A program made the position numbers and the translations under genes. A DNA stretch of 64,000 nt, taken from NCBI RefSeq assembly GCF_000018605.1, contig NC_010003.1, positions 1,960,501-2,024,500 on the forward strand, written 5' to 3'. The notes under the pieces are model-generated. The model did no database searches and was not told the DNA's origin. It worked only from the letters and a program-made list of their open reading frames with translations. Below, piece after piece: positions 1-64,000 of this stretch. This DNA comes from Petrotoga mobilis SJ95. Its GTDB lineage: Bacteria > Thermotogota > Thermotogae > Petrotogales > Petrotogaceae. Positions within the stretch are counted from its first letter, which is position 1, and each line of letters opens with the position of its first letter.

Positions 1-180
1 TTTGATATAATTAAATGCATAAGCAGGTCTGCGGGTCAAAAGGGTAAAGGCTCCTTTTGCTTATGGGTGGGGAGCTGGATGAAATGACAAAAGAATCTTT
101 TCCTTATGGGTGGGGAGCGGGGCGAAGGGGCGCTAATAAAAGGTTTAGAGTTTCTAAAAACAGAATTAAATTTTAAAAAA
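1..180 (+). repeat. Mosaic GC-rich repeat, two units, ahead of the HAD gene
   Basis: No gene is visible here. Two units of the repeat family that recurs through the window are present. The complete one (102-140) begins CCTTATGGGTGGGGAGC and ends GGGGCGAAGGGGCGCTAA. A degenerate unit lies at about 55-101. The complete unit is followed by a hairpin, TTTAGA (144-149), loop GTT, TCTAAA (153-158), then an A-rich stretch and the ribosome-binding site of the next gene. An open frame across these bases is repeat sequence, not a protein. Confidence 0.8.
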
Positions 181-181
181 G

Positions 182-1015
182 GTGGTTTTTACTCTGATAA
201 ACGATATAAAAACAATCGAAAAATTACAACAAATAGAACTCTTCGTTTTAGATATAGACGGTACTTTTTATGTCAGCCAAAAGTTAGTTAACGGTGCACT
301 AAAATTCTCCAACCTTTTAAAAAAGCAAAATAAAAAGCTTGTCTTTTTAACCAACAATTCAAACAAATCGAAGAAAGAATACCAACAAGAGTTTGACGCT
401 TTAAACTATCCAATAAAAGAAAACGAAATCTACACAGCAGGTATCGCTGCTGCAGAATATATAAAAGATAAGTTTGGGACAAAAAGGATTTTTTTGGTGG
501 CTACTCCCTCAATGATAGAAGAATATGAAAGATTTGGACATCAAATTGTTACAGATTTCCCTGAGATGGTGGTAGTTACTTTCGATAAAAGTTTAACCTA
601 TGATAAGTTAGCAAAAGCCTCCATATTTGTATCTAAAGGAGCCTTCTTTTTTGTTACCAATCCAGATTTGAACTGTCCAACTGAAGAAGGGCCTATCCCC
701 GATACCGCTGCTATTGCAAGTGTAGTATCTAAAGCATGCAATAAAGAACCCGACATCATCTTTGGGAAACCAGATCCCAAGATTTTAGAAATGATAATGA
801 AAGATTATCAAGTAACCCCAGAAAAAACCTGTATAGTTGGAGACAGGTTGTATACCGATATATTAATTGGAATAAACGCTGGTACGTTATCTACATTAGT
901 ATTAACCGGGGAAGCAAAATTAGAGGACCTAAAAGATTCTGCAATAAAACCGGATCTTGTAGTTGACGATTTAGGACAACTTGCAGATCTAATCATAGAT
1001 GGGGGACGTGGCTAA
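182..1015 (+). CDS. HAD-family phosphatase, NagD/PNPase-like (HAD subfamily IIA)
   Basis: The 277-residue protein has all HAD signatures. Motif I is LDIDGT with both aspartates (residues about 23-28), motif II is LTNNS, and the late motifs are GKPDPKILE and IVGDRLYTD. The cap between motifs II and III and the overall length fit the NagD / p-nitrophenylphosphatase group, cytosolic phosphatases of small phosphomonoesters such as sugar phosphates. The natural substrate cannot be read from sequence. The start is uncertain: GTG at 182 overlaps the GGTGG ribosome-binding site (181-185), so a CTG at 194 or ATA at 197 is better spaced. The repeat leader precedes it and another repeat block separates it from the methionine synthase genes. 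Confidence 0.85.
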   Translation: MVFTLINDIKTIEKLQQIELFVLDIDGTFYVSQKLVNGALKFSNLLKKQNKKLVFLTNNSNKSKKEYQQEFDALNYPIKENEIYTAGIAAAEYIKDKFGTKRIFLVATPSMIEEYERFGHQIVTDFPEMVVVTFDKSLTYDKLAKASIFVSKGAFFFVTNPDLNCPTEEGPIPDTAAIASVVSKACNKEPDIIFGKPDPKILEMIMKDYQVTPEKTCIVGDRLYTDILIGINAGTLSTLVLTGEAKLEDLKDSAIKPDLVVDDLGQLADLIIDGGRG

Positions 1016-1020
1016 AGGTA

Positions 1021-1190
1021 TAGTCTTTTGTTCTTCCGTAGATGGGGGGAAATGGATAAAAGGACAAAGAATCTTTTCCTTATGGGTGGGGAGTTGGATG
1101 AAAGGGTAAAGAACCTTTTCCTTATGGGCGGGTTGCGGGGCGAAGGGGCGCTATCGCAGGACTTTCTAAAGATGTTATTATCGAAATAAC
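1021..1190 (+). repeat. Mosaic GC-rich repeat, about three units, ahead of the metH reactivation gene
   Basis: Three imperfect units run in tandem in the sense direction. The last and best (1120-1152) ends GGGGCGAAGGGGCGCTA. It is followed by TTTCTAAAGATG, the right arm of the leader hairpin, and then by AGGAGGGGG, the ribosome-binding site of the next gene. No cobalamin riboswitch core is visible. Confidence 0.75.
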
Positions 1191-1205
1191 AGGAGGGGGA
1201 ATTTT

Positions 1206-1760
1206 ATTAAAATCTACATTCCAGAAACTTATGAAATAATGCCTCAAAAAAAAATATACTTACTCCGAGCAGGCTTCAATGGATCTAAATTCCAAATCAA
1301 CGACAAATTAAAAGAAGAAATAAATAAAATATACAAGATCGGCTTAGAATTAGCACAACCAAAAGCCATATGTGACACATATAAAGTAGACTCACTTCCA
1401 AAAGAGCTGATTCCTAAATCTTTCGAAGGTGTTAAGTCGATCACTTTTTTTGTATCCACCTTAGGATACGAAATAGACAACTATATATCAAACGCCAATA
1501 CTCTCTCTTCCATGTTAATGGATGCTTGGGCTTCAGAAGCCATAGAAGCGTTCAACGAATCTATCGATAAAAAACTTAGAAAAGATTTCGGTAAAGGTAC
1601 CAGGAGATTTTCTCCTGGATATTCGGATATAGATGTGAGAAAAAATTGGGATATCGTCTGTAATTTACTCAAAACAGAGATAGTAGTTGTCAACAAAGAA
1701 ACTGGTATCATAACTCCAAGAAAAAGTACTGTATGTATGATAGGGTGGTATGATGAATAG
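1206..1760 (+). CDS. Stand-alone methionine synthase reactivation (activation) domain protein
   Basis: This resembles the C-terminal reactivation domain of MetH, which binds S-adenosylmethionine and allows reductive methylation of oxidised cobalamin. The strongest sign is RRFSPGYSDID near the C-terminus, matching the SAM-binding RPAPGY/RFSPGY motif. It overlaps metH by 11 bases, as expected for a split enzyme; Thermotoga has a comparable separate protein. Start choice: ATG at 1239 has no ribosome-binding site, whereas AGGAGG at 1191-1196 is 9 bases from an in-frame ATT at 1206 with no stop between. I chose ATT at 1206 as the likelier start; the conservative alternative is 1239 (173 residues). 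Confidence 0.8.
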   Translation: MKIYIPETYEIMPQKKIYLLRAGFNGSKFQINDKLKEEINKIYKIGLELAQPKAICDTYKVDSLPKELIPKSFEGVKSITFFVSTLGYEIDNYISNANTLSSMLMDAWASEAIEAFNESIDKKLRKDFGKGTRRFSPGYSDIDVRKNWDIVCNLLKTEIVVVNKETGIITPRKSTVCMIGWYDE

Positions 1761-4077
1761 AAAAGAGTTTGCAGAAATATTGAATGAAAAGATACTCATT
1801 TTAGACGGAGGATATGGAACAGAATTTATAAAAAGAGGATATAAAAATATTCCTGCTGAGATTTTAAACATCGAATATCCAGAAGTAGTTTACAATCTAC
1901 AAAGTGAATACGTAAAATCTGGAGCAGACATTCTTTTAACTAATACTTTTAGTGGAAATCGACGAAAACTCAAAGAGCTAAATTATGAAGAAGCATTCGA
2001 AAAGGTCAACGTCAAAGCAGTTGAAATTGCCAAGCAAGCATCAAAAGGCAAAGCTTTGGTCTTTGGCGATCTATCTTCTCTAGGAGAGTATCCAAAGCCT
2101 ATGGGAGCTCTTGAAATGGACGAAGCTATTGAGGAGTATTATCAACAGGCAAAAGTGTTGTTTGAAAGCGGTGTAGATGGATTTATCGTTGAAACAATGA
2201 CAGATATAAAAGAGCTAAAAGCTGCTGTATATGGAATAAGAAAAGTTACAGAAGATTTACCTTTAATAGCTCATATGACGTTTGAAGAGAACGGCCGTTC
2301 CGTTACGGGGACTTCTGTGGAAATCTTTGCGAATGTTTTTAATGATTTAGATGTAGATGTACTAGGAATTAACTGTACTTTGGGTCCCGAGGATCTTTTA
2401 AAGGTTTTTGAGCGTCTATCACTCTCAACAAACAAGTTTTTATCAGTCGAACCAAACGCTGGTAAACCCATTTTTGATGGAAAAAATTTGGAATACAAAA
2501 TGACGCCCGAAATATTTGGAATGTTTGTTGAAGACTATTTAGATTTAGGAGTAAATATTATTGGAGGCTGTTGTGGTACCTCTCCAGAACATATAAAGGT
2601 AATTAGGAATATGGTAAAAAGAAGACCTAAAAAAATAGTTAAAGAAATACCTATTATGTACTCTTCAAGAACGATCTTAAACAAATTTCATCCCTTTACC
2701 GTTATCGGAGAGAGAATAAATCCTGCGGGGAACAAAAAATTTCAAAATGAAATTGAAGAATTCAACTTCGATAATGTAATAAAAAGGGCAAACAATCAAA
2801 AAAATGCAAAAGCCCATGCAATAGACGTTAACTTGGGTATCGAAAAGATTTTGAACGAAGAGCATTTCAAAAAAATTATCATAGAATTAGACAAACACTC
2901 TTCTCTTCCTATTTCTTTTGACATTCAAAATATTGGGTTTTTAGAGAGCGCTTTAAAAGAGTATCCAGGAAGACCAATAATCAATTCTTCTAAATTGAGT
3001 AAAAAAGATCTAGACAGAAAACTAGAGTTGATTAAAAAATATGGTGGGTTATTAATAGTATTAGCGCTTGAGAAAGAAATCTTAGAATCTGCAGAAGAAA
3101 GACTACAACTAATGCTAAGAAAATGGCCATACATAGAAAGTAAAGGAATAAGTAAAGATAGAATTATAGTTGACCCATTGGTGCTATCCCTTGCTGCCAA
3201 TAACGATCCAAATATTACTTTGGAGACAGTAAAATTACTCTCGCAAAATGGGTTCAATACCACTATGGGTCTTTCGAATCTTAGCTTCGGTTTACCAAAC
3301 AGAAATTATATAAATGCAGCTTTTCTCTCAAGGGCAAAAAGTAAAGGCTTGACTTCAGCCATCTTAAATCCAGAAGATGAGTTTCTTATGAACACGTTGA
3401 ATGGCAACCTATTGTTGGATAAAAATATTGTAATACCAACTAAGGTTGAAAAACAAGATGAATTAACCGAGAAAATCCTACAAGGTGAAGAAGGTGAAGT
3501 AAAACGAATCATTGAAAATCAGTTAAAAGAGAAAAGTCCATTAGAAGTTAGTCAAGATGTGCTGGGTAAAGCGATGGAAAAGATCGGAGACCTCTACGCA
3601 CAAGGGAACATATATCTTCCTGAGTTATTGTTAGCTGCCGAAACTGTCAAACCCATTTTTGATTACCTAAACAATTTGATTCCTGAATCTCAAAACGATA
3701 AAAAAGCTAAAGTCGTACTAGCCACGGTAGAAGGAGATATACACGATATTGGTAAAAATATAGTAGCAGCAGTATTAAGAAGCGCTAACTTCAAAATTAT
3801 AGATCTTGGCAAAGATGTGGAAACTTCTATAATAATCGACGCTGTACAAAAAGAAAAACCAAATATATTAGGGCTCTCGGCTATGATGACAACTACCGTG
3901 GGAAAAATAGAAGATGTGGTAAATGAACTAAAAAAATTGAGTCTTAATGTGAAAGTTATTGCTGGTGGTGCTTCTATGAACAGAAAATTAGCTGAAACTT
4001 TTGGATGTGATGCCTACGCTAAAGATGCAAGCGAAGGGCTCAAGATATGCAAAAGTTGGGTCAATTTGAATTCGTAA
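1750..4077 (+). CDS. metH: Cobalamin-dependent methionine synthase, three-domain form
   Basis: It transfers the methyl group of methyltetrahydrofolate to homocysteine via methylcobalamin. The homocysteine domain (residues 1-290) has the zinc cysteines C209 and the pair C274-C275 in GGCCGTSPEH. The pterin domain is about 315-560. The cobalamin-binding part (about 577-775) has a helical cap and DIHDIG, with H665 as the expected cobalt ligand. The fourth, reactivation domain of E. coli MetH is missing and is supplied by the overlapping upstream gene. The 775-residue length fits this split architecture. ATG at 1750 or 1753 follows GGGTGG. Confidence 0.93.
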   Translation: MMNRKEFAEILNEKILILDGGYGTEFIKRGYKNIPAEILNIEYPEVVYNLQSEYVKSGADILLTNTFSGNRRKLKELNYEEAFEKVNVKAVEIAKQASKGKALVFGDLSSLGEYPKPMGALEMDEAIEEYYQQAKVLFESGVDGFIVETMTDIKELKAAVYGIRKVTEDLPLIAHMTFEENGRSVTGTSVEIFANVFNDLDVDVLGINCTLGPEDLLKVFERLSLSTNKFLSVEPNAGKPIFDGKNLEYKMTPEIFGMFVEDYLDLGVNIIGGCCGTSPEHIKVIRNMVKRRPKKIVKEIPIMYSSRTILNKFHPFTVIGERINPAGNKKFQNEIEEFNFDNVIKRANNQKNAKAHAIDVNLGIEKILNEEHFKKIIIELDKHSSLPISFDIQNIGFLESALKEYPGRPIINSSKLSKKDLDRKLELIKKYGGLLIVLALEKEILESAEERLQLMLRKWPYIESKGISKDRIIVDPLVLSLAANNDPNITLETVKLLSQNGFNTTMGLSNLSFGLPNRNYINAAFLSRAKSKGLTSAILNPEDEFLMNTLNGNLLLDKNIVIPTKVEKQDELTEKILQGEEGEVKRIIENQLKEKSPLEVSQDVLGKAMEKIGDLYAQGNIYLPELLLAAETVKPIFDYLNNLIPESQNDKKAKVVLATVEGDIHDIGKNIVAAVLRSANFKIIDLGKDVETSIIIDAVQKEKPNILGLSAMMTTTVGKIEDVVNELKKLSLNVKVIAGGASMNRKLAETFGCDAYAKDASEGLKICKSWVNLNS

Positions 4078-4224
4078 TTGTGTATCTTCCGATTTTTATA
4101 TATCAAAAATGTTAATAAAAAGAAAAAGCTTTATGTCGATAAAACATGATAAAATTTATCAATTTTTCTAAAATACTTATAGATAAAAAATTTCGAGCAA
4201 ATATAACGAAATTTTTTTCAAATT

Positions 4225-4372
4225 TTGATAAATGGAGATTTCAGTGTATAATCGCAAATAAATGCTTCTAATCATAAATATTTACCGATAATTAGAAATA
4301 ATGAAACAATTTTCAATTTAAACTAACTTTTGAAAATAATATCTTAGCGATTTTACTTTATTGGGAGGGAAA
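4225..4372 (+). promoter_or_regulatory. glnA promoter and conserved nitrogen-gene leader
   Basis: The 300-base gap before glnA holds a promoter, TTGATA (4225-4230), 16 bases, TATAAT (4247-4252), and a leader that closely matches the one before gdhA. Shared blocks in order are ATTAGAAATAATGAAA (4291-4306), the inverted repeat TGAAA (4302-4306) CAAT TTTCA (4311-4315), a 15-base spacer, and TGAAAATAATATCTT (4331-4345). A local hairpin TTCTAAT (4266-4272) with ATTAGAA (4291-4297) is also possible. The promoter calls follow consensus. That the block is a nitrogen-responsive operator or RNA element is inference. Confidence 0.7.
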
Positions 4373-4377
4373 AATTT

Positions 4378-5703
4378 ATGACAAAAGAGGAACTATTGGA
4401 ACAGATAGAAAGTCAAGGTATAAAGTATATTAGACTGCAAATTACTGATATCAACGGAGCCTTGAAAAACGTAGAAATACCATCTACAGAGTTAGAATCT
4501 TCTTTGACTAACGGGACTATGTTTGATGGTTCATCGATTGAAGGGCTAGTGAGAATCAACGAATCCGATATGTTGCTTAAACCTGATATAGACACCTTTG
4601 CAGTTTTGCCGTGGACCGTTGAAAGAGAAAAAGTTGGTAGATTCATTTGTGACATTTATACTTCTGATGGGAAGCATTTCCAAGGTGACCCCAGATATGT
4701 GTTGAAGAAAGTCATGAATGATATGAAAGAGTATGGCTATACCCCATATGCCGGTCCAGAACCAGAATTTTTTATCCTTCCAAGGGATGAGGAAACAAGA
4801 CAACCGGTATTATCTCCTCTTGATAGGGGAGGCTATTTCGATTTGCTCCCAATAGATTTAGGGGAAAGGGTTAGAAAAAACATGGTAGAAACTCTACAAA
4901 GTATGGGTATTAGAGTGGAGGCTGCTCACCATGAAGTAGCAAATTCTCAACATGAAATTGATTTCAGGTACGACAACGCTCTTAGAACCGCCGACAATAT
5001 TCAAACTTTTAAATTGGTTGTAAGGACGATAGCTCTATTGAACGGGCTGTGGGCAACGTTTATGCCTAAGCCATTTTTTGGTATGAACGGCTCAGGGATG
5101 CACACCCATTTGAGTATCTTTAAAGACGGAAAGAATATCTTTTACGATCCAAACGGTACTTATCAATTAAGCAGTGAGCTTAGATGGTTTATTGGAGGTG
5201 TTTTTAAGCATATAGATGCGATAACCGTTTTGGCAAATCCTACGATAAACTCATATAAAAGGTTAGTTCCCGGATACGAAGCCCCTGTTAACATCGCATG
5301 GTCCGTATTGAATAGAAGTGCTTTAGTGAGGATACCGATGTCGAGAGGAGACGGAACTAGGTTGGAATTAAGATCTCCAGATCCAACAGCAAATCCTTAT
5401 TTACTTTTAGCTAGTGTATTTTCATCAGGTTTAGAAGGTATAAAAAACAAGATAGAGCCACCTCAACCCGTTGATGGAAATATTTACGAAATGGACCACA
5501 AAGAAAAGAGTGAAAAAAATATTAGATATTTACCTGGTTCACTCAATGAATCCTTGGAAGCTCTGAAAAAAGACGAATTTATAGCCGAAATCTTGGGAGA
5601 ACACATATTTAAAAAATTTATAGAATTAAAAGAAAAAGAGATTGAAGAGTTTAAGATAGCGGTAACTGATTGGGAGATTAATAAGTACATAAACCAATTT
5701 TGA
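4378..5703 (+). CDS. glnA: Glutamine synthetase type I
   Basis: ATP-dependent condensation of ammonia and glutamate, the first step of the GS-GOGAT cycle completed by gltB and gltD just downstream. The beta-grasp domain begins at FDGSSIEGL. Catalytic-domain motifs are GPEPEFF, the histidine-rich AAHHEVANSQHEIDF, NGSGMHTH, and NSYKRLVPGYEAP. At 441 residues it fits the shorter, dodecameric GSI-alpha class seen in Bacillus and Thermotoga, which is usually regulated by feedback and regulators, not adenylylation. ATG at 4378 follows GGGAGGG. It is transcribed from the conserved leader promoter upstream. Confidence 0.97.
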   Translation: MTKEELLEQIESQGIKYIRLQITDINGALKNVEIPSTELESSLTNGTMFDGSSIEGLVRINESDMLLKPDIDTFAVLPWTVEREKVGRFICDIYTSDGKHFQGDPRYVLKKVMNDMKEYGYTPYAGPEPEFFILPRDEETRQPVLSPLDRGGYFDLLPIDLGERVRKNMVETLQSMGIRVEAAHHEVANSQHEIDFRYDNALRTADNIQTFKLVVRTIALLNGLWATFMPKPFFGMNGSGMHTHLSIFKDGKNIFYDPNGTYQLSSELRWFIGGVFKHIDAITVLANPTINSYKRLVPGYEAPVNIAWSVLNRSALVRIPMSRGDGTRLELRSPDPTANPYLLLASVFSSGLEGIKNKIEPPQPVDGNIYEMDHKEKSEKNIRYLPGSLNESLEALKKDEFIAEILGEHIFKKFIELKEKEIEEFKIAVTDWEINKYINQF

Positions 5704-5778
5704 TAAACCTTTAATATCTATTATTATTTTCTTTTTTAAAAATAAAACCGGGGTTTCAAAAAGTATTATACAGAAACA

Positions 5779-5808
5779 CACTGTATTGGGACAGTCTCCA
5801 ATATAGGA
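5779..5808 (+). other. Two mutually exclusive small hairpins before gltB
   Basis: The 117-base gap between glnA and gltB contains ACTGT-ATTGGG-ACAGT, and overlapping it TATTGG-GACAGTCT-CCAATA, which ends just before the GGAGGGAGG ribosome-binding site. The two pairings share bases and cannot coexist. Both are short, so a role in translation of gltB is only a possibility. No clear terminator after glnA is seen. Confidence 0.35.
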
Positions 5809-5820
5809 GGGAGGGTTAAA

Positions 5821-8800
5821 ATGAATAATGGGCTTTACGATCCAAAGTTTGAGCATGATGCTTGTGGAGTTGGATTAGTTGCAAGTACAAAAGGAATAAA
5901 GTCACATGAAATAGTTGACAAATCGTTGAGCGTTTTAAAAAATATGGCTCATCGTGGTGCGCGAGGCAGAGAAGAAAATGATGGGGACGGGGCAGGGGTA
6001 CTGCTTCAGCTTCCCCATGATTTTTTAATAAACGTATCAAAACACTTAGGATTCAAGCTTCCGAATCAAAATGAATATGCCGTGGGTATGGTTTTTTGTC
6101 CCCGAGATAAAACTCTTACAAATATCTTCAAACAACAATTTGAAAAAATAGTCACCGATCAAGGCCAAAAAGTAATAGGTTGGAGAGATGTACCTATCAA
6201 TAAAGCATTTGTTGGCCCAACTGCATTAAAAAGCATGCCATCTTTTCTACAAGTTTTTATCGCTAAGAATCCTTCCTTGAAATCTGAAATAGAATTTGAA
6301 AGAAAATTGTACCTAATTAGGAAAAAAAGTGAAAAAGAGATAAAAATACCGTACACAGATGAAAATAAAACCTTTTATATAGCAAGTCTATCCTCTAAAA
6401 CAATTGTTTACAAAGGGATGTTAACAGCGGAACAATTAAAACACTTTTTCCCAGACTTGACTGATCCTCTTTTCAAATCGGCGTTTTCTATTGTACACTC
6501 CAGATTCAGTACGAACACATTTCCCAGTTGGAAACGGGCTCACCCTTATAGGTACATGGTTCACAACGGTGAGATCAACACTATAATTGGTAATGTTAAC
6601 TGGATGAAGGCAAGGCAATCCAAGGTAAGCACAGATATCTTTGGAGAAAACATTGAGGACATCTTCCCAATAATCGATGAAGATGGCAGTGATTCAGCAA
6701 TGTTTGACAACAATTTAGAATTCCTTTATTTGTCTGGTAGATCGCTACCTCATTCGATAATGATGATGATACCCGAACCTTGGGAAAACAATCAAACGAT
6801 GGATGTAGAAAAGAAAGCGTTTTATGAATTTCACAGTTGCTTGATGGAACCTTGGGATGGCCCTGCGGCGATTATTTTTACCGATGGTACAAAAGTAGGT
6901 GCGACACTGGACAGAAATGGATTGAGACCATTAAGATACTACATAACGGATGATGAATTGATACTTGCTTCAGAGGCTGGGGTCCTTGAAATACCTCCTC
7001 AAAAGATTTCAACTAAGGGAAGGATCACGCCAGGGAATATGTTGTTGCTGGATATTGAAAAAGGTCGAATTCTAAATGACGAAGAGATAAAACGACCGAT
7101 AATTTCAGAAAAGCCATATTTCTCATGGGTAAAAGAGAACATTGTGAATATTGAGGATCTTCCTGAGCATCCAAAAAAGAGAAATATGGAAATTAATGAT
7201 GTATCTTTAACTACAAAACAAAAATGTTTCGGATACACATTTGAGGACATTGAAATGATCATAGAACCTATGGTTATGGATGCTTCCGACCCCGTTGGGG
7301 CCATGGGGGATGACACACCTTTGGCCGTCTTATCTGAACGTCCAAAGTTATTGTATGAATATTTCAAACAGCTTTTCGCTCAAGTAACCAATCCTCCAAT
7401 AGATGCTATAAGAGAAAAAATAGTCACCTCTACCCATCTTTACATAGGTTCTGAAGGTAATCTTATTGATCCATCATCCATCAGTTGTAGGCAAATAAAG
7501 ATCGAAAACCCTATTCTTACCAACGATGAAATAGAAAAAATAAAAAACATTGACTTAGAAGGTTTCAAAACCGTTATCTTACCCATCTTGTACAAGGTAA
7601 AAGATGGAGAAGAAGGGCTAAAAAAAGCAATTGCAAACCTCTTTCAAAAGGCTGATTCTGCCATAAACGATGGTGCAAATATATTAATATTGTCGGATAA
7701 AGGAATTAACCAAGATTATGCTCCAATTCCAGCTTTACTAGCGGTATCGGGTATTCATCACCATTTGGTTAGAAGAGAAAATAGGACGGAGATTGGAATA
7801 ATCTTGGAATCTGCAGAACCAAGAGAAGTACATCATTTTTGTACACTCATAAGTTATGGTGCTTCTGCTATCAATCCATATCTCACCTATGAAAGTATTG
7901 AAAGTTTAGTTAATAAAGGTTACATTAAAGGTTTGAAATATGAAGAAGCCGTTCAAAGGTATAAAGATGCTGCCTTGAAAGGTATTCAAAAAGTGTTATC
8001 AAAGCTTGGGATCTCGACCCTTCAAGGCTATCAAGGTGCTCAAACCTTCGAAATAGTAGGGATAAAAAAGTCTATCGTAGAGCAATTTTTTACTGGAACC
8101 ACTTCACAAATAGAAGGAATAGGCCTAAAAGAAATAGCTCAAGAAATTTCTAAACGCCATTCAAATGCATTTGATCAGGTTAATAAAGGATCGGTGCTTG
8201 ATTCAGAAGGTCTTATAAAATGGAGGGCAAAAGGTGAGTATCACTTGTATAACCCCGAATCCATCTATTATTTACAAAATGCTGTTAAAAACAACGATTA
8301 TGAACTTTTCAAAAAGTTTTCACAATCTATAGTCGACGAAGATGCAAAATTATACAGTTTGAGAAGTCTTTTTGAGTTCAATTTTGATAAAACGAAAGCA
8401 ATTCCCCTTGACGAAGTAGAACCTGTGGAATCGATTGTTAAAAGATTCAAAACAGGAGCTATGTCTTTTGGGTCAATAAGTCAAGAAGCACACGAGGCCA
8501 TAGCAATAGCGATGAATCGAATAGGTGCCAAGAGTAACACAGGTGAAGGAGGGGAGGATTCAAACCGTTTCGCAAAAGAACAAAATGGGGATTCAAAGAA
8601 TAGTTCAATAAAGCAAGTTGCTTCTGGAAGATTCGGAGTCACGATCAACTACTTAAACAACGCTCAAGAGATCCAAATAAAGATAGCACAAGGTGCAAAA
8701 CCTGGGGAAGGTGGGGAGCTACCTGGGAACAAGGTTTATCCGTGGGTGGCAAAGGTAAGGAACTCTATTCCAGGAGTTACTCTCATTTCACCTCCTCCAC

Positions 8801-10401
8801 ACCACGATATCTACTCGATAGAAGATTTAGCAGAATTGATATACGACCTAAAAAACGCTAATAGAAACGCTCGAATAAACGTAAAATTAGTTTCAAAATC
8901 TGGTGTAGGTACTATAGCAGCGGGCGTAGCAAAAGCTGGAGCGGATGTTATATTGATAAGCGGTTTTGATGGAGGTACAGGTGCTTCACCACGTACTAGT
9001 ATAAGGCACGCTGGTTTGCCATGGGAGTTAGGATTGGCGGAAACTCATCAAACCTTGGTGATGAACAAGTTGAGAGATAGGGTCACTTTGGAAACGGATG
9101 GTAAGTTACTAACAGGAAAAGACATAGTGATTGCCGCACTTTTAGGTGCAGAAGAGTTTGGATTTGCCACAATTGTGTTAGTTGCCTTAGGGTGTGTCAT
9201 GATGAGAGTTTGCAATTTGGATACATGTCCTGTGGGAATTGCAACACAAAACCCTGTACTGAGAAAAAATTTCAAAGGCGATCCTCAATACGTTATCAAT
9301 CTCATGTACTTTCTCGCCTCTGAAGTAAGGGAATATATGGCCAAGTTAGGGTTCAGAACGGTTAGTGAAATGGTTGGGCGTGTGGATATATTAAGACAAA
9401 AAGAAATAAAAAATCATTGGAAAGCACATAGTATCGATCTTTCAAAATTATTATACAAACCAGAAATAACAAATTACTCATTCAGCCAATATCCTAAACC
9501 AATAAACAATGGTTTATCAGATACCTTGGACATAACTAAATTACTTCCCATTTGCAAGAATGCACTAGAATACGGAGAAAAAATTGAGGCCACTTTAGAT
9601 ATAAAAAATGTGAATAGAACCGTTGGAACAATTTTGGGAAATGAAATAATTAAAAGATATGGTGAGGAAGGACTGCCTGAAGATACAATAAAAATACATT
9701 TCAAAGGATCAGCTGGTCAAAGTTTTGGAGCCTTCATACCCAAGGGGGAAACGTTGATATTAGAAGGCGATTCAAACGATTACATAGCTAAAGGTTTATC
9801 GGGCGGAAAAATTATTGTATATCCACCCAAGGATTCTCAATTCTATGCAGAAGAAAATGTAATTGTTGGTAACGTTGCCTTGTATGGAGCAACGAGCGGT
9901 GAAATATACATCAGTGGTTTAGCGGGCGAACGTTTCGCGGTCAGAAACAGTGGGGCTACGGCTGTTGCCGAAGGTGTTGGTGAACATGGATGTGAATATA
10001 TGACAGGTGGGAAGGTTGTTATACTTGGTAAAACGGGTAGAAACTTTGCTGCAGGTATGTCAGGTGGAATAGCCTACGTATATGACAAAGACAATAGCTT
10101 TGAATCCAAATGTAACAAAGATACCGTTTTGTTGGAAAAAGTTGAAGAAGAGAACGAAGAGAACGAAATAAAAGAACTGATAAAAAAGCATTACGAATAC
10201 ACGAGTAGTAATGTGGCTAAAAACATTTTGAACAATTGGGGAAAAGCTAAAGAAAGATTCGTTAAGGTTATACCCAAAGATTACAAGAGAATGATGAAAG
10301 CTGTAAAAAGGATGCATATCGAAGGGATTACTGGTGAAGAAGCACTTATGAAGGCTTTTGAAGATAATTACAAGCAACAATCTTTGGTTGAAATGCATTG
10401 A
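5821..10401 (+). CDS. gltB: Glutamate synthase (NADPH-type), large subunit
   Basis: Full-length GltB, 1526 residues against 1517 in E. coli. C15, after a 14-residue propeptide, is the N-terminal nucleophile of the class II glutamine amidotransferase domain (about 15-430). The central and FMN-binding synthase domains follow, with GAMSFGSISQEAH and KPGEGGELPG. The [3Fe-4S] cluster cysteines are in CVMMRVCNLDTCPVG. The C-terminal beta-helix (about 1260-1480) carries repeated GxxxG motifs. Ammonia from glutamine is channelled to 2-oxoglutarate, giving two glutamates. GltD follows after 30 bases. ATG at 5821 has a strong GGAGGGAGG site. Confidence 0.96.
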   Translation: MNNGLYDPKFEHDACGVGLVASTKGIKSHEIVDKSLSVLKNMAHRGARGREENDGDGAGVLLQLPHDFLINVSKHLGFKLPNQNEYAVGMVFCPRDKTLTNIFKQQFEKIVTDQGQKVIGWRDVPINKAFVGPTALKSMPSFLQVFIAKNPSLKSEIEFERKLYLIRKKSEKEIKIPYTDENKTFYIASLSSKTIVYKGMLTAEQLKHFFPDLTDPLFKSAFSIVHSRFSTNTFPSWKRAHPYRYMVHNGEINTIIGNVNWMKARQSKVSTDIFGENIEDIFPIIDEDGSDSAMFDNNLEFLYLSGRSLPHSIMMMIPEPWENNQTMDVEKKAFYEFHSCLMEPWDGPAAIIFTDGTKVGATLDRNGLRPLRYYITDDELILASEAGVLEIPPQKISTKGRITPGNMLLLDIEKGRILNDEEIKRPIISEKPYFSWVKENIVNIEDLPEHPKKRNMEINDVSLTTKQKCFGYTFEDIEMIIEPMVMDASDPVGAMGDDTPLAVLSERPKLLYEYFKQLFAQVTNPPIDAIREKIVTSTHLYIGSEGNLIDPSSISCRQIKIENPILTNDEIEKIKNIDLEGFKTVILPILYKVKDGEEGLKKAIANLFQKADSAINDGANILILSDKGINQDYAPIPALLAVSGIHHHLVRRENRTEIGIILESAEPREVHHFCTLISYGASAINPYLTYESIESLVNKGYIKGLKYEEAVQRYKDAALKGIQKVLSKLGISTLQGYQGAQTFEIVGIKKSIVEQFFTGTTSQIEGIGLKEIAQEISKRHSNAFDQVNKGSVLDSEGLIKWRAKGEYHLYNPESIYYLQNAVKNNDYELFKKFSQSIVDEDAKLYSLRSLFEFNFDKTKAIPLDEVEPVESIVKRFKTGAMSFGSISQEAHEAIAIAMNRIGAKSNTGEGGEDSNRFAKEQNGDSKNSSIKQVASGRFGVTINYLNNAQEIQIKIAQGAKPGEGGELPGNKVYPWVAKVRNSIPGVTLISPPPHHDIYSIEDLAELIYDLKNANRNARINVKLVSKSGVGTIAAGVAKAGADVILISGFDGGTGASPRTSIRHAGLPWELGLAETHQTLVMNKLRDRVTLETDGKLLTGKDIVIAALLGAEEFGFATIVLVALGCVMMRVCNLDTCPVGIATQNPVLRKNFKGDPQYVINLMYFLASEVREYMAKLGFRTVSEMVGRVDILRQKEIKNHWKAHSIDLSKLLYKPEITNYSFSQYPKPINNGLSDTLDITKLLPICKNALEYGEKIEATLDIKNVNRTVGTILGNEIIKRYGEEGLPEDTIKIHFKGSAGQSFGAFIPKGETLILEGDSNDYIAKGLSGGKIIVYPPKDSQFYAEENVIVGNVALYGATSGEIYISGLAGERFAVRNSGATAVAEGVGEHGCEYMTGGKVVILGKTGRNFAAGMSGGIAYVYDKDNSFESKCNKDTVLLEKVEEENEENEIKELIKKHYEYTSSNVAKNILNNWGKAKERFVKVIPKDYKRMMKAVKRMHIEGITGEEALMKAFEDNYKQQSLVEMH

Positions 10402-10431
10402 ACATTCGCAATTTGTAAAGGAGGTCACTAT

Positions 10432-11952
10432 ATGGGCGATCCCCAAGGATTTCTAAAGTATGAAAGAAAAACCCCTGAAGAAAGACCCTCAAAAATAAGA
10501 ATAAATGATTGGGAAGAATTATATATAGAAATGGAAAAAGATGAACTTCGAATGCAAGCAGCAAGATGCATGAACTGCGGCACACCGTTTTGTCATTCTG
10601 GCATATTGATAAATAATATGGTCTCGGGGTGCCCTTTGAATAATTTGATTCCAGAATGGAACGATTTAGTATATAGAAACCTTTGGAAAGAAGCTTACGA
10701 AAGGTTGATCGAAACAAACAGTTTCCCAGAATTCACGGGAAGGGTTTGTCCTGCTCCATGCGAAAAAGCTTGTGTAAACAATTTGGTAAAGGATCCGGTT
10801 TCCATTAAAAGTATTGAATATTATATTATAGAAGAAGCATTCAAAAATGGTTGGGTAGAAGAGGATAAGCCATCTTACTCCACTGGTAAAAAGGTGGCTG
10901 TTGTAGGTTCTGGACCGGCAGGGTTATCATGTGCTTGGGAGTTAAAAAGATATGGTCATGAAGTTACAGTTTTTGAAAAGTATGAATATCCGGGGGGCTT
11001 ATTGACTTACGGTATACCAAATATGAAATTGGACAAAAAGATTGTAAAAAGACGTATAGAATTGATGAAAAAATCTGGCATACAATTCAAAACTAATATA
11101 GACGTTGGTAAAGATTATCCTGCTCAAAAGCTAAAAGAAGAGTTTGATAGCGTTGTATTATGTGGAGGAACCGCTAAAGCGAGAGATTTAAACGTAGAGG
11201 GAAGAAACCTAAAAGGGATATACTTTGCCACAGAATTTTTGAAGAGTGCAAACGAGAGAATACTGTCTCAATTTATAAAAAGTGAAAAAGATATTGAGGA
11301 GATCTCTGCTAAGGGTAAGAACGTTATCGTAATCGGTGGAGGAGATACGGGAACGGATTGTGTGGGAGTTAGTTTAAGACAGGGTTGTAAAAGTGTTGTA
11401 CAGTTTGAAATTATGGACAAACCTCCACTTTTAAGGAGACAAAACAATCCTTGGCCAGAATGGCCCAAAGTTTTAACTGTTGATTATGCTCAGGAAGAAT
11501 ATGCAGAACTATTCGGTAAAGATCCGAGATTGTACAACATTTCAACTAAAAGATTTGTTGGAGATGCAAAAGGTAACGTTAAAGAGGTCCATACCGTTGA
11601 AGTAGAATGGAAACAGGATAAAACAGGAAAATTGTTTCCAAAAGAAATCGATGGAACAGAAAAGGTATGGAAAGCAGATTTAGTTCTGTTAGCCTTGGGA
11701 TTCTTAGGCCCCGAAAAGTATTTAATTGAGCAGTTAAATGTAGAAACAGATAAAAGATCAAACGTTAAAACGGAAGAAGGAAAATACTCGACAAATGTGG
11801 AAGGGATTTTTTCAGCTGGAGATATGAGAAGGGGACAAAGTTTGGTAGTATGGGCAATAAATGAAGGGAAACAAGCAGCAAAAGAATGTAATGAATACTT
11901 AATTTCTTCCAATAATAACAATAATAAACAGCGTCGGCTCAAAACGCTGTAG
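10432..11952 (+). CDS. gltD: Glutamate synthase small subunit (beta)
   Basis: FAD- and NAD(P)H-binding electron-input subunit that passes electrons to GltB. N-terminal [4Fe-4S] cysteine clusters are CMNCGTPFCHSG, a later CPLNN, and CPAPCEKACVNN. Two Rossmann motifs follow, VVGSGPAGLS for FAD and VIGGGDTGTDCVG for NAD(P)H. The 506-residue length is slightly above the usual 470-490. The extra tail, rich in Asn then ending KQRRLKTL, is encoded by the left half of the RNA hairpin system that follows, so the C-terminus seems shaped by the RNA structure. Start ATG at 10432 after AAAGGAGG. Confidence 0.95.
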   Translation: MGDPQGFLKYERKTPEERPSKIRINDWEELYIEMEKDELRMQAARCMNCGTPFCHSGILINNMVSGCPLNNLIPEWNDLVYRNLWKEAYERLIETNSFPEFTGRVCPAPCEKACVNNLVKDPVSIKSIEYYIIEEAFKNGWVEEDKPSYSTGKKVAVVGSGPAGLSCAWELKRYGHEVTVFEKYEYPGGLLTYGIPNMKLDKKIVKRRIELMKKSGIQFKTNIDVGKDYPAQKLKEEFDSVVLCGGTAKARDLNVEGRNLKGIYFATEFLKSANERILSQFIKSEKDIEEISAKGKNVIVIGGGDTGTDCVGVSLRQGCKSVVQFEIMDKPPLLRRQNNPWPEWPKVLTVDYAQEEYAELFGKDPRLYNISTKRFVGDAKGNVKEVHTVEVEWKQDKTGKLFPKEIDGTEKVWKADLVLLALGFLGPEKYLIEQLNVETDKRSNVKTEEGKYSTNVEGIFSAGDMRRGQSLVVWAINEGKQAAKECNEYLISSNNNNNKQRRLKTL

Positions 11953-12002
11953 TATTGTTGTTATAAAGCCGACGCAGAAAAATTAATGCGTCGGTTTTTT
12001 AT
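11917..12002 (+). terminator. Three-way hairpin with terminator between gltD and amt (attenuator-like)
   Basis: GCGTCGGC (11931-11938) can pair with GCCGACGC (11968-11975). Alternatively CCGACGC (11969-11975) pairs with GCGTCGG (11988-11994) and runs into six T residues, a classic terminator. A competing upstream hairpin, ACAGCGT (11928-11934) with ACGCTGT (11944-11950), extended by AACAAT/ATTGTT arms, would free the middle segment to form the terminator. The first arm overlaps the last codons and stop of gltD. Pairings are read directly; regulation of amt-glnK read-through is inference. Confidence 0.7.
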
Positions 12003-12086
12003 TTTGTAATGGGAGGTGAAAAAAGTCTACGTTAAGTACCATATTCTGGGGTTTGGAAAAAACAAAAAAAGGAGTGTGAGGGTATT

Positions 12087-13412
12087 ATGAAGAGAGTTTG
12101 GAAGAGTTTGTTGATGATGTCTGTTGCCTTTATTGTTCCAACCGTTTTACTCGCAGATAGTATTACTATGGAGGACGTGGTAAGCTCCATCGATACTATG
12201 TGGACTTTACTCGCAGCGTTTTTAGTGTTTTTTATGCAAGCTGGATTTGCGCTCGTGGAAGCAGGGTTTACAAGATCAAAGAACACGGTAAACATCATCA
12301 TGAAAAACTTTACGGATTTTTTAGTTGGCTCAATACTTTACTGGCTAGTTGGGTTTACTATTATGTTTGGTGTTGGGAATGGTTTCATAGGTTGGCAAGG
12401 AAGTTTTGAATATCTGGGATTAAACATTCCGCTTAACGCTTTTTTAATATTCCAGACGGTATTTGCTGCAACCGCTGCAACTATAGTATCTGGAGCAATG
12501 GCGGAAAGAACTAAATTCACAGGTTATCTGATCTACAGTGTTTTCATCAGTGCATTTATATATCCCATAGTTGGTCATTGGATATGGGGTGGAGGTTGGT
12601 TATCAGATATGGTTGATTTTGCAGGTTCCACAGTAGTTCATTCCGTAGGCGGATGGGCTGCACTGATGGGAACAATGGTTTTAGGGCCAAGAACCGGTAA
12701 ATACAGATCAGATGGAACACCGAATAAGATTCCAGGACATAGCTTAGTTTTAGCTGCTTTAGGGGTTTTCATCCTATGGTTTGGATGGTTTGGTTTTAAC
12801 CCTGGAAGTACCATTTCAGGTTTAAATCTCAAAATCGCTGATATAGCGATGACTACAAATTTAGCTGCCGCATCAGGAGGGTTGGGGGCGTTGACGATAG
12901 GTTGGTTTATTTACAAAAAACCGGACGTCAACTCTACCCTAAATGGTGTTTTAGCTGGATTGGTGGGAATCACTGCTGGCACAGCAAGTGTTACTAATGT
13001 TGGCGCTGCCATAATAGGAGCTTTATCCGGTGGTTTAGTTGTTCTAGCTATAGATTTTTTCGACAAAATACATATCGATGATCCTGTTGGAGCAATCTCT
13101 GTGCATGGAGTTGGTGGAGCGTTCGGTACATTAATGGTTGGAATATTTGCTGTGGATGGTGGATTACTCTACGGAGGAGGATTAAATCTGTTTTTGACTC
13201 AGCTAAAAGGGGTGCTAGCTGTTGCAGGTTGGACCGTTGTAACTACCTACATCCTTTTTAAAAGTATCGATTTAACAATAGGTTTAAGGATTGATTCTAC
13301 TAGTGAAATAGAGGGCTTAGATTTTGCAGAGCATGGATCTGTTAGTTATCCTGATTTAACTCCGCTTAAAGGGCGAAGCGTGAGAGTAAAAATTGATGAG
13401 GAAGGTGAATAA
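12087..13412 (+). CDS. amt: Ammonium transporter, Amt/Rh family
   Basis: Inner-membrane ammonium channel, 441 residues with about 11 transmembrane helices and a cleavable-looking N-terminal signal (hydrophobic stretch about 6-22 ending at LLAD). Family motifs are AGFALVEAGFTRSKN and the two histidine helices, VVHSVGGWAALMG and SVHGVGGAFGTLM, carrying the pore twin histidines. The cytosolic tail (LRIDSTSEIEGLDFAEH) is the usual GlnK contact. ATG at 12087 follows AAAGGAGTG. The PII gene follows immediately, the standard amtB-glnK arrangement in which GlnK plugs the channel at high nitrogen. Confidence 0.96.
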   Translation: MKRVWKSLLMMSVAFIVPTVLLADSITMEDVVSSIDTMWTLLAAFLVFFMQAGFALVEAGFTRSKNTVNIIMKNFTDFLVGSILYWLVGFTIMFGVGNGFIGWQGSFEYLGLNIPLNAFLIFQTVFAATAATIVSGAMAERTKFTGYLIYSVFISAFIYPIVGHWIWGGGWLSDMVDFAGSTVVHSVGGWAALMGTMVLGPRTGKYRSDGTPNKIPGHSLVLAALGVFILWFGWFGFNPGSTISGLNLKIADIAMTTNLAAASGGLGALTIGWFIYKKPDVNSTLNGVLAGLVGITAGTASVTNVGAAIIGALSGGLVVLAIDFFDKIHIDDPVGAISVHGVGGAFGTLMVGIFAVDGGLLYGGGLNLFLTQLKGVLAVAGWTVVTTYILFKSIDLTIGLRIDSTSEIEGLDFAEHGSVSYPDLTPLKGRSVRVKIDEEGE

Positions 13413-13413
13413 T

Positions 13414-13749
13414 ATGGGATACAAGAAAATTGAATGTTTTATCAGGCCAGAAAAATTTGAGGAAGTCATCGTAGGATTAGAAAAAGTTGGTATCGATGGC
13501 ATTAACATTGATAAGATCTATGGATATGGTAGTCAAAAAGGGGAAGAAAAAGAGGTGGAAGATTACAAACAGAAAAAAGAATATGAAGTAAAATTCAAGG
13601 AAAAGATCAAATTAGAAATAGTAACTGACGAAAACAAAGTTGAAAAAATTATAGAAACTATAAAAGCACACGCGCAAACAGGTAAGGTAGGTGATGGAAA
13701 GATTTATATTACACCGGTAGAAGAAAGTATAAAAATACGAACCACTTAA
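13414..13749 (+). CDS. glnK: Nitrogen regulatory protein PII (GlnK)
   Basis: Trimeric PII signal protein of 112 residues that senses ATP/ADP and 2-oxoglutarate and blocks Amt. The start is ATG at 13414, not upstream TTG or ATG codons inside the amt 3' end; GAGGAAGG precedes it. The B-loop is TGKVGDGKIYI. The T-loop (about 37-60) is YGYGSQKG followed by a charged, lysine- and glutamate-rich stretch about four residues longer than in E. coli GlnB and without its ELYRGAEY motif, so uridylylation at Tyr51 is not supported. Confidence 0.93.
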   Translation: MGYKKIECFIRPEKFEEVIVGLEKVGIDGINIDKIYGYGSQKGEEKEVEDYKQKKEYEVKFKEKIKLEIVTDENKVEKIIETIKAHAQTGKVGDGKIYITPVEESIKIRTT

Positions 13750-13753
13750 ATAA

Positions 13754-13780
13754 AAATGCGCCCTGTGGGCGCATTTGTTT
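13754..13780 (+). terminator. Rho-independent terminator after glnK
   Basis: AAATGCGCCC (13754-13763), loop TGT, GGGCGCATTT (13767-13776), then TGTTT. It closes the amt-glnK transcript and faces the convergent phosphatase gene. Confidence 0.85.
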
Positions 13781-13811
13781 CGTTGGACCAATAAATACGA
13801 ATTATTATCCA

Positions 13812-14588
13812 TCATTGAAATTTTTGAATATTTTTTACATTATTTATCAGATCTTGAATAATATTAGGATTGCAGTAAAGGGCGTCAGGCTGGAAAATAT
13901 TTACATTTTTTCCATCGAGATCTACAATTTCCCCGCCCGCTTCTTTTAATATTAGATGTCCTGCTGCTACATCCCATGGATGAGATCTTATAGATATAAA
14001 GGCATCCAAAAAACCCGATGCCACATAAGCGATCTGCAAGGCGGCAGTACCAAACAATCTAATCCTCATAACTTTCTCTTCCAAGGCTTTAAAATATTTG
14101 TATGTTTTCCCTCGTTCATTTCCAAGGGAAATCATGGAATCTTCAAAATTTTTAGCCCAGTGCGGTATCAATCTTTTATCGTTTAAATAAGCGCCATTGT
14201 TTTTTGTGGCTGAGTAAAAAAGGTTCATAAAAGGCGAATAGATAATACCTATTGTTGGTTCTTTATTTTCAACATAGGCTACCGAGATACAATGTTCTGG
14301 CAATCCCCTTGAAAAATTAACCGTACCGTCTATAGGGTCTATAACCCAATATTCATTTTTCTCAGGAGTTTTGGTTAGCCCTGATTCTTCTGCTAAAAAT
14401 AATGAATTTGGGAAACTTTTATTTATCTCTTCTATCAGGTATTCCTGTATTTGATAATCCACATCGGTTACAAGATCGGTTCGAGATTTTTTTGAATTAA
14501 CATGGAAATTCTCGGTGCTCCACATTTTTAATTTTTCACCGGCATTAGAGACTATTCTTTTTATTTCAATGAAATCATTTTTTGTCAA
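13812..14588 (-). CDS. Inositol monophosphatase family protein
   Basis: Mg2+-dependent phosphatase of the IMPase/FBPase-IV family, 258 residues. The signature motifs are LVTDVDYQIQEYL, FLAEESG, the metal-binding WVIDPIDGTVNFSRG, and WDVAAGHLILKEAGG. Substrates could be inositol phosphate or fructose 1,6-bisphosphate; thermophile members often accept both. TTG at 14588 is the start because AGGAGG (14597-14602 on the opposite strand) sits 8 bases upstream. It is last in the minus-strand sugar cluster and has its own repeat-type leader. Confidence 0.9.
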   Translation of the reverse strand: MTKNDFIEIKRIVSNAGEKLKMWSTENFHVNSKKSRTDLVTDVDYQIQEYLIEEINKSFPNSLFLAEESGLTKTPEKNEYWVIDPIDGTVNFSRGLPEHCISVAYVENKEPTIGIIYSPFMNLFYSATKNNGAYLNDKRLIPHWAKNFEDSMISLGNERGKTYKYFKALEEKVMRIRLFGTAALQIAYVASGFLDAFISIRSHPWDVAAGHLILKEAGGEIVDLDGKNVNIFQPDALYCNPNIIQDLINNVKNIQKFQ

Positions 14589-14658
14589 TTAATTTTCCTC
14601 CTAAAAGAGTTTTGAGTATCTTTAGAAACTTTGTATATAGCGCCCCTTCGGGGCGCTT
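14589..14658 (-). repeat. Repeat-type leader and GC hairpin between treS-like gene and phosphatase
   Basis: On the minus strand GCGCCCCGAAGGGGCGCTA (perfect hairpin 14639-14657) is followed by GTTTCTAAAGA, a TCAAAAC stretch and AGGAGG. The same order of elements stands before the gene at 28277. It is the end of one repeat unit whose GGGGC arm now forms a clean hairpin. It may also terminate transcripts, but the T-run is weak on both strands. Confidence 0.65.
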
Positions 14659-16269
14659 TTAACTTATTTTCCACACATATTCATAAGGTTGCAAAGTGAT
14701 ACTATCTAATGATTTGCTTTCAGCGGTTAAGTTGTTATAAATAATAATCTGCCTATTTTGATTACTCCTTGTAACTTTAAATACACCATCGATATTTTCA
14801 TAGATTGGTTTTTCTGAAAACAGACCTTGGTTTTCCTTTTTTAAATCAAGCATCTTTTTTATTCCATGAAAAATCTTATAACTATCGCTGTTAGAGTTGT
14901 TCAGAGCTTCTTTTCTTTTCTCTTCATCGAAAGGTCCTCTGTTGAAAAATCTTGAATCTTTATGGCTTATCTTTTCAGTCATTTTCCTATAGAATTCTTC
15001 ATTGTTCTCCATTCCTATTTCATCACCGTAATAATTTATTGGTGTTCCATCCAAAGAAAACAAAATTGAATAAGCTAAAAGCACTTTTTTGTAATCCTTA
15101 CCCATTTGGTTGTACAATCTTCCTGCGATCCCTTCTCCTTCTCTGAAATTCCATCTTTCATCGAGCAAGTAGTATTTCAACATCTTCGCCCTTTCTTCTG
15201 GGTCGACGAATTCTAAGGTTAATTCATCGTGGCACCTTAGAAAAACGAACCATTGACAATTTTCTGGAATAGGCGGGGTGATTCTTTCAGAAAGAGTATC
15301 TATTATATAATTGGGGTTACCTTCAGCTATAGACAAAAAAATTTTTGGCATAACGGGAAAATGGTATGCAACCTGGCATTCATCAGAATTACCAAAATAA
15401 GCAACAACGTCTTTAGGAGGCTGATTGGCTTCTGCTATCAATGCTGTTCCTTCTTTTAGGTAATCTAAAGCTGCTCTGAATATTTTTAAAATCCAGTGAG
15501 TTTGAATTAAATTTTCACAGTTAGTACCTTCTTCTTTCCATAAAAACGGTGCTGCATCCATTCTAAAACCATCGACACCGTGTTCTTTCCAGAAGGTAAA
15601 AACTTTTATCATCTCTATCAGCACATCAGGATTTTTGTAATTTAAGTCCGGTTGTATTTCGTAAAATCTATGAAAGTAATAGTCATTCGTTTCAGGGTTG
15701 TAGGTCCAGTTGCTGTTTACCATACCTTTAAAAAGCAGTCGGGCTTGGGAGTATTTTTTATCTGTGTCACTCCATATGTAATAATCCCTATACTTAGAAT
15801 CTTTTGATTTTTTTGCCTCTTGAAACCATGGATGTTCATCAGAAGTATGATTTATTGCGACATCAAAAAGAATTTTTATACCTTTTTCGTGCGCAAGATC
15901 GATGAATTCGAAAAAACTTTCATTGCCACCTAATTCATCTCGAACTTTGTAAAAATCAGAAATATCGAATCCTTGGTCCTTCATTGGAGATTGTAAAATA
16001 GGAAGAAGCCATAATATAGTTACACCTAAATCACTCAAATAATCTAATTTTTCTTTCATTTTGTCAAAATCACCAGCGAATAGGTCAACATAAGTAGAAT
16101 AGACCAAACCTTTCTTATACCAAAATTTATCGTTTGGTGCGTATGTGAAAGAATCTTTTTTTGACTTTAAAAAGTCTAAGAGAATTTCCAATTTATGGTT
16201 ATCAGAATACAGTTTGTTCCAAAGTTCAGTTATTATCTCTATTTTATCGTCTATTATTTTCACCCCCAA
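14659..16269 (-). CDS. GH13 glycosidase, trehalose-synthase (TreS)-like
   Basis: TIM-barrel GH13 enzyme of 536 residues. Catalytic residues: nucleophile D238 in GFRMDAAPFL, acid/base E280 in LIAEANQPP, and D348 in LRCHDELTLE. The VYSTYVDLFAGD start, DVAINHTSDEHPWFQ, HRFYEIQPDLNY and LLAYSILFSLDGTPINYYGDE are characteristic of TreS, which interconverts maltose and trehalose. EGTNCENL is also shared with TreS. The first 40 residues are not typical of the family. The start is unsure: TTG at 16269 lacks a good site and GGGGGTG overlaps a GTG at 16263. It lies 12 bases after rmlA, in one operon. Confidence 0.8.
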   Translation of the reverse strand: MGVKIIDDKIEIITELWNKLYSDNHKLEILLDFLKSKKDSFTYAPNDKFWYKKGLVYSTYVDLFAGDFDKMKEKLDYLSDLGVTILWLLPILQSPMKDQGFDISDFYKVRDELGGNESFFEFIDLAHEKGIKILFDVAINHTSDEHPWFQEAKKSKDSKYRDYYIWSDTDKKYSQARLLFKGMVNSNWTYNPETNDYYFHRFYEIQPDLNYKNPDVLIEMIKVFTFWKEHGVDGFRMDAAPFLWKEEGTNCENLIQTHWILKIFRAALDYLKEGTALIAEANQPPKDVVAYFGNSDECQVAYHFPVMPKIFLSIAEGNPNYIIDTLSERITPPIPENCQWFVFLRCHDELTLEFVDPEERAKMLKYYLLDERWNFREGEGIAGRLYNQMGKDYKKVLLAYSILFSLDGTPINYYGDEIGMENNEEFYRKMTEKISHKDSRFFNRGPFDEEKRKEALNNSNSDSYKIFHGIKKMLDLKKENQGLFSEKPIYENIDGVFKVTRSNQNRQIIIYNNLTAESKSLDSITLQPYEYVWKIS

Positions 16270-16281
16270 GTTAACTATCTA

Positions 16282-17355
16282 TTATTTTGGTATTTGTATG
16301 TTGCTATAATCGCCTATTATCAATTTTAGAGAATATGGTTTTCGTTCTGCTGAATAAATCTTTGAATTTTCTCCTATAATAGATGATTCTATCCTTATAT
16401 ACACATTTGAAATATTTGCATAACTTAAGATTATACTGTTCTCAATCTCTGAAGAGTTTATATAGGCACTGTCACCGATACTTGTATATGGCCCTATGTA
16501 CGCATTGCTTATTGTAACGTTTTCTCCAATTATTACAGGTCCTCTGACGATAGAGTTCATTATCTTCGTATTTTTCCCTATGTGGACCATTCCTTGGACC
16601 GAAGAATCTGATCTTATTTCTCCTTCTATTTTTTGCTCTTTTAAATTACTGAGAATCGTTCTATTTGCCTCGATTAAATCTTCAGGTTTTCCAGTATCTT
16701 TCCACCAACCCTCAACAATGTGAGCTCCAACGTTTTTTGAATTATCTATTAACCATTGAATGGCATCGGTGATTTCAAGTTCCCCTCTCCACGAAGGTTG
16801 AATATTTTGAATTGCCTCAAAAACCTTCGGAGTGAATATGTAAACCCCAATTATTGCGAGATTCGATGGCGCATCTTTTGGTTTTTCGACAACCTTTGTT
16901 ACTTTAGAATCTTCCATCACCGCTATTCCAAATTGTGAAGGGTTATCAACGGAAGTCAAAAGTATAAAAGATTCATAATTTCCTTGTTTAAACTGGTCTA
17001 TAAAATTTTTAAGATCAAAATTTACCAAGTTATCCCCCAGATACATTATAAAGTCATCATTATCAAGGAAGTCTTTTGAAACCTTTACAGCATGCGCCAA
17101 ACCTTTTGGATGATCTTGTATAATATACGATAATTTTATACCTAATTGACTACCGTCACCTAAGACTTTTTTAAAGTCTTCTATATTTTCTGAATTTACT
17201 ACCAAACCGATCTCTGTAACCCCAGCGTCCCTTATTTTTTCTAAGCTATACATAATGGTTGGTTTGTTAGCTATCGGTATCAATGGTTTAGCGTTTGTGA
17301 AGGTTAGTGGTCGAAGTCTTGTTCCTTTCCCCGCACAGAGTATTAATGCTTTCAT
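16282..17355 (-). CDS. rmlA: Glucose-1-phosphate thymidylyltransferase, long form
   Basis: Makes dTDP-glucose (or another NDP-glucose) from glucose-1-phosphate. The nucleotidyltransferase motif is LCAGKGTRLRPLT, with the GDNLV metal site near residue 106 and VVEKPKD. The C-terminal third is a left-handed beta-helix built of hexapeptide repeats (IGENVTISNAYIGPYTSIGD), which defines the long form (357 residues). ATG at 17355 follows AAGGAGG. A repeat unit separates it from the CapD-like gene. Together with the DegT aminotransferase this suggests a deoxyamino-sugar for envelope glycans. Confidence 0.88.
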   Translation of the reverse strand: MKALILCAGKGTRLRPLTFTNAKPLIPIANKPTIMYSLEKIRDAGVTEIGLVVNSENIEDFKKVLGDGSQLGIKLSYIIQDHPKGLAHAVKVSKDFLDNDDFIMYLGDNLVNFDLKNFIDQFKQGNYESFILLTSVDNPSQFGIAVMEDSKVTKVVEKPKDAPSNLAIIGVYIFTPKVFEAIQNIQPSWRGELEITDAIQWLIDNSKNVGAHIVEGWWKDTGKPEDLIEANRTILSNLKEQKIEGEIRSDSSVQGMVHIGKNTKIMNSIVRGPVIIGENVTISNAYIGPYTSIGDSAYINSSEIENSIILSYANISNVYIRIESSIIGENSKIYSAERKPYSLKLIIGDYSNIQIPK

Positions 17356-17391
17356 AGCTTTTTGCCTCCTTGTTTGATTGTTGTAGTTGTT

Positions 17392-17436
17392 AGTGCCCTT
17401 TCACCCCGCTCCGCACCCATAAGGAAAAGGGGTCTT
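17392..17436 (-). repeat. Mosaic GC-rich repeat, one unit, ahead of rmlA
   Basis: On the minus strand this reads CCTTATGGGTGCGGAGC, then GGGGTGAAAGGGCACTAA. It is the same unit as at 102-140 and is in sense orientation with rmlA, 37 bases before the start codon. Confidence 0.8.
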
Positions 17437-17439
17437 TAC

Positions 17440-19299
17440 TCATTGAGTTTCTTCGCTGATCTTTGATATATTTGAATCTGGTATGTAATCTTTTATTATC
17501 TCAATAACACTGTTGTAATCATGATTTTTTATCATTATATTTATTCGATCTATCAATTCATTTAGCTTCTCTTTATTTATTTCGTGATTGTTGGATTTTG
17601 AAATAAAGATTCGTCTGTTTCTAGTTTTTTCGTAATCTTCATCTTCCAAAAATATTTCTTCGTATAATTTCTCACCAGGCCTGATGCCTGTATAAACTAT
17701 TTTAATGTCTTGATCAGGGATATACCCGGAAAGTCTGATCAAATCCCTTGCTAATCGATCAATATTGACAGGCGCTCCCATTTCTAAAACAAATATTTCA
17801 GCCTTTTGAGCGAACTGTCCACATTGTAATACTAAAGAGACAGCCTCCGGAATAGTCATGAAATACCTTTTCATATTGGGATGTGTGACAGTAACGGGAC
17901 CACCCTTTTGTATCTGTTCTTTGAAAATTGGAATTACACTCCCTCTACTTCCCAAAACGTTCCCGAACCTTACAATTCCATACTTTGTTTGATAAAAATT
18001 AGACATTGTCTTTACTATAATTTCCCCAAGTCTCTTTGAAGCACCCATAATGGATGTTGGTTTGATGGCTTTGTCGGTGGAAATAAAAACGAATCTTTCT
18101 ACATTGTATTCCCCTGAAAGTTTTGCAACAGTGTAAGTCCCAATTGTGTTGACCCTGAAGGCTTCTGTTGGATTTTTTTGCATGAGGGGTACATGTTTAT
18201 GAGCAGCAGCATGAAAAACAACATCAAATCTATATTTTGAAAATAAATACCTCATTCTATTTTCATCGGATACATCTGCGATAATTTCTTCTATAAAGGC
18301 ATCTGAAAATTTGTCTTTCAGTTCATTCGATATTTCAAAAATACTGTTTTCACCTTTTCCAAGCAAGAAAAGAGCTTTGGGACCCATTGGTAAAACCTGT
18401 CTACATATTTCAGAACCTATACTTCCCCCTGCACCAGTAACCAGTATTTTTTTGCCTTTTATGTAATCTTTTATCTCTTTTAAATCAACGCTAACTTCCT
18501 TTCTACCTAATAAATCGGAAATATCGACCTCTCGTAGAAAGCCAAGTGATAACTTGTTATCTAAAATTTCCAAGATTCCTGGCAAAGTTTTTAATCTAAC
18601 CTTCGATGTATCAACATAATCTATGATTTTTTTTATCTGATCTGATGAAGCGCTAGGAATAGCTATTATAACCTCTTCAACATTGTATTTTTCAACAAAA
18701 TCCATAACTTGGTTTATTTTCCCCAGTACAGGATAGCCTCGAATGTTTCTTCCTATCTTTTCTGGATCATCATCCAAAAAGCCTACAACTGATCCCTCTT
18801 CTGGATGCCTTTCGTATTCCCCCAACAATTCTGTTCCTGCATCGCCTGCTCCTATTATAAGAATATTTTTAATTCCGTTTAACCGCTTTTTATAATTTCG
18901 AGAATGTCTTGAAAACCAATATATCCTACTAGCTGAAACAAAGACTACTCCAACCACCGACGCAGTCGCCGCCACGCTGAAAGGAAGTGTAAAAATATCG
19001 CTTATATATCTTCTTACAAACTCAAAAATAAAAAAGTTGATAAGGAAACCTATGAAACCACTATTAAATACAGGTCTTAATTCGTTAAGAGTGGCAAATC
19101 TCCAAATATATCTATATATTCCAGAGTAATAAAAAACAATTACCATAATCAAAGGAAAGAAAAAGATGGGGGAGATGTACTTTCTCATCTCCACAAAGTC
19201 AAATTGAAACCTTATGAACATTGCAACAATGTAAGCAAGGAAAAACAAAATATAGTCAATTATCATCAATCTAAAAGATCTTTTAGACAAATGTTTCAT
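17440..19299 (-). CDS. Membrane-anchored nucleotide-sugar 4,6-dehydratase, CapD/FlaA1/PglF family
   Basis: 619 residues. Four transmembrane helices (about 11-31, 43-61, 78-96, 105-125) precede a Rossmann-like domain (IIGAGDAGTE near 147) and the catalytic short-chain dehydrogenase domain (LVTGAGGSIGSE near 289). In the active site KPTSIMGASK has Met where classical SDRs have Tyr, as in PglF and FlaA1 enzymes that dehydrate UDP-GlcNAc. It acts at the cytoplasmic membrane in glycan or polysaccharide synthesis. It overlaps the aminotransferase gene by 17 bases, giving the usual dehydratase-aminotransferase pair. Confidence 0.9.
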   Translation of the reverse strand: MKHLSKRSFRLMIIDYILFFLAYIVAMFIRFQFDFVEMRKYISPIFFFPLIMVIVFYYSGIYRYIWRFATLNELRPVFNSGFIGFLINFFIFEFVRRYISDIFTLPFSVAATASVVGVVFVSASRIYWFSRHSRNYKKRLNGIKNILIIGAGDAGTELLGEYERHPEEGSVVGFLDDDPEKIGRNIRGYPVLGKINQVMDFVEKYNVEEVIIAIPSASSDQIKKIIDYVDTSKVRLKTLPGILEILDNKLSLGFLREVDISDLLGRKEVSVDLKEIKDYIKGKKILVTGAGGSIGSEICRQVLPMGPKALFLLGKGENSIFEISNELKDKFSDAFIEEIIADVSDENRMRYLFSKYRFDVVFHAAAHKHVPLMQKNPTEAFRVNTIGTYTVAKLSGEYNVERFVFISTDKAIKPTSIMGASKRLGEIIVKTMSNFYQTKYGIVRFGNVLGSRGSVIPIFKEQIQKGGPVTVTHPNMKRYFMTIPEAVSLVLQCGQFAQKAEIFVLEMGAPVNIDRLARDLIRLSGYIPDQDIKIVYTGIRPGEKLYEEIFLEDEDYEKTRNRRIFISKSNNHEINKEKLNELIDRINIMIKNHDYNSVIEIIKDYIPDSNISKISEETQ

Positions 19300-20536
19300 T
19301 TTTTATCTCCGTTAAGCTATCTGTTATTATTTGATATACGTAATTCTGTTCTTCAAGACTGATATTGGAGAAAAATGGGATTGCAAAAGTTAAAGATGAG
19401 ATCAGCTCCGTGACAGGGAAATCTCCTTCTTCATAGCCGAACATTTTTCTATAGAAAGGCTGTAAGTGGACAGGGTAAAAGTAATTTTTGGATTCAACAC
19501 CTTTTTCACTCAATTTTTTTAAAAAGGTTTGTAAGATATTTCTTATCTTATTTATTAATTCCTTCCATTCTTTTCGATTTTGTTTCCCTTCAATTTTTAT
19601 TGGTAGATCGAAATTTCTAACCCATGTAGGTATATGAATTAACTCTGATACCCAATCTAAGTTCAATCTCAAAACGAAGACAAACCAGCTCTGAGAAGTA
19701 ACTTCTTGAGGAATGAAAGGTAAAACTACTCTTTCTTCACTTTGAAACAACTCAAAATAATTCATAGCCTTCTCTTTTCTTTTAGAACTTATCTCCTCTA
19801 TCCGTTTCATTTGAGCAAAGCCAAGTGCAGCAGACATTTCATCCATACGATAATTGTATCCGAGTCTTTCACTTATTAACCACTCACCGCTTTTGCCTCT
19901 ACCTTGGTTACACATGGACTTACATAAGTCAAAGATTTCTTCATCATCAGTAACTATAACCCCGCCTTCACCAGTGGTTATCTGCTTATTTGGGTAAAAG
20001 GCATATGTGCCAGCTTTTCCAAAAGTTCCTAATTTACGCCCTTTATACTCTCCCCCCAGTGCTTCGCATGAATCTTCGATTATTTTAATTTTATCTGGAA
20101 GAATCTTAAGTATCTCATCCCATTCCAAGGGAACTCCAAAAACATCCACACCCATGAAGGCTGTGACGTCATCTTTGTAATCTTTGTCTATGAACTCTTT
20201 TAAATTTTTAACGGATAAGTTGTAAGTATGAGGATCTATATCAACAAATACCGGCACTCCTTTCTCAAACAAAGCTACGTTAGCCGAAGATATAAAGGTG
20301 AAAGGTGTTACAATCATTTTTTGATTTTGTTGAAAATCCAAAGCCCTTATAATCAAATGTAAGGCTGATGTTCCACTGTTTACAGCCAGAGCATATTTCA
20401 TTCCAGCGTATTCTTTTATTATTTCTTGGAATTTTTCTAAGTAAGGACCCAAAGCAAGTCTTTCAGAATTCAAAACATCCATGATAGTTCTTTTCTCTAA
20501 GTCAGTAATATCTGCACCTGATAATGGGACAAACAT
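19283..20536 (-). CDS. DegT/DnrJ/EryC1 family sugar aminotransferase
   Basis: PLP-dependent transaminase of 417 residues that aminates a 4-keto nucleotide sugar, probably the product of the overlapping CapD-like dehydratase. Motifs are VNSGTSALHL, the catalytic lysine K184 in FYPNKQITTGEGG, and NYRMDEMSAALG. An unusual insert of about 40 residues (LNLDWVSEL to NKIRNILQ) lies in the C-terminal domain before YFYPVHLQPFY. ATG at 20536 is preferred over GTG at 20554, because that GTG lies just upstream of the GGAGG site (20548-20552). Confidence 0.9.
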   Translation of the reverse strand: MFVPLSGADITDLEKRTIMDVLNSERLALGPYLEKFQEIIKEYAGMKYALAVNSGTSALHLIIRALDFQQNQKMIVTPFTFISSANVALFEKGVPVFVDIDPHTYNLSVKNLKEFIDKDYKDDVTAFMGVDVFGVPLEWDEILKILPDKIKIIEDSCEALGGEYKGRKLGTFGKAGTYAFYPNKQITTGEGGVIVTDDEEIFDLCKSMCNQGRGKSGEWLISERLGYNYRMDEMSAALGFAQMKRIEEISSKRKEKAMNYFELFQSEERVVLPFIPQEVTSQSWFVFVLRLNLDWVSELIHIPTWVRNFDLPIKIEGKQNRKEWKELINKIRNILQTFLKKLSEKGVESKNYFYPVHLQPFYRKMFGYEEGDFPVTELISSLTFAIPFFSNISLEEQNYVYQIITDSLTEIKNETFV

Positions 20537-20545
20537 AGTTGATAT

Positions 20546-20605
20546 CGCCTCCACGCGTTAAGGGACTTTGCCCTTAAGATCCCCAAAACCTAATTTTATT
20601 TTAAA
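20546..20605 (-). repeat. Repeat module B: hairpin leader of the DegT gene
   Basis: On the minus strand a T-rich stretch ending GGTTTTGGGG is followed by TTAAGGG-CAAAGT-CCCTTAA (20558-20577) and then the GGAGG site of the aminotransferase. This matches the layout of the module at 48463-48535 and 53261-53331. Confidence 0.65.
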
Positions 20606-20633
20606 AGAATTTTTTTGCGCAAAGCTGCAAAAA

Positions 20634-21488
20634 TTATAAAAATTGTTGGAGTTTTTTGTATTCTTCCTCTTTTATATAACCATCTTTCAGCAGCTTTTCT
20701 AATATCTCTTCGGCTTTCTTTCTATTTGATAAGGATGTAACATGAGAAAAAATAGTGCTATATCTTTCATCTTCGCCCATATTTTTAATTTGATTGGTTA
20801 TTTTCTCATAAAGGTTCTCTTGTGCAGGTTTTTCGGCTGCGCCACTTGTTGAGGCATCGTTTTGTGTTTCTTTTTCATCTTTTTTAATAAGTTCAAGATA
20901 CCTTCCCGTAGCGGTACCGTCCTCAAAATAATGTATTGTTGTTTCTCGTATTAAGAAAAACAAAAGAAACCACTGGTATACATCAAGGGTGATGATTCTC
21001 AGTAACATAACGACGTTTCCGTCTCTCAATTTGATGAAACGATTTTTAACTATTTTGTTGCTAATTTCGGATTCTTGAAGCTGCCATTGGTCTTTGTCAA
21101 TCCTATTTATCATACTTGCATATGAGATCCAGCTTAATAGAAAACTTCCCAAAAATAAATAAATCTGCCAACTAGGTAGTGTGAAAGTTTGTATTTCATC
21201 CAATGTTAAACTTCCTACTTGTTGTATCAAGTACAGATAAAAGACATTTAGTACCAAAAAAGAAACTATGTACAAAATAAACCAAATTATGGGGTTCTTA
21301 TCTTTTATATCCGGAAAACTCAAATTATTCGATTGGTAGACCTTCTTCATTCGTTCAATATGAAGATTTCTGTTTCTGATTAAAACGTGGTAAATAAAAA
21401 ATAATAAAGCCAGTCCAACGAATTGTAGGACAGGTATATATGACAGTATAAAGGTTATAAAAATAATAAAAGGTCTCAGCAAAATCAT
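20634..21488 (-). CDS. Conserved membrane protein with a short C-terminal SHOCT-like helix pair
   Basis: I do not recognise the family. Four hydrophobic segments are visible (about 5-35, 66-90, 105-125, 165-185). A charged soluble part of about 95 residues follows. The last 25 residues, ending AEEILEKLLKDGYIKEEEYKKLQQFL with a break in the middle, resemble a SHOCT oligomerisation motif. The ATG at 21488 follows GGAGG, 26 bases after hisS, so it is co-transcribed with hisS. The function is unknown. Confidence 0.75.
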   Translation of the reverse strand: MILLRPFIIFITFILSYIPVLQFVGLALLFFIYHVLIRNRNLHIERMKKVYQSNNLSFPDIKDKNPIIWFILYIVSFLVLNVFYLYLIQQVGSLTLDEIQTFTLPSWQIYLFLGSFLLSWISYASMINRIDKDQWQLQESEISNKIVKNRFIKLRDGNVVMLLRIITLDVYQWFLLFFLIRETTIHYFEDGTATGRYLELIKKDEKETQNDASTSGAAEKPAQENLYEKITNQIKNMGEDERYSTIFSHVTSLSNRKKAEEILEKLLKDGYIKEEEYKKLQQFL

Positions 21489-21514
21489 TCCATTTCCTCC
21501 AGTTAAAAAAGTCT

Positions 21515-22780
21515 TTATTCTTCTCTAAGCTTTTCCACTATGATCTCAGACACCCAATTTCTTTCGATCTGGGTCTGTTCTCCGCTTTTCATATTCTTTA
21601 TTGTAACGATATCCCGAGAAATCTCTTCCTCTCCTATTACAACCACGTATTTAGCGTTCAATCTGTTGGCATGTTTAAATTGCCCCGATAAATTCCTTTT
21701 CGATATATTTAGAAAAGTATTTATACCTTTTTTTCTCAGTTCTTTCGATAAAGTAACTGCCGCCATTTCACCCTTTTCACCTTGAAAAGCTATGTAAACA
21801 TCTATTTCGCTTTCACTCTCGACCTCGACATTCTCTTTTTTTAATGCTTCTATTACTCTTTCAATCCCTATAGCGAAACCAACCCCTGGAGTTTTAGGAC
21901 CCCCTAATTGTTCAACGAGATCGTCGTACCTACCACCACCTGCTACGACAGCTTGTTCACCCAAATCAGAATGTTCTACCTCAAATGCGGTTTTCGTGTA
22001 ATAATCTAAACCTCTAACTATCTTTGGATCAACTTGAAAGGGTACATTGTAAGCCTTCAAATATTTTTGAAGGTTTTCAAAATGTTCGCGACTTTCTTCA
22101 TCTAAATAATCCAAAATTGAAGGAGCATTTTTTGCCGCTTCCACGTCGATTTTGCAGTCCAACAACCTCATAATGTTGGTGTTAAAACGTCTTTGACAAT
22201 CTTCACATAGGTTGGGTAACAACGGTTGATAATACGTTTTCAATACTTCTTTGTATTTTTCTCTACTTTCAAAGGTGCCTATGTTGTTAATTTTCACCTT
22301 AAAATTGCTCAATTTTAGCTTATTGAAGAAATCGTAGACAAATGTGATTAATTCAGCATCTGCTAAAGGATGGTCTGTTCCAAAAATCTCTGCTCCTATT
22401 TGATAAAATTCCCTATAACGTCCTGCTTGAGGCTTTTCATATCTGAACATAGGACCCATGTAAAATAATTTTTGAGGAGACCCAAAGGTTATTAAAGAGT
22501 TTTCTATATAAGCCCTTGCTACCGAAGCGGTGCCTTCAGGTCTTAAAGTTAGTGACCTTCCTTTTTTATCATCAAAAGTGTACATTTCTTTTTGAACAAT
22601 ATCTGTTTCTTGGCCTATTCCTCTGCTAAAAAGTTCGGTTTTTTCAATTAATGGGGTTCTTATCTCTTTGTATCCATATATTTTAAAAAGTTTCTTTGCC
22701 GTATTTTCGATGTATTCCCAATACTTAACTTCTTCCCCAAAAATGTCTTTTGTACCTTTTATTCTTGTATAAGTACTCAA
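21515..22780 (-). CDS. hisS: Histidyl-tRNA synthetase
   Basis: Class II synthetase of 421 residues. Motif 2 is FRYEKPQAGRYREFYQIG, the histidine-binding loops are RGLDYYTKTAFEV and GGGRYDDL, and motif 3 is GVGFAIGIERV. The C-terminal anticodon-binding domain is complete. The start is TTG at 22780, 8 bases after AAGGAGG (TTG AGT ACT). A repeat-type leader lies directly upstream in the sense direction. Confidence 0.96.
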   Translation of the reverse strand: MSTYTRIKGTKDIFGEEVKYWEYIENTAKKLFKIYGYKEIRTPLIEKTELFSRGIGQETDIVQKEMYTFDDKKGRSLTLRPEGTASVARAYIENSLITFGSPQKLFYMGPMFRYEKPQAGRYREFYQIGAEIFGTDHPLADAELITFVYDFFNKLKLSNFKVKINNIGTFESREKYKEVLKTYYQPLLPNLCEDCQRRFNTNIMRLLDCKIDVEAAKNAPSILDYLDEESREHFENLQKYLKAYNVPFQVDPKIVRGLDYYTKTAFEVEHSDLGEQAVVAGGGRYDDLVEQLGGPKTPGVGFAIGIERVIEALKKENVEVESESEIDVYIAFQGEKGEMAAVTLSKELRKKGINTFLNISKRNLSGQFKHANRLNAKYVVVIGEEEISRDIVTIKNMKSGEQTQIERNWVSEIIVEKLREE

Positions 22781-22819
22781 ATAGTAATCCTCCTTAGATC
22801 TTGATTGTAGTACTTGTTT

Positions 22820-22915
22820 GTAGACACTTTAAAACTTATTTTAGCTCCCCCTCGCCCCGCTCCCCGCCCTTCTAAGGAAGGAGACTTGCCGCAGCCCGTT
22901 CCCCGCTTTCTCAAT
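22820..22915 (-). repeat. Mosaic GC-rich repeat and leader ahead of hisS
   Basis: Read on the minus strand: a degenerate unit, then one complete unit (22842-22877) ending GGGGCGAGGGGGAGCTAAA, then AGTTTTAAAGTGTCTACAAAC, a decayed copy of the hairpin found after other units, then the hisS ribosome-binding site. Confidence 0.7.
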
Positions 22916-22987
22916 TATTTTACCACAAAGTTTATAACTTTAAAAGAAAAGATCAAAGTTAAGAATTTTTAAGACGTAAAAAATAAT

Positions 22988-23012
22988 TGAGAGGGAGAAA
23001 ATCTCCCTCTCA
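22988..23012 (-). terminator. Terminator after the S1-domain gene
   Basis: Perfect 11-bp stem TGAGAGGGAGA (22988-22998) and TCTCCCTCTCA (23002-23012). On the minus strand it is followed by AATTATTTTTTA. It ends the S1-domain transcript. Confidence 0.8.
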
Positions 23013-23046
23013 GATATTATTCTATATATGCATAACCTATAATTAA

Positions 23047-23418
23047 TTATCTTCTACGTGTATTCTTTTTCTTATCTAGGTGCTTTTTATACTCGGATAT
23101 CTTCTTTTCGCTGTCTTTTAGATACTGATTCAATCTTTTTTCAAAGTTGTGTGATTTTCCCGTGTCCTCTTTTTCCTCATCAAAATCTTTTAAAGAGATC
23201 TCATACTTTCCGTCTTTCGTTCTTCCAATGACTTTTCCTTGAACTTCATCACCAATTTTTAAAAAGCTGGATATCTCTCTAACATACTTTTTTGAAATCT
23301 TTGAAATGTGTACAAATCCTTCTTCACCATTTTCAAGTTCTAAAAAAGCACCAAACTTTTTGATATCGACTACTTTACCTTTCACAGAATCCCCTGTTGC
23401 TAAACTTTCATTTACCAA
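23047..23418 (-). CDS. S1-domain RNA-binding protein, YugI/GSP13-CvfD type
   Basis: 123 residues. A single S1 OB-fold spans about 5-78 (GDSVKGKVVDIKKFGAFLEL, GFVHISKIS, GDEVQGKVIGRT), followed by a lysine-rich basic tail. Single-S1 proteins of this size bind RNA or the ribosome in Firmicutes; the exact role here is unknown. The start is TTG at 23418 (TTG GTA AAT GAA) with AAGG 8 bases upstream. The candidate structured RNA fills the gap between rpmE and this gene. Confidence 0.85.
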   Translation of the reverse strand: MVNESLATGDSVKGKVVDIKKFGAFLELENGEEGFVHISKISKKYVREISSFLKIGDEVQGKVIGRTKDGKYEISLKDFDEEKEDTGKSHNFEKRLNQYLKDSEKKISEYKKHLDKKKNTRRR

Positions 23419-23439
23419 AATAATTACCTTGCCCTTTTT

Positions 23440-23640
23440 TCTTAATCACGAGAACCTTGCTAAGTCGTGATATCACCCTTTCTAAACGGATGGCCTGGGT
23501 CCGGGCGTTGGTTTTCACCTCCGAAATTTTTTGTTGTGTTTCCAGATGGATATTGGTAGAAACTTACCAATAGCAAGGACCAACTGGATAACGCTTTTCA
23601 TCTCTCGATACTTTTATTTCTTAACTCTAATAAATCCCCC
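23440..23640 (-). ncRNA. Candidate structured RNA or leader upstream of the S1-domain gene
   Basis: The 243-base gap after rpmE is richer in G+C than its surroundings and strongly structured. Stem 1 is TATTGGTA (23551-23558) with TACCAATA (23565-23572), enclosed by TCCAG/CTGGA. Stem 2 is ATCACGA (23445-23451) with TCGTGAT (23465-23471). The stem 2 loop holds CCTTGCTA (23455-23462), exactly complementary to TAGCAAGG (23571-23578) beside stem 1, an eight-base long-range pairing. GGTCC and GTTGG (23498-23511) can also pair with GGACCAAC (23577-23584). I cannot match it to a known riboswitch, SRP, RNase P or tmRNA. Two short open frames also cross it but lack credible starts. Confidence 0.45.
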
Positions 23641-23661
23641 CCAATAAGAAAATTAGAGATT

Positions 23662-23877
23662 TTAGTTTTCAAGAAAATCTTTGTATTTGTTCTTAAACTT
23701 CTGAACTCTACCTTCTGTATCCAATATTTGTGAACCTAATTCTCCTCTGTAAAAAGGATGACATTCAGAACAAACATCTAATCTGAAATTGTCAACTGTT
23801 GAATACATAGTATGTTCGGCGCCACAAGCGCATTTTACGGTTATAAGTTTCATTTCTGGATGAATACCTTGTTTCAC
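23662..23877 (-). CDS. rpmE: Ribosomal protein L31
   Basis: Zinc-binding form of L31, 71 residues, with VKCACGAEH and [12 protein letters not shown] giving the CxC and CxxC ligands, and the usual N-terminus KQGIHPEM. The start is GTG at 23877, placed 5 bases after AAGGAGTG; an upstream GTG overlaps that site. A near-perfect promoter lies just upstream. Confidence 0.95.
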
Positions 23878-23913
23878 GTCTAACACTCCTTAATCTATAT
23901 TTCTTACCAACTT

Positions 23914-23942
23914 ATTATATCATAATCTGATAATTATGTCAA
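23914..23942 (-). promoter_or_regulatory. rpmE promoter
   Basis: Minus strand TTGACA (23942-23937), 17 bases, TATAAT (23919-23914), with TG one base before the -10. Consensus vegetative-sigma promoter. Its -35 abuts the stop codon of the neighbouring envelope gene. Confidence 0.85.
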
Positions 23943-23943
23943 A

Positions 23944-24375
23944 TTAAAAAACATAACCAAAACCTAATCCCCCGGATAAGTTAAATTTGGTCTCTGGAAT
24001 TACATTAAAGCCAGGAGCCAATTCTAAAAATGTTAAGAGAGGTGTACTCGGAATTTCAAAATTTAAAGCTAAAGGCATTCTAACCCCCACACTTAATTCA
24101 CTGGAAGTTACTCCAACATGCAAACCTCCTCCATAACTAAAACCTATATCGCCAAATAAATTATGAGATAGTGCATTGAAATCACTGTCAATTAAAAAAC
24201 TTTCGTCAGTAAAAGACCAAGCGGCTGTGATTCCTGCAAAACTTGTATTACTAGAGTAACTTCTTATATACAATCCCGTTGGTTCACCAACTTTTACTCC
24301 TAACCCTAATGGAGCCGAAAAAACTACTGCAGTTAAAACTATTAAAGCGAATAAAGAGACTACTATCTTTTTCAT
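23944..24375 (-). CDS. Small exported beta-rich (outer-envelope type) protein
   Basis: 143 residues beginning with a clear signal peptide (MKKIVVSLFALIVLTAVVFSA). The rest is alternating, glycine-rich beta sequence ending GLGFGYVF with a terminal aromatic residue, as in small outer-membrane barrels. I do not recognise a named family. The start is ATG at 24375 with AGGAGGG 6 bases upstream; the frame is open further upstream but without a site. It stands alone between rpmE and polC. Confidence 0.7.
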   Translation of the reverse strand: MKKIVVSLFALIVLTAVVFSAPLGLGVKVGEPTGLYIRSYSSNTSFAGITAAWSFTDESFLIDSDFNALSHNLFGDIGFSYGGGLHVGVTSSELSVGVRMPLALNFEIPSTPLLTFLELAPGFNVIPETKFNLSGGLGFGYVF

Positions 24376-24480
24376 CCTAATCCCTCCTGATGTTAAAGTT
24401 TTTTCAAAAATGCAAAAAAAGTAACAAAAATATAATATCATAACTTTATTAAATTTTTATTAATTTCTTTAGTAATAACA

Positions 24481-27387
24481 TTATTTTGAAAGGAGAGTTT
24501 TCTGTGTGGCTTCTCCCCTTTCTTTTAGGATCCGCTGAGCATTCTTGCTACCAATATTTCTCACTTTGGTCAGAGGAATCCTCAAATATTCTCCTTCAAT
24601 TTTAAAAAGTTTTGCCTCGCTCTTGTAAAGATCCGGTCTTAAAAAACCAAAACCTCTCTTTCTCATCTCATAGGCGGTTTTAAGTGTGGAATAAAAGTTG
24701 GACTCTTCGTAATTATGTTGGTATTCGTTTTTTGAAAGCTTCTTAATCGTTTTAACAGTCAAGTCTTCATCCATTATAATGTCAATATCAAAAAACCTCG
24801 CTCTAATAGTGAAATAAACGCTGTAAAACTCAAGAGGATAATAAAGCTTGTAAAACGCTATCTTGTACGCCATTATCATGTAGGCAACCGCATGGGCTTT
24901 TGGGAAGAGATAATGAATCTTCTTCAAAGAATCAAGGTACCATTCGGGAGCTTCTGAATCATCTATCGCCTTCAGCTCTTTCTCTGTAAGCTCTTTCCCC
25001 TTTCTCACTTTTTCCATAACCATAAAGGCTGTTTTTGGTTCCACTCCGAAATACTCAAGTGTTGTCAAAATATCATCTCTACAGCTAACGATCTGATCGA
25101 TACCTGCAACATTTTTCAAAACTATCTCACGGGCGTTGTTGAACCAAATATCCGTTCCGTGTGCAAGTGAATTCGTCCTACACAGATCGTAAAAAGTTTC
25201 AGGCTTTGTCTCGGTGAGCATCTTATGGGAAAAAGGTGTCCAAACTTCTGGAACACCCAACGTGCCAATCTCCGTACCTATCTCCGAAAGATCCACTCCC
25301 AACTCCTTTGTAGAAGAGAAAAGTGAAAGAATCCGTTCATCGTGCATAGAAATATCGTTGTAATCGTAACCGGTTAAATCCTTAAGCATTTTTAAAAATG
25401 TTGGCCCATCGTGAGACAACACGTCTATTTTCAACAAATCATTTTCTAAAGCCTTAAAATCGTAATGTGTCGTAACGATACCAATCTCAGGAGAATTTGC
25501 AGAATATTGGTAAGGAGTGAAATCGTGAACATCGTACTCTTGAGGGATTATTATCATAGCCGATGGATGTTGACCTGTATTCAACTTTGTTCCTTTTATT
25601 TTCTGAGAAATCCAAAAAAGATGTGCAAAATTCATATCTTCATCCTTGAAGTAATTGAGAGCCATCTTCATAGCGTTGTACCTTGAGATGGTACTAATCG
25701 TACCTGCCTTGTAACAATAATTCCTACCAAATTTCTCTTCCAAGAACCTCTGTATATCGGTGAAGATCTCAGCCGAAAAATTCACGTCTATATCTGGGAT
25801 CTTCTCGCCAGAATACCCCATAAAAACCTCAAACCTTATATTATGCCCATCGGAGTTTAAAATTGCACCGCAATTTGGGCATGACTTCTCTTTTAAATCA
25901 AAACCACTCAAATTCAAATTCTCCACGAACTCTATAAACCCACAACTCTCACAAAAATAATGTGGCGGCAACGGATTAACCTCCGTTATCCCCAAAAGAA
26001 AAGCCACAAGCGAAGAACCAACAGAACCCCTCGAACCGATTGGGTAACCCATCTCTAAAGACTTCTCGACCATATCGGCTGAGATCAAAAATATCACCGC
26101 ATACCCGTTATCTACTATACTTTTCAATTCCTTTTCTATCCTATCTATAATTATACGGTGTAACTTTTCCCCATACCTCTTTTTTGCGTTGCTATAAACG
26201 ATATCTCTCAAATTTTGGTCGGCGGAGGGGATATAAGGCGCCTTCAATTTAAAATCAAAAGGAGCAAGCTCCTCTATCTCACCAGCGATTTTATTCGTGT
26301 TTTTCACCACAATTTCTTTTGCAATGCCACGCTTTTTGAAGATCTCAAACGCCTCATCGTACATCTGGGAAGTGCTCCTAAAATAATTAACACTTCGCAC
26401 AGTCTTTCTTGGTTTACTCTTTGTGGAGGTACCAACGATCATAGCGTTTAAATACTCTCGATCTTCTTCTCTCAAATAATGAACATCACCGGACATAACA
26501 ACAGGCTTTCTGACATCTTTTGCAATCTCATAGACAGTTCTAGAATAATCGATAATCTTACCCTTCTCCAAACATAAATCATTATAACAATTCATAGGGA
26601 AAAGCTCTATATAATCAAAAAAAGTTATCCATTCCTTCAAATCGTTAGTAGAATACTTGTTCAAATAGGAGTAAAGCAAAAACCCATCCAGTGAAGAGCC
26701 TAAAAGTAGCCCTTTTCTCAAATTCTTCAAATCAGAGAGTGAAATTATTGCACTTTTATTCACAACGTTCATATGTGAAATCGATATTATTTTATAAAGA
26801 TTCTTCAACCCCTCTTTATTCTTAACCAAAACATTCACATGTTTTACGATCCCTCTTCTCTCATCGTGTACATTCAACTCACAACCAAAAATAGCTTTTA
26901 TACCCTTTCTTTTAGCATACTCATAGAAATAAGGAATTATCTGCACATTTTCGTTATCAGTAATGGCAACCGCCTTTTGTCCAAACGAAGAAACAGCATC
27001 CACCAACTCCTCCATACCCAATATAGACAACTTTGAGCTCATCTTTGAATGAGCATGAAGTTCAACCCTCTTTTCTACCGAAAGATCATGCCAAGATAAG
27101 TGAACAGCAGCTTTTATTGTGTTTACCTTCAAACAATAACTCCCCATTTCGCAATCGTACTCTAATACCCCTTCAAATCTAAACCATTCACCTTTCCTTG
27201 ACCCTGTTCGGGGCGTTTTCCCGCTTTCTGACTTACACAAAAAAGAATAACTATAATCAGAAACAAACAGATAATAAAAATCCTTTGACTCATTAACATG
27301 AAAAATTTGGCCTTTTATGCTTATCTCCTTATTAAAAAACTCTTCCTCCCGCCCTTTAATATCCAATAGACTCTCAAAAAAATACAT
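24481..27387 (-). CDS. polC: PolC-type DNA polymerase III alpha subunit lacking the 3'-5' exonuclease domain
   Basis: 968 residues from ATG at 27387 (AAAGGAGGAGG upstream); frames open further upstream run into the promoter. A short OB part (about 20-95) is followed by a PHP domain (about 108) and the C-family polymerase core: VGSRGSVGSSLVAFLLGITEVNPLPPHY, zinc CESC and CPNC, catalytic IPDIDVNFS and LKIDVLSHD, HGTDIWFNNA and FPKAHAVAY. In B. subtilis and T. maritima PolC an exonuclease with DFETTGL-type motifs interrupts PHP; here GCELNVHDERRG joins HVNVLVKNKEGLKNLY directly. PHP has TDN in place of TDH. The C-terminus stops about 40 residues early. It may be a second, divergent PolC. Confidence 0.85.
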   Translation of the reverse strand: MYFFESLLDIKGREEEFFNKEISIKGQIFHVNESKDFYYLFVSDYSYSFLCKSESGKTPRTGSRKGEWFRFEGVLEYDCEMGSYCLKVNTIKAAVHLSWHDLSVEKRVELHAHSKMSSKLSILGMEELVDAVSSFGQKAVAITDNENVQIIPYFYEYAKRKGIKAIFGCELNVHDERRGIVKHVNVLVKNKEGLKNLYKIISISHMNVVNKSAIISLSDLKNLRKGLLLGSSLDGFLLYSYLNKYSTNDLKEWITFFDYIELFPMNCYNDLCLEKGKIIDYSRTVYEIAKDVRKPVVMSGDVHYLREEDREYLNAMIVGTSTKSKPRKTVRSVNYFRSTSQMYDEAFEIFKKRGIAKEIVVKNTNKIAGEIEELAPFDFKLKAPYIPSADQNLRDIVYSNAKKRYGEKLHRIIIDRIEKELKSIVDNGYAVIFLISADMVEKSLEMGYPIGSRGSVGSSLVAFLLGITEVNPLPPHYFCESCGFIEFVENLNLSGFDLKEKSCPNCGAILNSDGHNIRFEVFMGYSGEKIPDIDVNFSAEIFTDIQRFLEEKFGRNYCYKAGTISTISRYNAMKMALNYFKDEDMNFAHLFWISQKIKGTKLNTGQHPSAMIIIPQEYDVHDFTPYQYSANSPEIGIVTTHYDFKALENDLLKIDVLSHDGPTFLKMLKDLTGYDYNDISMHDERILSLFSSTKELGVDLSEIGTEIGTLGVPEVWTPFSHKMLTETKPETFYDLCRTNSLAHGTDIWFNNAREIVLKNVAGIDQIVSCRDDILTTLEYFGVEPKTAFMVMEKVRKGKELTEKELKAIDDSEAPEWYLDSLKKIHYLFPKAHAVAYMIMAYKIAFYKLYYPLEFYSVYFTIRARFFDIDIIMDEDLTVKTIKKLSKNEYQHNYEESNFYSTLKTAYEMRKRGFGFLRPDLYKSEAKLFKIEGEYLRIPLTKVRNIGSKNAQRILKERGEATQKTLLSK

Positions 27388-27421
27388 AGAACCTCCTCCT
27401 TTAGGAATACGTATATATATT

Positions 27422-27450
27422 ATTATACATAATTCTACCCAAGAAGTCAA
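27422..27450 (-). promoter_or_regulatory. polC promoter
   Basis: Minus strand TTGACT (27450-27445), 17 bases, TATAAT (27427-27422). The predicted start of transcription is about 30 bases before the polC ATG. Confidence 0.8.
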
Positions 27451-27457
27451 CAGTGGG

Positions 27458-27790
27458 TTGCAGTGGGGGCGGAGAGCAGGGCGAAGGGGCGCAAACCTAG
27501 ATGGAATGATTATTTTAAAAACTTCATAAATTTTAAAAATAAGATTCCGATTTTAAAAAAGTTCAGAGCGGGGTTTTTTAAGGGGGGCTCTCTTAAATGT
27601 TCGGGGGTTTTAGGGGCCGCAGGTCCCTTCCGTAAATGGGTGGGGAGCGGGGGAAGGGCAAAGCCTTTTGCTCATCCTTAGAGGGTGGGCTGCGGGGCGA
27701 AGGGGCGCAAATGTAGATAAAATGATTATTTTAAAAACTTTGTAACTTTCAAAGGGTTAAAGGGCGCTAATAAAAAGAGCGCTAATAAAA
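27458..27790 (+). repeat. Large mosaic GC-rich repeat block between polC and the small lysine-rich gene
   Basis: No gene is seen. Three units lie in the plus direction: 27464-27495, about 27629-27660, and 27675-27712, with ends such as GGGGCGAAGGGGCGCAAA. Between them are an AT-rich linker (AATTTTAAAAATAAGATT) also found at 37.98 and 53.2 kb, and GGGGCCGCAGGTCCC, a hairpin seen in other blocks. GAGCGCTAATAAAAA is duplicated at the end. Unlike most blocks it points away from both neighbouring genes. Confidence 0.8.
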
Positions 27791-27795
27791 AGTAG

Positions 27796-27821
27796 AAGGC
27801 AGATAAATAATTATCTGCCTT
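27796..27821 (-). terminator. Terminator of the 18-residue gene
   Basis: Perfect 11-bp stem AAGGCAGATAA (27796-27806) and TTATCTGCCTT (27811-27821), then CTACTTTTTATT on the minus strand. Confidence 0.85.
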
Positions 27822-27843
27822 CATTCCGATCAATATCACTTAA

Positions 27844-27900
27844 CTACTTCTTTGGTTTATCTTTTGGCTTGTCTTGTTTCTTCTTTTTTTCCTCTGCCAT
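27844..27900 (-). CDS. 18-residue lysine-rich peptide with its own promoter and terminator
   Basis: The encoded peptide is MAEEKKKKQDKPKDKPKK, almost entirely charged. I know no family. Evidence that it is real: GGAGGAGGAAGG lies 5 bases before ATG at 27900, a consensus promoter is about 80 bases upstream, and an 11-bp terminator follows 22 bases after the stop. The leader carries GGGC-TTTT-GCCC directly before the ribosome-binding site. The alternative is that the transcript acts as a small RNA and the frame is incidental. Confidence 0.6.
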   Translation of the reverse strand: MAEEKKKKQDKPKDKPKK

Positions 27901-27979
27901 GACCCTTCCTCCTCCGGGCAAAAGCCCTGTCAATGGAACCCTTATACCTATAACCAACACATATAATAATCTTATAAAT

Positions 27980-28007
27980 ATTATACCATACTAAAAATTA
28001 AATGCAA
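27980..28007 (-). promoter_or_regulatory. Promoter of the 18-residue gene
   Basis: Minus strand TTGCAT (28007-28002), 16 bases, TATAAT (27985-27980), with an extended TGG before the -10. It predicts a transcript of about 180 bases ending at the 27.8 kb terminator. Confidence 0.75.
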
Positions 28008-28139
28008 TAGTTTTTAGCAAAAATTTTTGGCAACAATATCACTTTTAAAAAACTCTGCTAAAAATCCCTCAATTTCAGTCGATAAAAATAGGATAAACAA
28101 TTACTTAAAAAGAAATATTAAAAGGCAATGAAAAGTACG

Positions 28140-28265
28140 ATCAACCTTAAAGGGCGGGCTGCGGGATGAAAAGGGCCAGAGTCCTTTCTTTAGAGGGTGG
28201 GCAGCGGGGCGAAGGGGCGCTATTTATCAAGTTTTAGAACTTCTAAAGACAACTTCAAAAGCTAA
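28140..28265 (+). repeat. Mosaic GC-rich repeat and hairpin leader ahead of the TPR-glycosyltransferase gene
   Basis: Two units; the second (28187-28224) ends GGGGCGAAGGGGCGCTA. Then TTTAGA (28233-28238), loop ACT, TCTAAA (28242-28247), a TCAAAA stretch and AAGGAGG. Every element of the leader layout is present. Confidence 0.8.
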
Positions 28266-28276
28266 GGAGGAATCCC

Positions 28277-30619
28277 ATGTACGAAGAAATCTTTGAATTG
28301 ATAAACAAAGGAGAAATAAACAAAGCTCAAGAACAAATAGAAAAAATATCCGATGATGACCCGAAAAAATACAACTTAAAAGGACTAATACACTTCAACA
28401 AAAAAGAACTCGAAAAAGCCAAAGAACAATTCGAAAAAGGTTTAACAATAAACCCCGTTGACACAGACCTATTATTCAACTATGGGTATCTACTAAAAGA
28501 AATGAATCAAGAAATGGAAGCATGGAGATACCTGATGAGGATACACGACAAAGACTGGGCAACTTATGACCTCTTAGGAGACATAGAATTCAAAAACAGA
28601 AGCAAACTAGCATCTTTAAGATTTTACCTAAAAGCGGCAGAACTAACAGATAACCCACAAATGAAAAAGAAATTCTTAGAAATAAGAAACAAGCTAAAGA
28701 AAGACACAAAGATAGCCTTCCTTTGTTTACCTGGCTTAGACAACTTCCTAAAAGACATAGTAGAAACCTTTTCTCTCGGATACAATGTCAAACTCGTAGT
28801 ATCAACAGACGGCAACGAAATAACACAAGCGATAAAATGGGCAGACATAGTCTGGCTTGAGTGGGCAAATGACTTAGCAGTATTTGCAACTAACAAAGTC
28901 CCTGAAATAGCAAATAAAAAAGTTATTTGTAGATTACATGGGTATGAGGCTTTTAATGTGAATGTTCTTAACAAAATAAATTGGAATCTTATTGATAGGA
29001 TGATTTTTGTTGCTGATCATGTTAGAGAAGATGCTTATGAATCCTGCCCCCAGATAAAAAATGTTCCATATACAATGGTTTATAATGGAATTAATTTAGA
29101 TAAGTTTGTCTTTAGCAAAAGGACGAAAGGTAAAAGAATATGTTTTAGTGGACACGTTAACTACAAAAAAAATCCTATGCTCATAATCCAAATCTTAAAA
29201 AAACTTTTAAAAATAGATGAAGAATACAGAATAGATTGGGCAGGAGATCATCAGGATATAAGAATAAAGAAATATTTAAATTACATATTAAAAGATATGG
29301 GAATAGAAGATAAATTTACTTTTCACGATTGGACAAATGATATCAATTCATGGTTGGAAGATAAAAATTATTTTTTATCAACCAGCATTCATGAGGGTTA
29401 TGGGGTAGGAATAATGGAATCTATGGCAAGAGGGATAAAACCAATAATTCATAATTTTTACGCTGCCCGAGGATTTTATCCAGATGAGCTTATATACAAC
29501 ACAGTCGATGAAGCAGTAGAAAAAATAACAGAAGAAAGTTACGACTCCGAAAGTTACCGTAGGTTTATCGAAGATAATTACACGTTGGAGGAACAGATTA
29601 ATGCATTAGAAACCGCACTAAATACATTAGAAAAAGTCAACAAGAAAATAAATAAAAAAGTTGCCGAAGATCTGAAGGACTCATTTTTAGATTATATGAT
29701 TCCTAAATTTATAGAATTTACACCATACACAGACAAATATATTGATTCTTTCGATTTTGAAGGTTCTAAAATTAGAATTGGAAAGGTAGAAAAAATTACA
29801 GATGAGATTAGCCTTATTGAATTTATAGTAAAAAATAAAAAGGGTCAACAATTAGCATTGCAAAATATTTGGTATAATCACTCTACTAAGCAAATAACTT
29901 TCCCAAATTATATCTCATTAAGTAAAAATAAAAAGATAATTCAAAATTTTGTATATCAGATACTCGAATCCAGGTTAAGTTACATTGGTAATATGTTTAG
30001 ATTTCCAGGAAGTAAAAAATATTGGGAAGAAAGATACAAAACAGGAGGTAATTCAGGACATGGTTCTTATGGAAAATTAGCAGAATTCAAAGCAGAAGTA
30101 ATAAATTCTTTTGTAAAGGAGAAAAGAATTAAATCCATTGTAGAACTTGGATGTGGAGATGGGAATCAAGTATCTTTGTTTGACTTTCCAAAGTATACTG
30201 GTTTGGATGTTTCAGAGACTGCTGTTAATTTGTGTAGAGAACGTTTTATGAAAGATAAAACAAAAAGTTTTTTCTTATATAATCCAGAAGAGGTAGAAAG
30301 CAACAAATCACTTTTTAAGGCTGAGCTGTCGTTGTCATTGGATGTGATTTACCACCTGGTTGAGGATTTGCAGTTTGATTTATACATGAAAAACTTATTC
30401 CTATCTGCAGAAAAATTTGTTATCGTCTATTCTTCAAACACAGATAAAAATCCAGAAGGCACGCCCCCTCACATAAAATACAGAAGGTTTACTGATTGGA
30501 TTGAAAAGAACTCTCCAGAATGGGAATTATTCCGTAAGATTAAAAACAAATATCCTCAGGAGTCTCTCTCTGATTTTTTTATTTTCTGCAGACGCCAAAA
30601 AGGTCTAAACAATCATTGA
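28277..30619 (+). CDS. TPR / GT4 glycosyltransferase / methyltransferase fusion
   Basis: 780 residues, three parts. TPR-like helices span 1-135. A GT-B glycosyltransferase follows (about 145-440) with the family 4 motif HEGYGVGIMESMARG (E373 and E381 region). The C-terminus is a class I SAM methyltransferase (about 590-780) with VELGCGDGN at 622-630. It probably makes and methylates a glycan on a surface protein; flagellin is the next intact gene. Codon use changes abruptly near 28915 (residue 213): C-ending codons and few T before, T-rich after, suggesting a recombination joint. ATG at 28277 follows AAGGAGG. Confidence 0.85.
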   Translation: MYEEIFELINKGEINKAQEQIEKISDDDPKKYNLKGLIHFNKKELEKAKEQFEKGLTINPVDTDLLFNYGYLLKEMNQEMEAWRYLMRIHDKDWATYDLLGDIEFKNRSKLASLRFYLKAAELTDNPQMKKKFLEIRNKLKKDTKIAFLCLPGLDNFLKDIVETFSLGYNVKLVVSTDGNEITQAIKWADIVWLEWANDLAVFATNKVPEIANKKVICRLHGYEAFNVNVLNKINWNLIDRMIFVADHVREDAYESCPQIKNVPYTMVYNGINLDKFVFSKRTKGKRICFSGHVNYKKNPMLIIQILKKLLKIDEEYRIDWAGDHQDIRIKKYLNYILKDMGIEDKFTFHDWTNDINSWLEDKNYFLSTSIHEGYGVGIMESMARGIKPIIHNFYAARGFYPDELIYNTVDEAVEKITEESYDSESYRRFIEDNYTLEEQINALETALNTLEKVNKKINKKVAEDLKDSFLDYMIPKFIEFTPYTDKYIDSFDFEGSKIRIGKVEKITDEISLIEFIVKNKKGQQLALQNIWYNHSTKQITFPNYISLSKNKKIIQNFVYQILESRLSYIGNMFRFPGSKKYWEERYKTGGNSGHGSYGKLAEFKAEVINSFVKEKRIKSIVELGCGDGNQVSLFDFPKYTGLDVSETAVNLCRERFMKDKTKSFFLYNPEEVESNKSLFKAELSLSLDVIYHLVEDLQFDLYMKNLFLSAEKFVIVYSSNTDKNPEGTPPHIKYRRFTDWIEKNSPEWELFRKIKNKYPQESLSDFFIFCRRQKGLNNH

Positions 30620-30725
30620 TAATGTAACGGTCATTGTCAATATATAAATTATTTATATTTTCTGATTTATATAATATTCACTAATCTCTCCACGACCTTT
30701 GAGAGTTCTTAACACTTTTCTTCTG

Positions 30726-31009
30726 AAAGAAAAAGGCAGGAATGTTCGAAGGCTTAAAGAATCAAGTTTGAGTATAATTGATGCTATGGCTAACCCGTTG
30801 AAGAAGTAGAAGGTCTTTCAAAAGTGTTGTACGAAAAGATTATTCAAAGATACCCAGTTATTGAAAGTATAATAAACTTACTAAATGAATTCAAACAGAT
30901 GTTGAAATCAAAGAACGTTAAAAAAGCTGAAGAATGGATAGAAAAAGAACATATAAAAAATGCTAAAGTTTTTGGAAAACTGTTCGATAATATGTATGAA
31001 AATCCTTAG
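30726..31009 (+). pseudogene. Transposase C-terminal remnant, frameshifted
   Basis: Two reading frames join near 30796. The first ends RRLKESSLSIIDAMANP; the second continues VEEVEGLSKVLYEKIIQRYP and later LLNEFKQMLKSKNVKKAEEW before stopping. The second part looks like the C-terminal helices of an ISL3-type transposase; this is from memory of the family and moderate at best. No start or inverted repeats were found, so it is a fossil. The remaining DNA of the 30620-31076 gap holds nothing else I can name except the palindrome at 31004. Confidence 0.45.
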
Positions 31010-31027
31010 CGCTAAGGGAAAATCCTT
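30998..31027 (+). repeat. Palindrome and direct repeat before flagellin
   Basis: CCTTAGCGCTAAGG (31004-31017) is a perfect palindrome, flanked by two copies of GAAAATCCTT (30998-31007 and 31018-31027). It overlaps the end of the transposase remnant. It could be an element scar or an operator. Confidence 0.5.
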
Positions 31028-31076
31028 GTCCAAGGAAGGGCAAGAAACAAAAAAATCACATGGAGGTGTATGAATT

Positions 31077-32243
31077 ATGAGGATTAACCACAACATCAGT
31101 GCATTGAATGCATGGAGATCGATGGATCAAGTAAACCAATCTATGGGTAAAACACTTGAAAAACTTTCTTCTGGTTTAAGGATCAACAGAGCAGGAGACG
31201 ATGCAGCGGGATTAGCAATATCCGAAAAGATGAGAGGTCAAATAAAAGGTTTGGATACCGCTGTAAAGAATGCACAAGACTCTATATCTTTGATACAAAC
31301 AGCAGAAGGAGCATTGACAGAAACACACTCTATACTTCAAAGAATGAGGGAATTATCTGTTCAAGCTGCATCTGATACCAACACAAATGTTGATAGAAAT
31401 CAAATTCAGTTAGAATTAGACCAACTAAGAGAAGAGATCGATAGGATTTCAAGAACCACAGAGTTCAACACAATGAAATTGCTTGATGGTAAGATTGAAT
31501 CTTTCAGAGGTAGTGAAGATATTAAAGTTGTTACTGGAGGAAATATAAATGTTGAAGCTGGATTGATATCCGGCAGTACAGCAGTGGAAGGTACTTACGT
31601 TGTAGAAGTTGGACAATTAAGTGGTACTGAAACCACTGCTTTGGATGTTAAAATAACTCAGATAACAGCTGGTGGACAAACTAGCACCATTGTCACTTTG
31701 GGAGCTGGAGCAGCTACTATTGGTGGAATTTCATTTAAATGGGAATCATCAACTTTTGCTATCTCAGATTTTGGAGGGTCTTTGCCCAAAAATGAAATTG
31801 TAGATAGTGCAGTAGTTAGAGTTGAAGCAGCTAATACAGCTGCTAATCAATTAGTTTTGCAAATAGGGGCGAATGAAGGTCACAACATCGTACTTGGAAT
31901 AGACGATATGAGTTCCAAGGCTCTTGGACTCACGGAGGATTCACTTAAAGCAACCGACCAAGACAGTGCTGAAAGATCGATAATGGTTGTGGACGCCGCA
32001 ATTCACAAGGTAAGTACAGCGAGAGCTTCACTTGGTGCCGTTCAAAACAGATTGGAACATACTATATCCAACTTGGGTGTAGCTTCTGAGAACTTAACCG
32101 CAGCAGAAAGCAGAATCAGAGACGCAGATATGGCAAAAGAGATGATGGATTTTACAAAGCAACAGATACTCTTGCAGGCATCGAATGCGATGTTGGCACA
32201 AGCGAATACAATTCCACAAAATGTGTTGCAGTTGTTGAGATAA
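31077..32243 (+). CDS. fliC: Flagellin
   Basis: 388-residue flagellar filament protein. The N-terminal D0/D1 region begins MRINHNISALNAWRSM and contains LSSGLRINRAGDDAAGLAIS. The C-terminal D1/D0 ends MLAQANTIPQNVLQLLR. The middle (about 140-285), rich in Thr, Ser and Gly, is the surface-exposed part and offers many Ser/Thr positions for O-glycosylation, consistent with glycosyltransferase genes on both sides. ATG at 31077 follows GGAGGTG. A clear sigma-28 promoter was not found upstream. Confidence 0.96.
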   Translation: MRINHNISALNAWRSMDQVNQSMGKTLEKLSSGLRINRAGDDAAGLAISEKMRGQIKGLDTAVKNAQDSISLIQTAEGALTETHSILQRMRELSVQAASDTNTNVDRNQIQLELDQLREEIDRISRTTEFNTMKLLDGKIESFRGSEDIKVVTGGNINVEAGLISGSTAVEGTYVVEVGQLSGTETTALDVKITQITAGGQTSTIVTLGAGAATIGGISFKWESSTFAISDFGGSLPKNEIVDSAVVRVEAANTAANQLVLQIGANEGHNIVLGIDDMSSKALGLTEDSLKATDQDSAERSIMVVDAAIHKVSTARASLGAVQNRLEHTISNLGVASENLTAAESRIRDADMAKEMMDFTKQQILLQASNAMLAQANTIPQNVLQLLR

Positions 32244-32256
32244 AGGGGAATTTGAG

Positions 32257-32280
32257 AGAGGGCCTTCGGCCCTCTTTTTT
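32257..32280 (+). terminator. Flagellin terminator
   Basis: AGAGGGCC (32257-32264), UUCG-type loop, GGCCCTCT (32268-32275), then TTTTT. A strong terminator. Confidence 0.92.
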
Positions 32281-32314
32281 CTATTTATTATCTAATTATT
32301 ATCTATTTATTATC

Positions 32315-32430
32315 TATTCCCACCCGCCGCCCTTTAAGGAGTTATTTCTTTGGTTAGAGCTTCTTTTATCTATTCCCGCCCACCACCCCTTAAGGTAGTT
32401 TTTCTATGATTGGAGAAAGCCCCTTAAGGA
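32315..32430 (-). repeat. Degenerate mosaic repeats after flagellin
   Basis: Two decayed units on the minus strand (CTTAAAGGGCGGCGGGTGGGA and CTTAAGGGGTGGTGGGCGGG) and a CCCCTTAAGG piece. They are antisense to the flanking plus-strand genes. Confidence 0.55.
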
Positions 32431-32431
32431 A

Positions 32432-32460
32432 TTAAATATATTGAACAAGAATGATATAAT
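32432..32460 (+). promoter_or_regulatory. Promoter of the GT2-TPR gene
   Basis: TTAAAT (32432-32437), 17 bases, TATAAT (32455-32460), with TGA before the -10 (extended -10). It lies 30 bases before the ATG at 32491. Confidence 0.65.
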
Positions 32461-32490
32461 AGATGTAGCTTTTTGATGGGAGGAAAGTTT

Positions 32491-35118
32491 ATGAGTGCTG
32501 ATAAAGAAAAATTGTTGTCCGTTGCTATGATCGTCAAGGACGAAGAGACTAATATTAGACGTGCCTTAGAGGCTATTAAAGATGTGGCTGATGAGATAAT
32601 CGTTGTTGATACAGGTTCAACAGATAGAACACCGGAGATAGTTAAAGAGTATACCGATAAGTTGTACTTCCATGAATGGCAGAATGATTTTTCTGAGGCT
32701 CGAAATTATTCTTTGAAGTTTCCAACCTGTGAGTGGGTTTTGATATACGATGCGGACGAGGAGGCTTCAGAATCGTTTAAAAAAAATATAAGAGATTTTC
32801 TTATGAAGCAGCCAAAAGATGTTAATACCGTCTATATACCAACAATCAGTTATATGGATATTAACTACACAAGAACTGAAGTTGCTTCAACTTCAAGAAT
32901 TTTTAGAAAAGGTACCATTGAATACAAAAACGTTGTACATAATCAAGCTAAATATAAACCAAAGGTCGTTCGAGGTAATTTTCCAATTCTTCATTACGGT
33001 TACATCTGGACAAGGGCTTTGAAGAGAAAGAAGTATGAAAGAACAGGTAATTTAATAAGAGAGCAACTAAAAGACGCAAAACACCCAATCGAGAGGTTAT
33101 ACTATTTAGTTCAGTTGTACAAAACAGAGTCTATCGGGGGGTATACGCATAAAAAGAACCAAGTTGCTTGGGAGACGTTGGCAGAGATAAAAAGGGTGGG
33201 AAAAGTTCCTGCCATAGGGCTTGAATTTTTGTACATGTTTGGATTGGACTGTATGTTTGCGGGTTTGAAAGACCTTGGAAGGGATTTGCTGCAAAAGTGT
33301 ATAGATGCTACTCCTCAGTATCCTGACCCTTATTTTGGTATGATGGCTTTGTACGAAAGATCAAAAGATTGGGATGAGCTAAGCAAGTGGGGGGAAAAGT
33401 TTTTTAATGTCTTAGATGAAGCTATGAAAAATGTTGAGAATTTTGATTGGACTATTATGTCTTTCAAGCAAGTGCCTTTGGCGCATATTTTGATGGCACG
33501 TGCAATGTTGAAAAGAAAGGATTTTGAAGGTTTCAACAATCATATTTCAATTGCATTTAGTGAAGATGAGAACATTAATATTGATAAAAAGAATTTGTAT
33601 GTTTTGATGAACGATATAAAAGAAAGTGTTGAAGCTAAAGATGAGTTTGAAAAGTTATTACCTGGATTAAGAGTTATGGTTGAAGGTGTAGAAAAATCAG
33701 GAATTGTTGTTTATTATGACAGCGTCGTTGAAAAAATTGCTGAATTAGAAGTTGAAGTCGATGAGGTTTTGTTAGATAAATTATCTTGTAGAAATGAACT
33801 TTCAAAATACATAATAAAGAAAATGAAAACATCAGAAGACAAACTTTTAGATTTTATAACAAAAAGTGATTATCTTAATTTTGTAGAAAAAAACGGTATA
33901 CCTGGACTTTTGCTTTTTTATTCTGTTTTGCAAAACACAAAAGATACTGTTGATACGTTGAAGACCCTTTCTAGTTTAAGAAAGATCGAAGATGAAAAGA
34001 TTCAAGGAGTTTTATACGCCTTATTAGGAGATTGTTATCTGAGTTTGAAAAGGTTCAAAGAGGCTCTGAGTCAGTATAAAAAGTCTTTAGAAATACTTCC
34101 TGAGCTTTCACAGTTTATTAAACCTATAATTGAGGATTTGAGCACGAAATTAGACCCCGAGATGGATGGGGTTTACGAAGAGATGTATACCCATTTTGCT
34201 TCAGGGAAAGAGTTCATTTTCGATATAATGGGGTACGTTGGGCAAGAGAACGCTGAAAAACTTTATCTTATTTCTGAAGCTCCATTGGCTTTGTACGTTT
34301 CGGGGGTATCTTTTATTCAAAAGGATGCACAAAAGGCTGAAACGTTGTTGAAAAAAGTAGAAAATATCGACGAATTTCCTTTTTATTATTATAGGCTTGC
34401 TAAGATATACGAAAAAAAAGATATTAAAAAAGCTTTTGAATATCATATAAAAGCTGTTGAGGAAAATAACAAACTCGCTGATTTGGCACTTGGTAGATAC
34501 AGTTATTCTGGGCTTTATCCAAGTACTCAGATTAGTTTTATGAAAAGCAACGATGAAATGATTTGGGTAGGGAATATTTCCGAAAAGTTTTCCACGCTTG
34601 GAATCATTCATCCCATTAGGAGTTGGAAGAAATCAGAATCTTTTATGTACGCTTCCCCTTATCCTTCTGATGAAGCTTTGAGGATTTACGAAGAACGTGA
34701 GAAAGAGGCTTACAAGTCTGCTCCTTTGGAGATCAAAAAGGAAGTTATTTTAAAGGGATTAATTGATAGTGATTTTAAAGATATCAAGCTTCTTGGGGTT
34801 GATAAAGAGAAGTATGAAAGTGTTTTTGAAGATTTGGGTGTTTCTGTGAAGGATACTTCTAACAATCTTTTAATTGTAGGTGAGTTTGAGAAAAATTATG
34901 ATCTGTCTGATATTTTAAAGAAGGCAAAGAAGGTTTTAGCTTTTGCGTATGTTCCTGATTTAAAGGATAGAGAGAACGTGGTTTGGTTTATTCCGAAGTT
35001 TAGGGTGCTAAGAACAACGAGCCAGTTGATTTCGTTATTTGAGAAAGAAGGGTTTAAGGTTTCAAAAGTTGAGGCTATTGATGGAAATTTGAGATGTATT
35101 CAAGCATATAAAGAGTAA
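32491..35118 (+). CDS. GT2 glycosyltransferase with C-terminal TPR repeats
   Basis: 875 residues. The N-terminal GT-A domain (about 5-230) has VAMIVKDEETNIRRAL, VVDTGSTDRT and the metal-binding YDADEEAS, typical of SunS-like and TPR-linked GT2 enzymes. Helical TPR-like repeats fill the middle, with KRFKEALSQYKKSLEILPEL clearest. The last 150 residues are not recognised. ATG at 32491 follows GGGAGG; an upstream TTG-ATG pair overlaps that site. Its place after flagellin, opposite the TPR-GT4 gene, suggests flagellin or surface-protein glycosylation. Confidence 0.85.
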   Translation: MSADKEKLLSVAMIVKDEETNIRRALEAIKDVADEIIVVDTGSTDRTPEIVKEYTDKLYFHEWQNDFSEARNYSLKFPTCEWVLIYDADEEASESFKKNIRDFLMKQPKDVNTVYIPTISYMDINYTRTEVASTSRIFRKGTIEYKNVVHNQAKYKPKVVRGNFPILHYGYIWTRALKRKKYERTGNLIREQLKDAKHPIERLYYLVQLYKTESIGGYTHKKNQVAWETLAEIKRVGKVPAIGLEFLYMFGLDCMFAGLKDLGRDLLQKCIDATPQYPDPYFGMMALYERSKDWDELSKWGEKFFNVLDEAMKNVENFDWTIMSFKQVPLAHILMARAMLKRKDFEGFNNHISIAFSEDENINIDKKNLYVLMNDIKESVEAKDEFEKLLPGLRVMVEGVEKSGIVVYYDSVVEKIAELEVEVDEVLLDKLSCRNELSKYIIKKMKTSEDKLLDFITKSDYLNFVEKNGIPGLLLFYSVLQNTKDTVDTLKTLSSLRKIEDEKIQGVLYALLGDCYLSLKRFKEALSQYKKSLEILPELSQFIKPIIEDLSTKLDPEMDGVYEEMYTHFASGKEFIFDIMGYVGQENAEKLYLISEAPLALYVSGVSFIQKDAQKAETLLKKVENIDEFPFYYYRLAKIYEKKDIKKAFEYHIKAVEENNKLADLALGRYSYSGLYPSTQISFMKSNDEMIWVGNISEKFSTLGIIHPIRSWKKSESFMYASPYPSDEALRIYEEREKEAYKSAPLEIKKEVILKGLIDSDFKDIKLLGVDKEKYESVFEDLGVSVKDTSNNLLIVGEFEKNYDLSDILKKAKKVLAFAYVPDLKDRENVVWFIPKFRVLRTTSQLISLFEKEGFKVSKVEAIDGNLRCIQAYKE

Positions 35119-35132
35119 TTTTTTTACTTTCA

Positions 35133-35161
35133 TTGACAAGTTTTGAAATATAATGTATAAT
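35133..35161 (+). promoter_or_regulatory. tRNA-Val promoter
   Basis: TTGACA (35133-35138), 17 bases, TATAAT (35156-35161). The tRNA starts about 20 bases downstream. Confidence 0.85.
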
Positions 35162-35181
35162 ATTTTCGAAAAGTGTTTTCG

Positions 35182-35256
35182 GGGCGCTTAGCTCAGTGGG
35201 AGAGCGTCTGCTTCACGCGCAGAAGGTCGTAGGTTCAAACCCTACAGCGCCCACCA
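35182..35256 (+). tRNA. tRNA-Val (anticodon CAC)
   Basis: The acceptor stem is GGGCGCT with AGCGCCC, the anticodon stem TCTGC with GCAGA around the loop TTCACGC, and the T-arm has GGTTCAAACCC. The 3' CCA is encoded. It is followed by a T-rich stretch. Anticodon CAC reads the valine codon GUG. Confidence 0.95.
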
Positions 35257-35449
35257 TCTTTTTTATACTTCTGTAAGTTTTATTCTTTCTGCATACCTTC
35301 TGGTACCTACTCACGAGACTAGAAAAATAAATTTTTTATTAAAGAAATATAAATATTTTTTTAATTAGCTTTCTTCAGTTATAGCACATCATCAAAACCT
35401 ACCATGAATAAGTAATTTTAAGCATATTCGGCAAAAAAATTATAAAATT

Positions 35450-36985
<1,536 letters not shown>

Positions 36986-36987
<2 letters not shown>

Positions 36988-37013
36988 AAATACCCCCTGA
37001 TAGGGGTATTTTT
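36986..37013 (+). terminator. Bidirectional terminator between gdhA and nfo
   Basis: AAAAATACCCC (36986-36996) pairs with GGGGTATTTTT (37003-37013). Arms run A to T in both directions, serving both converging genes; its last bases overlap the nfo stop codon. Confidence 0.9.
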
Positions 37014-37875
37014 AAAGCTTTCCTAATTCCTTGAAGATTTCTTTTACTACTTTTATGTCTTGGCTATGCTCTGGATCATCTCCAGGGGTTTCAAGGATCA
37101 GAGGTAGCTTAGATATTTCATCGAAAGAGAGGAAGGTTTTAAATCCTTCTCTTCCTATGTATCCTTTTCCTATAAATTCGTGTCTGTCTTTAGCTGCGCC
37201 CACGTCGTATTTTGAGTCGTTTAGATGGATCATTTTTAGTTTATTTAAGCCGATGTATTTGTCAATTTCGTCTAAGAGTCTTTGTACCTCTTCTTTTTTT
37301 CTTATGTCGTAGTTTGAGTCGAATCCATGGCAGGTATCGTAAGTTATGCCTAATCTTTCTTTCCAGGGGGATTTGTTTATTATTCTTCCCAATTGTTCCA
37401 TGGAGTATCCTATGTTTGAACCCTTTTGAGCGACGTTTTCGAGCAAGATAGTTACTTTTGTATTCTGAACTTCTTTGAAGATGATATCTAACCCTTCTAA
37501 TATTTTGTTTATACCGAATTCTTCTCCTTCGCCTAAGTGACTTCCGGGATGGAAGTTGTAGTGGAGTATTCCTAATTGGTCTGTGGCTTTTATTTCTTCT
37601 ATCATTGCAGTTATGGATTTTTCTCTGATGTCGTCTTTTGGAGAGGCTAGATTTATTAAGTAGCTTGAATGAACTAAGACGTCTTCAAAATTTATGTTGA
37701 ATTCGGTCATCGCGTTTTTGAAGCCTTCTACGTCGTTTTCTTTTGGTGGGTTTACTTTCCAAACTCGTGGTGAACTTGTGAAGATTTGAAAGGTGTTGCC
37801 TCCTATGTTTGCTGTGTCAGGAGGGACTTTTGTGAAGCCTTTTGAGATTTTCATATGTGCGCCGATTTTTATCAT
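37012..37875 (-). CDS. nfo: Endonuclease IV (AP endonuclease)
   Basis: Zinc-dependent apurinic/apyrimidinic endonuclease for base-excision repair; 287 residues, TIM-barrel. Motifs IGAHMKISKGF, FNFHPGSHLGEGEE-like NFHPGSH, ILLENVAQKGSNIGY, TYDTCHGFDS-like GITYDTCHGFD, and MIHLNDSKYDVGAAKDRHEFIGKG hold the metal-binding His, Glu and Asp. ATG at 37875 is preferred over GTG at 37884, which overlaps AGGAGTG. A tandem repeat array stands upstream. Confidence 0.94.
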   Translation of the reverse strand: MIKIGAHMKISKGFTKVPPDTANIGGNTFQIFTSSPRVWKVNPPKENDVEGFKNAMTEFNINFEDVLVHSSYLINLASPKDDIREKSITAMIEEIKATDQLGILHYNFHPGSHLGEGEEFGINKILEGLDIIFKEVQNTKVTILLENVAQKGSNIGYSMEQLGRIINKSPWKERLGITYDTCHGFDSNYDIRKKEEVQRLLDEIDKYIGLNKLKMIHLNDSKYDVGAAKDRHEFIGKGYIGREGFKTFLSFDEISKLPLILETPGDDPEHSQDIKVVKEIFKELGKL

Positions 37876-37904
37876 TTTTTTCACTCCTAATCGTTGTTAG
37901 TTTG

Positions 37905-38215
37905 CGGATTTGCGACCCTTCCCCCCACACCTCACCCATCTAAGGAAGGACCTGCGGTCCTTTATAACCAACAAGGGGGGAGGGCTTCACCCTATACCCT
38001 TTTAAAATTGATATCTTATTTTTGAAAGATGAACTTTTTTGTAAGCTACGCTTAGTTTTTATTAGCGCCCTTCCACCCCGCTCCCCACCCGTGAGGAAAA
38101 GTTCTTTATTTGCAGCCCTTTCCCCAGCTTCCCACTCGTGAGGAAAAGTCTTTATTAGTGTCCCTTCGCCCCGCACCCCGCCCATCTAAGGAAGGGCTCA
38201 ACCCTTAAACGCTAT
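37905..38215 (-). repeat. Tandem array of four mosaic repeat units ahead of nfo
   Basis: On the minus strand, units at about 38193-38157, 38150-38115, 38098-38061 and 37946-37912, each ending in a variant of GGGGCGAAGGGGCGCTAA. The linker TTTCAAAAATAAGATATC and the hairpin AAGGACC-GCA-GGTCCTT separate the last two. All are sense to nfo. There is no gene in this 341-base gap. Confidence 0.82.
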
Positions 38216-38216
38216 C

Positions 38217-39569
38217 CTATAGCCATTCTATATCGTCTTGTAATATTTTTATTGCTATTTCTTTGTCGAGGTTTGCGATAACACCTACGTTAGCGAATAT
38301 GTAATTTTTGTCGTAAGCGAAGGTTACGTCTTTTGGTGGTAGTAGTAAATCTTCTGAGTTTTTTAGCTGCTTAAGGCTTTCAAATATCTCCTTTTTGTAT
38401 TTTGATCTGGATAATATTCCTCCAGTGCCAAATATGATTTTTACAGCGGTTAGATCTTTTCCCTGAGCCACCTTTTTTCTTCCGGTAGGAGTAAAGATGT
38501 AATCAATTCTTCCAGCATGTCTTTTTAGGGATGTTAAGAAACAAAACTTTGCCAAGTAAGTTGCAAATTTTTCTTGTTCGTCGTTTTGTGGATAAGGGGA
38601 TATATTTTTTAGTATCTCTTCGTAGTTTTCAAAGTCCTTTTTTATTTGTTCTTTGCCTATCATTTCAACTACGTTATGTGCGTTTACGTATATTCCCATG
38701 TCTCCATCTACCGTTCTTTTGGAACGGGGTTGTGGAGATACCAAAATCTTTTGAATTTCTGGTGAGCCGTCGGTAACGGAATCTATATCCGTGGTGGCTC
38801 CACCAATGTCAACTGTTAGAACATCTCCATATAGTTCATTTAATAATTCTGTGGTGTTCATAACAGCCCCGGGGGTAGGTATGACCTCTTCATCTACTAC
38901 ATCATAGATTTTTTCCATACCAGGTGCATGAATTATATGTTTTGAAAAAACTTCTTGGATTATTTTTCTTGCTGGTTCGACGTTGAGGTGATCTATTTTA
39001 GGATAAACGTTTTCTGTTATGATTATATTTTTGTTCTTTTCTTTGAAGATTTCTTCTATTTCTTCTTTCACAGCAGTGTTTCCTGCGTATATTATGGGAA
39101 TGTCTAATGGCAAGTTAGAGAGTAATTCAGCATTGTAAAGAACGGTTTCTTCTTCCCCGTAATCTACCCCACCTGATAAGAGAATCAATTTTGGTTTTAT
39201 TTTTAAAATATGCTTTAAATGGCTTTCTCTAAGTTTGCCGGATGTGATGTATTTTAAAATAGCCCCTGCACCTAAAGCCGCTTCTTTTGCTGCCCTGACT
39301 GTCATATCGTATACCAATCCGTGGACCGTCATACTTAGCCCACCAGCGGCAGATGAGGTTGCTAAAAATTTTTCCCAACTTATTTTATCTTTAACTTTTT
39401 CTTCCATGTTTTTTAGTGCTTTTTCTATTCCTAGAGTTACATCACCTTTGTCAATGGTTGTATAACTTTCTGTTTGAGCTATTATTTTAACGTTTTTTTC
39501 TTTGAGCTGGTAAGCTGTAATTACCGTTGTTGTACTTCCTATCTCAGCTACTAATAAATCAATTTTCAT
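38217..39569 (-). CDS. MutL/GlmL family ASKHA ATPase (aminomutase-associated)
   Basis: 450 residues of the glutamate-mutase MutL/GlmL family (not the mismatch repair protein). ATPase motifs are VAEIGSTTT (phosphate 1), TVDIGGATTDIDSV (phosphate 2), and the adenosine-type FGTGGILS. The family is thought to reactivate adenosylcobalamin-dependent aminomutases, such as glutamate mutase or ornithine/lysine aminomutase. No mutase gene is present here, so the partner must be elsewhere. It overlaps the preceding aminotransferase by 4 bases. Confidence 0.85.
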   Translation of the reverse strand: MKIDLLVAEIGSTTTVITAYQLKEKNVKIIAQTESYTTIDKGDVTLGIEKALKNMEEKVKDKISWEKFLATSSAAGGLSMTVHGLVYDMTVRAAKEAALGAGAILKYITSGKLRESHLKHILKIKPKLILLSGGVDYGEEETVLYNAELLSNLPLDIPIIYAGNTAVKEEIEEIFKEKNKNIIITENVYPKIDHLNVEPARKIIQEVFSKHIIHAPGMEKIYDVVDEEVIPTPGAVMNTTELLNELYGDVLTVDIGGATTDIDSVTDGSPEIQKILVSPQPRSKRTVDGDMGIYVNAHNVVEMIGKEQIKKDFENYEEILKNISPYPQNDEQEKFATYLAKFCFLTSLKRHAGRIDYIFTPTGRKKVAQGKDLTAVKIIFGTGGILSRSKYKKEIFESLKQLKNSEDLLLPPKDVTFAYDKNYIFANVGVIANLDKEIAIKILQDDIEWL

Positions 39570-40723
39570 GACATTTCTTTCTCCAAATCTGTTAGGAACT
39601 TTTTAAGTATTTCAACCGCCTTTTGCAAGTCATCCATAGACGCGGCGAATGAAAGTCTGATGTGGCCATCGCTAAAGAAAGCAGAACCAGGTACAACTGC
39701 TAGACCGTATTCGAGTAATTTTTCACAGAAGTCTTTGTCGCTTAATCCATAATTCGATATATCGATAAAATAATAGAATGCGCCTTTTGGTTTATCGTTT
39801 GTTAAACCGAGCTTTTTGAATTCATCGTACAAGTAGTCTCTTCTTTTTTTGAATTCTTTTACCATATAAGAATTGTCTATTTCTAGGGCTTTGAGAGCTG
39901 CATATTGGGAAGGTGTGTTTACATTAGAAGTTGAATGGGATTGAATCTTAGCCAATTGAGATACGATTTTTTCGTTAGCAATCGTATATCCGACTCTCCA
40001 TCCAGTCATTGACCATGTCTTTGAAAAACTGTTGATCAATATTGTTCTATCTCTTGATTCTTCAAAGTTTGTCATAGAGGTGTAGTTACCGTCGTAAACT
40101 AGGGCGTCGTATACCTCATCACTTATAATTATAAGGTCATGTTCGATGGAGAGTCTTGAGATAAAACTCAAAAACTCTTTATCGTAAACAACACCTGTTG
40201 GGTTGTTGGGAGAATTAATTATAATGGCTTTTGTTTTGTTGGTTATAGCTTTTTCCAACTTTGTTTCTTCGGGGATGTAGTTATTTTCTTTCGTAGTTTT
40301 AACGTGAACGGGGATTCCGCCAACCATTCTGATTTGTGCGTCGTAACTGACCCAAGATGGATCAATAACGATTATTTCATCGCCTGGGTTTGTTATCAAA
40401 AAGAGTGAGTTAAATAGTGCTTGTTTTCCCCCATTAGTTACGATTACATTGTTCTCATTGTAATTAGTTGAGTATTTTTTATTTATATATTGAGCTATCT
40501 TTTGTCTGAGCTCTTTTATTCCTTTGTTGTCCGTGTATTTGGTTTTTCCTTCTTTCATGGCTTGGTAAGCTGCGTTTATTATAGGCTGCGGAGTATCAAA
40601 ATCAGGTTCTCCAGCTGTCAATCTGACTATTTCGTACCCTTTGCTTTGTAGTTCTAATGCCTTTGAGTTTAACTCAATAGTTGCGGATGGTTGAATTGAT
40701 TCTATTTTTGTAGAAAATTCCAT
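39566..40723 (-). CDS. Class I/II aminotransferase, aspartate-aminotransferase-like
   Basis: PLP enzyme of fold type I, subgroup Igamma, 385 residues. Motifs: TAGEPDFDTP, VTNGGKQALF, NSPNNPTGVVY, and the PLP lysine in NSFSKTWSMTGWRVGY. Most like thermophile aspartate aminotransferase; substrate specificity is uncertain. ATG at 40723 follows GAGGAGG. It overlaps the MutL-like gene by 4 bases, so the two are translationally coupled, which hints at amino-acid fermentation. Confidence 0.9.
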   Translation of the reverse strand: MEFSTKIESIQPSATIELNSKALELQSKGYEIVRLTAGEPDFDTPQPIINAAYQAMKEGKTKYTDNKGIKELRQKIAQYINKKYSTNYNENNVIVTNGGKQALFNSLFLITNPGDEIIVIDPSWVSYDAQIRMVGGIPVHVKTTKENNYIPEETKLEKAITNKTKAIIINSPNNPTGVVYDKEFLSFISRLSIEHDLIIISDEVYDALVYDGNYTSMTNFEESRDRTILINSFSKTWSMTGWRVGYTIANEKIVSQLAKIQSHSTSNVNTPSQYAALKALEIDNSYMVKEFKKRRDYLYDEFKKLGLTNDKPKGAFYYFIDISNYGLSDKDFCEKLLEYGLAVVPGSAFFSDGHIRLSFAASMDDLQKAVEILKKFLTDLEKEMS

Positions 40724-40735
40724 AGGAACCTCCTC

Positions 40736-42076
40736 TCAGTTTTTTTCTAAAATGCCTACATTTTCGATGTGGTATGAGTGTGGAAACATGTCAAATGGTT
40801 GAACTGATTTTAAAGTGAATCCATTTTTTGTAAATAGATTGAGGTCTCTCGCAAAAGTTGAAGGGTCACAGGATACATAGATAATCCCCTTTTTTGCCAT
40901 AGAAGATAGTAGTTGTATTTCTTTCTTTTCCAAACCTTTTCTTGGGGGATCTAAGATGACATAGTCAAATCTTTTACTGGAATTTTTCATGAGGTATGGT
41001 TTTGAGCTTGCTAGAATGAAATTAACGTTTTTAGTAAAATTTATATGTGAATTAGCAATTGCCGCTTTTACTGAGACTTTAGAGGTTTCAACAGATTCTA
41101 TATGTTTAAAGAGCGGTGAAAAGTATATCGAAAAGAGCCCAACACCAGAGTATAAGTCTAACATAGTTGCGTCTTTTTGGGCGTTACTTTTGAAATATTC
41201 TAAAATGTGCCTTAATAGTTTTTGTGTAACGTTGTAGTTGTTTTGAAAAAAGGAGGTTGGTGGAATTTGAAATTTGAAATCATCAAACTCCTCATTTAAT
41301 ACTCCCTCACCGAGAAGAGTTTTGTAAGGGCCTCTTAGTACAACGCTATCGGAGCTGTTCATCAGGTGAATCAATGAATAAGGGTGGAAATTTTGTTGAA
41401 AAAATTGCTTTATCTCTTCTTCGTAAGGTAAATATTCTGTGTTGGTAACTATAATTACCATCGTTTGATTTTTGGAAAATGATCTTCGAATGACTAAGTG
41501 TTTCAAGATACCTTTTTTTGTCTTTTTGTCGTATATTTCGATATTCAATTTGTTAACTAGTTCTCTGAATTTATTTCTTATGTTATCGAATAAGTTTGGT
41601 GAGATTGGGCATGAGTAGATATCAAGAACATTATTTGAATTGGCGATATTTAAACCTAATTTTAATTTATTATTTTCCTGAAAGGTGTATTCCATTCTGT
41701 TTCGGTAACCCCAGATTAAATCGCTTTCGATTATGTCGTTAACAACAGAGCTATCTAACTTTCCGATTCTTTCTAACTGTTCTTTTACTATCTCTGTTTT
41801 TGATTTTAGTTGGGATTTATAATCGTAATCGAGCCATTGGCAACCCCCACACTCGGGGAAGTGCTTGCATTTGGAGGATACCCTTTGATGGGATGGTTGT
41901 AGGATTTCTTTTAGATCTGCAAATACTAAATTTTTATTCGTTCTTGTTGGAATAACTGAGACAAACTCTCCAGGGTAAACATTGTTTACCATGTAGATTT
42001 TGTCGGCATAACGAGCCATGCCGTATCCACCGTAGACTAATTTTTCGATGACGATTTTTACTTCTTCATTATTCAT
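40736..42076 (-). CDS. rlmD: RNA (uracil-5-)-methyltransferase, RlmD/RumA type
   Basis: 446 residues. An N-terminal TRAM domain (1-55) precedes [4Fe-4S] ligands in CKHFPECGGCQW with a fourth cysteine in DIYSCPIS. SAM motif LDLYSGVGLFS, DPPRKGLEKKE, and the catalytic cysteine in YVSCDPSTFARDL. It methylates U in 23S rRNA (or tRNA; sequence cannot tell). ATG at 42076 follows GGAGG. It lies 12 bases before the aminotransferase in the same operon. Confidence 0.9.
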   Translation of the reverse strand: MNNEEVKIVIEKLVYGGYGMARYADKIYMVNNVYPGEFVSVIPTRTNKNLVFADLKEILQPSHQRVSSKCKHFPECGGCQWLDYDYKSQLKSKTEIVKEQLERIGKLDSSVVNDIIESDLIWGYRNRMEYTFQENNKLKLGLNIANSNNVLDIYSCPISPNLFDNIRNKFRELVNKLNIEIYDKKTKKGILKHLVIRRSFSKNQTMVIIVTNTEYLPYEEEIKQFFQQNFHPYSLIHLMNSSDSVVLRGPYKTLLGEGVLNEEFDDFKFQIPPTSFFQNNYNVTQKLLRHILEYFKSNAQKDATMLDLYSGVGLFSIYFSPLFKHIESVETSKVSVKAAIANSHINFTKNVNFILASSKPYLMKNSSKRFDYVILDPPRKGLEKKEIQLLSSMAKKGIIYVSCDPSTFARDLNLFTKNGFTLKSVQPFDMFPHSYHIENVGILEKN

Positions 42077-42104
42077 CTAACTGCCTCCAAAATTGGGGAA
42101 TTAT

Positions 42105-42289
42105 TGTCCTTATTAGCGCCCTTCCACCCCGCAGCCCGCCCGTGAGGAAAAGGATCATCATTTGCGCCCCTTCGCCCCGCAGCCCACCCATCTAAAGAAG
42201 GGACCCGCGGTCCCTTAGATCCCCGCAGCCGCCCATAAGGAATAAAGGAAGGGCTTTGCCATTAACCCTTGAATTTGCAGCCCGACCAT
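42105..42289 (-). repeat. Mosaic GC-rich repeat, three units, ahead of rlmD
   Basis: Minus-strand units at 42149-42113, 42197-42163 and about 42242-42222; the first two end in GCGC (TAA or AAA). Hairpins GGGACCC-GC-GGTCCC and GGCAAAGCC lie between. Sense to rlmD, and positioned between murD and rlmD. Confidence 0.8.
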
Positions 42290-43585
42290 TTACGATTTTT
42301 CGACCAATAAATTGAAATGTTCTCCTCTTTCTTCATAATTTTTGTATTTATCAAAACTTGCGCCAGCTGGTGAAAATACCACATTGTCTCCAACTTCACA
42401 TATTTCACTTAGGTATAAGAATACTTCTTCTAAATTATTTTTGAAGATAAATTTAGAATTCAAGGGGTATTTTTTGACTTCTTTTTCCATTTCTCCGAAT
42501 ACTATTACAGCTTTGGCGTAGGTTTTAAGTTCTTCGATTAATGGTGTTAAGTCTTCATTTTTTGGGATTCCACTTAGGATTGCTATATAATGCATTCCTC
42601 TGAAACTTTTATAAGCGTTGTATGCGGAGTGAACGTTGGTTGCTTTTGAATCGTTGTAATAATTGACTCCGTTTTTGCTTTTTATCAGTTCCAACCTATA
42701 CTTTAGTGGTTTAAATGAGTTTATTGCCTCTTCGATAATTTTTTCAGAGATCCCAAGATTTAGCGTCGTTACTGCTGATGCCAAGATGTCTTCTTTGAAG
42801 ATGTCCAGTTCAAATATTTTGTTGTTGACTTGTATCTTTTTATCTTTGTATTTAATGTAATTGCCTTCAATCATGTTTTTAGAAAAGGTTATAATCCTTT
42901 CACTTGCTTGATAATCTTTTAGGTTTAAAAGATTTACAGCATCTTCGTTTACAACTGCCACTCCTCCTGATTTGAGGGTTCTTAACAATAATTTTGCTTT
43001 GGTTTGATAGTAATCATTTAAGTCTTTATGCCAGTTTAGATGATCGGGTGCCAGGTTCGTTAACACGGATATTTCAGGAGTAAACGTTTTTGACCAGAAT
43101 ATTTGAAAAGAGCTAACCTCAACTACGTAGTAGTTTAGAGTTTCTGACGCTTTTGCTAAGGGAACTCCAATATTACCACCCACAAAGGTTAAAGGATCTG
43201 CGAATTTTAATATATGTCCTATTAAAGAGGTGGTGGTTGATTTTCCATCGGTTCCTGTTATTCCAATAAAAACAGCTTTTTTGTTTTCTTTTTTTATATT
43301 CTGCCATGAATACTCTAATTCTGTAGTGTAATCGATATTGTTTTCAAATATTATTTTAGCAGCCTTACTGTTTGGTGGGATACCAGGGCTTACGATAGCC
43401 AAATCACAGTTTTTTAAAAGGTCGTTGTGGTTGGTTTCATATTGAATGTTGTTTTTCTTAAAGTATATTTCATCGGTTTTAGTAAAATCTTTGTCTTGGC
43501 TAACAAAGATTTCGTGATTACTTTTTAAAAGCTTTGTCAGTAACTCATTGTTACTTTTTCCGTATCCTACAAGGCATATTTTCAC
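42290..43585 (-). CDS. murD: UDP-N-acetylmuramoylalanine--D-glutamate ligase
   Basis: Adds D-Glu to UDP-MurNAc-L-Ala in the cytoplasm. 431 residues from GTG at 43585 (GGGAGGAGT upstream); the frame is open for another 26 codons inside mraY but that part is not MurD. The N-terminal Rossmann is KICLVGYGKSN, the Mur ligase ATP loop GITGTDGKSTTTSL, and later YNDSKATN and SPAGASFDKYKNYEERG. It overlaps mraY by GTGA. Last gene of the mur operon. Confidence 0.95.
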   Translation of the reverse strand: MKICLVGYGKSNNELLTKLLKSNHEIFVSQDKDFTKTDEIYFKKNNIQYETNHNDLLKNCDLAIVSPGIPPNSKAAKIIFENNIDYTTELEYSWQNIKKENKKAVFIGITGTDGKSTTTSLIGHILKFADPLTFVGGNIGVPLAKASETLNYYVVEVSSFQIFWSKTFTPEISVLTNLAPDHLNWHKDLNDYYQTKAKLLLRTLKSGGVAVVNEDAVNLLNLKDYQASERIITFSKNMIEGNYIKYKDKKIQVNNKIFELDIFKEDILASAVTTLNLGISEKIIEEAINSFKPLKYRLELIKSKNGVNYYNDSKATNVHSAYNAYKSFRGMHYIAILSGIPKNEDLTPLIEELKTYAKAVIVFGEMEKEVKKYPLNSKFIFKNNLEEVFLYLSEICEVGDNVVFSPAGASFDKYKNYEERGEHFNLLVEKS

Positions 43586-44526
43586 AGTACTCCTCCCAGT
43601 GCGACTATTCCAGTTAATATGTTTATAGTCCAGAATATTAGAACAATCCGTTCTTCGCTCCATTTTTTTAGTTCAAAATGATGATGAATTGGTGCCATTA
43701 AAAAGACTCTTTTTTTTCGTACTTTGAAACTCCCCACTTGTATTATAACGCTAAACATCTCTGAAATAAATATAAAACAGGTTAAAATGGTGAAAAGTTC
43801 AACAGAATAATATAATGCTAAAGAACCTAATATCCCACCTAATGCTAAAGATCCAGTATCTCCCATGAATATTTTTGCTGGTTTTATATTGTAGAAGAGA
43901 TACGCTATTACAGGCAAAATCAATAAGGGAATGTGATTAAAATTAATACCCGCAATCAGTGCTGTGAATAGTGCTGATATTACATAAATACCTCCAGAGA
44001 GTCCGTCTATCCCGTCGGTTAAATTTGTTGCATTGGACATACCTGTTAGGTATATTATCCCCCATAAAGGATAGAAAAATTTTAGGTCTAAGCTTTTAGT
44101 TGTGAATGGTATTTTCAATGTTGAATGGTTGTTAAATATTGATATTAGATATACTATAACGATTGAGAATAGGAATTGGAGTAACAATTTTTGTATGGCT
44201 GTTAATCCTGTTGAATCTTTCTTTTTTATACTTAGATAGTCATCCAGAAATCCTATAAATCCAAAGAGTAAAGAGGCAACTCCAATTATCAGAAATAAAT
44301 CTTCTTTTTGAATGAAGTAGGTGAGTAAACTTAGAAAAAAAATAGCAAGAATGAATAAAATTCCCCCCATTGTTGGGGTTCCTTGCTTGTAATTATGAAG
44401 GTCTGGTCCTTCTTTTCTGATATACTGCCCAAATTGCCTCTTTTTTAGCCATTTTATAAATATGGGGTAGAGAAAAAGTAAGAAAATAAAAGTTATTAAT
44501 GTGATATAAAATATCAATCTTTCCAA
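43582..44526 (-). CDS. mraY: Phospho-MurNAc-pentapeptide transferase
   Basis: Polytopic membrane enzyme (about 10 helices, 314 residues) that makes lipid I. Signatures: GTPTMGGILF, DDYLSIKKKDSTGL, NATNLTDGIDGLSGG, the catalytic aspartate in FMGDTGSLALGG, and PIHHHFELKKWSE. The start is TTG at 44526, with AAAGGAAAG upstream; it overlaps murF by 13 bases. Confidence 0.96.
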   Translation of the reverse strand: MERLIFYITLITFIFLLFLYPIFIKWLKKRQFGQYIRKEGPDLHNYKQGTPTMGGILFILAIFFLSLLTYFIQKEDLFLIIGVASLLFGFIGFLDDYLSIKKKDSTGLTAIQKLLLQFLFSIVIVYLISIFNNHSTLKIPFTTKSLDLKFFYPLWGIIYLTGMSNATNLTDGIDGLSGGIYVISALFTALIAGINFNHIPLLILPVIAYLFYNIKPAKIFMGDTGSLALGGILGSLALYYSVELFTILTCFIFISEMFSVIIQVGSFKVRKKRVFLMAPIHHHFELKKWSEERIVLIFWTINILTGIVALGGVL

Positions 44527-45806
44527 ATTAAGTCACTTTCCTTTAGATATTTGTTTATTCCAGTAGTGTTAGATCCTTTTATATAGATCACTCCTTTGGT
44601 GGTGTTTGATATTATTTCATCAATTTTTTTTAGCTCTTTAAAGAAGGTAACTTTATCATTTGATAGATAGGTGAAATTTTCTTGAGGATCGTAGAAATAA
44701 ATCCGATCAAAAATATTTAAGGCTTCTGTTATAACTTTGATGTGGTATTCTTCGCTGTATTTTCCTAATTCTTTTATTTCTCCCATTATGATAATTTTAG
44801 GAGAAAGATTCCACTTTTTTATGCTGTTAAAAGCACTTTTAAAAGATTCGTAGGATGCGTTGTAAGAGTCGTTTACTATTAAAAGATTCCCACGTTTTAT
44901 GGTTTGAAAACGATCTTGAGGGATGTTGATGTTAAATAAATAGTATGGATCAACTGGTAAATCGATGAATCTCAAAAGCAGCAATCCTGAGAGTAAGTCT
45001 AATATCTGACCTTCACTCCAATAATGGTTCAGCGTTACCATCAAATCTTCCTGTAGAATTCTAGCGTAAAAGGTCGTTGTGTGGTTTTCATTGTACTCGA
45101 AGCTTTTTAAAACGGCATCGTTTTCATCTTTTGTTCCAAAGGTTAGTCGGTTCAGATGTTTCGGTGCCAATTCTTTTAATAATGAGTAGTCTCCATTGAT
45201 TATTAAAACTCCTTTATCCATGTTGCTTGTTATTTTCATTTTTTCTTCAGCTACCGTTTCTAAAGAGTCTAGAAATTCCAAATGTGAAGCCCCTACGTTC
45301 GTGATAATGGCAACATCTAAATTAAAATATCTTGATAAAAATTCAAGGTCTCCCTTTTTTCTAAGACCTTCTTCTAGTATGACGGTTTCTTCGTTGTTAT
45401 AGTTGTTCAAAATCGATAAGGGTATTCCTATTTCCGTATTCAAATTCATCTCGTTTCTAAAAGTTTTGAAATAAGCTAACAACAAATAATACAAGCATTC
45501 TTTCGTGGTGGTTTTTCCAGTGGATCCGGTTATTCCAATCTTTAATTTGGCGTTTTCATTGATCAATGTTGAAGCAGAGATAAGCATTTCTTCTAGGACG
45601 CTGTTGACTTTGATTATTTTTTCTTTTGGAAAGTCAACAACATCTTTTTCAACAATTACGTAAGACGCTCCGTTTTTCAATGCGTCGTTTATAAATAGGT
45701 GTCCGTCGGTTTTCTCACCTTTTAAACATAAAAATACGTCACCTTCATTCACTTTTCGAGAGTCAATTTGAAAATTGTGGCCTTTATATTTTAAACGTTC
45801 CAACAT
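44514..45806 (-). CDS. murF: UDP-N-acetylmuramoyl-tripeptide--D-alanyl-D-alanine ligase
   Basis: 430 residues. Mur ligase ATP loop ITGSTGKTTTKE, the MNLNTEIGIPLSIL segment, and VNDSYNASYESF, all typical of MurF. It adds D-Ala-D-Ala to the UDP-MurNAc tripeptide. ATG at 45806 overlaps the murE stop by one base (TAATG), so translation is coupled. Confidence 0.95.
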   Translation of the reverse strand: MLERLKYKGHNFQIDSRKVNEGDVFLCLKGEKTDGHLFINDALKNGASYVIVEKDVVDFPKEKIIKVNSVLEEMLISASTLINENAKLKIGITGSTGKTTTKECLYYLLLAYFKTFRNEMNLNTEIGIPLSILNNYNNEETVILEEGLRKKGDLEFLSRYFNLDVAIITNVGASHLEFLDSLETVAEEKMKITSNMDKGVLIINGDYSLLKELAPKHLNRLTFGTKDENDAVLKSFEYNENHTTTFYARILQEDLMVTLNHYWSEGQILDLLSGLLLLRFIDLPVDPYYLFNINIPQDRFQTIKRGNLLIVNDSYNASYESFKSAFNSIKKWNLSPKIIIMGEIKELGKYSEEYHIKVITEALNIFDRIYFYDPQENFTYLSNDKVTFFKELKKIDEIISNTTKGVIYIKGSNTTGINKYLKESDLIWKD

Positions 45807-47308
45807 TACCTTCCCGAACTCCTTTTGATTTTGTCAATTAGTTTTTTTGTTACTTCGTAATCGTTGAACTTAACCTTTTTTCCATTGGCGAAGAGTTGAT
45901 ATTTTTCATGGCCTCTTCCCGCTATGATTACTATGTCCCCTTTGTTAGCAAATCTTAGGGCTGTATCTATGGCGGTTTCTCTATCGGGTATAACGATGAA
46001 ATGTTTATCTTGGTCTATACCTTTTGATACGTCTTCTATTATTTGGTCAGGGTCTTCATCTTTTGGATCATCGTTGGTGAGAACTATAACGTCCGAATGT
46101 TCACTTACAACTTGTCCCATTAACTTTCGTTTCCCCTTGTCTGCGTTTCCTCCAGCCCCAAATACTGTGATTATCCTACCTTCAGTTATTGATGAAGCGG
46201 TTTTTAATACTTCGTTGAGTGCATCGGGGGTGTGCGCAAAATCGATAACTGCAAAGAAACCTAGCGATTTGCTGCCTGGAACGATTTGGAACCTTCCAGA
46301 GACACCTTTAAAGGTGGAAATGGAATAGATGATTTTCTCTGGTTCTAGTCCAAATAGGGTTGCTATTACAAAGGCATTTGTTATATTGTAAACGTTGAAT
46401 TTCCCTATCAAGTGGGATCGTATTTCATAACTTTTGTGTTCCTTTGTCTTGATCGTGAATTTCATTTGTTGAAGCGTTTGTTCGTAATTTTCTATCACAA
46501 AGTCTGCGTTTTTTTTAAATCCATAGGTGATAACTTCTTTTCCACTTTTTACGAAGTCGTCTTTGTTCAATCTGTCTAGATTTATTACTATTTTTCCTTC
46601 ATCTTTTAAATAGTTCATCAGGGATAATTTGATACTTTTGTATTCTTCAAAATCTTTATGATAGTCCAAATGATCCCTTGTGATGTTTGTGAAAGATATG
46701 ATATCGAATTTAACGCCTTCAATTCTTCTTTGATGGATCGCATGAGACGATACTTCCATGTTAATAAATTCAATATTATTTTCTTTGCTGTTTTTTAATA
46801 TTTTGGACAACTCTAAAATACTGGGAGTGGTGTTGTATGGTTCCTTAACTACCTCGTCTTTTATTTTAATTTCTACGGTACTTATTAGCGTCGAGTCCTT
46901 ATCTGATTTTTGTAAGATGTGATGAACTAAAGATACCGTTGTAGATTTGCCATTAGTGCCGGTTACTCCAAGTATTTTAAAATCATCTGGAGAGATGTCG
47001 AATAATTTGTGAGATAAATCAGCAGCAGCCTTTTTAATATCTTCTACGATTATGTATTGCAGAGAATCATTTGTTGGAATTTTTTCTTCGTCTTGAGCAA
47101 TTATTAATGAAGCACCTTTATCAAATGCTGAAAGAATAAAATCATGACCATCGAAGCGGGAACCTTTGAAAGCGATGAAAATATCGTCTTTTTCAACGTT
47201 TTCACTGTTGTCTTTGATATCTGCTATATTCAATATCTCATTTTTGATTACTTTCTTTTTTATATTACCGTTTAAAAATTGTAGTAGTTTGTTTGAAGGG
47301 ATTCTCAT
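45806..47308 (-). CDS. murE: UDP-MurNAc-tripeptide synthetase (MurE)
   Basis: 500 residues. ATP loop GVTGTNGKSTTVSL, VSSHAIHQRRIEG, TRDHLDYHKDFEEY, and the diamino-acid recognition site TNDDPKDEDP. Enzymes adding meso-diaminopimelate carry DNPR there, so the third residue of the diamino acid is open; Thermotoga MurE is known to add lysine. It is first in the murE-murF-mraY-murD operon, divergent from hrcA. ATG at 47308 with GGAGG. Confidence 0.94.
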   Translation of the reverse strand: MRIPSNKLLQFLNGNIKKKVIKNEILNIADIKDNSENVEKDDIFIAFKGSRFDGHDFILSAFDKGASLIIAQDEEKIPTNDSLQYIIVEDIKKAAADLSHKLFDISPDDFKILGVTGTNGKSTTVSLVHHILQKSDKDSTLISTVEIKIKDEVVKEPYNTTPSILELSKILKNSKENNIEFINMEVSSHAIHQRRIEGVKFDIISFTNITRDHLDYHKDFEEYKSIKLSLMNYLKDEGKIVINLDRLNKDDFVKSGKEVITYGFKKNADFVIENYEQTLQQMKFTIKTKEHKSYEIRSHLIGKFNVYNITNAFVIATLFGLEPEKIIYSISTFKGVSGRFQIVPGSKSLGFFAVIDFAHTPDALNEVLKTASSITEGRIITVFGAGGNADKGKRKLMGQVVSEHSDVIVLTNDDPKDEDPDQIIEDVSKGIDQDKHFIVIPDRETAIDTALRFANKGDIVIIAGRGHEKYQLFANGKKVKFNDYEVTKKLIDKIKRSSGR

Positions 47309-47358
47309 TAATACTGCCTCCTAAATGTTAGTTGTTACAATGTGGTAAATTAATATAT

Positions 47359-47418
47359 TTGACAATGTATATAAGACCTGGTATCATATTATTAGCACTT
47401 AATATGCGGGAGTGATAA
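47359..47418 (+). promoter_or_regulatory. hrcA promoter with CIRCE operator
   Basis: TTGACA (47359-47364), 17 bases, TATCAT (47382-47387). The CIRCE inverted repeat, TTAGCACTT (47392-47400), nine bases, GAGTGATAA (47410-47418), matches the consensus at 16 of 18 arm positions. Its right arm contains the GGGAGTG ribosome-binding site and ends one base before the hrcA ATG. This predicts HrcA autoregulation of the heat-shock operon. Confidence 0.9.
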
Positions 47419-47419
47419 A

Positions 47420-48427
47420 ATGGCTAAGGTGCTACACGATAGACAAAAAGAAATTCTAAAAACCATTGTTGAATTATACCTAAAAAACGATAAACCAGTT
47501 AGCTCAGACGAAGTTTTGGAAAACTCAAATATAAAAGCCAGTAGCGCCACTATCAGAAACGATATGCAAAAACTTCAAAAATTAGGATACATTTATCAAC
47601 AACACTCAAGCGGTGGAAGAATTCCTACAGATTCCGCTTTGAAGATCTATTTTCAAATGATAAAAGACGCCTACAACCAAGAGGATACACATATTGATAT
47701 TCCAAAAAAGTACAAATTTTATGATTTAAATCTTATGTTTCAAAGCTTGAGTGAACTAATATCCAATACTTTGGAAGGTTTGGTGATTTTTGAATATCCT
47801 AATCCAAAGTATGTATATATAACAAGGGTGACTGTTACTCCCTTAATGGAGACAAATAACGTCATTACTATTTTAACAAATTTAGGCTTAGCTGTATCCA
47901 GGACGGTTGAAATATATGGTTTGCCACCTTCAAAGGAATTGGAAAATATTTTGAATAACGGTCTTGTTGGCAAGTCTTTTCATTCACTTTTCATGTTTCT
48001 TTCAGCTCCAAAATTTGAAACAGAAGATCTAAGGGTGACTAATTTTATTGAGATTTTAGGGCATCTAACATCTGAGTTCAACAGAAAAAAATATATTATA
48101 AGTGGTTTGGAAAAAATCATCTCTCAATCTATCCCAGACTTGGAAGCTATAGAAGCGTTGGCTTCTATGGTTGAAAATGATACAATCAAAGAAGGAATAT
48201 TTAAACTTTTAGATTTCACTGATGATATAGAAATATTGTTTGGCGAAGATTTAAACTCTAAAGCTCTAAAAAAAATGGTATTTTTCTACACTACTTACAA
48301 ATTAAATGCCGATCCCCTTGGTAGGGTGCTGTTTATAACTCAAAAATACTGTAATTATGAAAAAAATTACTATTTTTTGAGAGAGTATATTTCGAGACTC
48401 TCAGAGATTATATCAAAAAATTTATGA
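47420..48427 (+). CDS. hrcA: Heat-inducible transcription repressor HrcA
   Basis: 335 residues. The N-terminal winged helix includes DRQKEILKTIVELYL, NIKASSATIRNDMQKLQKLGYIYQQHSSGGRIPTD, the classic HrcA signature; the GAF-like domain follows. It binds CIRCE, here immediately upstream of its own start. First gene of hrcA-grpE-dnaJ; dnaK is not in the window. Confidence 0.96.
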   Translation: MAKVLHDRQKEILKTIVELYLKNDKPVSSDEVLENSNIKASSATIRNDMQKLQKLGYIYQQHSSGGRIPTDSALKIYFQMIKDAYNQEDTHIDIPKKYKFYDLNLMFQSLSELISNTLEGLVIFEYPNPKYVYITRVTVTPLMETNNVITILTNLGLAVSRTVEIYGLPPSKELENILNNGLVGKSFHSLFMFLSAPKFETEDLRVTNFIEILGHLTSEFNRKKYIISGLEKIISQSIPDLEAIEALASMVENDTIKEGIFKLLDFTDDIEILFGEDLNSKALKKMVFFYTTYKLNADPLGRVLFITQKYCNYEKNYYFLREYISRLSEIISKNL

Positions 48428-48460
48428 AATTAGTATATAATTTTGTTTATAGACTTAGTT

Positions 48461-48562
48461 TGTTGTAGTATACAAACGATGTTTTTAAATGATTTTGACT
48501 TTGAATTCGGGGTTTTTAAGGGGCTTGCCCCTTAACGGTTGGTGAAAGGGTGCAAACTTAAA
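48461..48562 (+). repeat. Repeat module B and a partial mosaic unit before grpE
   Basis: Module B (48463-48535) begins GTAGTATACAAACGATG and ends in hairpin TTAAGGGG-CTTG-CCCCTTAA (48516-48535). It closely matches 53261-53331. A stub, GGTGAAAGGGTGCAAA, of the main repeat unit follows. It splits hrcA from grpE but leaves the ribosome-binding site free. Confidence 0.75.
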
Positions 48563-48600
48563 AATAGTAATGATCAGTTTTTAGGAGGTGTTTTTTTGAA

Positions 48601-49305
48601 ATGGAAGAAAGAAAAAAAACTGAAGAAATAACAGAACAAGAGGAACAAAAAGAAATAAAAGAAAAAGAATTAAGTCAGGAAGATATCGAATCGTTGAAAG
48701 AGAAATTAGAAGAATTAGAAAAAGAAAATAATGAGTTAAAACACGAGTTGAAAAATCTAGAAAAAGAAAGAGATGAATTTAAAGAGTATTCTATATATCT
48801 TAAAACTAAATTTGAAGATTACAAAAATTTAGTGGAGAAAGAAAAAAAGCAGATAAAACTGAACACAACAAAAATGATAATAGAAAAATTACTTGTCCCA
48901 TTTGAAAAGTTGAATCTTTCTTTGAATTACAAAGATGAACCCGAATTTGTTTCTGCTGTTGAGATGGTTTACAAAGATATGTTGAAAGTCTTTGACTCCT
49001 TGAAAATGAATTTTATAGTTCCACAAAAAGGAGATCAATTTGATCCATTCGAACATGATGTTGTTGACAAGTTTGAAACAAAAGAAGTGAGTGAATACTG
49101 TATATACGATGTCCAATCCATCGGGTACAAATTGGAAGGTGAAGTAATAAAACCAGCAAGGGTTATAGTGGCTGTTAAACCGAAGGAGAACGCCCCGAAC
49201 GGGGTCAAGGAAAAAGTTGAAGACAAGAAAAACCCTTGTGACGAAAATGTTGATTCTGACGAACAAACTGCGGAAGGGATCGACTCAAAAGAAGGTGACA
49301 AATAA
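48601..49305 (+). CDS. grpE: Nucleotide exchange factor GrpE
   Basis: 234 residues. An acidic N-terminus and a long coiled coil (about 15-85) precede the four-helix and beta domain ([35 protein letters not shown]). Exchanges nucleotide on DnaK. The extra acidic C-terminal tail of about 35 residues is not conserved in the family. ATG at 48601 follows AGGAGGTG. Confidence 0.94.
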
Positions 49306-49307
49306 TT

Positions 49308-50441
49308 ATGGCGGAAAGAAAAGATTATTACAAAATCTTGGGAGTAGATAGAAACGCATCACAGGAAGAGATAAAAAAAGCCTATAGACAAAAAGTCAAA
49401 GAATGGCATCCTGATAGACACATTGAAAATAAAGAAGAAGCAGAGCGCAAATTTAAAGAAATTCAGGAGGCTTACGAAGTTTTAAGTGATCCACAAAAAA
49501 GGAAAGTGTACGATAGATTCGGCTTCGTACCAGAAGAAGGAACCGCCTATACAGGGCAAAGTAATCCAGGCGGTGGCATGGGTGATATTTTTGGAGATAT
49601 ATTCGGAGAAGGTTTTGGTGGAGGCACTGTTTCGGACTTTTTTGATATGATTTTTGGTACGGAAGGAAGCGGTAGTAGATCTTCCTCTAGGCGAAGAAAC
49701 GTAGTCAAGGAACGCGGAGAGGATATTAATGTAGTAATCAGTTTAAAATTAGAAGAGATTATTTATGATGTTAAAAAGATTGTAGAATACAACAGGTACG
49801 AAGTATGTCAGCACTGTCATGGTACCGGGGCAGAAAACGGCACCAGTTTTGAAACTTGTCCAAGGTGTAACGGAAGAGGAGTTATTAGAGAGGAACAAAG
49901 AAGTTTTTTTGGAAGTTTTGTAAGGACTTATACATGTCCAACGTGTAACGGAGAAGGCAGAATAGTCAACCGTAGATGCCCTTACTGCGGTGGTAGCGGA
50001 AAAGTTTTGAAAAAAGAACGAATGGAAATTACGATACCTGCAGGAGTTCCAGATAACTATACCATGAGAATAAGAGATAAAGGAAATGCAGGTAAGAACG
50101 GAGGTCCAAATGGTGATTTAATTGTTCAAGTAAGAGTTCTTCCGCATGAAAGGTTTATCAGAAAAGGAGCAGATTTAGAAACAGAGATCACAATAAATTA
50201 TTTGAAAGCAGTTTTGGGAGGAACCGTAAAAATTCCTACGTTAGAAGGAGACATAGAAGAGGAGTTGCCAGAAGGGACCAACCCTGGGACGATTTTACGG
50301 TTTAAAAATATGGGACTTCCAGAATTTGGTGGAGGTAAAAGAGGAGATTTATATGTCAAAATAAACGTAAAAATCAACAAACCATCGAGAAAAGAGCGGA
50401 AGATCCTTAGTCAACTTTTGGAAGAAACAAACGTTGAGTAA
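49308..50441 (+). CDS. dnaJ: Chaperone DnaJ
   Basis: 377 residues with complete type I architecture. The J domain (1-70) has HPD in [10 protein letters not shown] Gly/Phe-rich linker follows, then four CxxCxGxG zinc motifs ([32 protein letters not shown]), then two C-terminal substrate-binding domains. It stimulates DnaK ATPase. It starts 2 bases after grpE. Confidence 0.97.
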
Positions 50442-50463
50442 TTCATCTTGGGGGGTATGAAGA

Positions 50464-51360
50464 TTGAAATTTAATATCTCTGATCAAAAAATAGTTATCA
50501 AAGATTATATAATTATTACGGTCGGTACTTTGATAACGGCTATAGGGCTAGTTCTTTTCATGATCCCTTACAATATTATTGCTGGTGGGGTTAGCGGATT
50601 GGCTATAATATTAAACAATTTTTTTGGTTGGTGGGTAGGGGTACAAATGTTCGCTTATAATTTGATTTTGTTCTTTTTAGGGTTTTGGTTACTAGGAATA
50701 GGTTTTGGAATAAAGAGCATTTATTCGGCTGCTTTGCTTTCCTTTTCCACTGATTTTTTTCAACATGGTTTAGGCTGGGATCAACTCATTCCTTCATTGA
50801 TGAGAGAAACAGGAAACGCTGGTCTAGAAATGAGCTTATTGGCTGCATTTTACGGAGCCCTGATAGCTGGATTTGGCATGGGTTTAGTTATATGGAAAGG
50901 TGCAACTACCGGTGGAACAGATATAATCGCAATGATTTTCAACAAGTATTTCTCTTTAAGTGTGGGTACCGGTCTTATGATTGCTGATACTGTTATAACC
51001 GCATCTTCCATATTAATCAGTCCTTTATTACCAATGTATGGAATAATAGCAATTTTTGTAACTGCAAGGACTATAGATGGGGTGATAGAAGGATTTGAAT
51101 CAACAAGAACAGTTTTGATTATCAGCGATCATTATGATAAAATTAAAGAAGATATATATAACAAATTAGATAGAGGAGTCACCTTTTTAAAAGGAGTTGG
51201 TAGTTACACTAATCAAGAAAAAAATATTGTAATGGTAACCATTTCCAGGTCAGAGATAGGTTTACTTAAGAACATTGTAAAAGAAAGAGATAGCAGTGCT
51301 TTCATGGTTATTTTGCCAAATAGTGAAGCCATAGGATATGGTTTCAAAAAAATATCTTAA
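50464..51360 (+). CDS. YitT family membrane protein (DUF161/DUF2179)
   Basis: 298 residues; five to six transmembrane helices in the first 200 residues, including IPYNIIAGGVSGLAIILN and the glycine-rich GMGLVIWKGATTGGTDIIA, then a C-terminal DUF2179 domain (VTFLKGVGSYTNQEKNIVMV). Function of the family is not established. TTG at 50464 is the start, 9 bases from GGGGGG; an ATG 6 bases earlier is in another frame and stops quickly. Confidence 0.85.
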   Translation: MKFNISDQKIVIKDYIIITVGTLITAIGLVLFMIPYNIIAGGVSGLAIILNNFFGWWVGVQMFAYNLILFFLGFWLLGIGFGIKSIYSAALLSFSTDFFQHGLGWDQLIPSLMRETGNAGLEMSLLAAFYGALIAGFGMGLVIWKGATTGGTDIIAMIFNKYFSLSVGTGLMIADTVITASSILISPLLPMYGIIAIFVTARTIDGVIEGFESTRTVLIISDHYDKIKEDIYNKLDRGVTFLKGVGSYTNQEKNIVMVTISRSEIGLLKNIVKERDSSAFMVILPNSEAIGYGFKKIS

Positions 51361-51377
51361 CAAGGAGATGATGGAAA

Positions 51378-52724
51378 GTGGATGACCCCGGTGGTTTGTG
51401 GGGCTCATTAATATTACTGGTTGTTCTTTTATCTTTGTCTGCTTTTTTTTCAGGATCTGAAACTGCTTTGACTACAATAGGGAGATACAGGATAAGAGAA
51501 CTGATCGATGAAGAAAAAAATGAGAAAAAAAGGAAAAAATACCAACATTTTGTTGAGAATCCGAATCATTATTTAACAACCATACTTATAATGAACAACC
51601 TTGTAAATATCTTAGCTACATCTACGGCGACAGCTTTTGCAGTTAGTTTAATGCCCTCTTCTCATAGTGGTGCCATTGGTTTAGTAACAGCTATAATGAC
51701 CCTATTGATATTGATTTTTGGAGAAATAACACCCAAGGTATATGCAAGAGAAAATAGAGAGAAATACTTTAATTTTGCCTTTTTTACAATCTATTTTTTA
51801 AATCAACTTTTAACACCTGTGGTGTGGTTGCTTGTAAACATTACAAACGTTTTTATTAAGCTGTTTGGTGGCGAGACCATTACCAATGCTCCACCATTAA
51901 TCACAGAGGACGAAATAATTTCTTACTTGGACATAGGGCATGAAGAAGGGGTAATTGAGAAAAGTGAAAAGTACCTGATGCAAAGAAGTCTAGAGATGAA
52001 GGATACCTCTGTCAAAGAAATTATGACTCCAAGAGTTGATATATTAGCGATTGAGGATACAAAAACCATGGAAGAGTTGATAAAGATAATAAATGAAGAA
52101 GGGTACTCGAGGATTCCTGTTTTCAAGGAAACGTTGGACAATGTAATTGGCATAGTTTACGCAAAAGATATTTTCAAAAAGCTCGATGAGGTAAAAGATT
52201 TTACCAAACTGCAAAAATTAAGAGTTGTAGAAATTATGCATAAACCATTCTTTGTACCCATAACGATGAAAATAAGAGATGTTTTTAGGCTGTTTTTGAA
52301 TAATCATACACATATGGCTATAGTTGTTGATGAATATGGAGGAACCGCTGGATTAGTTACTTTAGAAGATATAATAGAAGAAATGACCGGAGAAATTTTT
52401 GATGAGTACGATGACTACAGCGATGAAACTAATATAATAAGAGTAGCAGAAAATGTTATACTAGTTGATGGCACAACACCAATTAATGACGTTGAAAGAG
52501 AGTTGGACATAGAATTTCCAGAAACTGAGTTTGAAACCATTGGTGGATTTTTACTTGAAAGGTTCAAAAGATTTCCTAAACCTGGAGAAATATATTATAT
52601 TGAAAATATTGAATTCGAAATTGTTTCCGTAACTATCAATAAGATAGATAAAGTTAAAATAACTGTACATCCAAAAATGCAAACAGAAAACCAAGAAGGG
52701 ACTGGTAAAGAGAAAGATGAATGA
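51378..52724 (+). CDS. CNNM/CorC-HlyC family transporter-like protein with CBS pair
   Basis: 448 residues. The N-terminal CNNM membrane domain (about 1-190; SAFFSGSETALTTIGRYRI) is followed by two CBS domains (MTPRVDILAI, VVDEYGGTAGLVTLEDIIEEMTGEI) and a C-terminal CorC_HlyC domain. Related proteins act in Mg2+ or other divalent ion export. GTG at 51378 follows AAGGAGATG. The cytidine deaminase gene overlaps it by 8 bases. Confidence 0.9.
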   Translation: MDDPGGLWGSLILLVVLLSLSAFFSGSETALTTIGRYRIRELIDEEKNEKKRKKYQHFVENPNHYLTTILIMNNLVNILATSTATAFAVSLMPSSHSGAIGLVTAIMTLLILIFGEITPKVYARENREKYFNFAFFTIYFLNQLLTPVVWLLVNITNVFIKLFGGETITNAPPLITEDEIISYLDIGHEEGVIEKSEKYLMQRSLEMKDTSVKEIMTPRVDILAIEDTKTMEELIKIINEEGYSRIPVFKETLDNVIGIVYAKDIFKKLDEVKDFTKLQKLRVVEIMHKPFFVPITMKIRDVFRLFLNNHTHMAIVVDEYGGTAGLVTLEDIIEEMTGEIFDEYDDYSDETNIIRVAENVILVDGTTPINDVERELDIEFPETEFETIGGFLLERFKRFPKPGEIYYIENIEFEIVSVTINKIDKVKITVHPKMQTENQEGTGKEKDE

Positions 52725-53115
52725 TAAAACTATTGTTGAAAAATTGTATGAAGAAGCTATGAAAGCAAGAGAAAATGCATATGCCCCTTATTCTAATTTT
52801 AAGGTTGGAGCATGTTTGTTATCAGATGATGGAGAAATATTTTCAGGTTGTAACGTAGAAAATGCTTCTTATGGGTTATCTATATGTGCCGAAAGGAACG
52901 CAATATTTTCTGCTGTTGCCAAGGGCAAACGTGAATTCAAAGCCATGTTAGTCGTTGCAGAAGGAGAGGCACCTGTAAAACCATGTGGGGCATGTAGGCA
53001 AGTAATGGCTGAGTTCGGAGATTTCGACGTTTATCTAGCAAATACGAAGGGGAAAATAGAAAAAACAAGGGTAAGTGAGTTACTACCAAATGCCTTTAGC
53101 CCCAAAGATCTGTGA
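52717..53115 (+). CDS. cdd: Cytidine deaminase
   Basis: 132 residues, homotetrameric zinc enzyme. Catalytic CAERNAI and zinc ligands PCGACRQ are intact, with YSNFKVGACL and GCNVENASYG. Converts cytidine/deoxycytidine to uridine in pyrimidine salvage. ATG at 52717 overlaps the CorC-like gene, a coupling common in Thermotogota and Firmicutes. Confidence 0.95.
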   Translation: MNDKTIVEKLYEEAMKARENAYAPYSNFKVGACLLSDDGEIFSGCNVENASYGLSICAERNAIFSAVAKGKREFKAMLVVAEGEAPVKPCGACRQVMAEFGDFDVYLANTKGKIEKTRVSELLPNAFSPKDL

Positions 53116-53149
53116 AAGATCTAAACATCCGTTTCATAAAGTAGGCTAG

Positions 53150-53445
53150 TAGGAGTTGAGACTAAGTCTTCTATTTTTCCTTATGCTTGGGAAGCGGGCG
53201 CATCTTTCAAAAATAAGATTTTGATTTTAAAATGGGTTCCAGGGCGGAGCCCTGCTTGCTGCAGTATGCAAACCATTTTTTTAAATAATTTTGACCTTGA
53301 ATTTGGGGTTTTTAAGGGGGAACCCCCTTAATGTTAAAGGGGTTAGGGACCGCAGGTCCCTCCTTAGAAGGGTGGGGAGCGGGGTGAAAGGGCGCTATTA
53401 TAAAGTTTTTGTGTTTCTAAAAACACCAAAATCAAAATATAGGAG
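53150..53445 (+). repeat. Composite mosaic repeat block ahead of the NUDIX gene
   Basis: The 341-base gap is all repeat. In order: a degenerate unit (about 53175-53200), the linker TTTCAAAAATAAGATTTTG, hairpin CAGGGC-GGA-GCCCTG, module B (53261-53331, hairpin TTAAGGGG-GAAC-CCCCTTAA), hairpin AGGGACC-GCA-GGTCCCT, one full unit (53362-53397) and the AT-rich leader ending near the ribosome-binding site TAGGAG. It is sense to the NUDIX gene. Confidence 0.82.
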
Positions 53446-53456
53446 TTTAACTAAAA

Positions 53457-53987
53457 ATGGATTTAATAGAAAAAGAATTATCAAAAGAAGTGATCTTTAG
53501 AGGGAAAATCTTAGATCTAGAAAAATACCACGTTGAATTGCCCAATAAAAACACTTCAACCAGAGAAGTTGTCAACCATCCGGGGGCAGTAGCGATATTG
53601 CCGGTAGATGATGAAGGGAACATCTATCTTGTTAAACAATACAGATTCCCAATAAGAAAAGTATTAATAGAAATACCTGCAGGAAAGTTTGATTCCCCCA
53701 ATGAGGACCCTTTGGAATGCGGTAAAAGGGAATTAGCAGAAGAAATAGGGAAGCAAGCAAATAAATGGATTGAATTAGGATACATATACACAACCCCGGG
53801 TTTTTCAAACGAAAAAATATATTTATATTTAGCAAAAGAATTAACTGAAGTAGGAGTCAATCCTGACGATGACGAGTTTGTTGAAATCTTAAAAGTAACC
53901 ACAGATGAAATGAAAGAGATGATAAAAAAAGGCGAAATTACCGATTCAAAAAGTATTTGCGCTTTCTACAAATATTTACTTCTTTAA
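53457..53987 (+). CDS. NUDIX hydrolase, ADP-ribose pyrophosphatase-like
   Basis: 176 residues. The NUDIX box is GKFDSPNEDPLECGKRELAEEIG, one residue longer than consensus before the first Glu but with REL.EE intact. HPGAVAILPVDDEGNIYLVKQYRFP and the proline-rich TTPGFSNEKIYLY are typical of ADP-ribose pyrophosphatases. ATG at 53457 follows AGGAG. Confidence 0.88.
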   Translation: MDLIEKELSKEVIFRGKILDLEKYHVELPNKNTSTREVVNHPGAVAILPVDDEGNIYLVKQYRFPIRKVLIEIPAGKFDSPNEDPLECGKRELAEEIGKQANKWIELGYIYTTPGFSNEKIYLYLAKELTEVGVNPDDDEFVEILKVTTDEMKEMIKKGEITDSKSICAFYKYLLL

Positions 53988-53989
53988 TA

Positions 53990-54150
53990 AATGGGCATGC
54001 TGCGTGGCGAAGGGAAAGCCTTTTAAACTTCCTTAGATGGGTGGGCACCGGGGCATAGGGGCCATCGGTCCATCCTTAAAAGGGTGGGCAGCGGGGCGAA
54101 GGGGCGCTAAAACAAATTTTAGAGTTTCTAAAAACAATAAAATCAAAAAA
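53990..54150 (+). repeat. Mosaic GC-rich repeats and hairpin leader ahead of gltX
   Basis: Three units; the last (54074-54110) ends GGGGCGAAGGGGCGCTAA. It is followed by TTTTAGA (54117-54123), loop GTT, TCTAAAA (54127-54133), then AATCAAAAA and GGAGG. This is the clearest example of the full leader. Confidence 0.85.
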
Positions 54151-54167
54151 TTTTGGAGGACTAAACA

Positions 54168-55634
54168 ATGATCTCAAATACTGTAAGAACAAGGTTTGCA
54201 CCAAGTCCAACAGGATATCTCCACGTTGGTGGAGCTAGAACGGCACTTTTTAATTATCTCTTTTCCAAAAAAAATGAAGGAAAATTTATCTTAAGAATCG
54301 AAGATACAGACATAGAACGTTCAACAAAAGAATCTGAAGATCAACTTATAAACACTCTAAAATGGTTGAATTTGAATTGGGATGAAGGACCTATAATTGG
54401 CGGAGATTATGAACCTTATCGCCAAAGTGAAAGGTTAGAAATCTATCAGCGAAGAGCAAAGGAACTAATAGAAAAAGGTAAAGCATACGAGGCATATATC
54501 TCACCAGAAGAAATAGAAGAAGTAAAAAACCAGTTAATAAGCGAAGGTAAACCGCCACATTATACCTATGATTTGATTTCAAAGTACAACACAAAGGAAA
54601 GAATTGAAGAGTACAATTACAAAGGGTTAAAACCCGTTATTTTTTTGAAGATGCCTCAGAAAGATTATGAACTCGATGATAAAATAAAGGGTAAAGTTAT
54701 CTTTAAGAAAGGTTCTATTGGTGATTTTATAATTTTAAGAAGTAATGGTATACCTACATATAATTTTGCTGTCGTTGTAGACGATATCGAAATGAAAATC
54801 ACCCATGTTATCAGGGGGGACGATCATTTACCAAATACTTTGCGACAAATGGCGATTTATGAGGCTTTTGAGGTGGAACCCCCAATATTTGCACATGTTT
54901 CAATGATCTTGGGACCAGATGGCAAAAAATTATCCAAAAGACATGGAGCTACCTCTGTCGAAGAGTTTATGGTTCAAGGATATTTGCCTGAAGCTGTTGA
55001 CAATTATCTGGCACTGCTTGGTTGGTCTCATCCTGAGGGTAAGGAAATATTGCCTCTCTCTGAAATAATTGATAATTTTACTTTGGATAGAGTCAATTCA
55101 AGCCCTGCAATATTCGATGAGAAAAAATTAAAATGGATGAATGGGCAGTATCTAAGAAATAAGCCTTTGGAAGAAATCTATCAACTTGCAGAACCTTTTG
55201 TGACTGGATCAAAACTTCTAAGCAAAGAACAATATGAAGTAAACAAAAAATGGGTTATTAAAGCTTTAGAAACTATTCTTTCTTCTGTTGAAATATTGAG
55301 CGAAATACCTGAAAAAATGGAAGTTTTTTTAAAAGATGTTTATCCAGATACAAACGATCCTGAATTTAAAGAATACTTTGATAAAAGAGGAGTAAAAGAA
55401 GCTATCAACTTGATTTATAAGTATTTCAATGAAGATGACAGATGGGATACACAAACTATAACAGAGAATTTAAAGAATGCTATGAACGAAGCCAATCCTC
55501 AAAAGAAACCATTTTACATGTCTTTAAGAAAAATTTTAACGGATTCATTTCATGGACCCGATTTGATAAATACGATATTTTTATTAGGTAGGAATACTGT
55601 TTTGGAAAGACTTCAAAGGGTGATCGAGATTTGA
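54168..55634 (+). CDS. gltX: Glutamyl-tRNA synthetase
   Basis: 488 residues, class Ic. HIGH-type [18 protein letters not shown] (HVGG 19-22) and KMSKS-type KKLSKRHG (254-258). The position of the zinc cysteines in E. coli GluRS reads YEAYIS, so no zinc site. Thermotogota often have two GluRS; which tRNA it charges cannot be told. ATG at 54168 follows GGAGG. Overlaps cysS by 4 bases (TTGA). Confidence 0.94.
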
Positions 55635-57040
55635 AAAGATTTCCTACAATTAAAATATACGATACTTTAAGTGGACAAGTAGTTGATTTAGTACCGGTGA
55701 AAGAAGGCGAAATAAAGATTTATCTTTGTGGACCAACAGTCTACAACTTGTTACACATTGGCAATGCAAGACCTATTATAATATTTGATGCCTTTAGACG
55801 TTTTTTGGAATATATTGGTTACAAAGTTACATTAGTACAGAACTTCACTGATATAGACGATAAGATCATTGAACAAGCAAAAAAAGAGAACTTACCTTTC
55901 GAAGAGGTAGGGAAAAGATATATAATTGAATACTGGAGAGATATGACGGCTCTTAAAGCTAGGGCTTTTAATTTCCACCCAAAAACTACCAACTATGTTG
56001 ATGAAATTATTTCTTATATAAAAGAACTTGAAGAAAAAGGCTATGCTTATAAGGCTGAAAATGGAGATGTTTACTTTGAAGTGGAAAAATTTTCAAGATA
56101 TGGAGAGTTATCTCACAGAAAGGTCGAAGATCTGAAAGTAGGGGTTAGGGTAGAAGTCTCCGAATACAAAAAAAATCCTTTGGACTTTGCCCTATGGAAG
56201 GCTTCAAAAGAAGGGGAACCATTTTGGGAAAGTCCATGGGGAAAAGGTCGCCCAGGGTGGCACATAGAATGTTCTGTTATGTCGTCTGAAATATTAGGCG
56301 ACACCTTTGATATTCATGCGGGAGGTAACGATCTCATCTTTCCTCATCACGAGAACGAAAGAGCCCAAGCTATAGCAAAAAGTGGTAAGGATTTTGCAAA
56401 ATACTGGATGCACAACGGAATGATTCGTATGGCACAAGATAAGATGTCAAAATCTTTGGGGAACGTCTGGTATTTAAGAGACCTTTTGAAAAAGTTTGAT
56501 TCGGATGTCTTAAAAATTTTTATACTCAGCAAGCATTATCGTATACCTATAGATGTAAGTGAAGAATTGCTTCGTAACCAAGAGGTATCAGTTAATAGAG
56601 TTAAAGAATCTTTGAATGAGGCTGAAACTTTCTTTAACGGGAAAGTCCCTTGTCCTCAGAAAATGAATTATTTTAAAGAGCAAGAGGAGTATCTCATTAG
56701 TAGCCTTTCGAATGATTTTGATACACCATCAGTTGTGGCAAGAATTTTCGAATTATCAAGAGATTTAAACAAAGCGTTAAATTCACGTGATGAAGAAACA
56801 ATAAAAAATAATTATTATATAATAAGAAATATTTACGGGAGTGTCCTGGGGGTTTTTGAAACTAACGAACAAATACAGAAGAACAATGTAGAATTAAATC
56901 AACTAATGGAAATCATTCTAAACGTAAGATCTGCTCTTAGAGAAGAAAAGTTATACAATCTTTCAGACTATATACGGGATAACTTAAGCAAAATTGGCAT
57001 AGAAATAAAAGATACCCCTGAAGGAACAAAATGGTCTTAG
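55631..57040 (+). CDS. cysS: Cysteinyl-tRNA synthetase
   Basis: 469 residues. C33 in [17 protein letters not shown] is a zinc ligand, HIGN at 42-45; the others are in GWHIECSVM and [13 protein letters not shown] is intact in [15 protein letters not shown] at 55631 overlaps the gltX stop, with AAGGGTGAT upstream. Second gene of gltX-cysS-cheX-rpmB. Confidence 0.95.
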
Positions 57041-57058
57041 AACTGGAGGTGTTCTCAA

Positions 57059-57538
57059 ATAGACGTTAATATAATAAACTCAGTACTCGCCTCCCTCAAA
57101 AACACCTTTAAAATAATCACAAAGATGGATATACAATTGCAAAAGCCATATGTCGTTAAAGAAATTGAAAAACACTATGATGTGGTTACTAATATTGGTT
57201 TTACCGGTGAACTTGAAGGGAACATTCTTTATTCTTTTACTGAGAATGTAGCAAAGGATATAGTTAATAACATGATGGATGGTATTATGAAAATAGACGA
57301 GATTGATGATATGGCGATTAGTGCAATAGGAGAACTTGGCAACATGGTTTCTGGATCCATAGGTACTAATCTTGAAAAATATGGTTACAATATAATTGTA
57401 ACTCCTCCTTCCGTATTTACTGGTAAGATTGTAAAAGTCAATTCTAAAGGTGTTATAATAGAATTCCCAGTTTACGTTTCTGGTGACAACGAGATGGATT
57501 TGTACTTTATTTACAGAGAAATATACAAGAATTCTTAG
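57059..57538 (+). CDS. cheX: Chemotaxis phosphatase CheX, probable ATA start
   Basis: CheX dephosphorylates CheY-P; the catalytic E and N lie in the family motif GELGNMVSG, and TPPSVFTGK follows. From ATG at 57125 (137 residues) the first helix would be missing. From ATA at 57059 (159 residues) the protein starts DVNIINSVLASLKNTF, matching the first helix of T. maritima CheX. GGAGG at 57045-57049 is 9 bases from that ATA, and no site precedes the ATG. I take ATA as the likely start. Its place between cysS and rpmB, away from other chemotaxis genes, is odd. Confidence 0.85.
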   Translation: MDVNIINSVLASLKNTFKIITKMDIQLQKPYVVKEIEKHYDVVTNIGFTGELEGNILYSFTENVAKDIVNNMMDGIMKIDEIDDMAISAIGELGNMVSGSIGTNLEKYGYNIIVTPPSVFTGKIVKVNSKGVIIEFPVYVSGDNEMDLYFIYREIYKNS

Positions 57539-57628
57539 TAAGGAAAATTGTTTTTGCCTTCATAAAAAAGTTATAAAATTTCCAAATTTCTAAAAACAGA
57601 AAAAAGTATAGGCTAAGGAGGAATATAG

Positions 57629-57820
57629 ATGGCAAGAAAATGTGAAATTTGCGGAAAAAGTCCTGCAACCGGAAACACCGTTGCTAAATCAAAAGTAACA
57701 ACAAGAAGGGTATGGAAGCCCAATCTTCAAAAGATAAGAGTAGTAACAGACGAAGGTACAGTAAGAAGAATGTATGTTTGTACGAAATGTTTAAAATCAG
57801 GAAAAGTTCAAAAAGCTTAA
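57629..57820 (+). CDS. rpmB: Ribosomal protein L28
   Basis: 63 residues: MARKCEICGKSPATGNTVAKS at the start and YVCTKCLKSGKV at the end give a four-cysteine zinc site. Complete length. ATG at 57629 follows AAGGAGG. The leader carries TTTCTAAAAACAGAA, the right arm of the repeat-leader hairpin, without a GC-rich unit. Confidence 0.95.
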   Translation: MARKCEICGKSPATGNTVAKSKVTTRRVWKPNLQKIRVVTDEGTVRRMYVCTKCLKSGKVQKA

Positions 57821-57822
57821 GT

Positions 57823-57855
57823 AAAAAATCGGTCTAAAATAAGACCGATTTAATT
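57823..57855 (+). terminator. Terminator between rpmB and tRNA-Arg
   Basis: AAATCGGTCT (57826-57835), loop AAAATA, AGACCGATTT (57842-57851), then TAATTTT. It works on both strands and closes both transcripts. Confidence 0.85.
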
Positions 57856-57865
57856 TTACATAATT

Positions 57866-57942
57866 TGGCGTGCCTGGCCGGATTTGAACCGGCAACCTCC
57901 GGATCCGCAGTCCAACGCTCTATCCAATTGAGCTACAGGCAC
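57866..57942 (-). tRNA. tRNA-Arg (anticodon GCG)
   Basis: Acceptor GTGCCTG with CAGGCAC, discriminator G, encoded CCA. Anticodon stem TTGGA/TCCGG with loop CTGCGGA, giving GCG, which reads CGC and CGU. Most bacteria use ACG edited to inosine here. Co-transcribed behind tRNA-Ser. Confidence 0.92.
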
Positions 57943-57960
57943 ATTGATACTTTGATAAAA

Positions 57961-58052
<92 letters not shown>

Positions 58053-58083
58053 GTGATTTTTGCTTCTAATTCAACCCTGAAAT

Positions 58084-58112
58084 ATTATAGCATTGATATT
58101 CTCACCTGTCAA
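58084..58112 (-). promoter_or_regulatory. tRNA-Ser / tRNA-Arg promoter
   Basis: Minus strand TTGACA (58112-58107), 17 bases, TATAAT (58089-58084). Perfect consensus, as expected for a tRNA operon. Confidence 0.88.
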
Positions 58113-58121
58113 GGAAACATT

Positions 58122-59837
58122 TCATTTCTTAGCTTTTTTCATCTCATACATCTTATTATCAGCTTCTTTTATTAATGATTCAAGGTTTATATCCTTTTGA
58201 AAATCTTTATATTCCGAAACACCGTAACTTAAATTAATCCTCACATTACCATCCACTTTTACCTCTTTGAGTTGGCTTAAAATTCTTTCAAAAATTTTGT
58301 GAACATCGATTTCTTCCGCATTTGGAAGGCCTAAAACGAATTCGTCCCCACCTACTCGTATTATCAAATCTGATTCTCTTAAGGTATTTTTTAAAACATC
58401 AGTTACCTTTCTTAGAATGTAATCTCCTGCATCGTGACCGTAATTGTCGTTTATGTATTTAAGATTGTCAATATCAATAAAAACAACAGACAAAGGCTCT
58501 TGTCTTCTTTTGGCAAGTTGAAAATATTTTTCTAAAGCATAAAAACCCGCTCTTCTGTTATAAGAACCAGTTAAATCATCGAAAGTTGCGTATTTTTTAA
58601 GTATTTCTTCAAGTTTTTTCTTTTCAGTAATGTCTGTTATGACCAAGATAATTCTACTCAAACCAACTTCTTCATACGTTACACCTGTTATTAAAACTGG
58701 GACTTTGACACCGCTTTTCGTAACTAAGTTAGATTCGAAAGAAATTGCATTATTGGTGTTTCTTTTTAAATTTTGCATATTTTCATTAAAACTTTCCCAA
58801 TCCCTTTGATCTAAAACTTTTTTCAAATCTAAAATTCTGTCATCAAACTCTACCATTTTGTAGAATGATTTATTAGCATATTTAACGTTAAAATCAAAAT
58901 CTAATAATACCAGACCTTGTCCCATGTTTTCAACAACTTTTTCAATAAAATCTTTCTCTTTCTTCATTTCTTCAATTTGCTTTTTATCTTCAGTTAGTTC
59001 TAAATAGGCTCCAACCATATTCATCGGCAGTCCAAACTTGTTTCGTTCTAAAACTCTCCCCCTTGAAAGAAACCATTTATAATTATCGTCCACATCTTTA
59101 ATACGGTAAGTTCCTTCAAATTTACTTGTTTTAGTCAAAAAATGTTCTCTTATATTTTTTATTAATGTTTCAGTGTCTTCTTTATTGATCGACTCTTCGA
59201 ATTTCTCCCATTTGCCTTCAAAAGGGTCTTTTGTGTATCCTAAGATTTCTTTGTATCTTTCGTCATAACTGAATTTACCACAGTTCACATCCCACTCCCA
59301 AATTCCTATTTGAGACACTTCTAAAGCTTTTCGAATAGTTTCTTGGCTTTTTTGAATGATTTCAATCTCTTTTTTGTATTTTTCACTTTCGCTTAAATCC
59401 TTTCCAATTAATATGTAGAAGTTTTCATCGTTTAGCCGAAAATTTTCTAATTTAAATTCAAAAGGTATTTTTTCTCCATTTCTTTCGGAAAAAGACGATT
59501 TGAAAATCAACAACTTATTTTGATTATGCCTTCTAAAGAAATATTCGATCTGTTTCTTAACGTCAACCTCAAAAAAAGTTATGATCTCTTTACCGATAAA
59601 ATCTTTTTTTGAAAAACCGAAATTATTGATCTTCTTGTTAACGAAAACAATTTTTCTGTCACAATCCATAATAAGTATAAGATCATTCAAGTCATCTAAA
59701 ATGTAAGAAGGGAAGTTTTCTTCGACAAATTCAAAACTCTCGTTTTTTGAATCCTCTAAATTTTTTTGAAGTTGAGACAGTATGAAGTCTTTCTCTACCC
59801 CTGTAAGTTTTTCGTAGTTCTCGTTAATTTCATTCAC
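58122..59837 (-). CDS. Diguanylate cyclase with PAS sensory domains
   Basis: 571 residues. About three PAS domains span 45-405 (VNKKINNFGFSKKDFIGKE, IGIWEWDVNCGKFSYDERY, GQGLVLLDFDFNVKYANKS), then a GGDEF domain. GGDEF itself is intact at 496-500 and the RxxD inhibitory site RESD lies five residues before it (487-490). It should make c-di-GMP, with feedback inhibition. No membrane segment, so it senses a cytosolic signal. GTG at 59837 with GGGGG upstream; 12 bases after the SARP-like gene, same operon. Confidence 0.93.
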   Translation of the reverse strand: MNEINENYEKLTGVEKDFILSQLQKNLEDSKNESFEFVEENFPSYILDDLNDLILIMDCDRKIVFVNKKINNFGFSKKDFIGKEIITFFEVDVKKQIEYFFRRHNQNKLLIFKSSFSERNGEKIPFEFKLENFRLNDENFYILIGKDLSESEKYKKEIEIIQKSQETIRKALEVSQIGIWEWDVNCGKFSYDERYKEILGYTKDPFEGKWEKFEESINKEDTETLIKNIREHFLTKTSKFEGTYRIKDVDDNYKWFLSRGRVLERNKFGLPMNMVGAYLELTEDKKQIEEMKKEKDFIEKVVENMGQGLVLLDFDFNVKYANKSFYKMVEFDDRILDLKKVLDQRDWESFNENMQNLKRNTNNAISFESNLVTKSGVKVPVLITGVTYEEVGLSRIILVITDITEKKKLEEILKKYATFDDLTGSYNRRAGFYALEKYFQLAKRRQEPLSVVFIDIDNLKYINDNYGHDAGDYILRKVTDVLKNTLRESDLIIRVGGDEFVLGLPNAEEIDVHKIFERILSQLKEVKVDGNVRINLSYGVSEYKDFQKDINLESLIKEADNKMYEMKKAKK

Positions 59838-59849
59838 CCCCCATCACCC

Positions 59850-60881
59850 TTATTCGACCTTTACTACAGAGTATTTGAAACCTTTTTCATTTAAAAGATT
59901 ATTGATCTTTTTAACAACAATCTCTCTACTATCAGAAAGGTTTTTAATTCCTCTAAATAAAATATATATATCTTGAGAATTATAACTTATTAAATCTTCT
60001 TGCCTGACGATCTTTTTTATTTCATTAATTAATTTGTCGTCAAAAGAAGAATGCATTTTAATCTCCACTAATAGGTGGTCTTTATCTCTTTTAATTTTCT
60101 CAAGTTCAAGAACTATATCAAATAATTCTGACGACAAAAGGTTACCATTTTTTTCGTAAAATGCTGTTAATTCTCCATTATTCACGATGGGTGGAGAGAA
60201 TGGAAATTCTTTTGCATGACCAAAAATATCTTTGTATTCGTTGAATAAACCTCTAGCTTTTTCAAGTTCATTGTTTTCTGTGTAGAATTTAATCAATCTT
60301 AACCAACTATCTTCTCTTTGTGAATAATAAAAAGCTTTTTGAAAATAATAATGCGCATCTATTGGGTTATTCATTTTTTGGTGAATATTGCCCATTTCAA
60401 TTAACATATCAACGTATATACGTTTTAAATATTCCCTTTTTTCTCTTACCCATTCTTCGTGAACGTTTTCTTGTAATAACTCACCTTTGTATAAACTAAC
60501 CGCCTTTGAGAATAAAAACAAACGTCTATTGATTTCTTTCTCTTTAAACCCTTCATCGCTTAAGGCTAAAAATTCTTCAAAATCTATATATATGTCTTTT
60601 GATTTTGAAAATGTGCAAAAATCCTCTTGTAAAGTTAATTCATCGCTACTAAGTCCTAAATTTTTTCTAATATAATATAGTGTGGTATTTAAATTTTGTC
60701 TGGCACTTTCATCGTCGAAACCGGGCCAAAAGAGATCGTACAAATCAAAAACGGAAACCTTTTGGCCTCTGTTGAGAATAAGATATTTTAGAATTTCTCT
60801 AGCTTTTCTTGACTTTAAATTTTCTATTGGATTGTCATCAAGAAAAATTTGAAAATCCCCTAACATATAAATATTTAACAT
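59850..60881 (-). CDS. SARP/BTAD-type transcriptional regulator with degenerate GGDEF-like C-terminus
   Basis: 343 residues from ATG at 60881 (AAAGGAG upstream). An OmpR-like winged helix (about 1-90; KAREILKYLILNRGQKVSV) is followed by a BTAD/TPR domain (about 95-225). The last 110 residues look like a GGDEF fold that lost its catalytic loop: RQED (293-296), five residues LISYN, then SQDIY (302-306), aligning with RESD, LIIRV, GGDEF of the next gene. The RxxD c-di-GMP site is kept and the catalytic motif is not. It is predicted to be a transcription factor that may bind c-di-GMP; the first two domains are clear, the third is inference. Confidence 0.8.
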   Translation of the reverse strand: MLNIYMLGDFQIFLDDNPIENLKSRKAREILKYLILNRGQKVSVFDLYDLFWPGFDDESARQNLNTTLYYIRKNLGLSSDELTLQEDFCTFSKSKDIYIDFEEFLALSDEGFKEKEINRRLFLFSKAVSLYKGELLQENVHEEWVREKREYLKRIYVDMLIEMGNIHQKMNNPIDAHYYFQKAFYYSQREDSWLRLIKFYTENNELEKARGLFNEYKDIFGHAKEFPFSPPIVNNGELTAFYEKNGNLLSSELFDIVLELEKIKRDKDHLLVEIKMHSSFDDKLINEIKKIVRQEDLISYNSQDIYILFRGIKNLSDSREIVVKKINNLLNEKGFKYSVVKVE

Positions 60882-60914
60882 AGGGTATGCTCCTTTAATA
60901 ATCAATCCATTAAT

Positions 60915-60942
60915 ATTTTAGCACTTTCGATAATAAACCAAA
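60915..60942 (-). promoter_or_regulatory. Possible promoter of the SARP-GGDEF pair
   Basis: Minus strand TTTGGT (60942-60937), 16 bases, TAAAAT (60920-60915), with TGC before the -10. The -35 is poor. If real, the regulator pair can be transcribed separately from the secretin genes. Confidence 0.35.
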
Positions 60943-60975
60943 AAATATTAATGTTTTTAAAGCGATCAATATCTA

Positions 60976-62055
60976 CTAAAATTCATAGAAGGAGGTTAAA
61001 GAAAAAGAAAATGTGTTAGAAACAAAGTTATAACCACCTAAGGTCTCAAATTTAAAATTTGATATCTGATTCGAAATGCCACCTGTTAAGGAGAAGTCAT
61101 ACTGATTTTCTAAATAACTCAAATCTAAGCCAACAAAAAAGTTGTTGTTCATATTTTCAGTCAATTTTTTGAGCTCTCTTCCAAGATAAAATCCAAGATC
61201 TTCAAAATTCAAAGCCCGTGCTATTTTCTCTCCTAAATAAAAACCTTGTTCTTCATTGGTAAGTATATCCTTTAAATCGACGATTTTAAACGTAGGGAAG
61301 TTTTCGGTAACTGTGAATGCAAAATCACCTTTGAAATCAAGGCTGTTATTGGAAAATGTGTAAGGTACAAAAAATCCATCGAATTCAAACGAGTCAATAT
61401 AGGTTTTGTCGTTCAAAAACAGATAAAAGGTATCGTTTTGATAGTTAGCGCCAACTTTCATTCCATTAAAAATTACTCCTAAGTAATATCCCCCATTTTT
61501 GTAATCAAGTAAGTTACTCATGCCAAAGAAAACTAAATTATTTAATTTCACTTCTGTTTCGGTAATGAACTCATCTTCATAATAAGAAAATTGGTTGTAA
61601 TAAGTTTTAAGAGTAATTTTATTCTTTTTTGAAATTTCTTTTTGATCTGTGAATTCTAACTTTTCAACGTTGTTAACTTGGAGATAGATATCCAACGTCT
61701 TTTCTTCGTCGCCTTCTAAATAATAAATCGAGGTAACATAGTTTTTCTTGTTTTTTGAGAGGTCGATAGTATTTTCAAAGTGCATATTTACACTGTCTAT
61801 AATAATTTTTGTTCTAACCTTATCTCCCAAGTCATTGAGAGGAGTGATTCCGAAAGTAGCATCAATATTGCCTTTCGAAACAAAATTAAAAGTGTAACCT
61901 TGAATAACAGCCACATTACCCAAAAGAGTTTCGCTTCTGCTATCATTCTTCAAAACAGAGTAAATTGAGTAATTATACATTTGAGAGCTTTGTGAAAACG
62001 CAAAAATTTGAAACATCAAAACGAAGAGTGTTAAAAGATAGAGATATTTTTTCAA
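60976..62055 (-). CDS. Exported beta-rich protein, possible outer-membrane barrel
   Basis: 359 residues with a signal peptide (MKKYLYLLTLFVLMFQIFAFS). The remainder is beta-strand pattern with few Cys, ending FSFSLTSFYEF with a terminal Phe as in outer-membrane barrels. No named family recognised. TTG at 62055 overlaps the stop of the secretin-like gene (TTGA), so they are made together. Confidence 0.7.
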   Translation of the reverse strand: MKKYLYLLTLFVLMFQIFAFSQSSQMYNYSIYSVLKNDSRSETLLGNVAVIQGYTFNFVSKGNIDATFGITPLNDLGDKVRTKIIIDSVNMHFENTIDLSKNKKNYVTSIYYLEGDEEKTLDIYLQVNNVEKLEFTDQKEISKKNKITLKTYYNQFSYYEDEFITETEVKLNNLVFFGMSNLLDYKNGGYYLGVIFNGMKVGANYQNDTFYLFLNDKTYIDSFEFDGFFVPYTFSNNSLDFKGDFAFTVTENFPTFKIVDLKDILTNEEQGFYLGEKIARALNFEDLGFYLGRELKKLTENMNNNFFVGLDLSYLENQYDFSLTGGISNQISNFKFETLGGYNFVSNTFSFSLTSFYEF

Positions 62056-63218
62056 TTTTGATCAACCCCTTCAAAGGTTGGGGTAGCAGTTAAAAATATC
62101 ATCATCCGTTTGCTCTCATCAATGTTTTGGTTATCACCGAATAAAAATCTAAGAAATGGAAGATCTTTTAACAAAGTTGTTCCCCCATTTTTTGAATAAA
62201 GTTGACTCAAATCTAAATCAGCAATTAGCAAAATTTCGTTGGGGTTTAAATTCACTTTAGTCTCCAACTCCGATTCTGAAAGTAAATAGCTATCATTTGT
62301 GACTTCCATTAAGTTTGTTGTTTTTGTCCTAAAAGAAATTTGAAGTATTTGATTCATCATAGTTGGGGTCATTTCTATTTCTATTCCACTTTCAATATTT
62401 CTGAATTCGTTTCTGTAGGTAGTAAAAACGATACTCTCTAGATTCTTCAAACTTAATAACGCTGGTTCTCCTGGTAAAACGTTGACAACCTGTTTAGTAA
62501 CTAAATTTGCGGTTTCGTTCTTTTCGTACATCTCTATTTCAGCTTCAAAAAGATCTTGTACAGAAAATCCAATTGCAGGACTCGTAAAAGAAAAACTGTT
62601 AATTATACCTTTTTGGTTTATGTTGAACACGTTGCCCTTTATCAAATCAGAGTACCTTTCATTTGTTTCAACGATATAAACGGTTAATTCAATATATGGT
62701 TCCCTCTTATCCAACTTGTCAACCAGATCTTTTATATAATCTATTGTATTTTGTGGAGCATACACGACTATTTGGTTAGTTTCTTCGTTAGTTTTTATGT
62801 ATTGGTGTAGATTTTCGGGAATCAAATTTAAAAATTTTTCCACCGAAATATAATTCAAAGAAAACACTTGCATTTCAGCTAAGTTCAAAAAATTATGACT
62901 TTGAGGATCAGCTAATCCCACAAAGTAAACATTTTCATCAATTTTTTTGTAAGAGTAGCCACCGGGAAGTAGAAGTATATTCAACGCTTTTTCTAAATCC
63001 ACTTCTACAAAGTCTGCTGTGACCAAGCCACTCAAGTATTGATCGGTTAAAATCGTTACCCCCGTTTGAAGAGAGATTTCGTTCAGAGCTTCTATCAAAT
63101 CGGTGTTATAGAAAGTTGCAGTCACTTTTGGGGCAGTACTTTCTTGGGAGAAGGCTAAAAAACACATAAGTGATAAAATAACAAAAGAAAGGGACCTTTT
63201 TAATACGCTTTTTATCAC
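62052..63218 (-). CDS. Short secretin-like protein (GspD/PilQ family)
   Basis: 388 residues. Signal peptide (residues about 1-25), a STN/N0-like domain (ATFYNTDLIEALNEISLQTGV), a secretin N1 domain (VFSLNYISVEKFLNLIPE, IVVYAPQNTIDYIKDLVDKLD), and a C-terminal secretin domain (IEIEMTPTMMNQILQISF, TKVNLNPNEILLIADLD, KDLPFLRFLFGDNQNI). At about half the usual length it has one N1 repeat only. Forms outer-membrane pores for type II/IV-pilus systems. GTG at 63218 overlaps the upstream stop (GTGA). Confidence 0.85.
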   Translation of the reverse strand: MIKSVLKRSLSFVILSLMCFLAFSQESTAPKVTATFYNTDLIEALNEISLQTGVTILTDQYLSGLVTADFVEVDLEKALNILLLPGGYSYKKIDENVYFVGLADPQSHNFLNLAEMQVFSLNYISVEKFLNLIPENLHQYIKTNEETNQIVVYAPQNTIDYIKDLVDKLDKREPYIELTVYIVETNERYSDLIKGNVFNINQKGIINSFSFTSPAIGFSVQDLFEAEIEMYEKNETANLVTKQVVNVLPGEPALLSLKNLESIVFTTYRNEFRNIESGIEIEMTPTMMNQILQISFRTKTTNLMEVTNDSYLLSESELETKVNLNPNEILLIADLDLSQLYSKNGGTTLLKDLPFLRFLFGDNQNIDESKRMMIFLTATPTFEGVDQN

Positions 63219-64000
63219 ATTAACTCCCCCTCGAAGACTTTCAATCTTTGTTCGGTGTTATAAATAGTGAGGATGTATCTATAACCTTCCCCTTCTAAAA
63301 TGGGTACTTCACCGATCAACATCGTTTCTTGGCTTGGTACTAACCACTCTTGACTATATGGAAGAAGATCGTAAACACCTATGCTCACACCATCACTGTC
63401 TAAAATACTCAAACTTCCGTTAGGAATTATGTATCTCTCCCCCGTATTTTTGATCAAAGCACTGAAAATTCCGCTACCTTCTATTTTTTCATAATTTGAG
63501 CTCACTAACTCAACATCATAATTTACTTCACCTATAACGGTTTCAACGTTGACCTTTTTCTGGGATAAAAATTCTCCCGATTCATCGTAGGCATTTAAAA
63601 CGATTTTGCCGTAGTATGCACCATTTTCGACTTCCTTTGGTACGTTTATAGAAAGTATAACCCTCGAGGTTCGTTGAGGGTTAACTATAAAAGATGATGG
63701 AGACCTCAACGTGATCCATGATAGCAAGGATCTATCTTTAGCTTGAGGTAAACTCGCAAATTCTTCTCCCCCCACTTGTACCGTGACGTTTTGATTAGAC
63801 ATATTTTGTAGATTTATAACAAAGGTTTTTACAGCACCAGGGTAAAGCTCATAACTGAACTCAGTATTGTCTAATATAAGCGCAAGTTCCGTGGGAGGAG
63901 TGAAATTAAAGCCTTCTTCTGGAACGGTTATATCGTATGTAAACACCCTTTGCCTGTTGGAGTAGTTAACAAAAAGGTTTACTTTGTACTCTCCAGGAGC
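63215..64000 (-). CDS. Secreted Ig-like-fold protein, partial (5' end beyond the window)
   Basis: The frame stays open to the end of the window, so the start lies outside. The visible 261 residues hold two beta-sandwich domains. The first (about 30-130 of the visible part) resembles DUF916 or NEW3-like Ig folds (ELYPGAVKTFVINLQNMSNQNVTV, FIVNPQRTSRVILSINVP). No catalytic motifs. It may be a cell-surface or periplasmic partner of the secretin, with which it overlaps by 4 bases. Function unknown. Confidence 0.75.
   Translation of the reverse strand, partial: APGEYKVNLFVNYSNRQRVFTYDITVPEEGFNFTPPTELALILDNTEFSYELYPGAVKTFVINLQNMSNQNVTVQVGGEEFASLPQAKDRSLLSWITLRSPSSFIVNPQRTSRVILSINVPKEVENGAYYGKIVLNAYDESGEFLSQKKVNVETVIGEVNYDVELVSSNYEKIEGSGIFSALIKNTGERYIIPNGSLSILDSDGVSIGVYDLLPYSQEWLVPSQETMLIGEVPILEGEGYRYILTIYNTEQRLKVFEGELM

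Follow-up and report, generated by a model that had tools for sequence, protein, structure and literature searches.

The leader block shared by glnA and gdhA of Petrotoga mobilis SJ95 is best read as a lineage-restricted operator with a small regulon, which is wider than the sequence-only reading of this DNA had held. Our preferred reading, to which we give a probability of about 0.7, is that the block is a tandem operator of one putative DNA-binding regulator, located just downstream of sigma-70-type promoters. The third target is an operon for the synthesis of phenylalanine and branched-chain amino acids (BCAA), so that the theme of the regulon would be amino-acid biosynthesis including ammonium assimilation. 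The earlier proposal of a nitrogen-responsive operator is thus well supported as far as a common operator downstream of the promoter is concerned, and too narrow in its restriction to nitrogen. Judged from sequence, the same conserved palindromic site precedes functionally linked operons, as is characteristic of a transcription-factor regulon. In the literature we searched, there was no description of how Petrotoga, an oil-field bacterium, tunes nitrogen assimilation and no paper on its nitrogen or amino-acid regulons; the RegPrecise Thermotogales collection may contain an earlier description.

The window, by which we mean the whole 64-kb stretch analysed here (C1:1960501-2024500), is part of the single-contig genome of this organism (G000, 2,169,548 bp). 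It carries the following genes downstream of the block:

4378-5703, plus strand: glnA, type I glutamine synthetase, start codon ATG at 4378 (NCBIfam TIGR00653, above cut-off)
5821-10401, plus strand: gltB, glutamate synthase large subunit (NF008730, above cut-off)
10432-11952, plus strand: gltD, glutamate synthase small subunit (TIGR01317, above cut-off)
12087-13412, plus strand: amtB ammonium transporter, sole copy in the genome (PF00909, E 5.9e-120)
13393-13749, plus strand: PII signal protein (glnK/glnB), overlapping the end of amtB, sole copy in the genome (PF00543, E 3.4e-22)
35623-36987, plus strand: gdhA, NADP-type glutamate dehydrogenase, start codon GTG at 35623 (NF006929, above cut-off)

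The NCBIfam and Pfam matches confirm the identities previously assigned to glnA and gdhA. The genes glnA, gltB, gltD, amtB and the PII gene are all co-directional, and amtB is probably in one transcription unit with glnA. Together, glnA, gltBD, amtB-glnK and gdhA are classical nitrogen-control targets. The promoters and the elements of the block are located as follows:

4207-4220, no strand: candidate upstream palindrome CGAAATTTTTTTCA directly before the glnA -35 (position kept in Petrotoga promoters)
4225-4252, plus strand: glnA promoter, TTGATA (4225-4230), 16 bp, TATAAT (4247-4252) (from sequence; 11 of 12 consensus matches; kept in five relatives)
4270-4345, plus strand: glnA copy of the block (model R2 match G000:C1:1964770-1964846, E 3.9e-14, as a member of the training set; local alignment with the gdhA block)
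4302-4315, no strand: glnA O1, TGAAACAATTTTCA, operator-like palindrome TGAAA-CAAT-TTTCA (half-site conservation and geometry)
4331-4345: glnA second block, TGAAAATAATATCTT, containing at 4331-4344 O2, the weaker palindrome TGAAA-ATAA-TATCT, 29 bp from O1
35450-35477, plus strand: gdhA promoter, TTGCAT (35450-35455), 16 bp, TATAAT (35472-35477) (from sequence; kept in five relatives)
35493-35567, plus strand: gdhA copy of the block (model R2 match G000:C1:1995993-1996067, E 5.2e-13, as a member of the training set)
35524-35537, no strand: gdhA O1, TGAAATATATTTCA, operator-like TGAAA-TATA-TTTCA, a perfect 14-bp dyad
35553-35567: gdhA second block, TGAAAATAATTTCTT, containing at 35553-35566 O2, TGAAA-ATAA-TTTCT, 29 bp from O1

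The two leaders have about 120 bp in common, as had been noticed before, with a local alignment score of 57; the highest score among 3000 dinucleotide shuffles was 41 (mean 21, sd 3.4). The window contains two matches to the core pattern TTAG..A..ATGAAA....TTTC, and 20 shuffles contained none. The -35/-10 pairs with their 16-base spacing can be read directly in the sequence, and the TGAAA-N4-TTTCA repeat, the 15-base spacer that follows it and the second block are present in both leaders where they had been described. Only the position of the ATTAG motif needs correction: it is present, at 38 (glnA) and 35 (gdhA) bases after the -10 instead of the 36-39 given earlier. Beyond these features, the earlier description lacked the third genomic copy of the block, before pheA-ilvD, the similar palindrome in front of the -35 of glnA and pheA, and the nature of the second block. 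The motif of the latter, TGAAAATAAT(A/T)TCT, is a degraded copy of TGAAA-N4-TTTCA, and the block is therefore a pair of palindromes whose centres are 29 bp apart. Since exact TGAAA-N4-TTTCA is found at more than 30 further positions of the genome, the palindrome by itself is unspecific.

A comparison of 21 copies defines the anatomy of the block. All have a sigma-70-type -35 and -10, with a spacer of 16 bp at glnA and gdhA and of 17 bp at pheA. The block extends over about 75 bp and its core consists of two 14-bp GAAA-N4-TTTC palindromes, 28-29 bp apart where O2 is recognisable; O2 is weak at several promoters and unrecognisable at glnA of G001, a genome of the second genus. Counted from the first base of TATAAT, O1 begins 51-55 bp downstream, which places it at about +43 and O2 at about +72 from the inferred transcription start. 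Among the 14 distinct O1 sequences, there is hardly any variation in the half-sites TGAAA and TTTC(A/T), and the central N4 varies, a pattern expected for the site of a dimer. Left of O1, TTACCnATAATTAG is conserved as well, outside what the two palindromes explain. A further palindrome, CGAAATTTTTTTCA at glnA or TGAAATTTTTTTCA at pheA, lies just before the -35, with its position kept in 5 glnA and 6 pheA promoters of Petrotoga; gdhA and the other genera lack it. It could be a third operator or, equally, an A+T-rich UP element.

To search relatives, we used two models. R1 was based on sequence alone, with nine glnA/gdhA copies as its training set, and was run over the family; R2 was built from 17 sequences and run over 103 genomes of the class. 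R1 found, outside its training sample, the promoter of the pheA-ilvD-ilvB-ilvN-ilvC-leuA... operon in all six Petrotoga genomes, with E values of 2e-8, 1e-7, 5e-7 and 1e-6 in four of them, 4e-5 in the fifth and 1.4e-3 in the window's own genome. It also matched ilv-type promoters in the neighbouring genera, at 4e-7 (g2) and 1e-6 (g3); the match in G001 is before a pheA-gdhA-ilvD-ilvB operon and the one in G003, of the third genus, before ilvD-ilvB-ilvN-ilvC. The copy in G002 was found with R2. Across the class, R2 yielded 21 matches at E ≤1.6e-9, all at glnA, gdhA or pheA-ilv promoters of genera g1-g3, and nothing between 1.6e-9 and 4e-4, an interval of over five orders of magnitude. It identified exactly three strong copies in the genome of the window. 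The genomes that bear the site are G000-G003 and G013-G017. A scan for the exact pattern over about 85,000 species, from which relatives of the window's genome were possibly left out, gave six matches, all outside Thermotogota, which we take as chance.

Among the 21 family genomes, G001 and all Petrotoga species but one (five of six) have the block before glnA, and all six Petrotoga species have it before gdhA. The expectation that it would be present in relatives thus holds for Petrotoga and two neighbouring genera; it fails for the other genera of the family and for glnA of one Petrotoga species. In the latter (G017), glnA lies directly behind another gene and has lost the block, and gdhA and pheA retain theirs. 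The gdhA gene of G001 has no block of its own and sits within the block-bearing pheA-gdhA-ilvD-ilvB operon; it seems to have come under the same control by a second route. This placement points to selection for common control, and so speaks against the very doubtful explanation that the promoters are merely old duplicates, still alike by chance, without a common regulator. The glnA and pheA promoters of Petrotoga are indeed alike from the -35 region through the block, as they would be after copying; yet conservation is uneven, with half-sites nearly fixed against a variable N4 and 15-bp spacer, and identical columns are kept over three genera and three operons.

Could the block act as RNA, either as a riboswitch or as the site of an RNA-binding protein in the 5' leader, as had also been proposed? 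It lies wholly inside the predicted transcript, at a near-constant distance from the promoter, and conserved words such as TTACCnATAATTAG are one-stranded and not palindromic. Against this, the leaders fold no better than shuffles (z -0.9 and -0.5), RNAalifold returned -1.17 kcal/mol with only a trivial hairpin of five pairs and no compensatory change, Rfam matches were all sub-threshold and no terminator was found. Further, the glnA and pheA promoters of Petrotoga have the palindrome again ahead of the -35, in a position outside the transcript. We therefore consider an RNA element unlikely and do not retain this part of the earlier proposal. The ribosome-binding site of glnA is separated from the block by inserted repeats of about 180-440 bp in G013, G014, G015 and G016. 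The block thus keeps its distance to the promoter and not to the gene, which indicates that it belongs to transcription and not to the translation start.

An alternative within the leader is a short upstream open reading frame, starting from an ATG inside O1 (MKQFSI, MKYISLNYLL, MKFFS...), that would control the operons through ribosome stalling. An ATG-AAA start is present in 20 of the 21 copies, and the leaders are rich in Phe at pheA and in Ile and Leu in G001 and G002. The residues that the peptides have in common follow, however, from the palindrome alone. At about 6-22 residues, they have no common regulatory codon, and the one at gdhA of G017 consists of MK and a stop. Since there is also no Shine-Dalgarno sequence at glnA or gdhA and no terminator for attenuation, control by such a peptide seems very improbable, and a DNA operator explains the data best.

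Joint control of amino-acid and nitrogen metabolism is exerted by CodY in Firmicutes and by Lrp in enterobacteria, and candidates for a protein binding the block are known regulators, ArgR on ARG boxes, Lrp/AsnC, CodY or CRP/FNR. The amino-acid targets suit ArgR, Lrp and CodY, and TGAAA-N4-TTTCA resembles an ARG box and has the 14-bp geometry of FNR sites. The ARG box is TGAAT-N4-ATTCA and shares with O1/O2 a 14-bp core, 5-bp half-sites, a central N4 and the occurrence in pairs, but the innermost half-site letter differs and the targets of the block are not arginine genes. Tempting as it is by sequence, we dropped this candidate because the ArgR profile (PF01316) finds nothing in any of the 21 family genomes and is positive in 9 of 14 controls, including Thermotoga maritima.

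The 13-bp site of the archaeal feast-famine regulator FL11 reportedly resembles TGAAA-N3-TTTCA. The Lrp/AsnC group is like the block regulon in combining an amino-acid regulon with repeated palindromes, but the spacing in the block is N4 rather than N3. Feast-famine regulators of this group, including FL11, bind repeated palindromic sites as several dimers (PMC2995911). As the AsnC-type ligand domain (AsnC_trans_reg, PF01037) was found in 0 of 21 family genomes, with 11 of 14 controls positive, Lrp/AsnC is ruled out.

The CodY regulon of Firmicutes, which includes ilv-leu and glutamate/nitrogen genes, likewise places BCAA synthesis and glutamate metabolism under joint control from palindromic sites. 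Some CodY sites lie downstream of the promoter and act by roadblock in B. subtilis (PMC5314169, referring to Belitsky and Sonenshein 2011). The Petrotoga site, however, is GAAA-N4-TTTC and not the CodY box AATTTTCWGAAAATT, whose only match, with three mismatches, is at 4210-4224, upstream of the block; such matches are no commoner than in shuffles. CodY (PF06018) was found in none of the 21 Petrotogaceae genomes, with B. subtilis and L. lactis as positive controls; without a gene and without a box in the block, CodY is ruled out too.

Petrotoga and G001 have CRP/FNR proteins, and the geometry of the sites fits. G002 and G003, however, carry the site and have no genuine member, only weak hits that are GntR-like where read, and we therefore dropped CRP/FNR as the common regulator. 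GlnR/TnrA control has the same glnA, gltBD, amtB-glnK and gdhA targets; unlike it, the block regulon includes Phe/BCAA synthesis, and TGTNA-N7-TNACA had no match with up to one mismatch in the glnA or gdhA leader. A MarR protein in the site-bearing genomes read is encoded together with an ABC exporter in one operon, and is more likely a local regulator. In sum, recognition by ArgR, Lrp/AsnC, CodY or CRP/FNR is extremely unlikely; for the first three it is refuted, short of a strongly diverged member that the profiles failed to detect. The block regulon works like a CodY or Lrp regulon and is a member of neither.

As to mechanism, a putative dimeric transcription factor would bind the palindromes of the tandem operator, two dimers side by side, perhaps assisted at glnA and pheA by the third site in front of the -35. 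The sites of the block are situated some 43-85 bp into the transcript and show no phase-locking to the promoter, for which reason the predicted protein probably represses by a roadblock downstream of the promoter; its sign, repressor or activator, is our guess. The lack of phase-locking of O1 fits a roadblock, short of proving it. Repression might prevail when amino acids are plentiful and be released when amino acids or nitrogen are short, the signal again being a guess. Ammonium assimilation (GS-GOGAT-AmtB-PII and GDH) and BCAA/Phe synthesis would then rise and fall together.

In the stretches read, the neighbours of the three operons include no transcription-factor gene. It is conceivable, and we propose it tentatively, that Petrotogaceae, without ArgR, Lrp and CodY, use a dedicated regulator new to amino-acid metabolism and, through its regulon of three operons, couple ammonium assimilation to BCAA synthesis. 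The block provides a short, well-defined bait DNA; with it, with the three operons predicted to share control and with the regulators already excluded, the missing protein can be sought directly. If confirmed, it would be another independent solution to the task of CodY and Lrp, that of matching nitrogen uptake to amino-acid demand.

Elsewhere in the genome, two adjacent palindromes TGAAATATATTTCATGAAATTTTTTTCA (G000:C1:1583562-1583589; L102 around 2063) lie in the gap that separates glyA from an aminotransferase-butyrate kinase operon. Behind them comes AATAAATGCTTCTAATC, a 17-mer that also occurs in the glnA leader. R2 made no call at this pair, which is possibly a fourth target, upstream of a promoter. 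Near the ilv-leu operon there is a second glutamate dehydrogenase-like gene (L098:7948-9315), without the block.

Within the window, a 173-residue protein (1239-1760) directly 5' of a metH-like gene had no NCBIfam or Pfam match and is perhaps a stand-alone methionine synthase reactivation part. The gap between gltD and amtB (11915-12006) contains a strong hairpin over the gltD stop codon, followed by a terminator-like hairpin with a T run. Here GCGTCGGCT, AGCCGACGC and GCGTCGG can pair in two mutually exclusive ways, resembling an attenuator before amtB-PII; the fold has a z-score of -6.45 and the sequence is near-identical in four relatives.

Follow-up and report, generated by a model that had tools for sequence, protein, structure and literature searches.

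Does the short stretch next to polC in this window (the whole 64,000-nucleotide stretch of Petrotoga mobilis SJ95 DNA that was analysed) hold a real gene for an 18-residue lysine-rich peptide, and what might such a peptide do? The initial annotation had proposed an extended −10 promoter, a GGGC-TTTT-GCCC hairpin, the ribosome-binding site GGAGGAGG, the frame MAEEKKKKQDKPKDKPKK and a terminator with an 11-bp stem, leaving the strand unstated. Each of these elements was present when the sequence was read, and the strand of the whole unit is minus. The extended −10, TGG-TATAAT, was read directly at 27980–27988 within TATGGTATAAT; no convincing −35 match was seen upstream of it, and it was absent from the list of a sigma-70 scan (27988–27980). 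The small GC hairpin at 27916–27927, recognized by sequence and folding, lies directly 5′ of the Shine-Dalgarno site at 27908–27915, which is identical in genomes G002, G004 and G005. The ORF occupies 27844–27900 (ATG at 27900, TAG end at 27844) and is an unannotated tiny gene, whose lysine-rich peptide has a net charge of +5 and almost no hydrophobic residues. The intrinsic terminator at 27795–27822 is followed by the T-rich tail TACTTTTTATT (27794–27784), and its stem was scored at 12 pairs instead of 11. An RNA of 176 nt covering the unit folded better than shuffled sequences (z = −2.74), the terminator being its strongest helix. The unit DNA is single-copy in this genome, the sole other match being the terminator's own dyad, and an Rfam scan of the window gave only three tRNA matches, none of them at the unit.

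The genes on both sides lie outside the unit. On the minus strand, a 989-residue ORF at 24481–27450 was assigned by Pfam and NCBIfam to polC, a PolC-type DNA polymerase III alpha subunit; NCBIfam NF001688 aligns its residues 202–981 to model positions 614–1404 of 1445, and the Pfam matches of the product include no exonuclease domain. The divergent neighbour, at 28277–30619 on the plus strand, encodes a TPR/glycosyltransferase/methyltransferase-like protein (Pfam: glycosyltransferase group 1, with TPR-like and methyltransferase-like matches below the cut-off) and is adjoined by a flagellin-like gene at 31077–32243, assigned by eye. The window also contains seven copies of a GC-rich interspersed repeat, GGGTGGGCTGCGGGGCGAAGGGGC, with at most three mismatches (zero expected), at positions 108, 1126, 27683, 28195, 38160, 42166 and 54082; two of these copies flank the peptide gene in direct orientation.

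With thresholds set after the peptide had been seen (ATG-initiated ORFs of 15–30 residues, at least 40% Lys, at least 75% charged or polar residues and a ribosome-binding-like site), 17 matches were obtained in 22 Thermotogota loci (303,517 bases), all of them the peptide gene or its counterparts. The same scan gave no match in 64 loci from other phyla (474,831 bases) and none in first-order Markov resamplings of the window (2,560,000 bases). The peptide unit is not due to chance.

Within the genus of the window (g1), the whole unit was 94–95% identical in three of the five other genomes, and the peptide in all three was MAEEKKKKKDKPKDKPKK. Comparison of the two g1 versions of the ORF showed three silent codon changes and one Lys/Gln exchange. 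No match to the unit was detected in G003 by the DNA search of g1 genomes. In G001 (locus L231, 2785–2793), the flanks were kept and window positions 27759–27988 were replaced by 7 bases; the gap spans the −10 element to beyond the terminator, which is exactly this 230-bp unit. This clean absence indicates that the gene is dispensable and not essential in g1.

Thermotogota are a thermophilic phylum to which a near-basal position in the bacterial tree is often assigned. We searched 103 genomes of the class by codon patterns, DNA follow-ups and one eight-genome search (G001, G003, G006, G007, G009, G010, G013 and G017; none of the matches listed was in G001 or G003, and absence from these eight is provisional and rests on the other patterns), and counted only short in-frame ORFs; many rows of one pattern were instead N-terminal parts of large proteins or not in frame. 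Stand-alone genes for 18–24-residue peptides were found in at least 20 genomes, including the window's own, representing 6 of 38 genera and 3 of 11 families (first family: g1, 4/6; g3, 2/2; g4, 1/1; g7, 1/1; second: g11, 8/10; third: g21, 4/4). The count of 20 of 103 is a minimum, since the patterns require a GAGG/GGAG site, or the start or core motif; no counterpart was found by these pattern and DNA searches in 83 genomes, including two of the six of g1. The two g11 genomes with no match were G034, which is 80% complete, and G037, which has 7% contamination and 640 contigs. A plain protein search with the 18-residue peptide reached g1 only (4 of 103 genomes). The counterparts are MDKKSDKKKDQGKKDKPKNAPKKK and MDKKPEKKKDQGKKDKPKDSKKK in g3, MYKKFDKKKDRSKKDKPKDNPKKE in g7, MKDKKQEKKNKKTPKKQEKK in g4, MADKKKEVKKEARKETKKEKPKK with variants in g11, and MQEKKEKKQEKKQDKKEKK with variants in g21; the 12 sequences measured contain 45–56% Lys and carry a net charge of +5 to +8. 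A ribosome-binding site stands at every counterpart, a weak one in G024. Intrinsic terminators of differing sequence lie 3′ of the ORF in g1, g3, g4, g11 and g21, where position is kept but sequence is not (an imperfect stem in G029 was overlooked by the automatic check), and no clear terminator was seen after the ORF in g7.

Two further pattern matches were rejected. An MPQKKKK... start in g6 (G010 and G014) belongs to an ORF that runs on to 209–210 residues, presumably a GrpE-like protein, and an MAEKKKK... start in g21 belongs to a 129-residue protein, which we take to be ribosomal.

A wide scan for MA[DE][KE]KK..[SPTA]KK-stop across the genomes of 84,980 species yielded 64 stretches, most of which are the beginnings of larger proteins. 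Three of the 64 (L100, L138 and L157) were short, in-frame and K-rich by eye; no ribosome-binding site was seen for L138 and L157 in the stretch shown. The scan returned no Thermotogota record, though the g11 ORFs fit the motif; since it may omit records near the window, it says nothing about Thermotogota. In L100, a Methylomirabilota contig, positions 4063–4270 contain tandem lysine/alanine-rich micro-ORFs, MAAKKKVAKKAPKKK and MAEKKKAAKKAKKAPAKGPCKAKK (15 and 24 residues), each behind a G-rich ribosome-binding-like site, with a perfect hairpin 3′. These tandem micro-ORFs are a possible analogue of the Thermotogota microgenes.

Selection on the frame was evaluated in eight pairs of close relatives, in which, with small numbers, 9 silent and 16 replacement codons were counted, whereas random changes would be expected to give 20.6 replacements (P = 0.026); a smaller set of six pairs gave 7 replacements against 10.9 expected (P = 0.016). 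Silent changes are thus only modestly in excess, and the pair G025/G036 showed two replacements and no silent change. Over the eight pairs, identity was 94.7% in the ORF versus 88.7% outside, and only two internal ORF indels, both of 3 nt, were observed versus 37 outside, with lengths of 1 to 15; by these measures the RNA was not conserved above the frame. The initial annotation had named an unconserved frame within a conserved transcript as the outcome that would speak for a small RNA, and the opposite was found, the ORF being kept better than its surroundings. The ribosome-binding site, start, stop and frame are conserved across species, and G049 has gained three in-frame codons at the ORF end. 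Many replacements preserve charge or polarity, and selection seems to favour a lysine-rich, mixed-charge composition and the size of the peptide over its exact sequence. Frame conservation above that of the surroundings and the presence of the same architecture in six genera lend good support to the proposal that a compact gene for a lysine-rich peptide truly exists here.

These data bear directly on the other ways in which the locus could be read. A small RNA with working hairpins, whose ORF would be incidental or a ribosome-loading device, would suit the compact promoter-hairpin-terminator unit, its stable fold and the 94–95% identity that in g1 extends beyond the ORF over the whole unit; moreover, putative ncRNAs of T. 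maritima contain ORFs of less than 40 amino acids, for which the available excerpt of the report gives no peptide evidence (PMC3636130). However, sequence and length outside the ORF turn over as frame, start, stop and composition persist, and Rfam has no match at the unit; since the frame outlasts the sequence around it, the unit is unlikely to act purely as RNA. A short lysine-rich ORF with a terminator directly behind it also has the anatomy of a leader-peptide attenuator, or of an upstream ORF that regulates a gene downstream of it, but the next gene on the minus strand, polC, begins approximately 350–400 nt past the terminator behind its own promoter-like site (27450–27422), the downstream genes vary between genera, and the fold shows no alternative antiterminator. 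No regulated gene that is directly downstream and conserved in relatives was found, so such a leader function is very improbable. The patchy occurrence (20 of 103 genomes) and the clean loss in G001 are what would be expected of a young or decaying micro-ORF that is translated and functionless, but its retention with an intact frame in four of four g21, two of two g3 and eight of ten g11 genomes makes this quite unlikely.

A separate matter, which concerns origin only and is compatible with the same mechanism, is whether the microgenes form one family. The KDKPK core, exact or with one mismatch, is present in all seven gene-carrying genomes of g1, g3 and g7, out of 17 genomes with any match; the matches in the other ten lie in unrelated frames, six of which were read as such, together with g11 matches outside the microgene. 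TATGGTATAAT occurs upstream in both g3 genomes as in g1, g3 and g7 are alignable over the ORF and the 3′ region, and the glycosyltransferase neighbour is near the gene in both g1 and g7; together these features provide good evidence that the genes of g1, g3 and g7 (Petrotogaceae) descend from a common ancestor. The genes of g4, g11 and g21 are alike in composition, size and anatomy and do not have the KDKPK core, and the low complexity of the sequences makes homology across families unprovable. Lysine-rich microgenes that are real in each genus might instead have evolved independently, without forming a single family: purine-rich runs of AAA, AAG and GAA easily yield K/E peptides, the peptides are of low complexity, the neighbours differ between families (a fasciclin-like protein in g11, and in g21 a position 3′ of a carbamoyltransferase-like gene, both by eye), and the Methylomirabilota contig has two tandem K/A-rich micro-ORFs of its own. 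Weighed against the features shared among g1, g3 and g7, independent origin is nearly as easy to believe as to doubt.

For the compact peptide gene, the following mechanism can be proposed. RNA polymerase would start at the extended −10 and produce a monocistronic RNA of approximately 180 nt, ending at the terminator at 27822–27795; ribosomes brought by GGAGGAGG would then make the 18-residue peptide of net charge +5, and the gene would be one of a set of patchily distributed Thermotogota microgenes. Judged from the sequence data, the product is probably a translated, functional microprotein. Its composition suggests that it should be disordered and cationic, with RNA, the ribosome or another polyanion as its natural partner; the most likely role would be electrostatic, that of a soluble polycation on such a partner, useful and dispensable, the target being a guess. 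Given a translated functional microprotein, RNA or the ribosome as its target, as suggested by composition alone, is a tentative assignment, somewhat likelier to be wrong than right. The overall reading, a translated, disordered polycationic microprotein acting on RNA or ribosomes, seems to us evenly balanced between true and false. Four counterpart peptides (the 18-residue peptide of the window was left out) matched no family in Pfam or NCBIfam at E-values up to 0.1, and one g3 peptide, a weak query with its 24 low-complexity residues, matched nothing in the PDB by phmmer at E-values up to 10.

In most counterparts, a hairpin is predicted beside or over the ribosome-binding site, with differing sequences: 5′ of the site in g1 and some g11, over the site in g7 and g21 (GCCT-AAAAGG-AGGC), and by other pairings elsewhere. 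All of these predicted 5′ hairpins are weak at 65 °C, and their likeness hints at regulation short of proving it. A bolder and rather doubtful extension is that the microgenes represent an unrecognized class of encoded polycations, overlooked by gene finders, with one gene found per genome. Their lysine-rich, mixed-charge products of 18–24 residues would play the part of a translated polyamine towards RNA, ribosomes or polyphosphate; the hairpin at the ribosome-binding site could permit self-control, and the class may reach beyond Thermotogota.

These units illustrate that comparative anatomy can reveal genes well under annotation limits, and they constitute a concrete and cheap set of candidates to be tried by Ribo-seq and by mass spectrometry of peptides. 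Should the peptides prove to bind RNA or ribosomes, few stand-alone proteins with that ability would be smaller. No paper describing them was found in the literature, as judged by title or the start of the abstract. Some known systems resemble them in part. The ribosomal protein bTHX of thermophiles is small and basic, with about two dozen residues and arginine/glycine motifs; the peptides here are likewise short, basic and thermophilic in origin, but rich in Lys, Glu, Asp and Pro. The histone H1-like AlgP and chlamydial Hc2 are, in the available excerpts, lysine-rich and of low complexity like our peptides, and Hc2 binds DNA; however, Hc2 has 165–237 residues versus 18–24 here, and our peptides contain many acidic residues and no KAAKKA-like repeats, save for Methylomirabilota L100. 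A histone H1-like assignment found no domain or sequence match for the four counterpart peptides in Pfam and NCBIfam. In the available excerpt of a smORF survey of Enterobacteriaceae (PMC11188072), the ORFs are likewise short (15–70 codons) and unannotated, with many products predicted to be disordered and no function assigned; their mean hydrophobicity is above that of annotated small proteins, whereas the peptide described here is nearly devoid of hydrophobic residues, consists of approximately half lysine, and has its own promoter and terminator.
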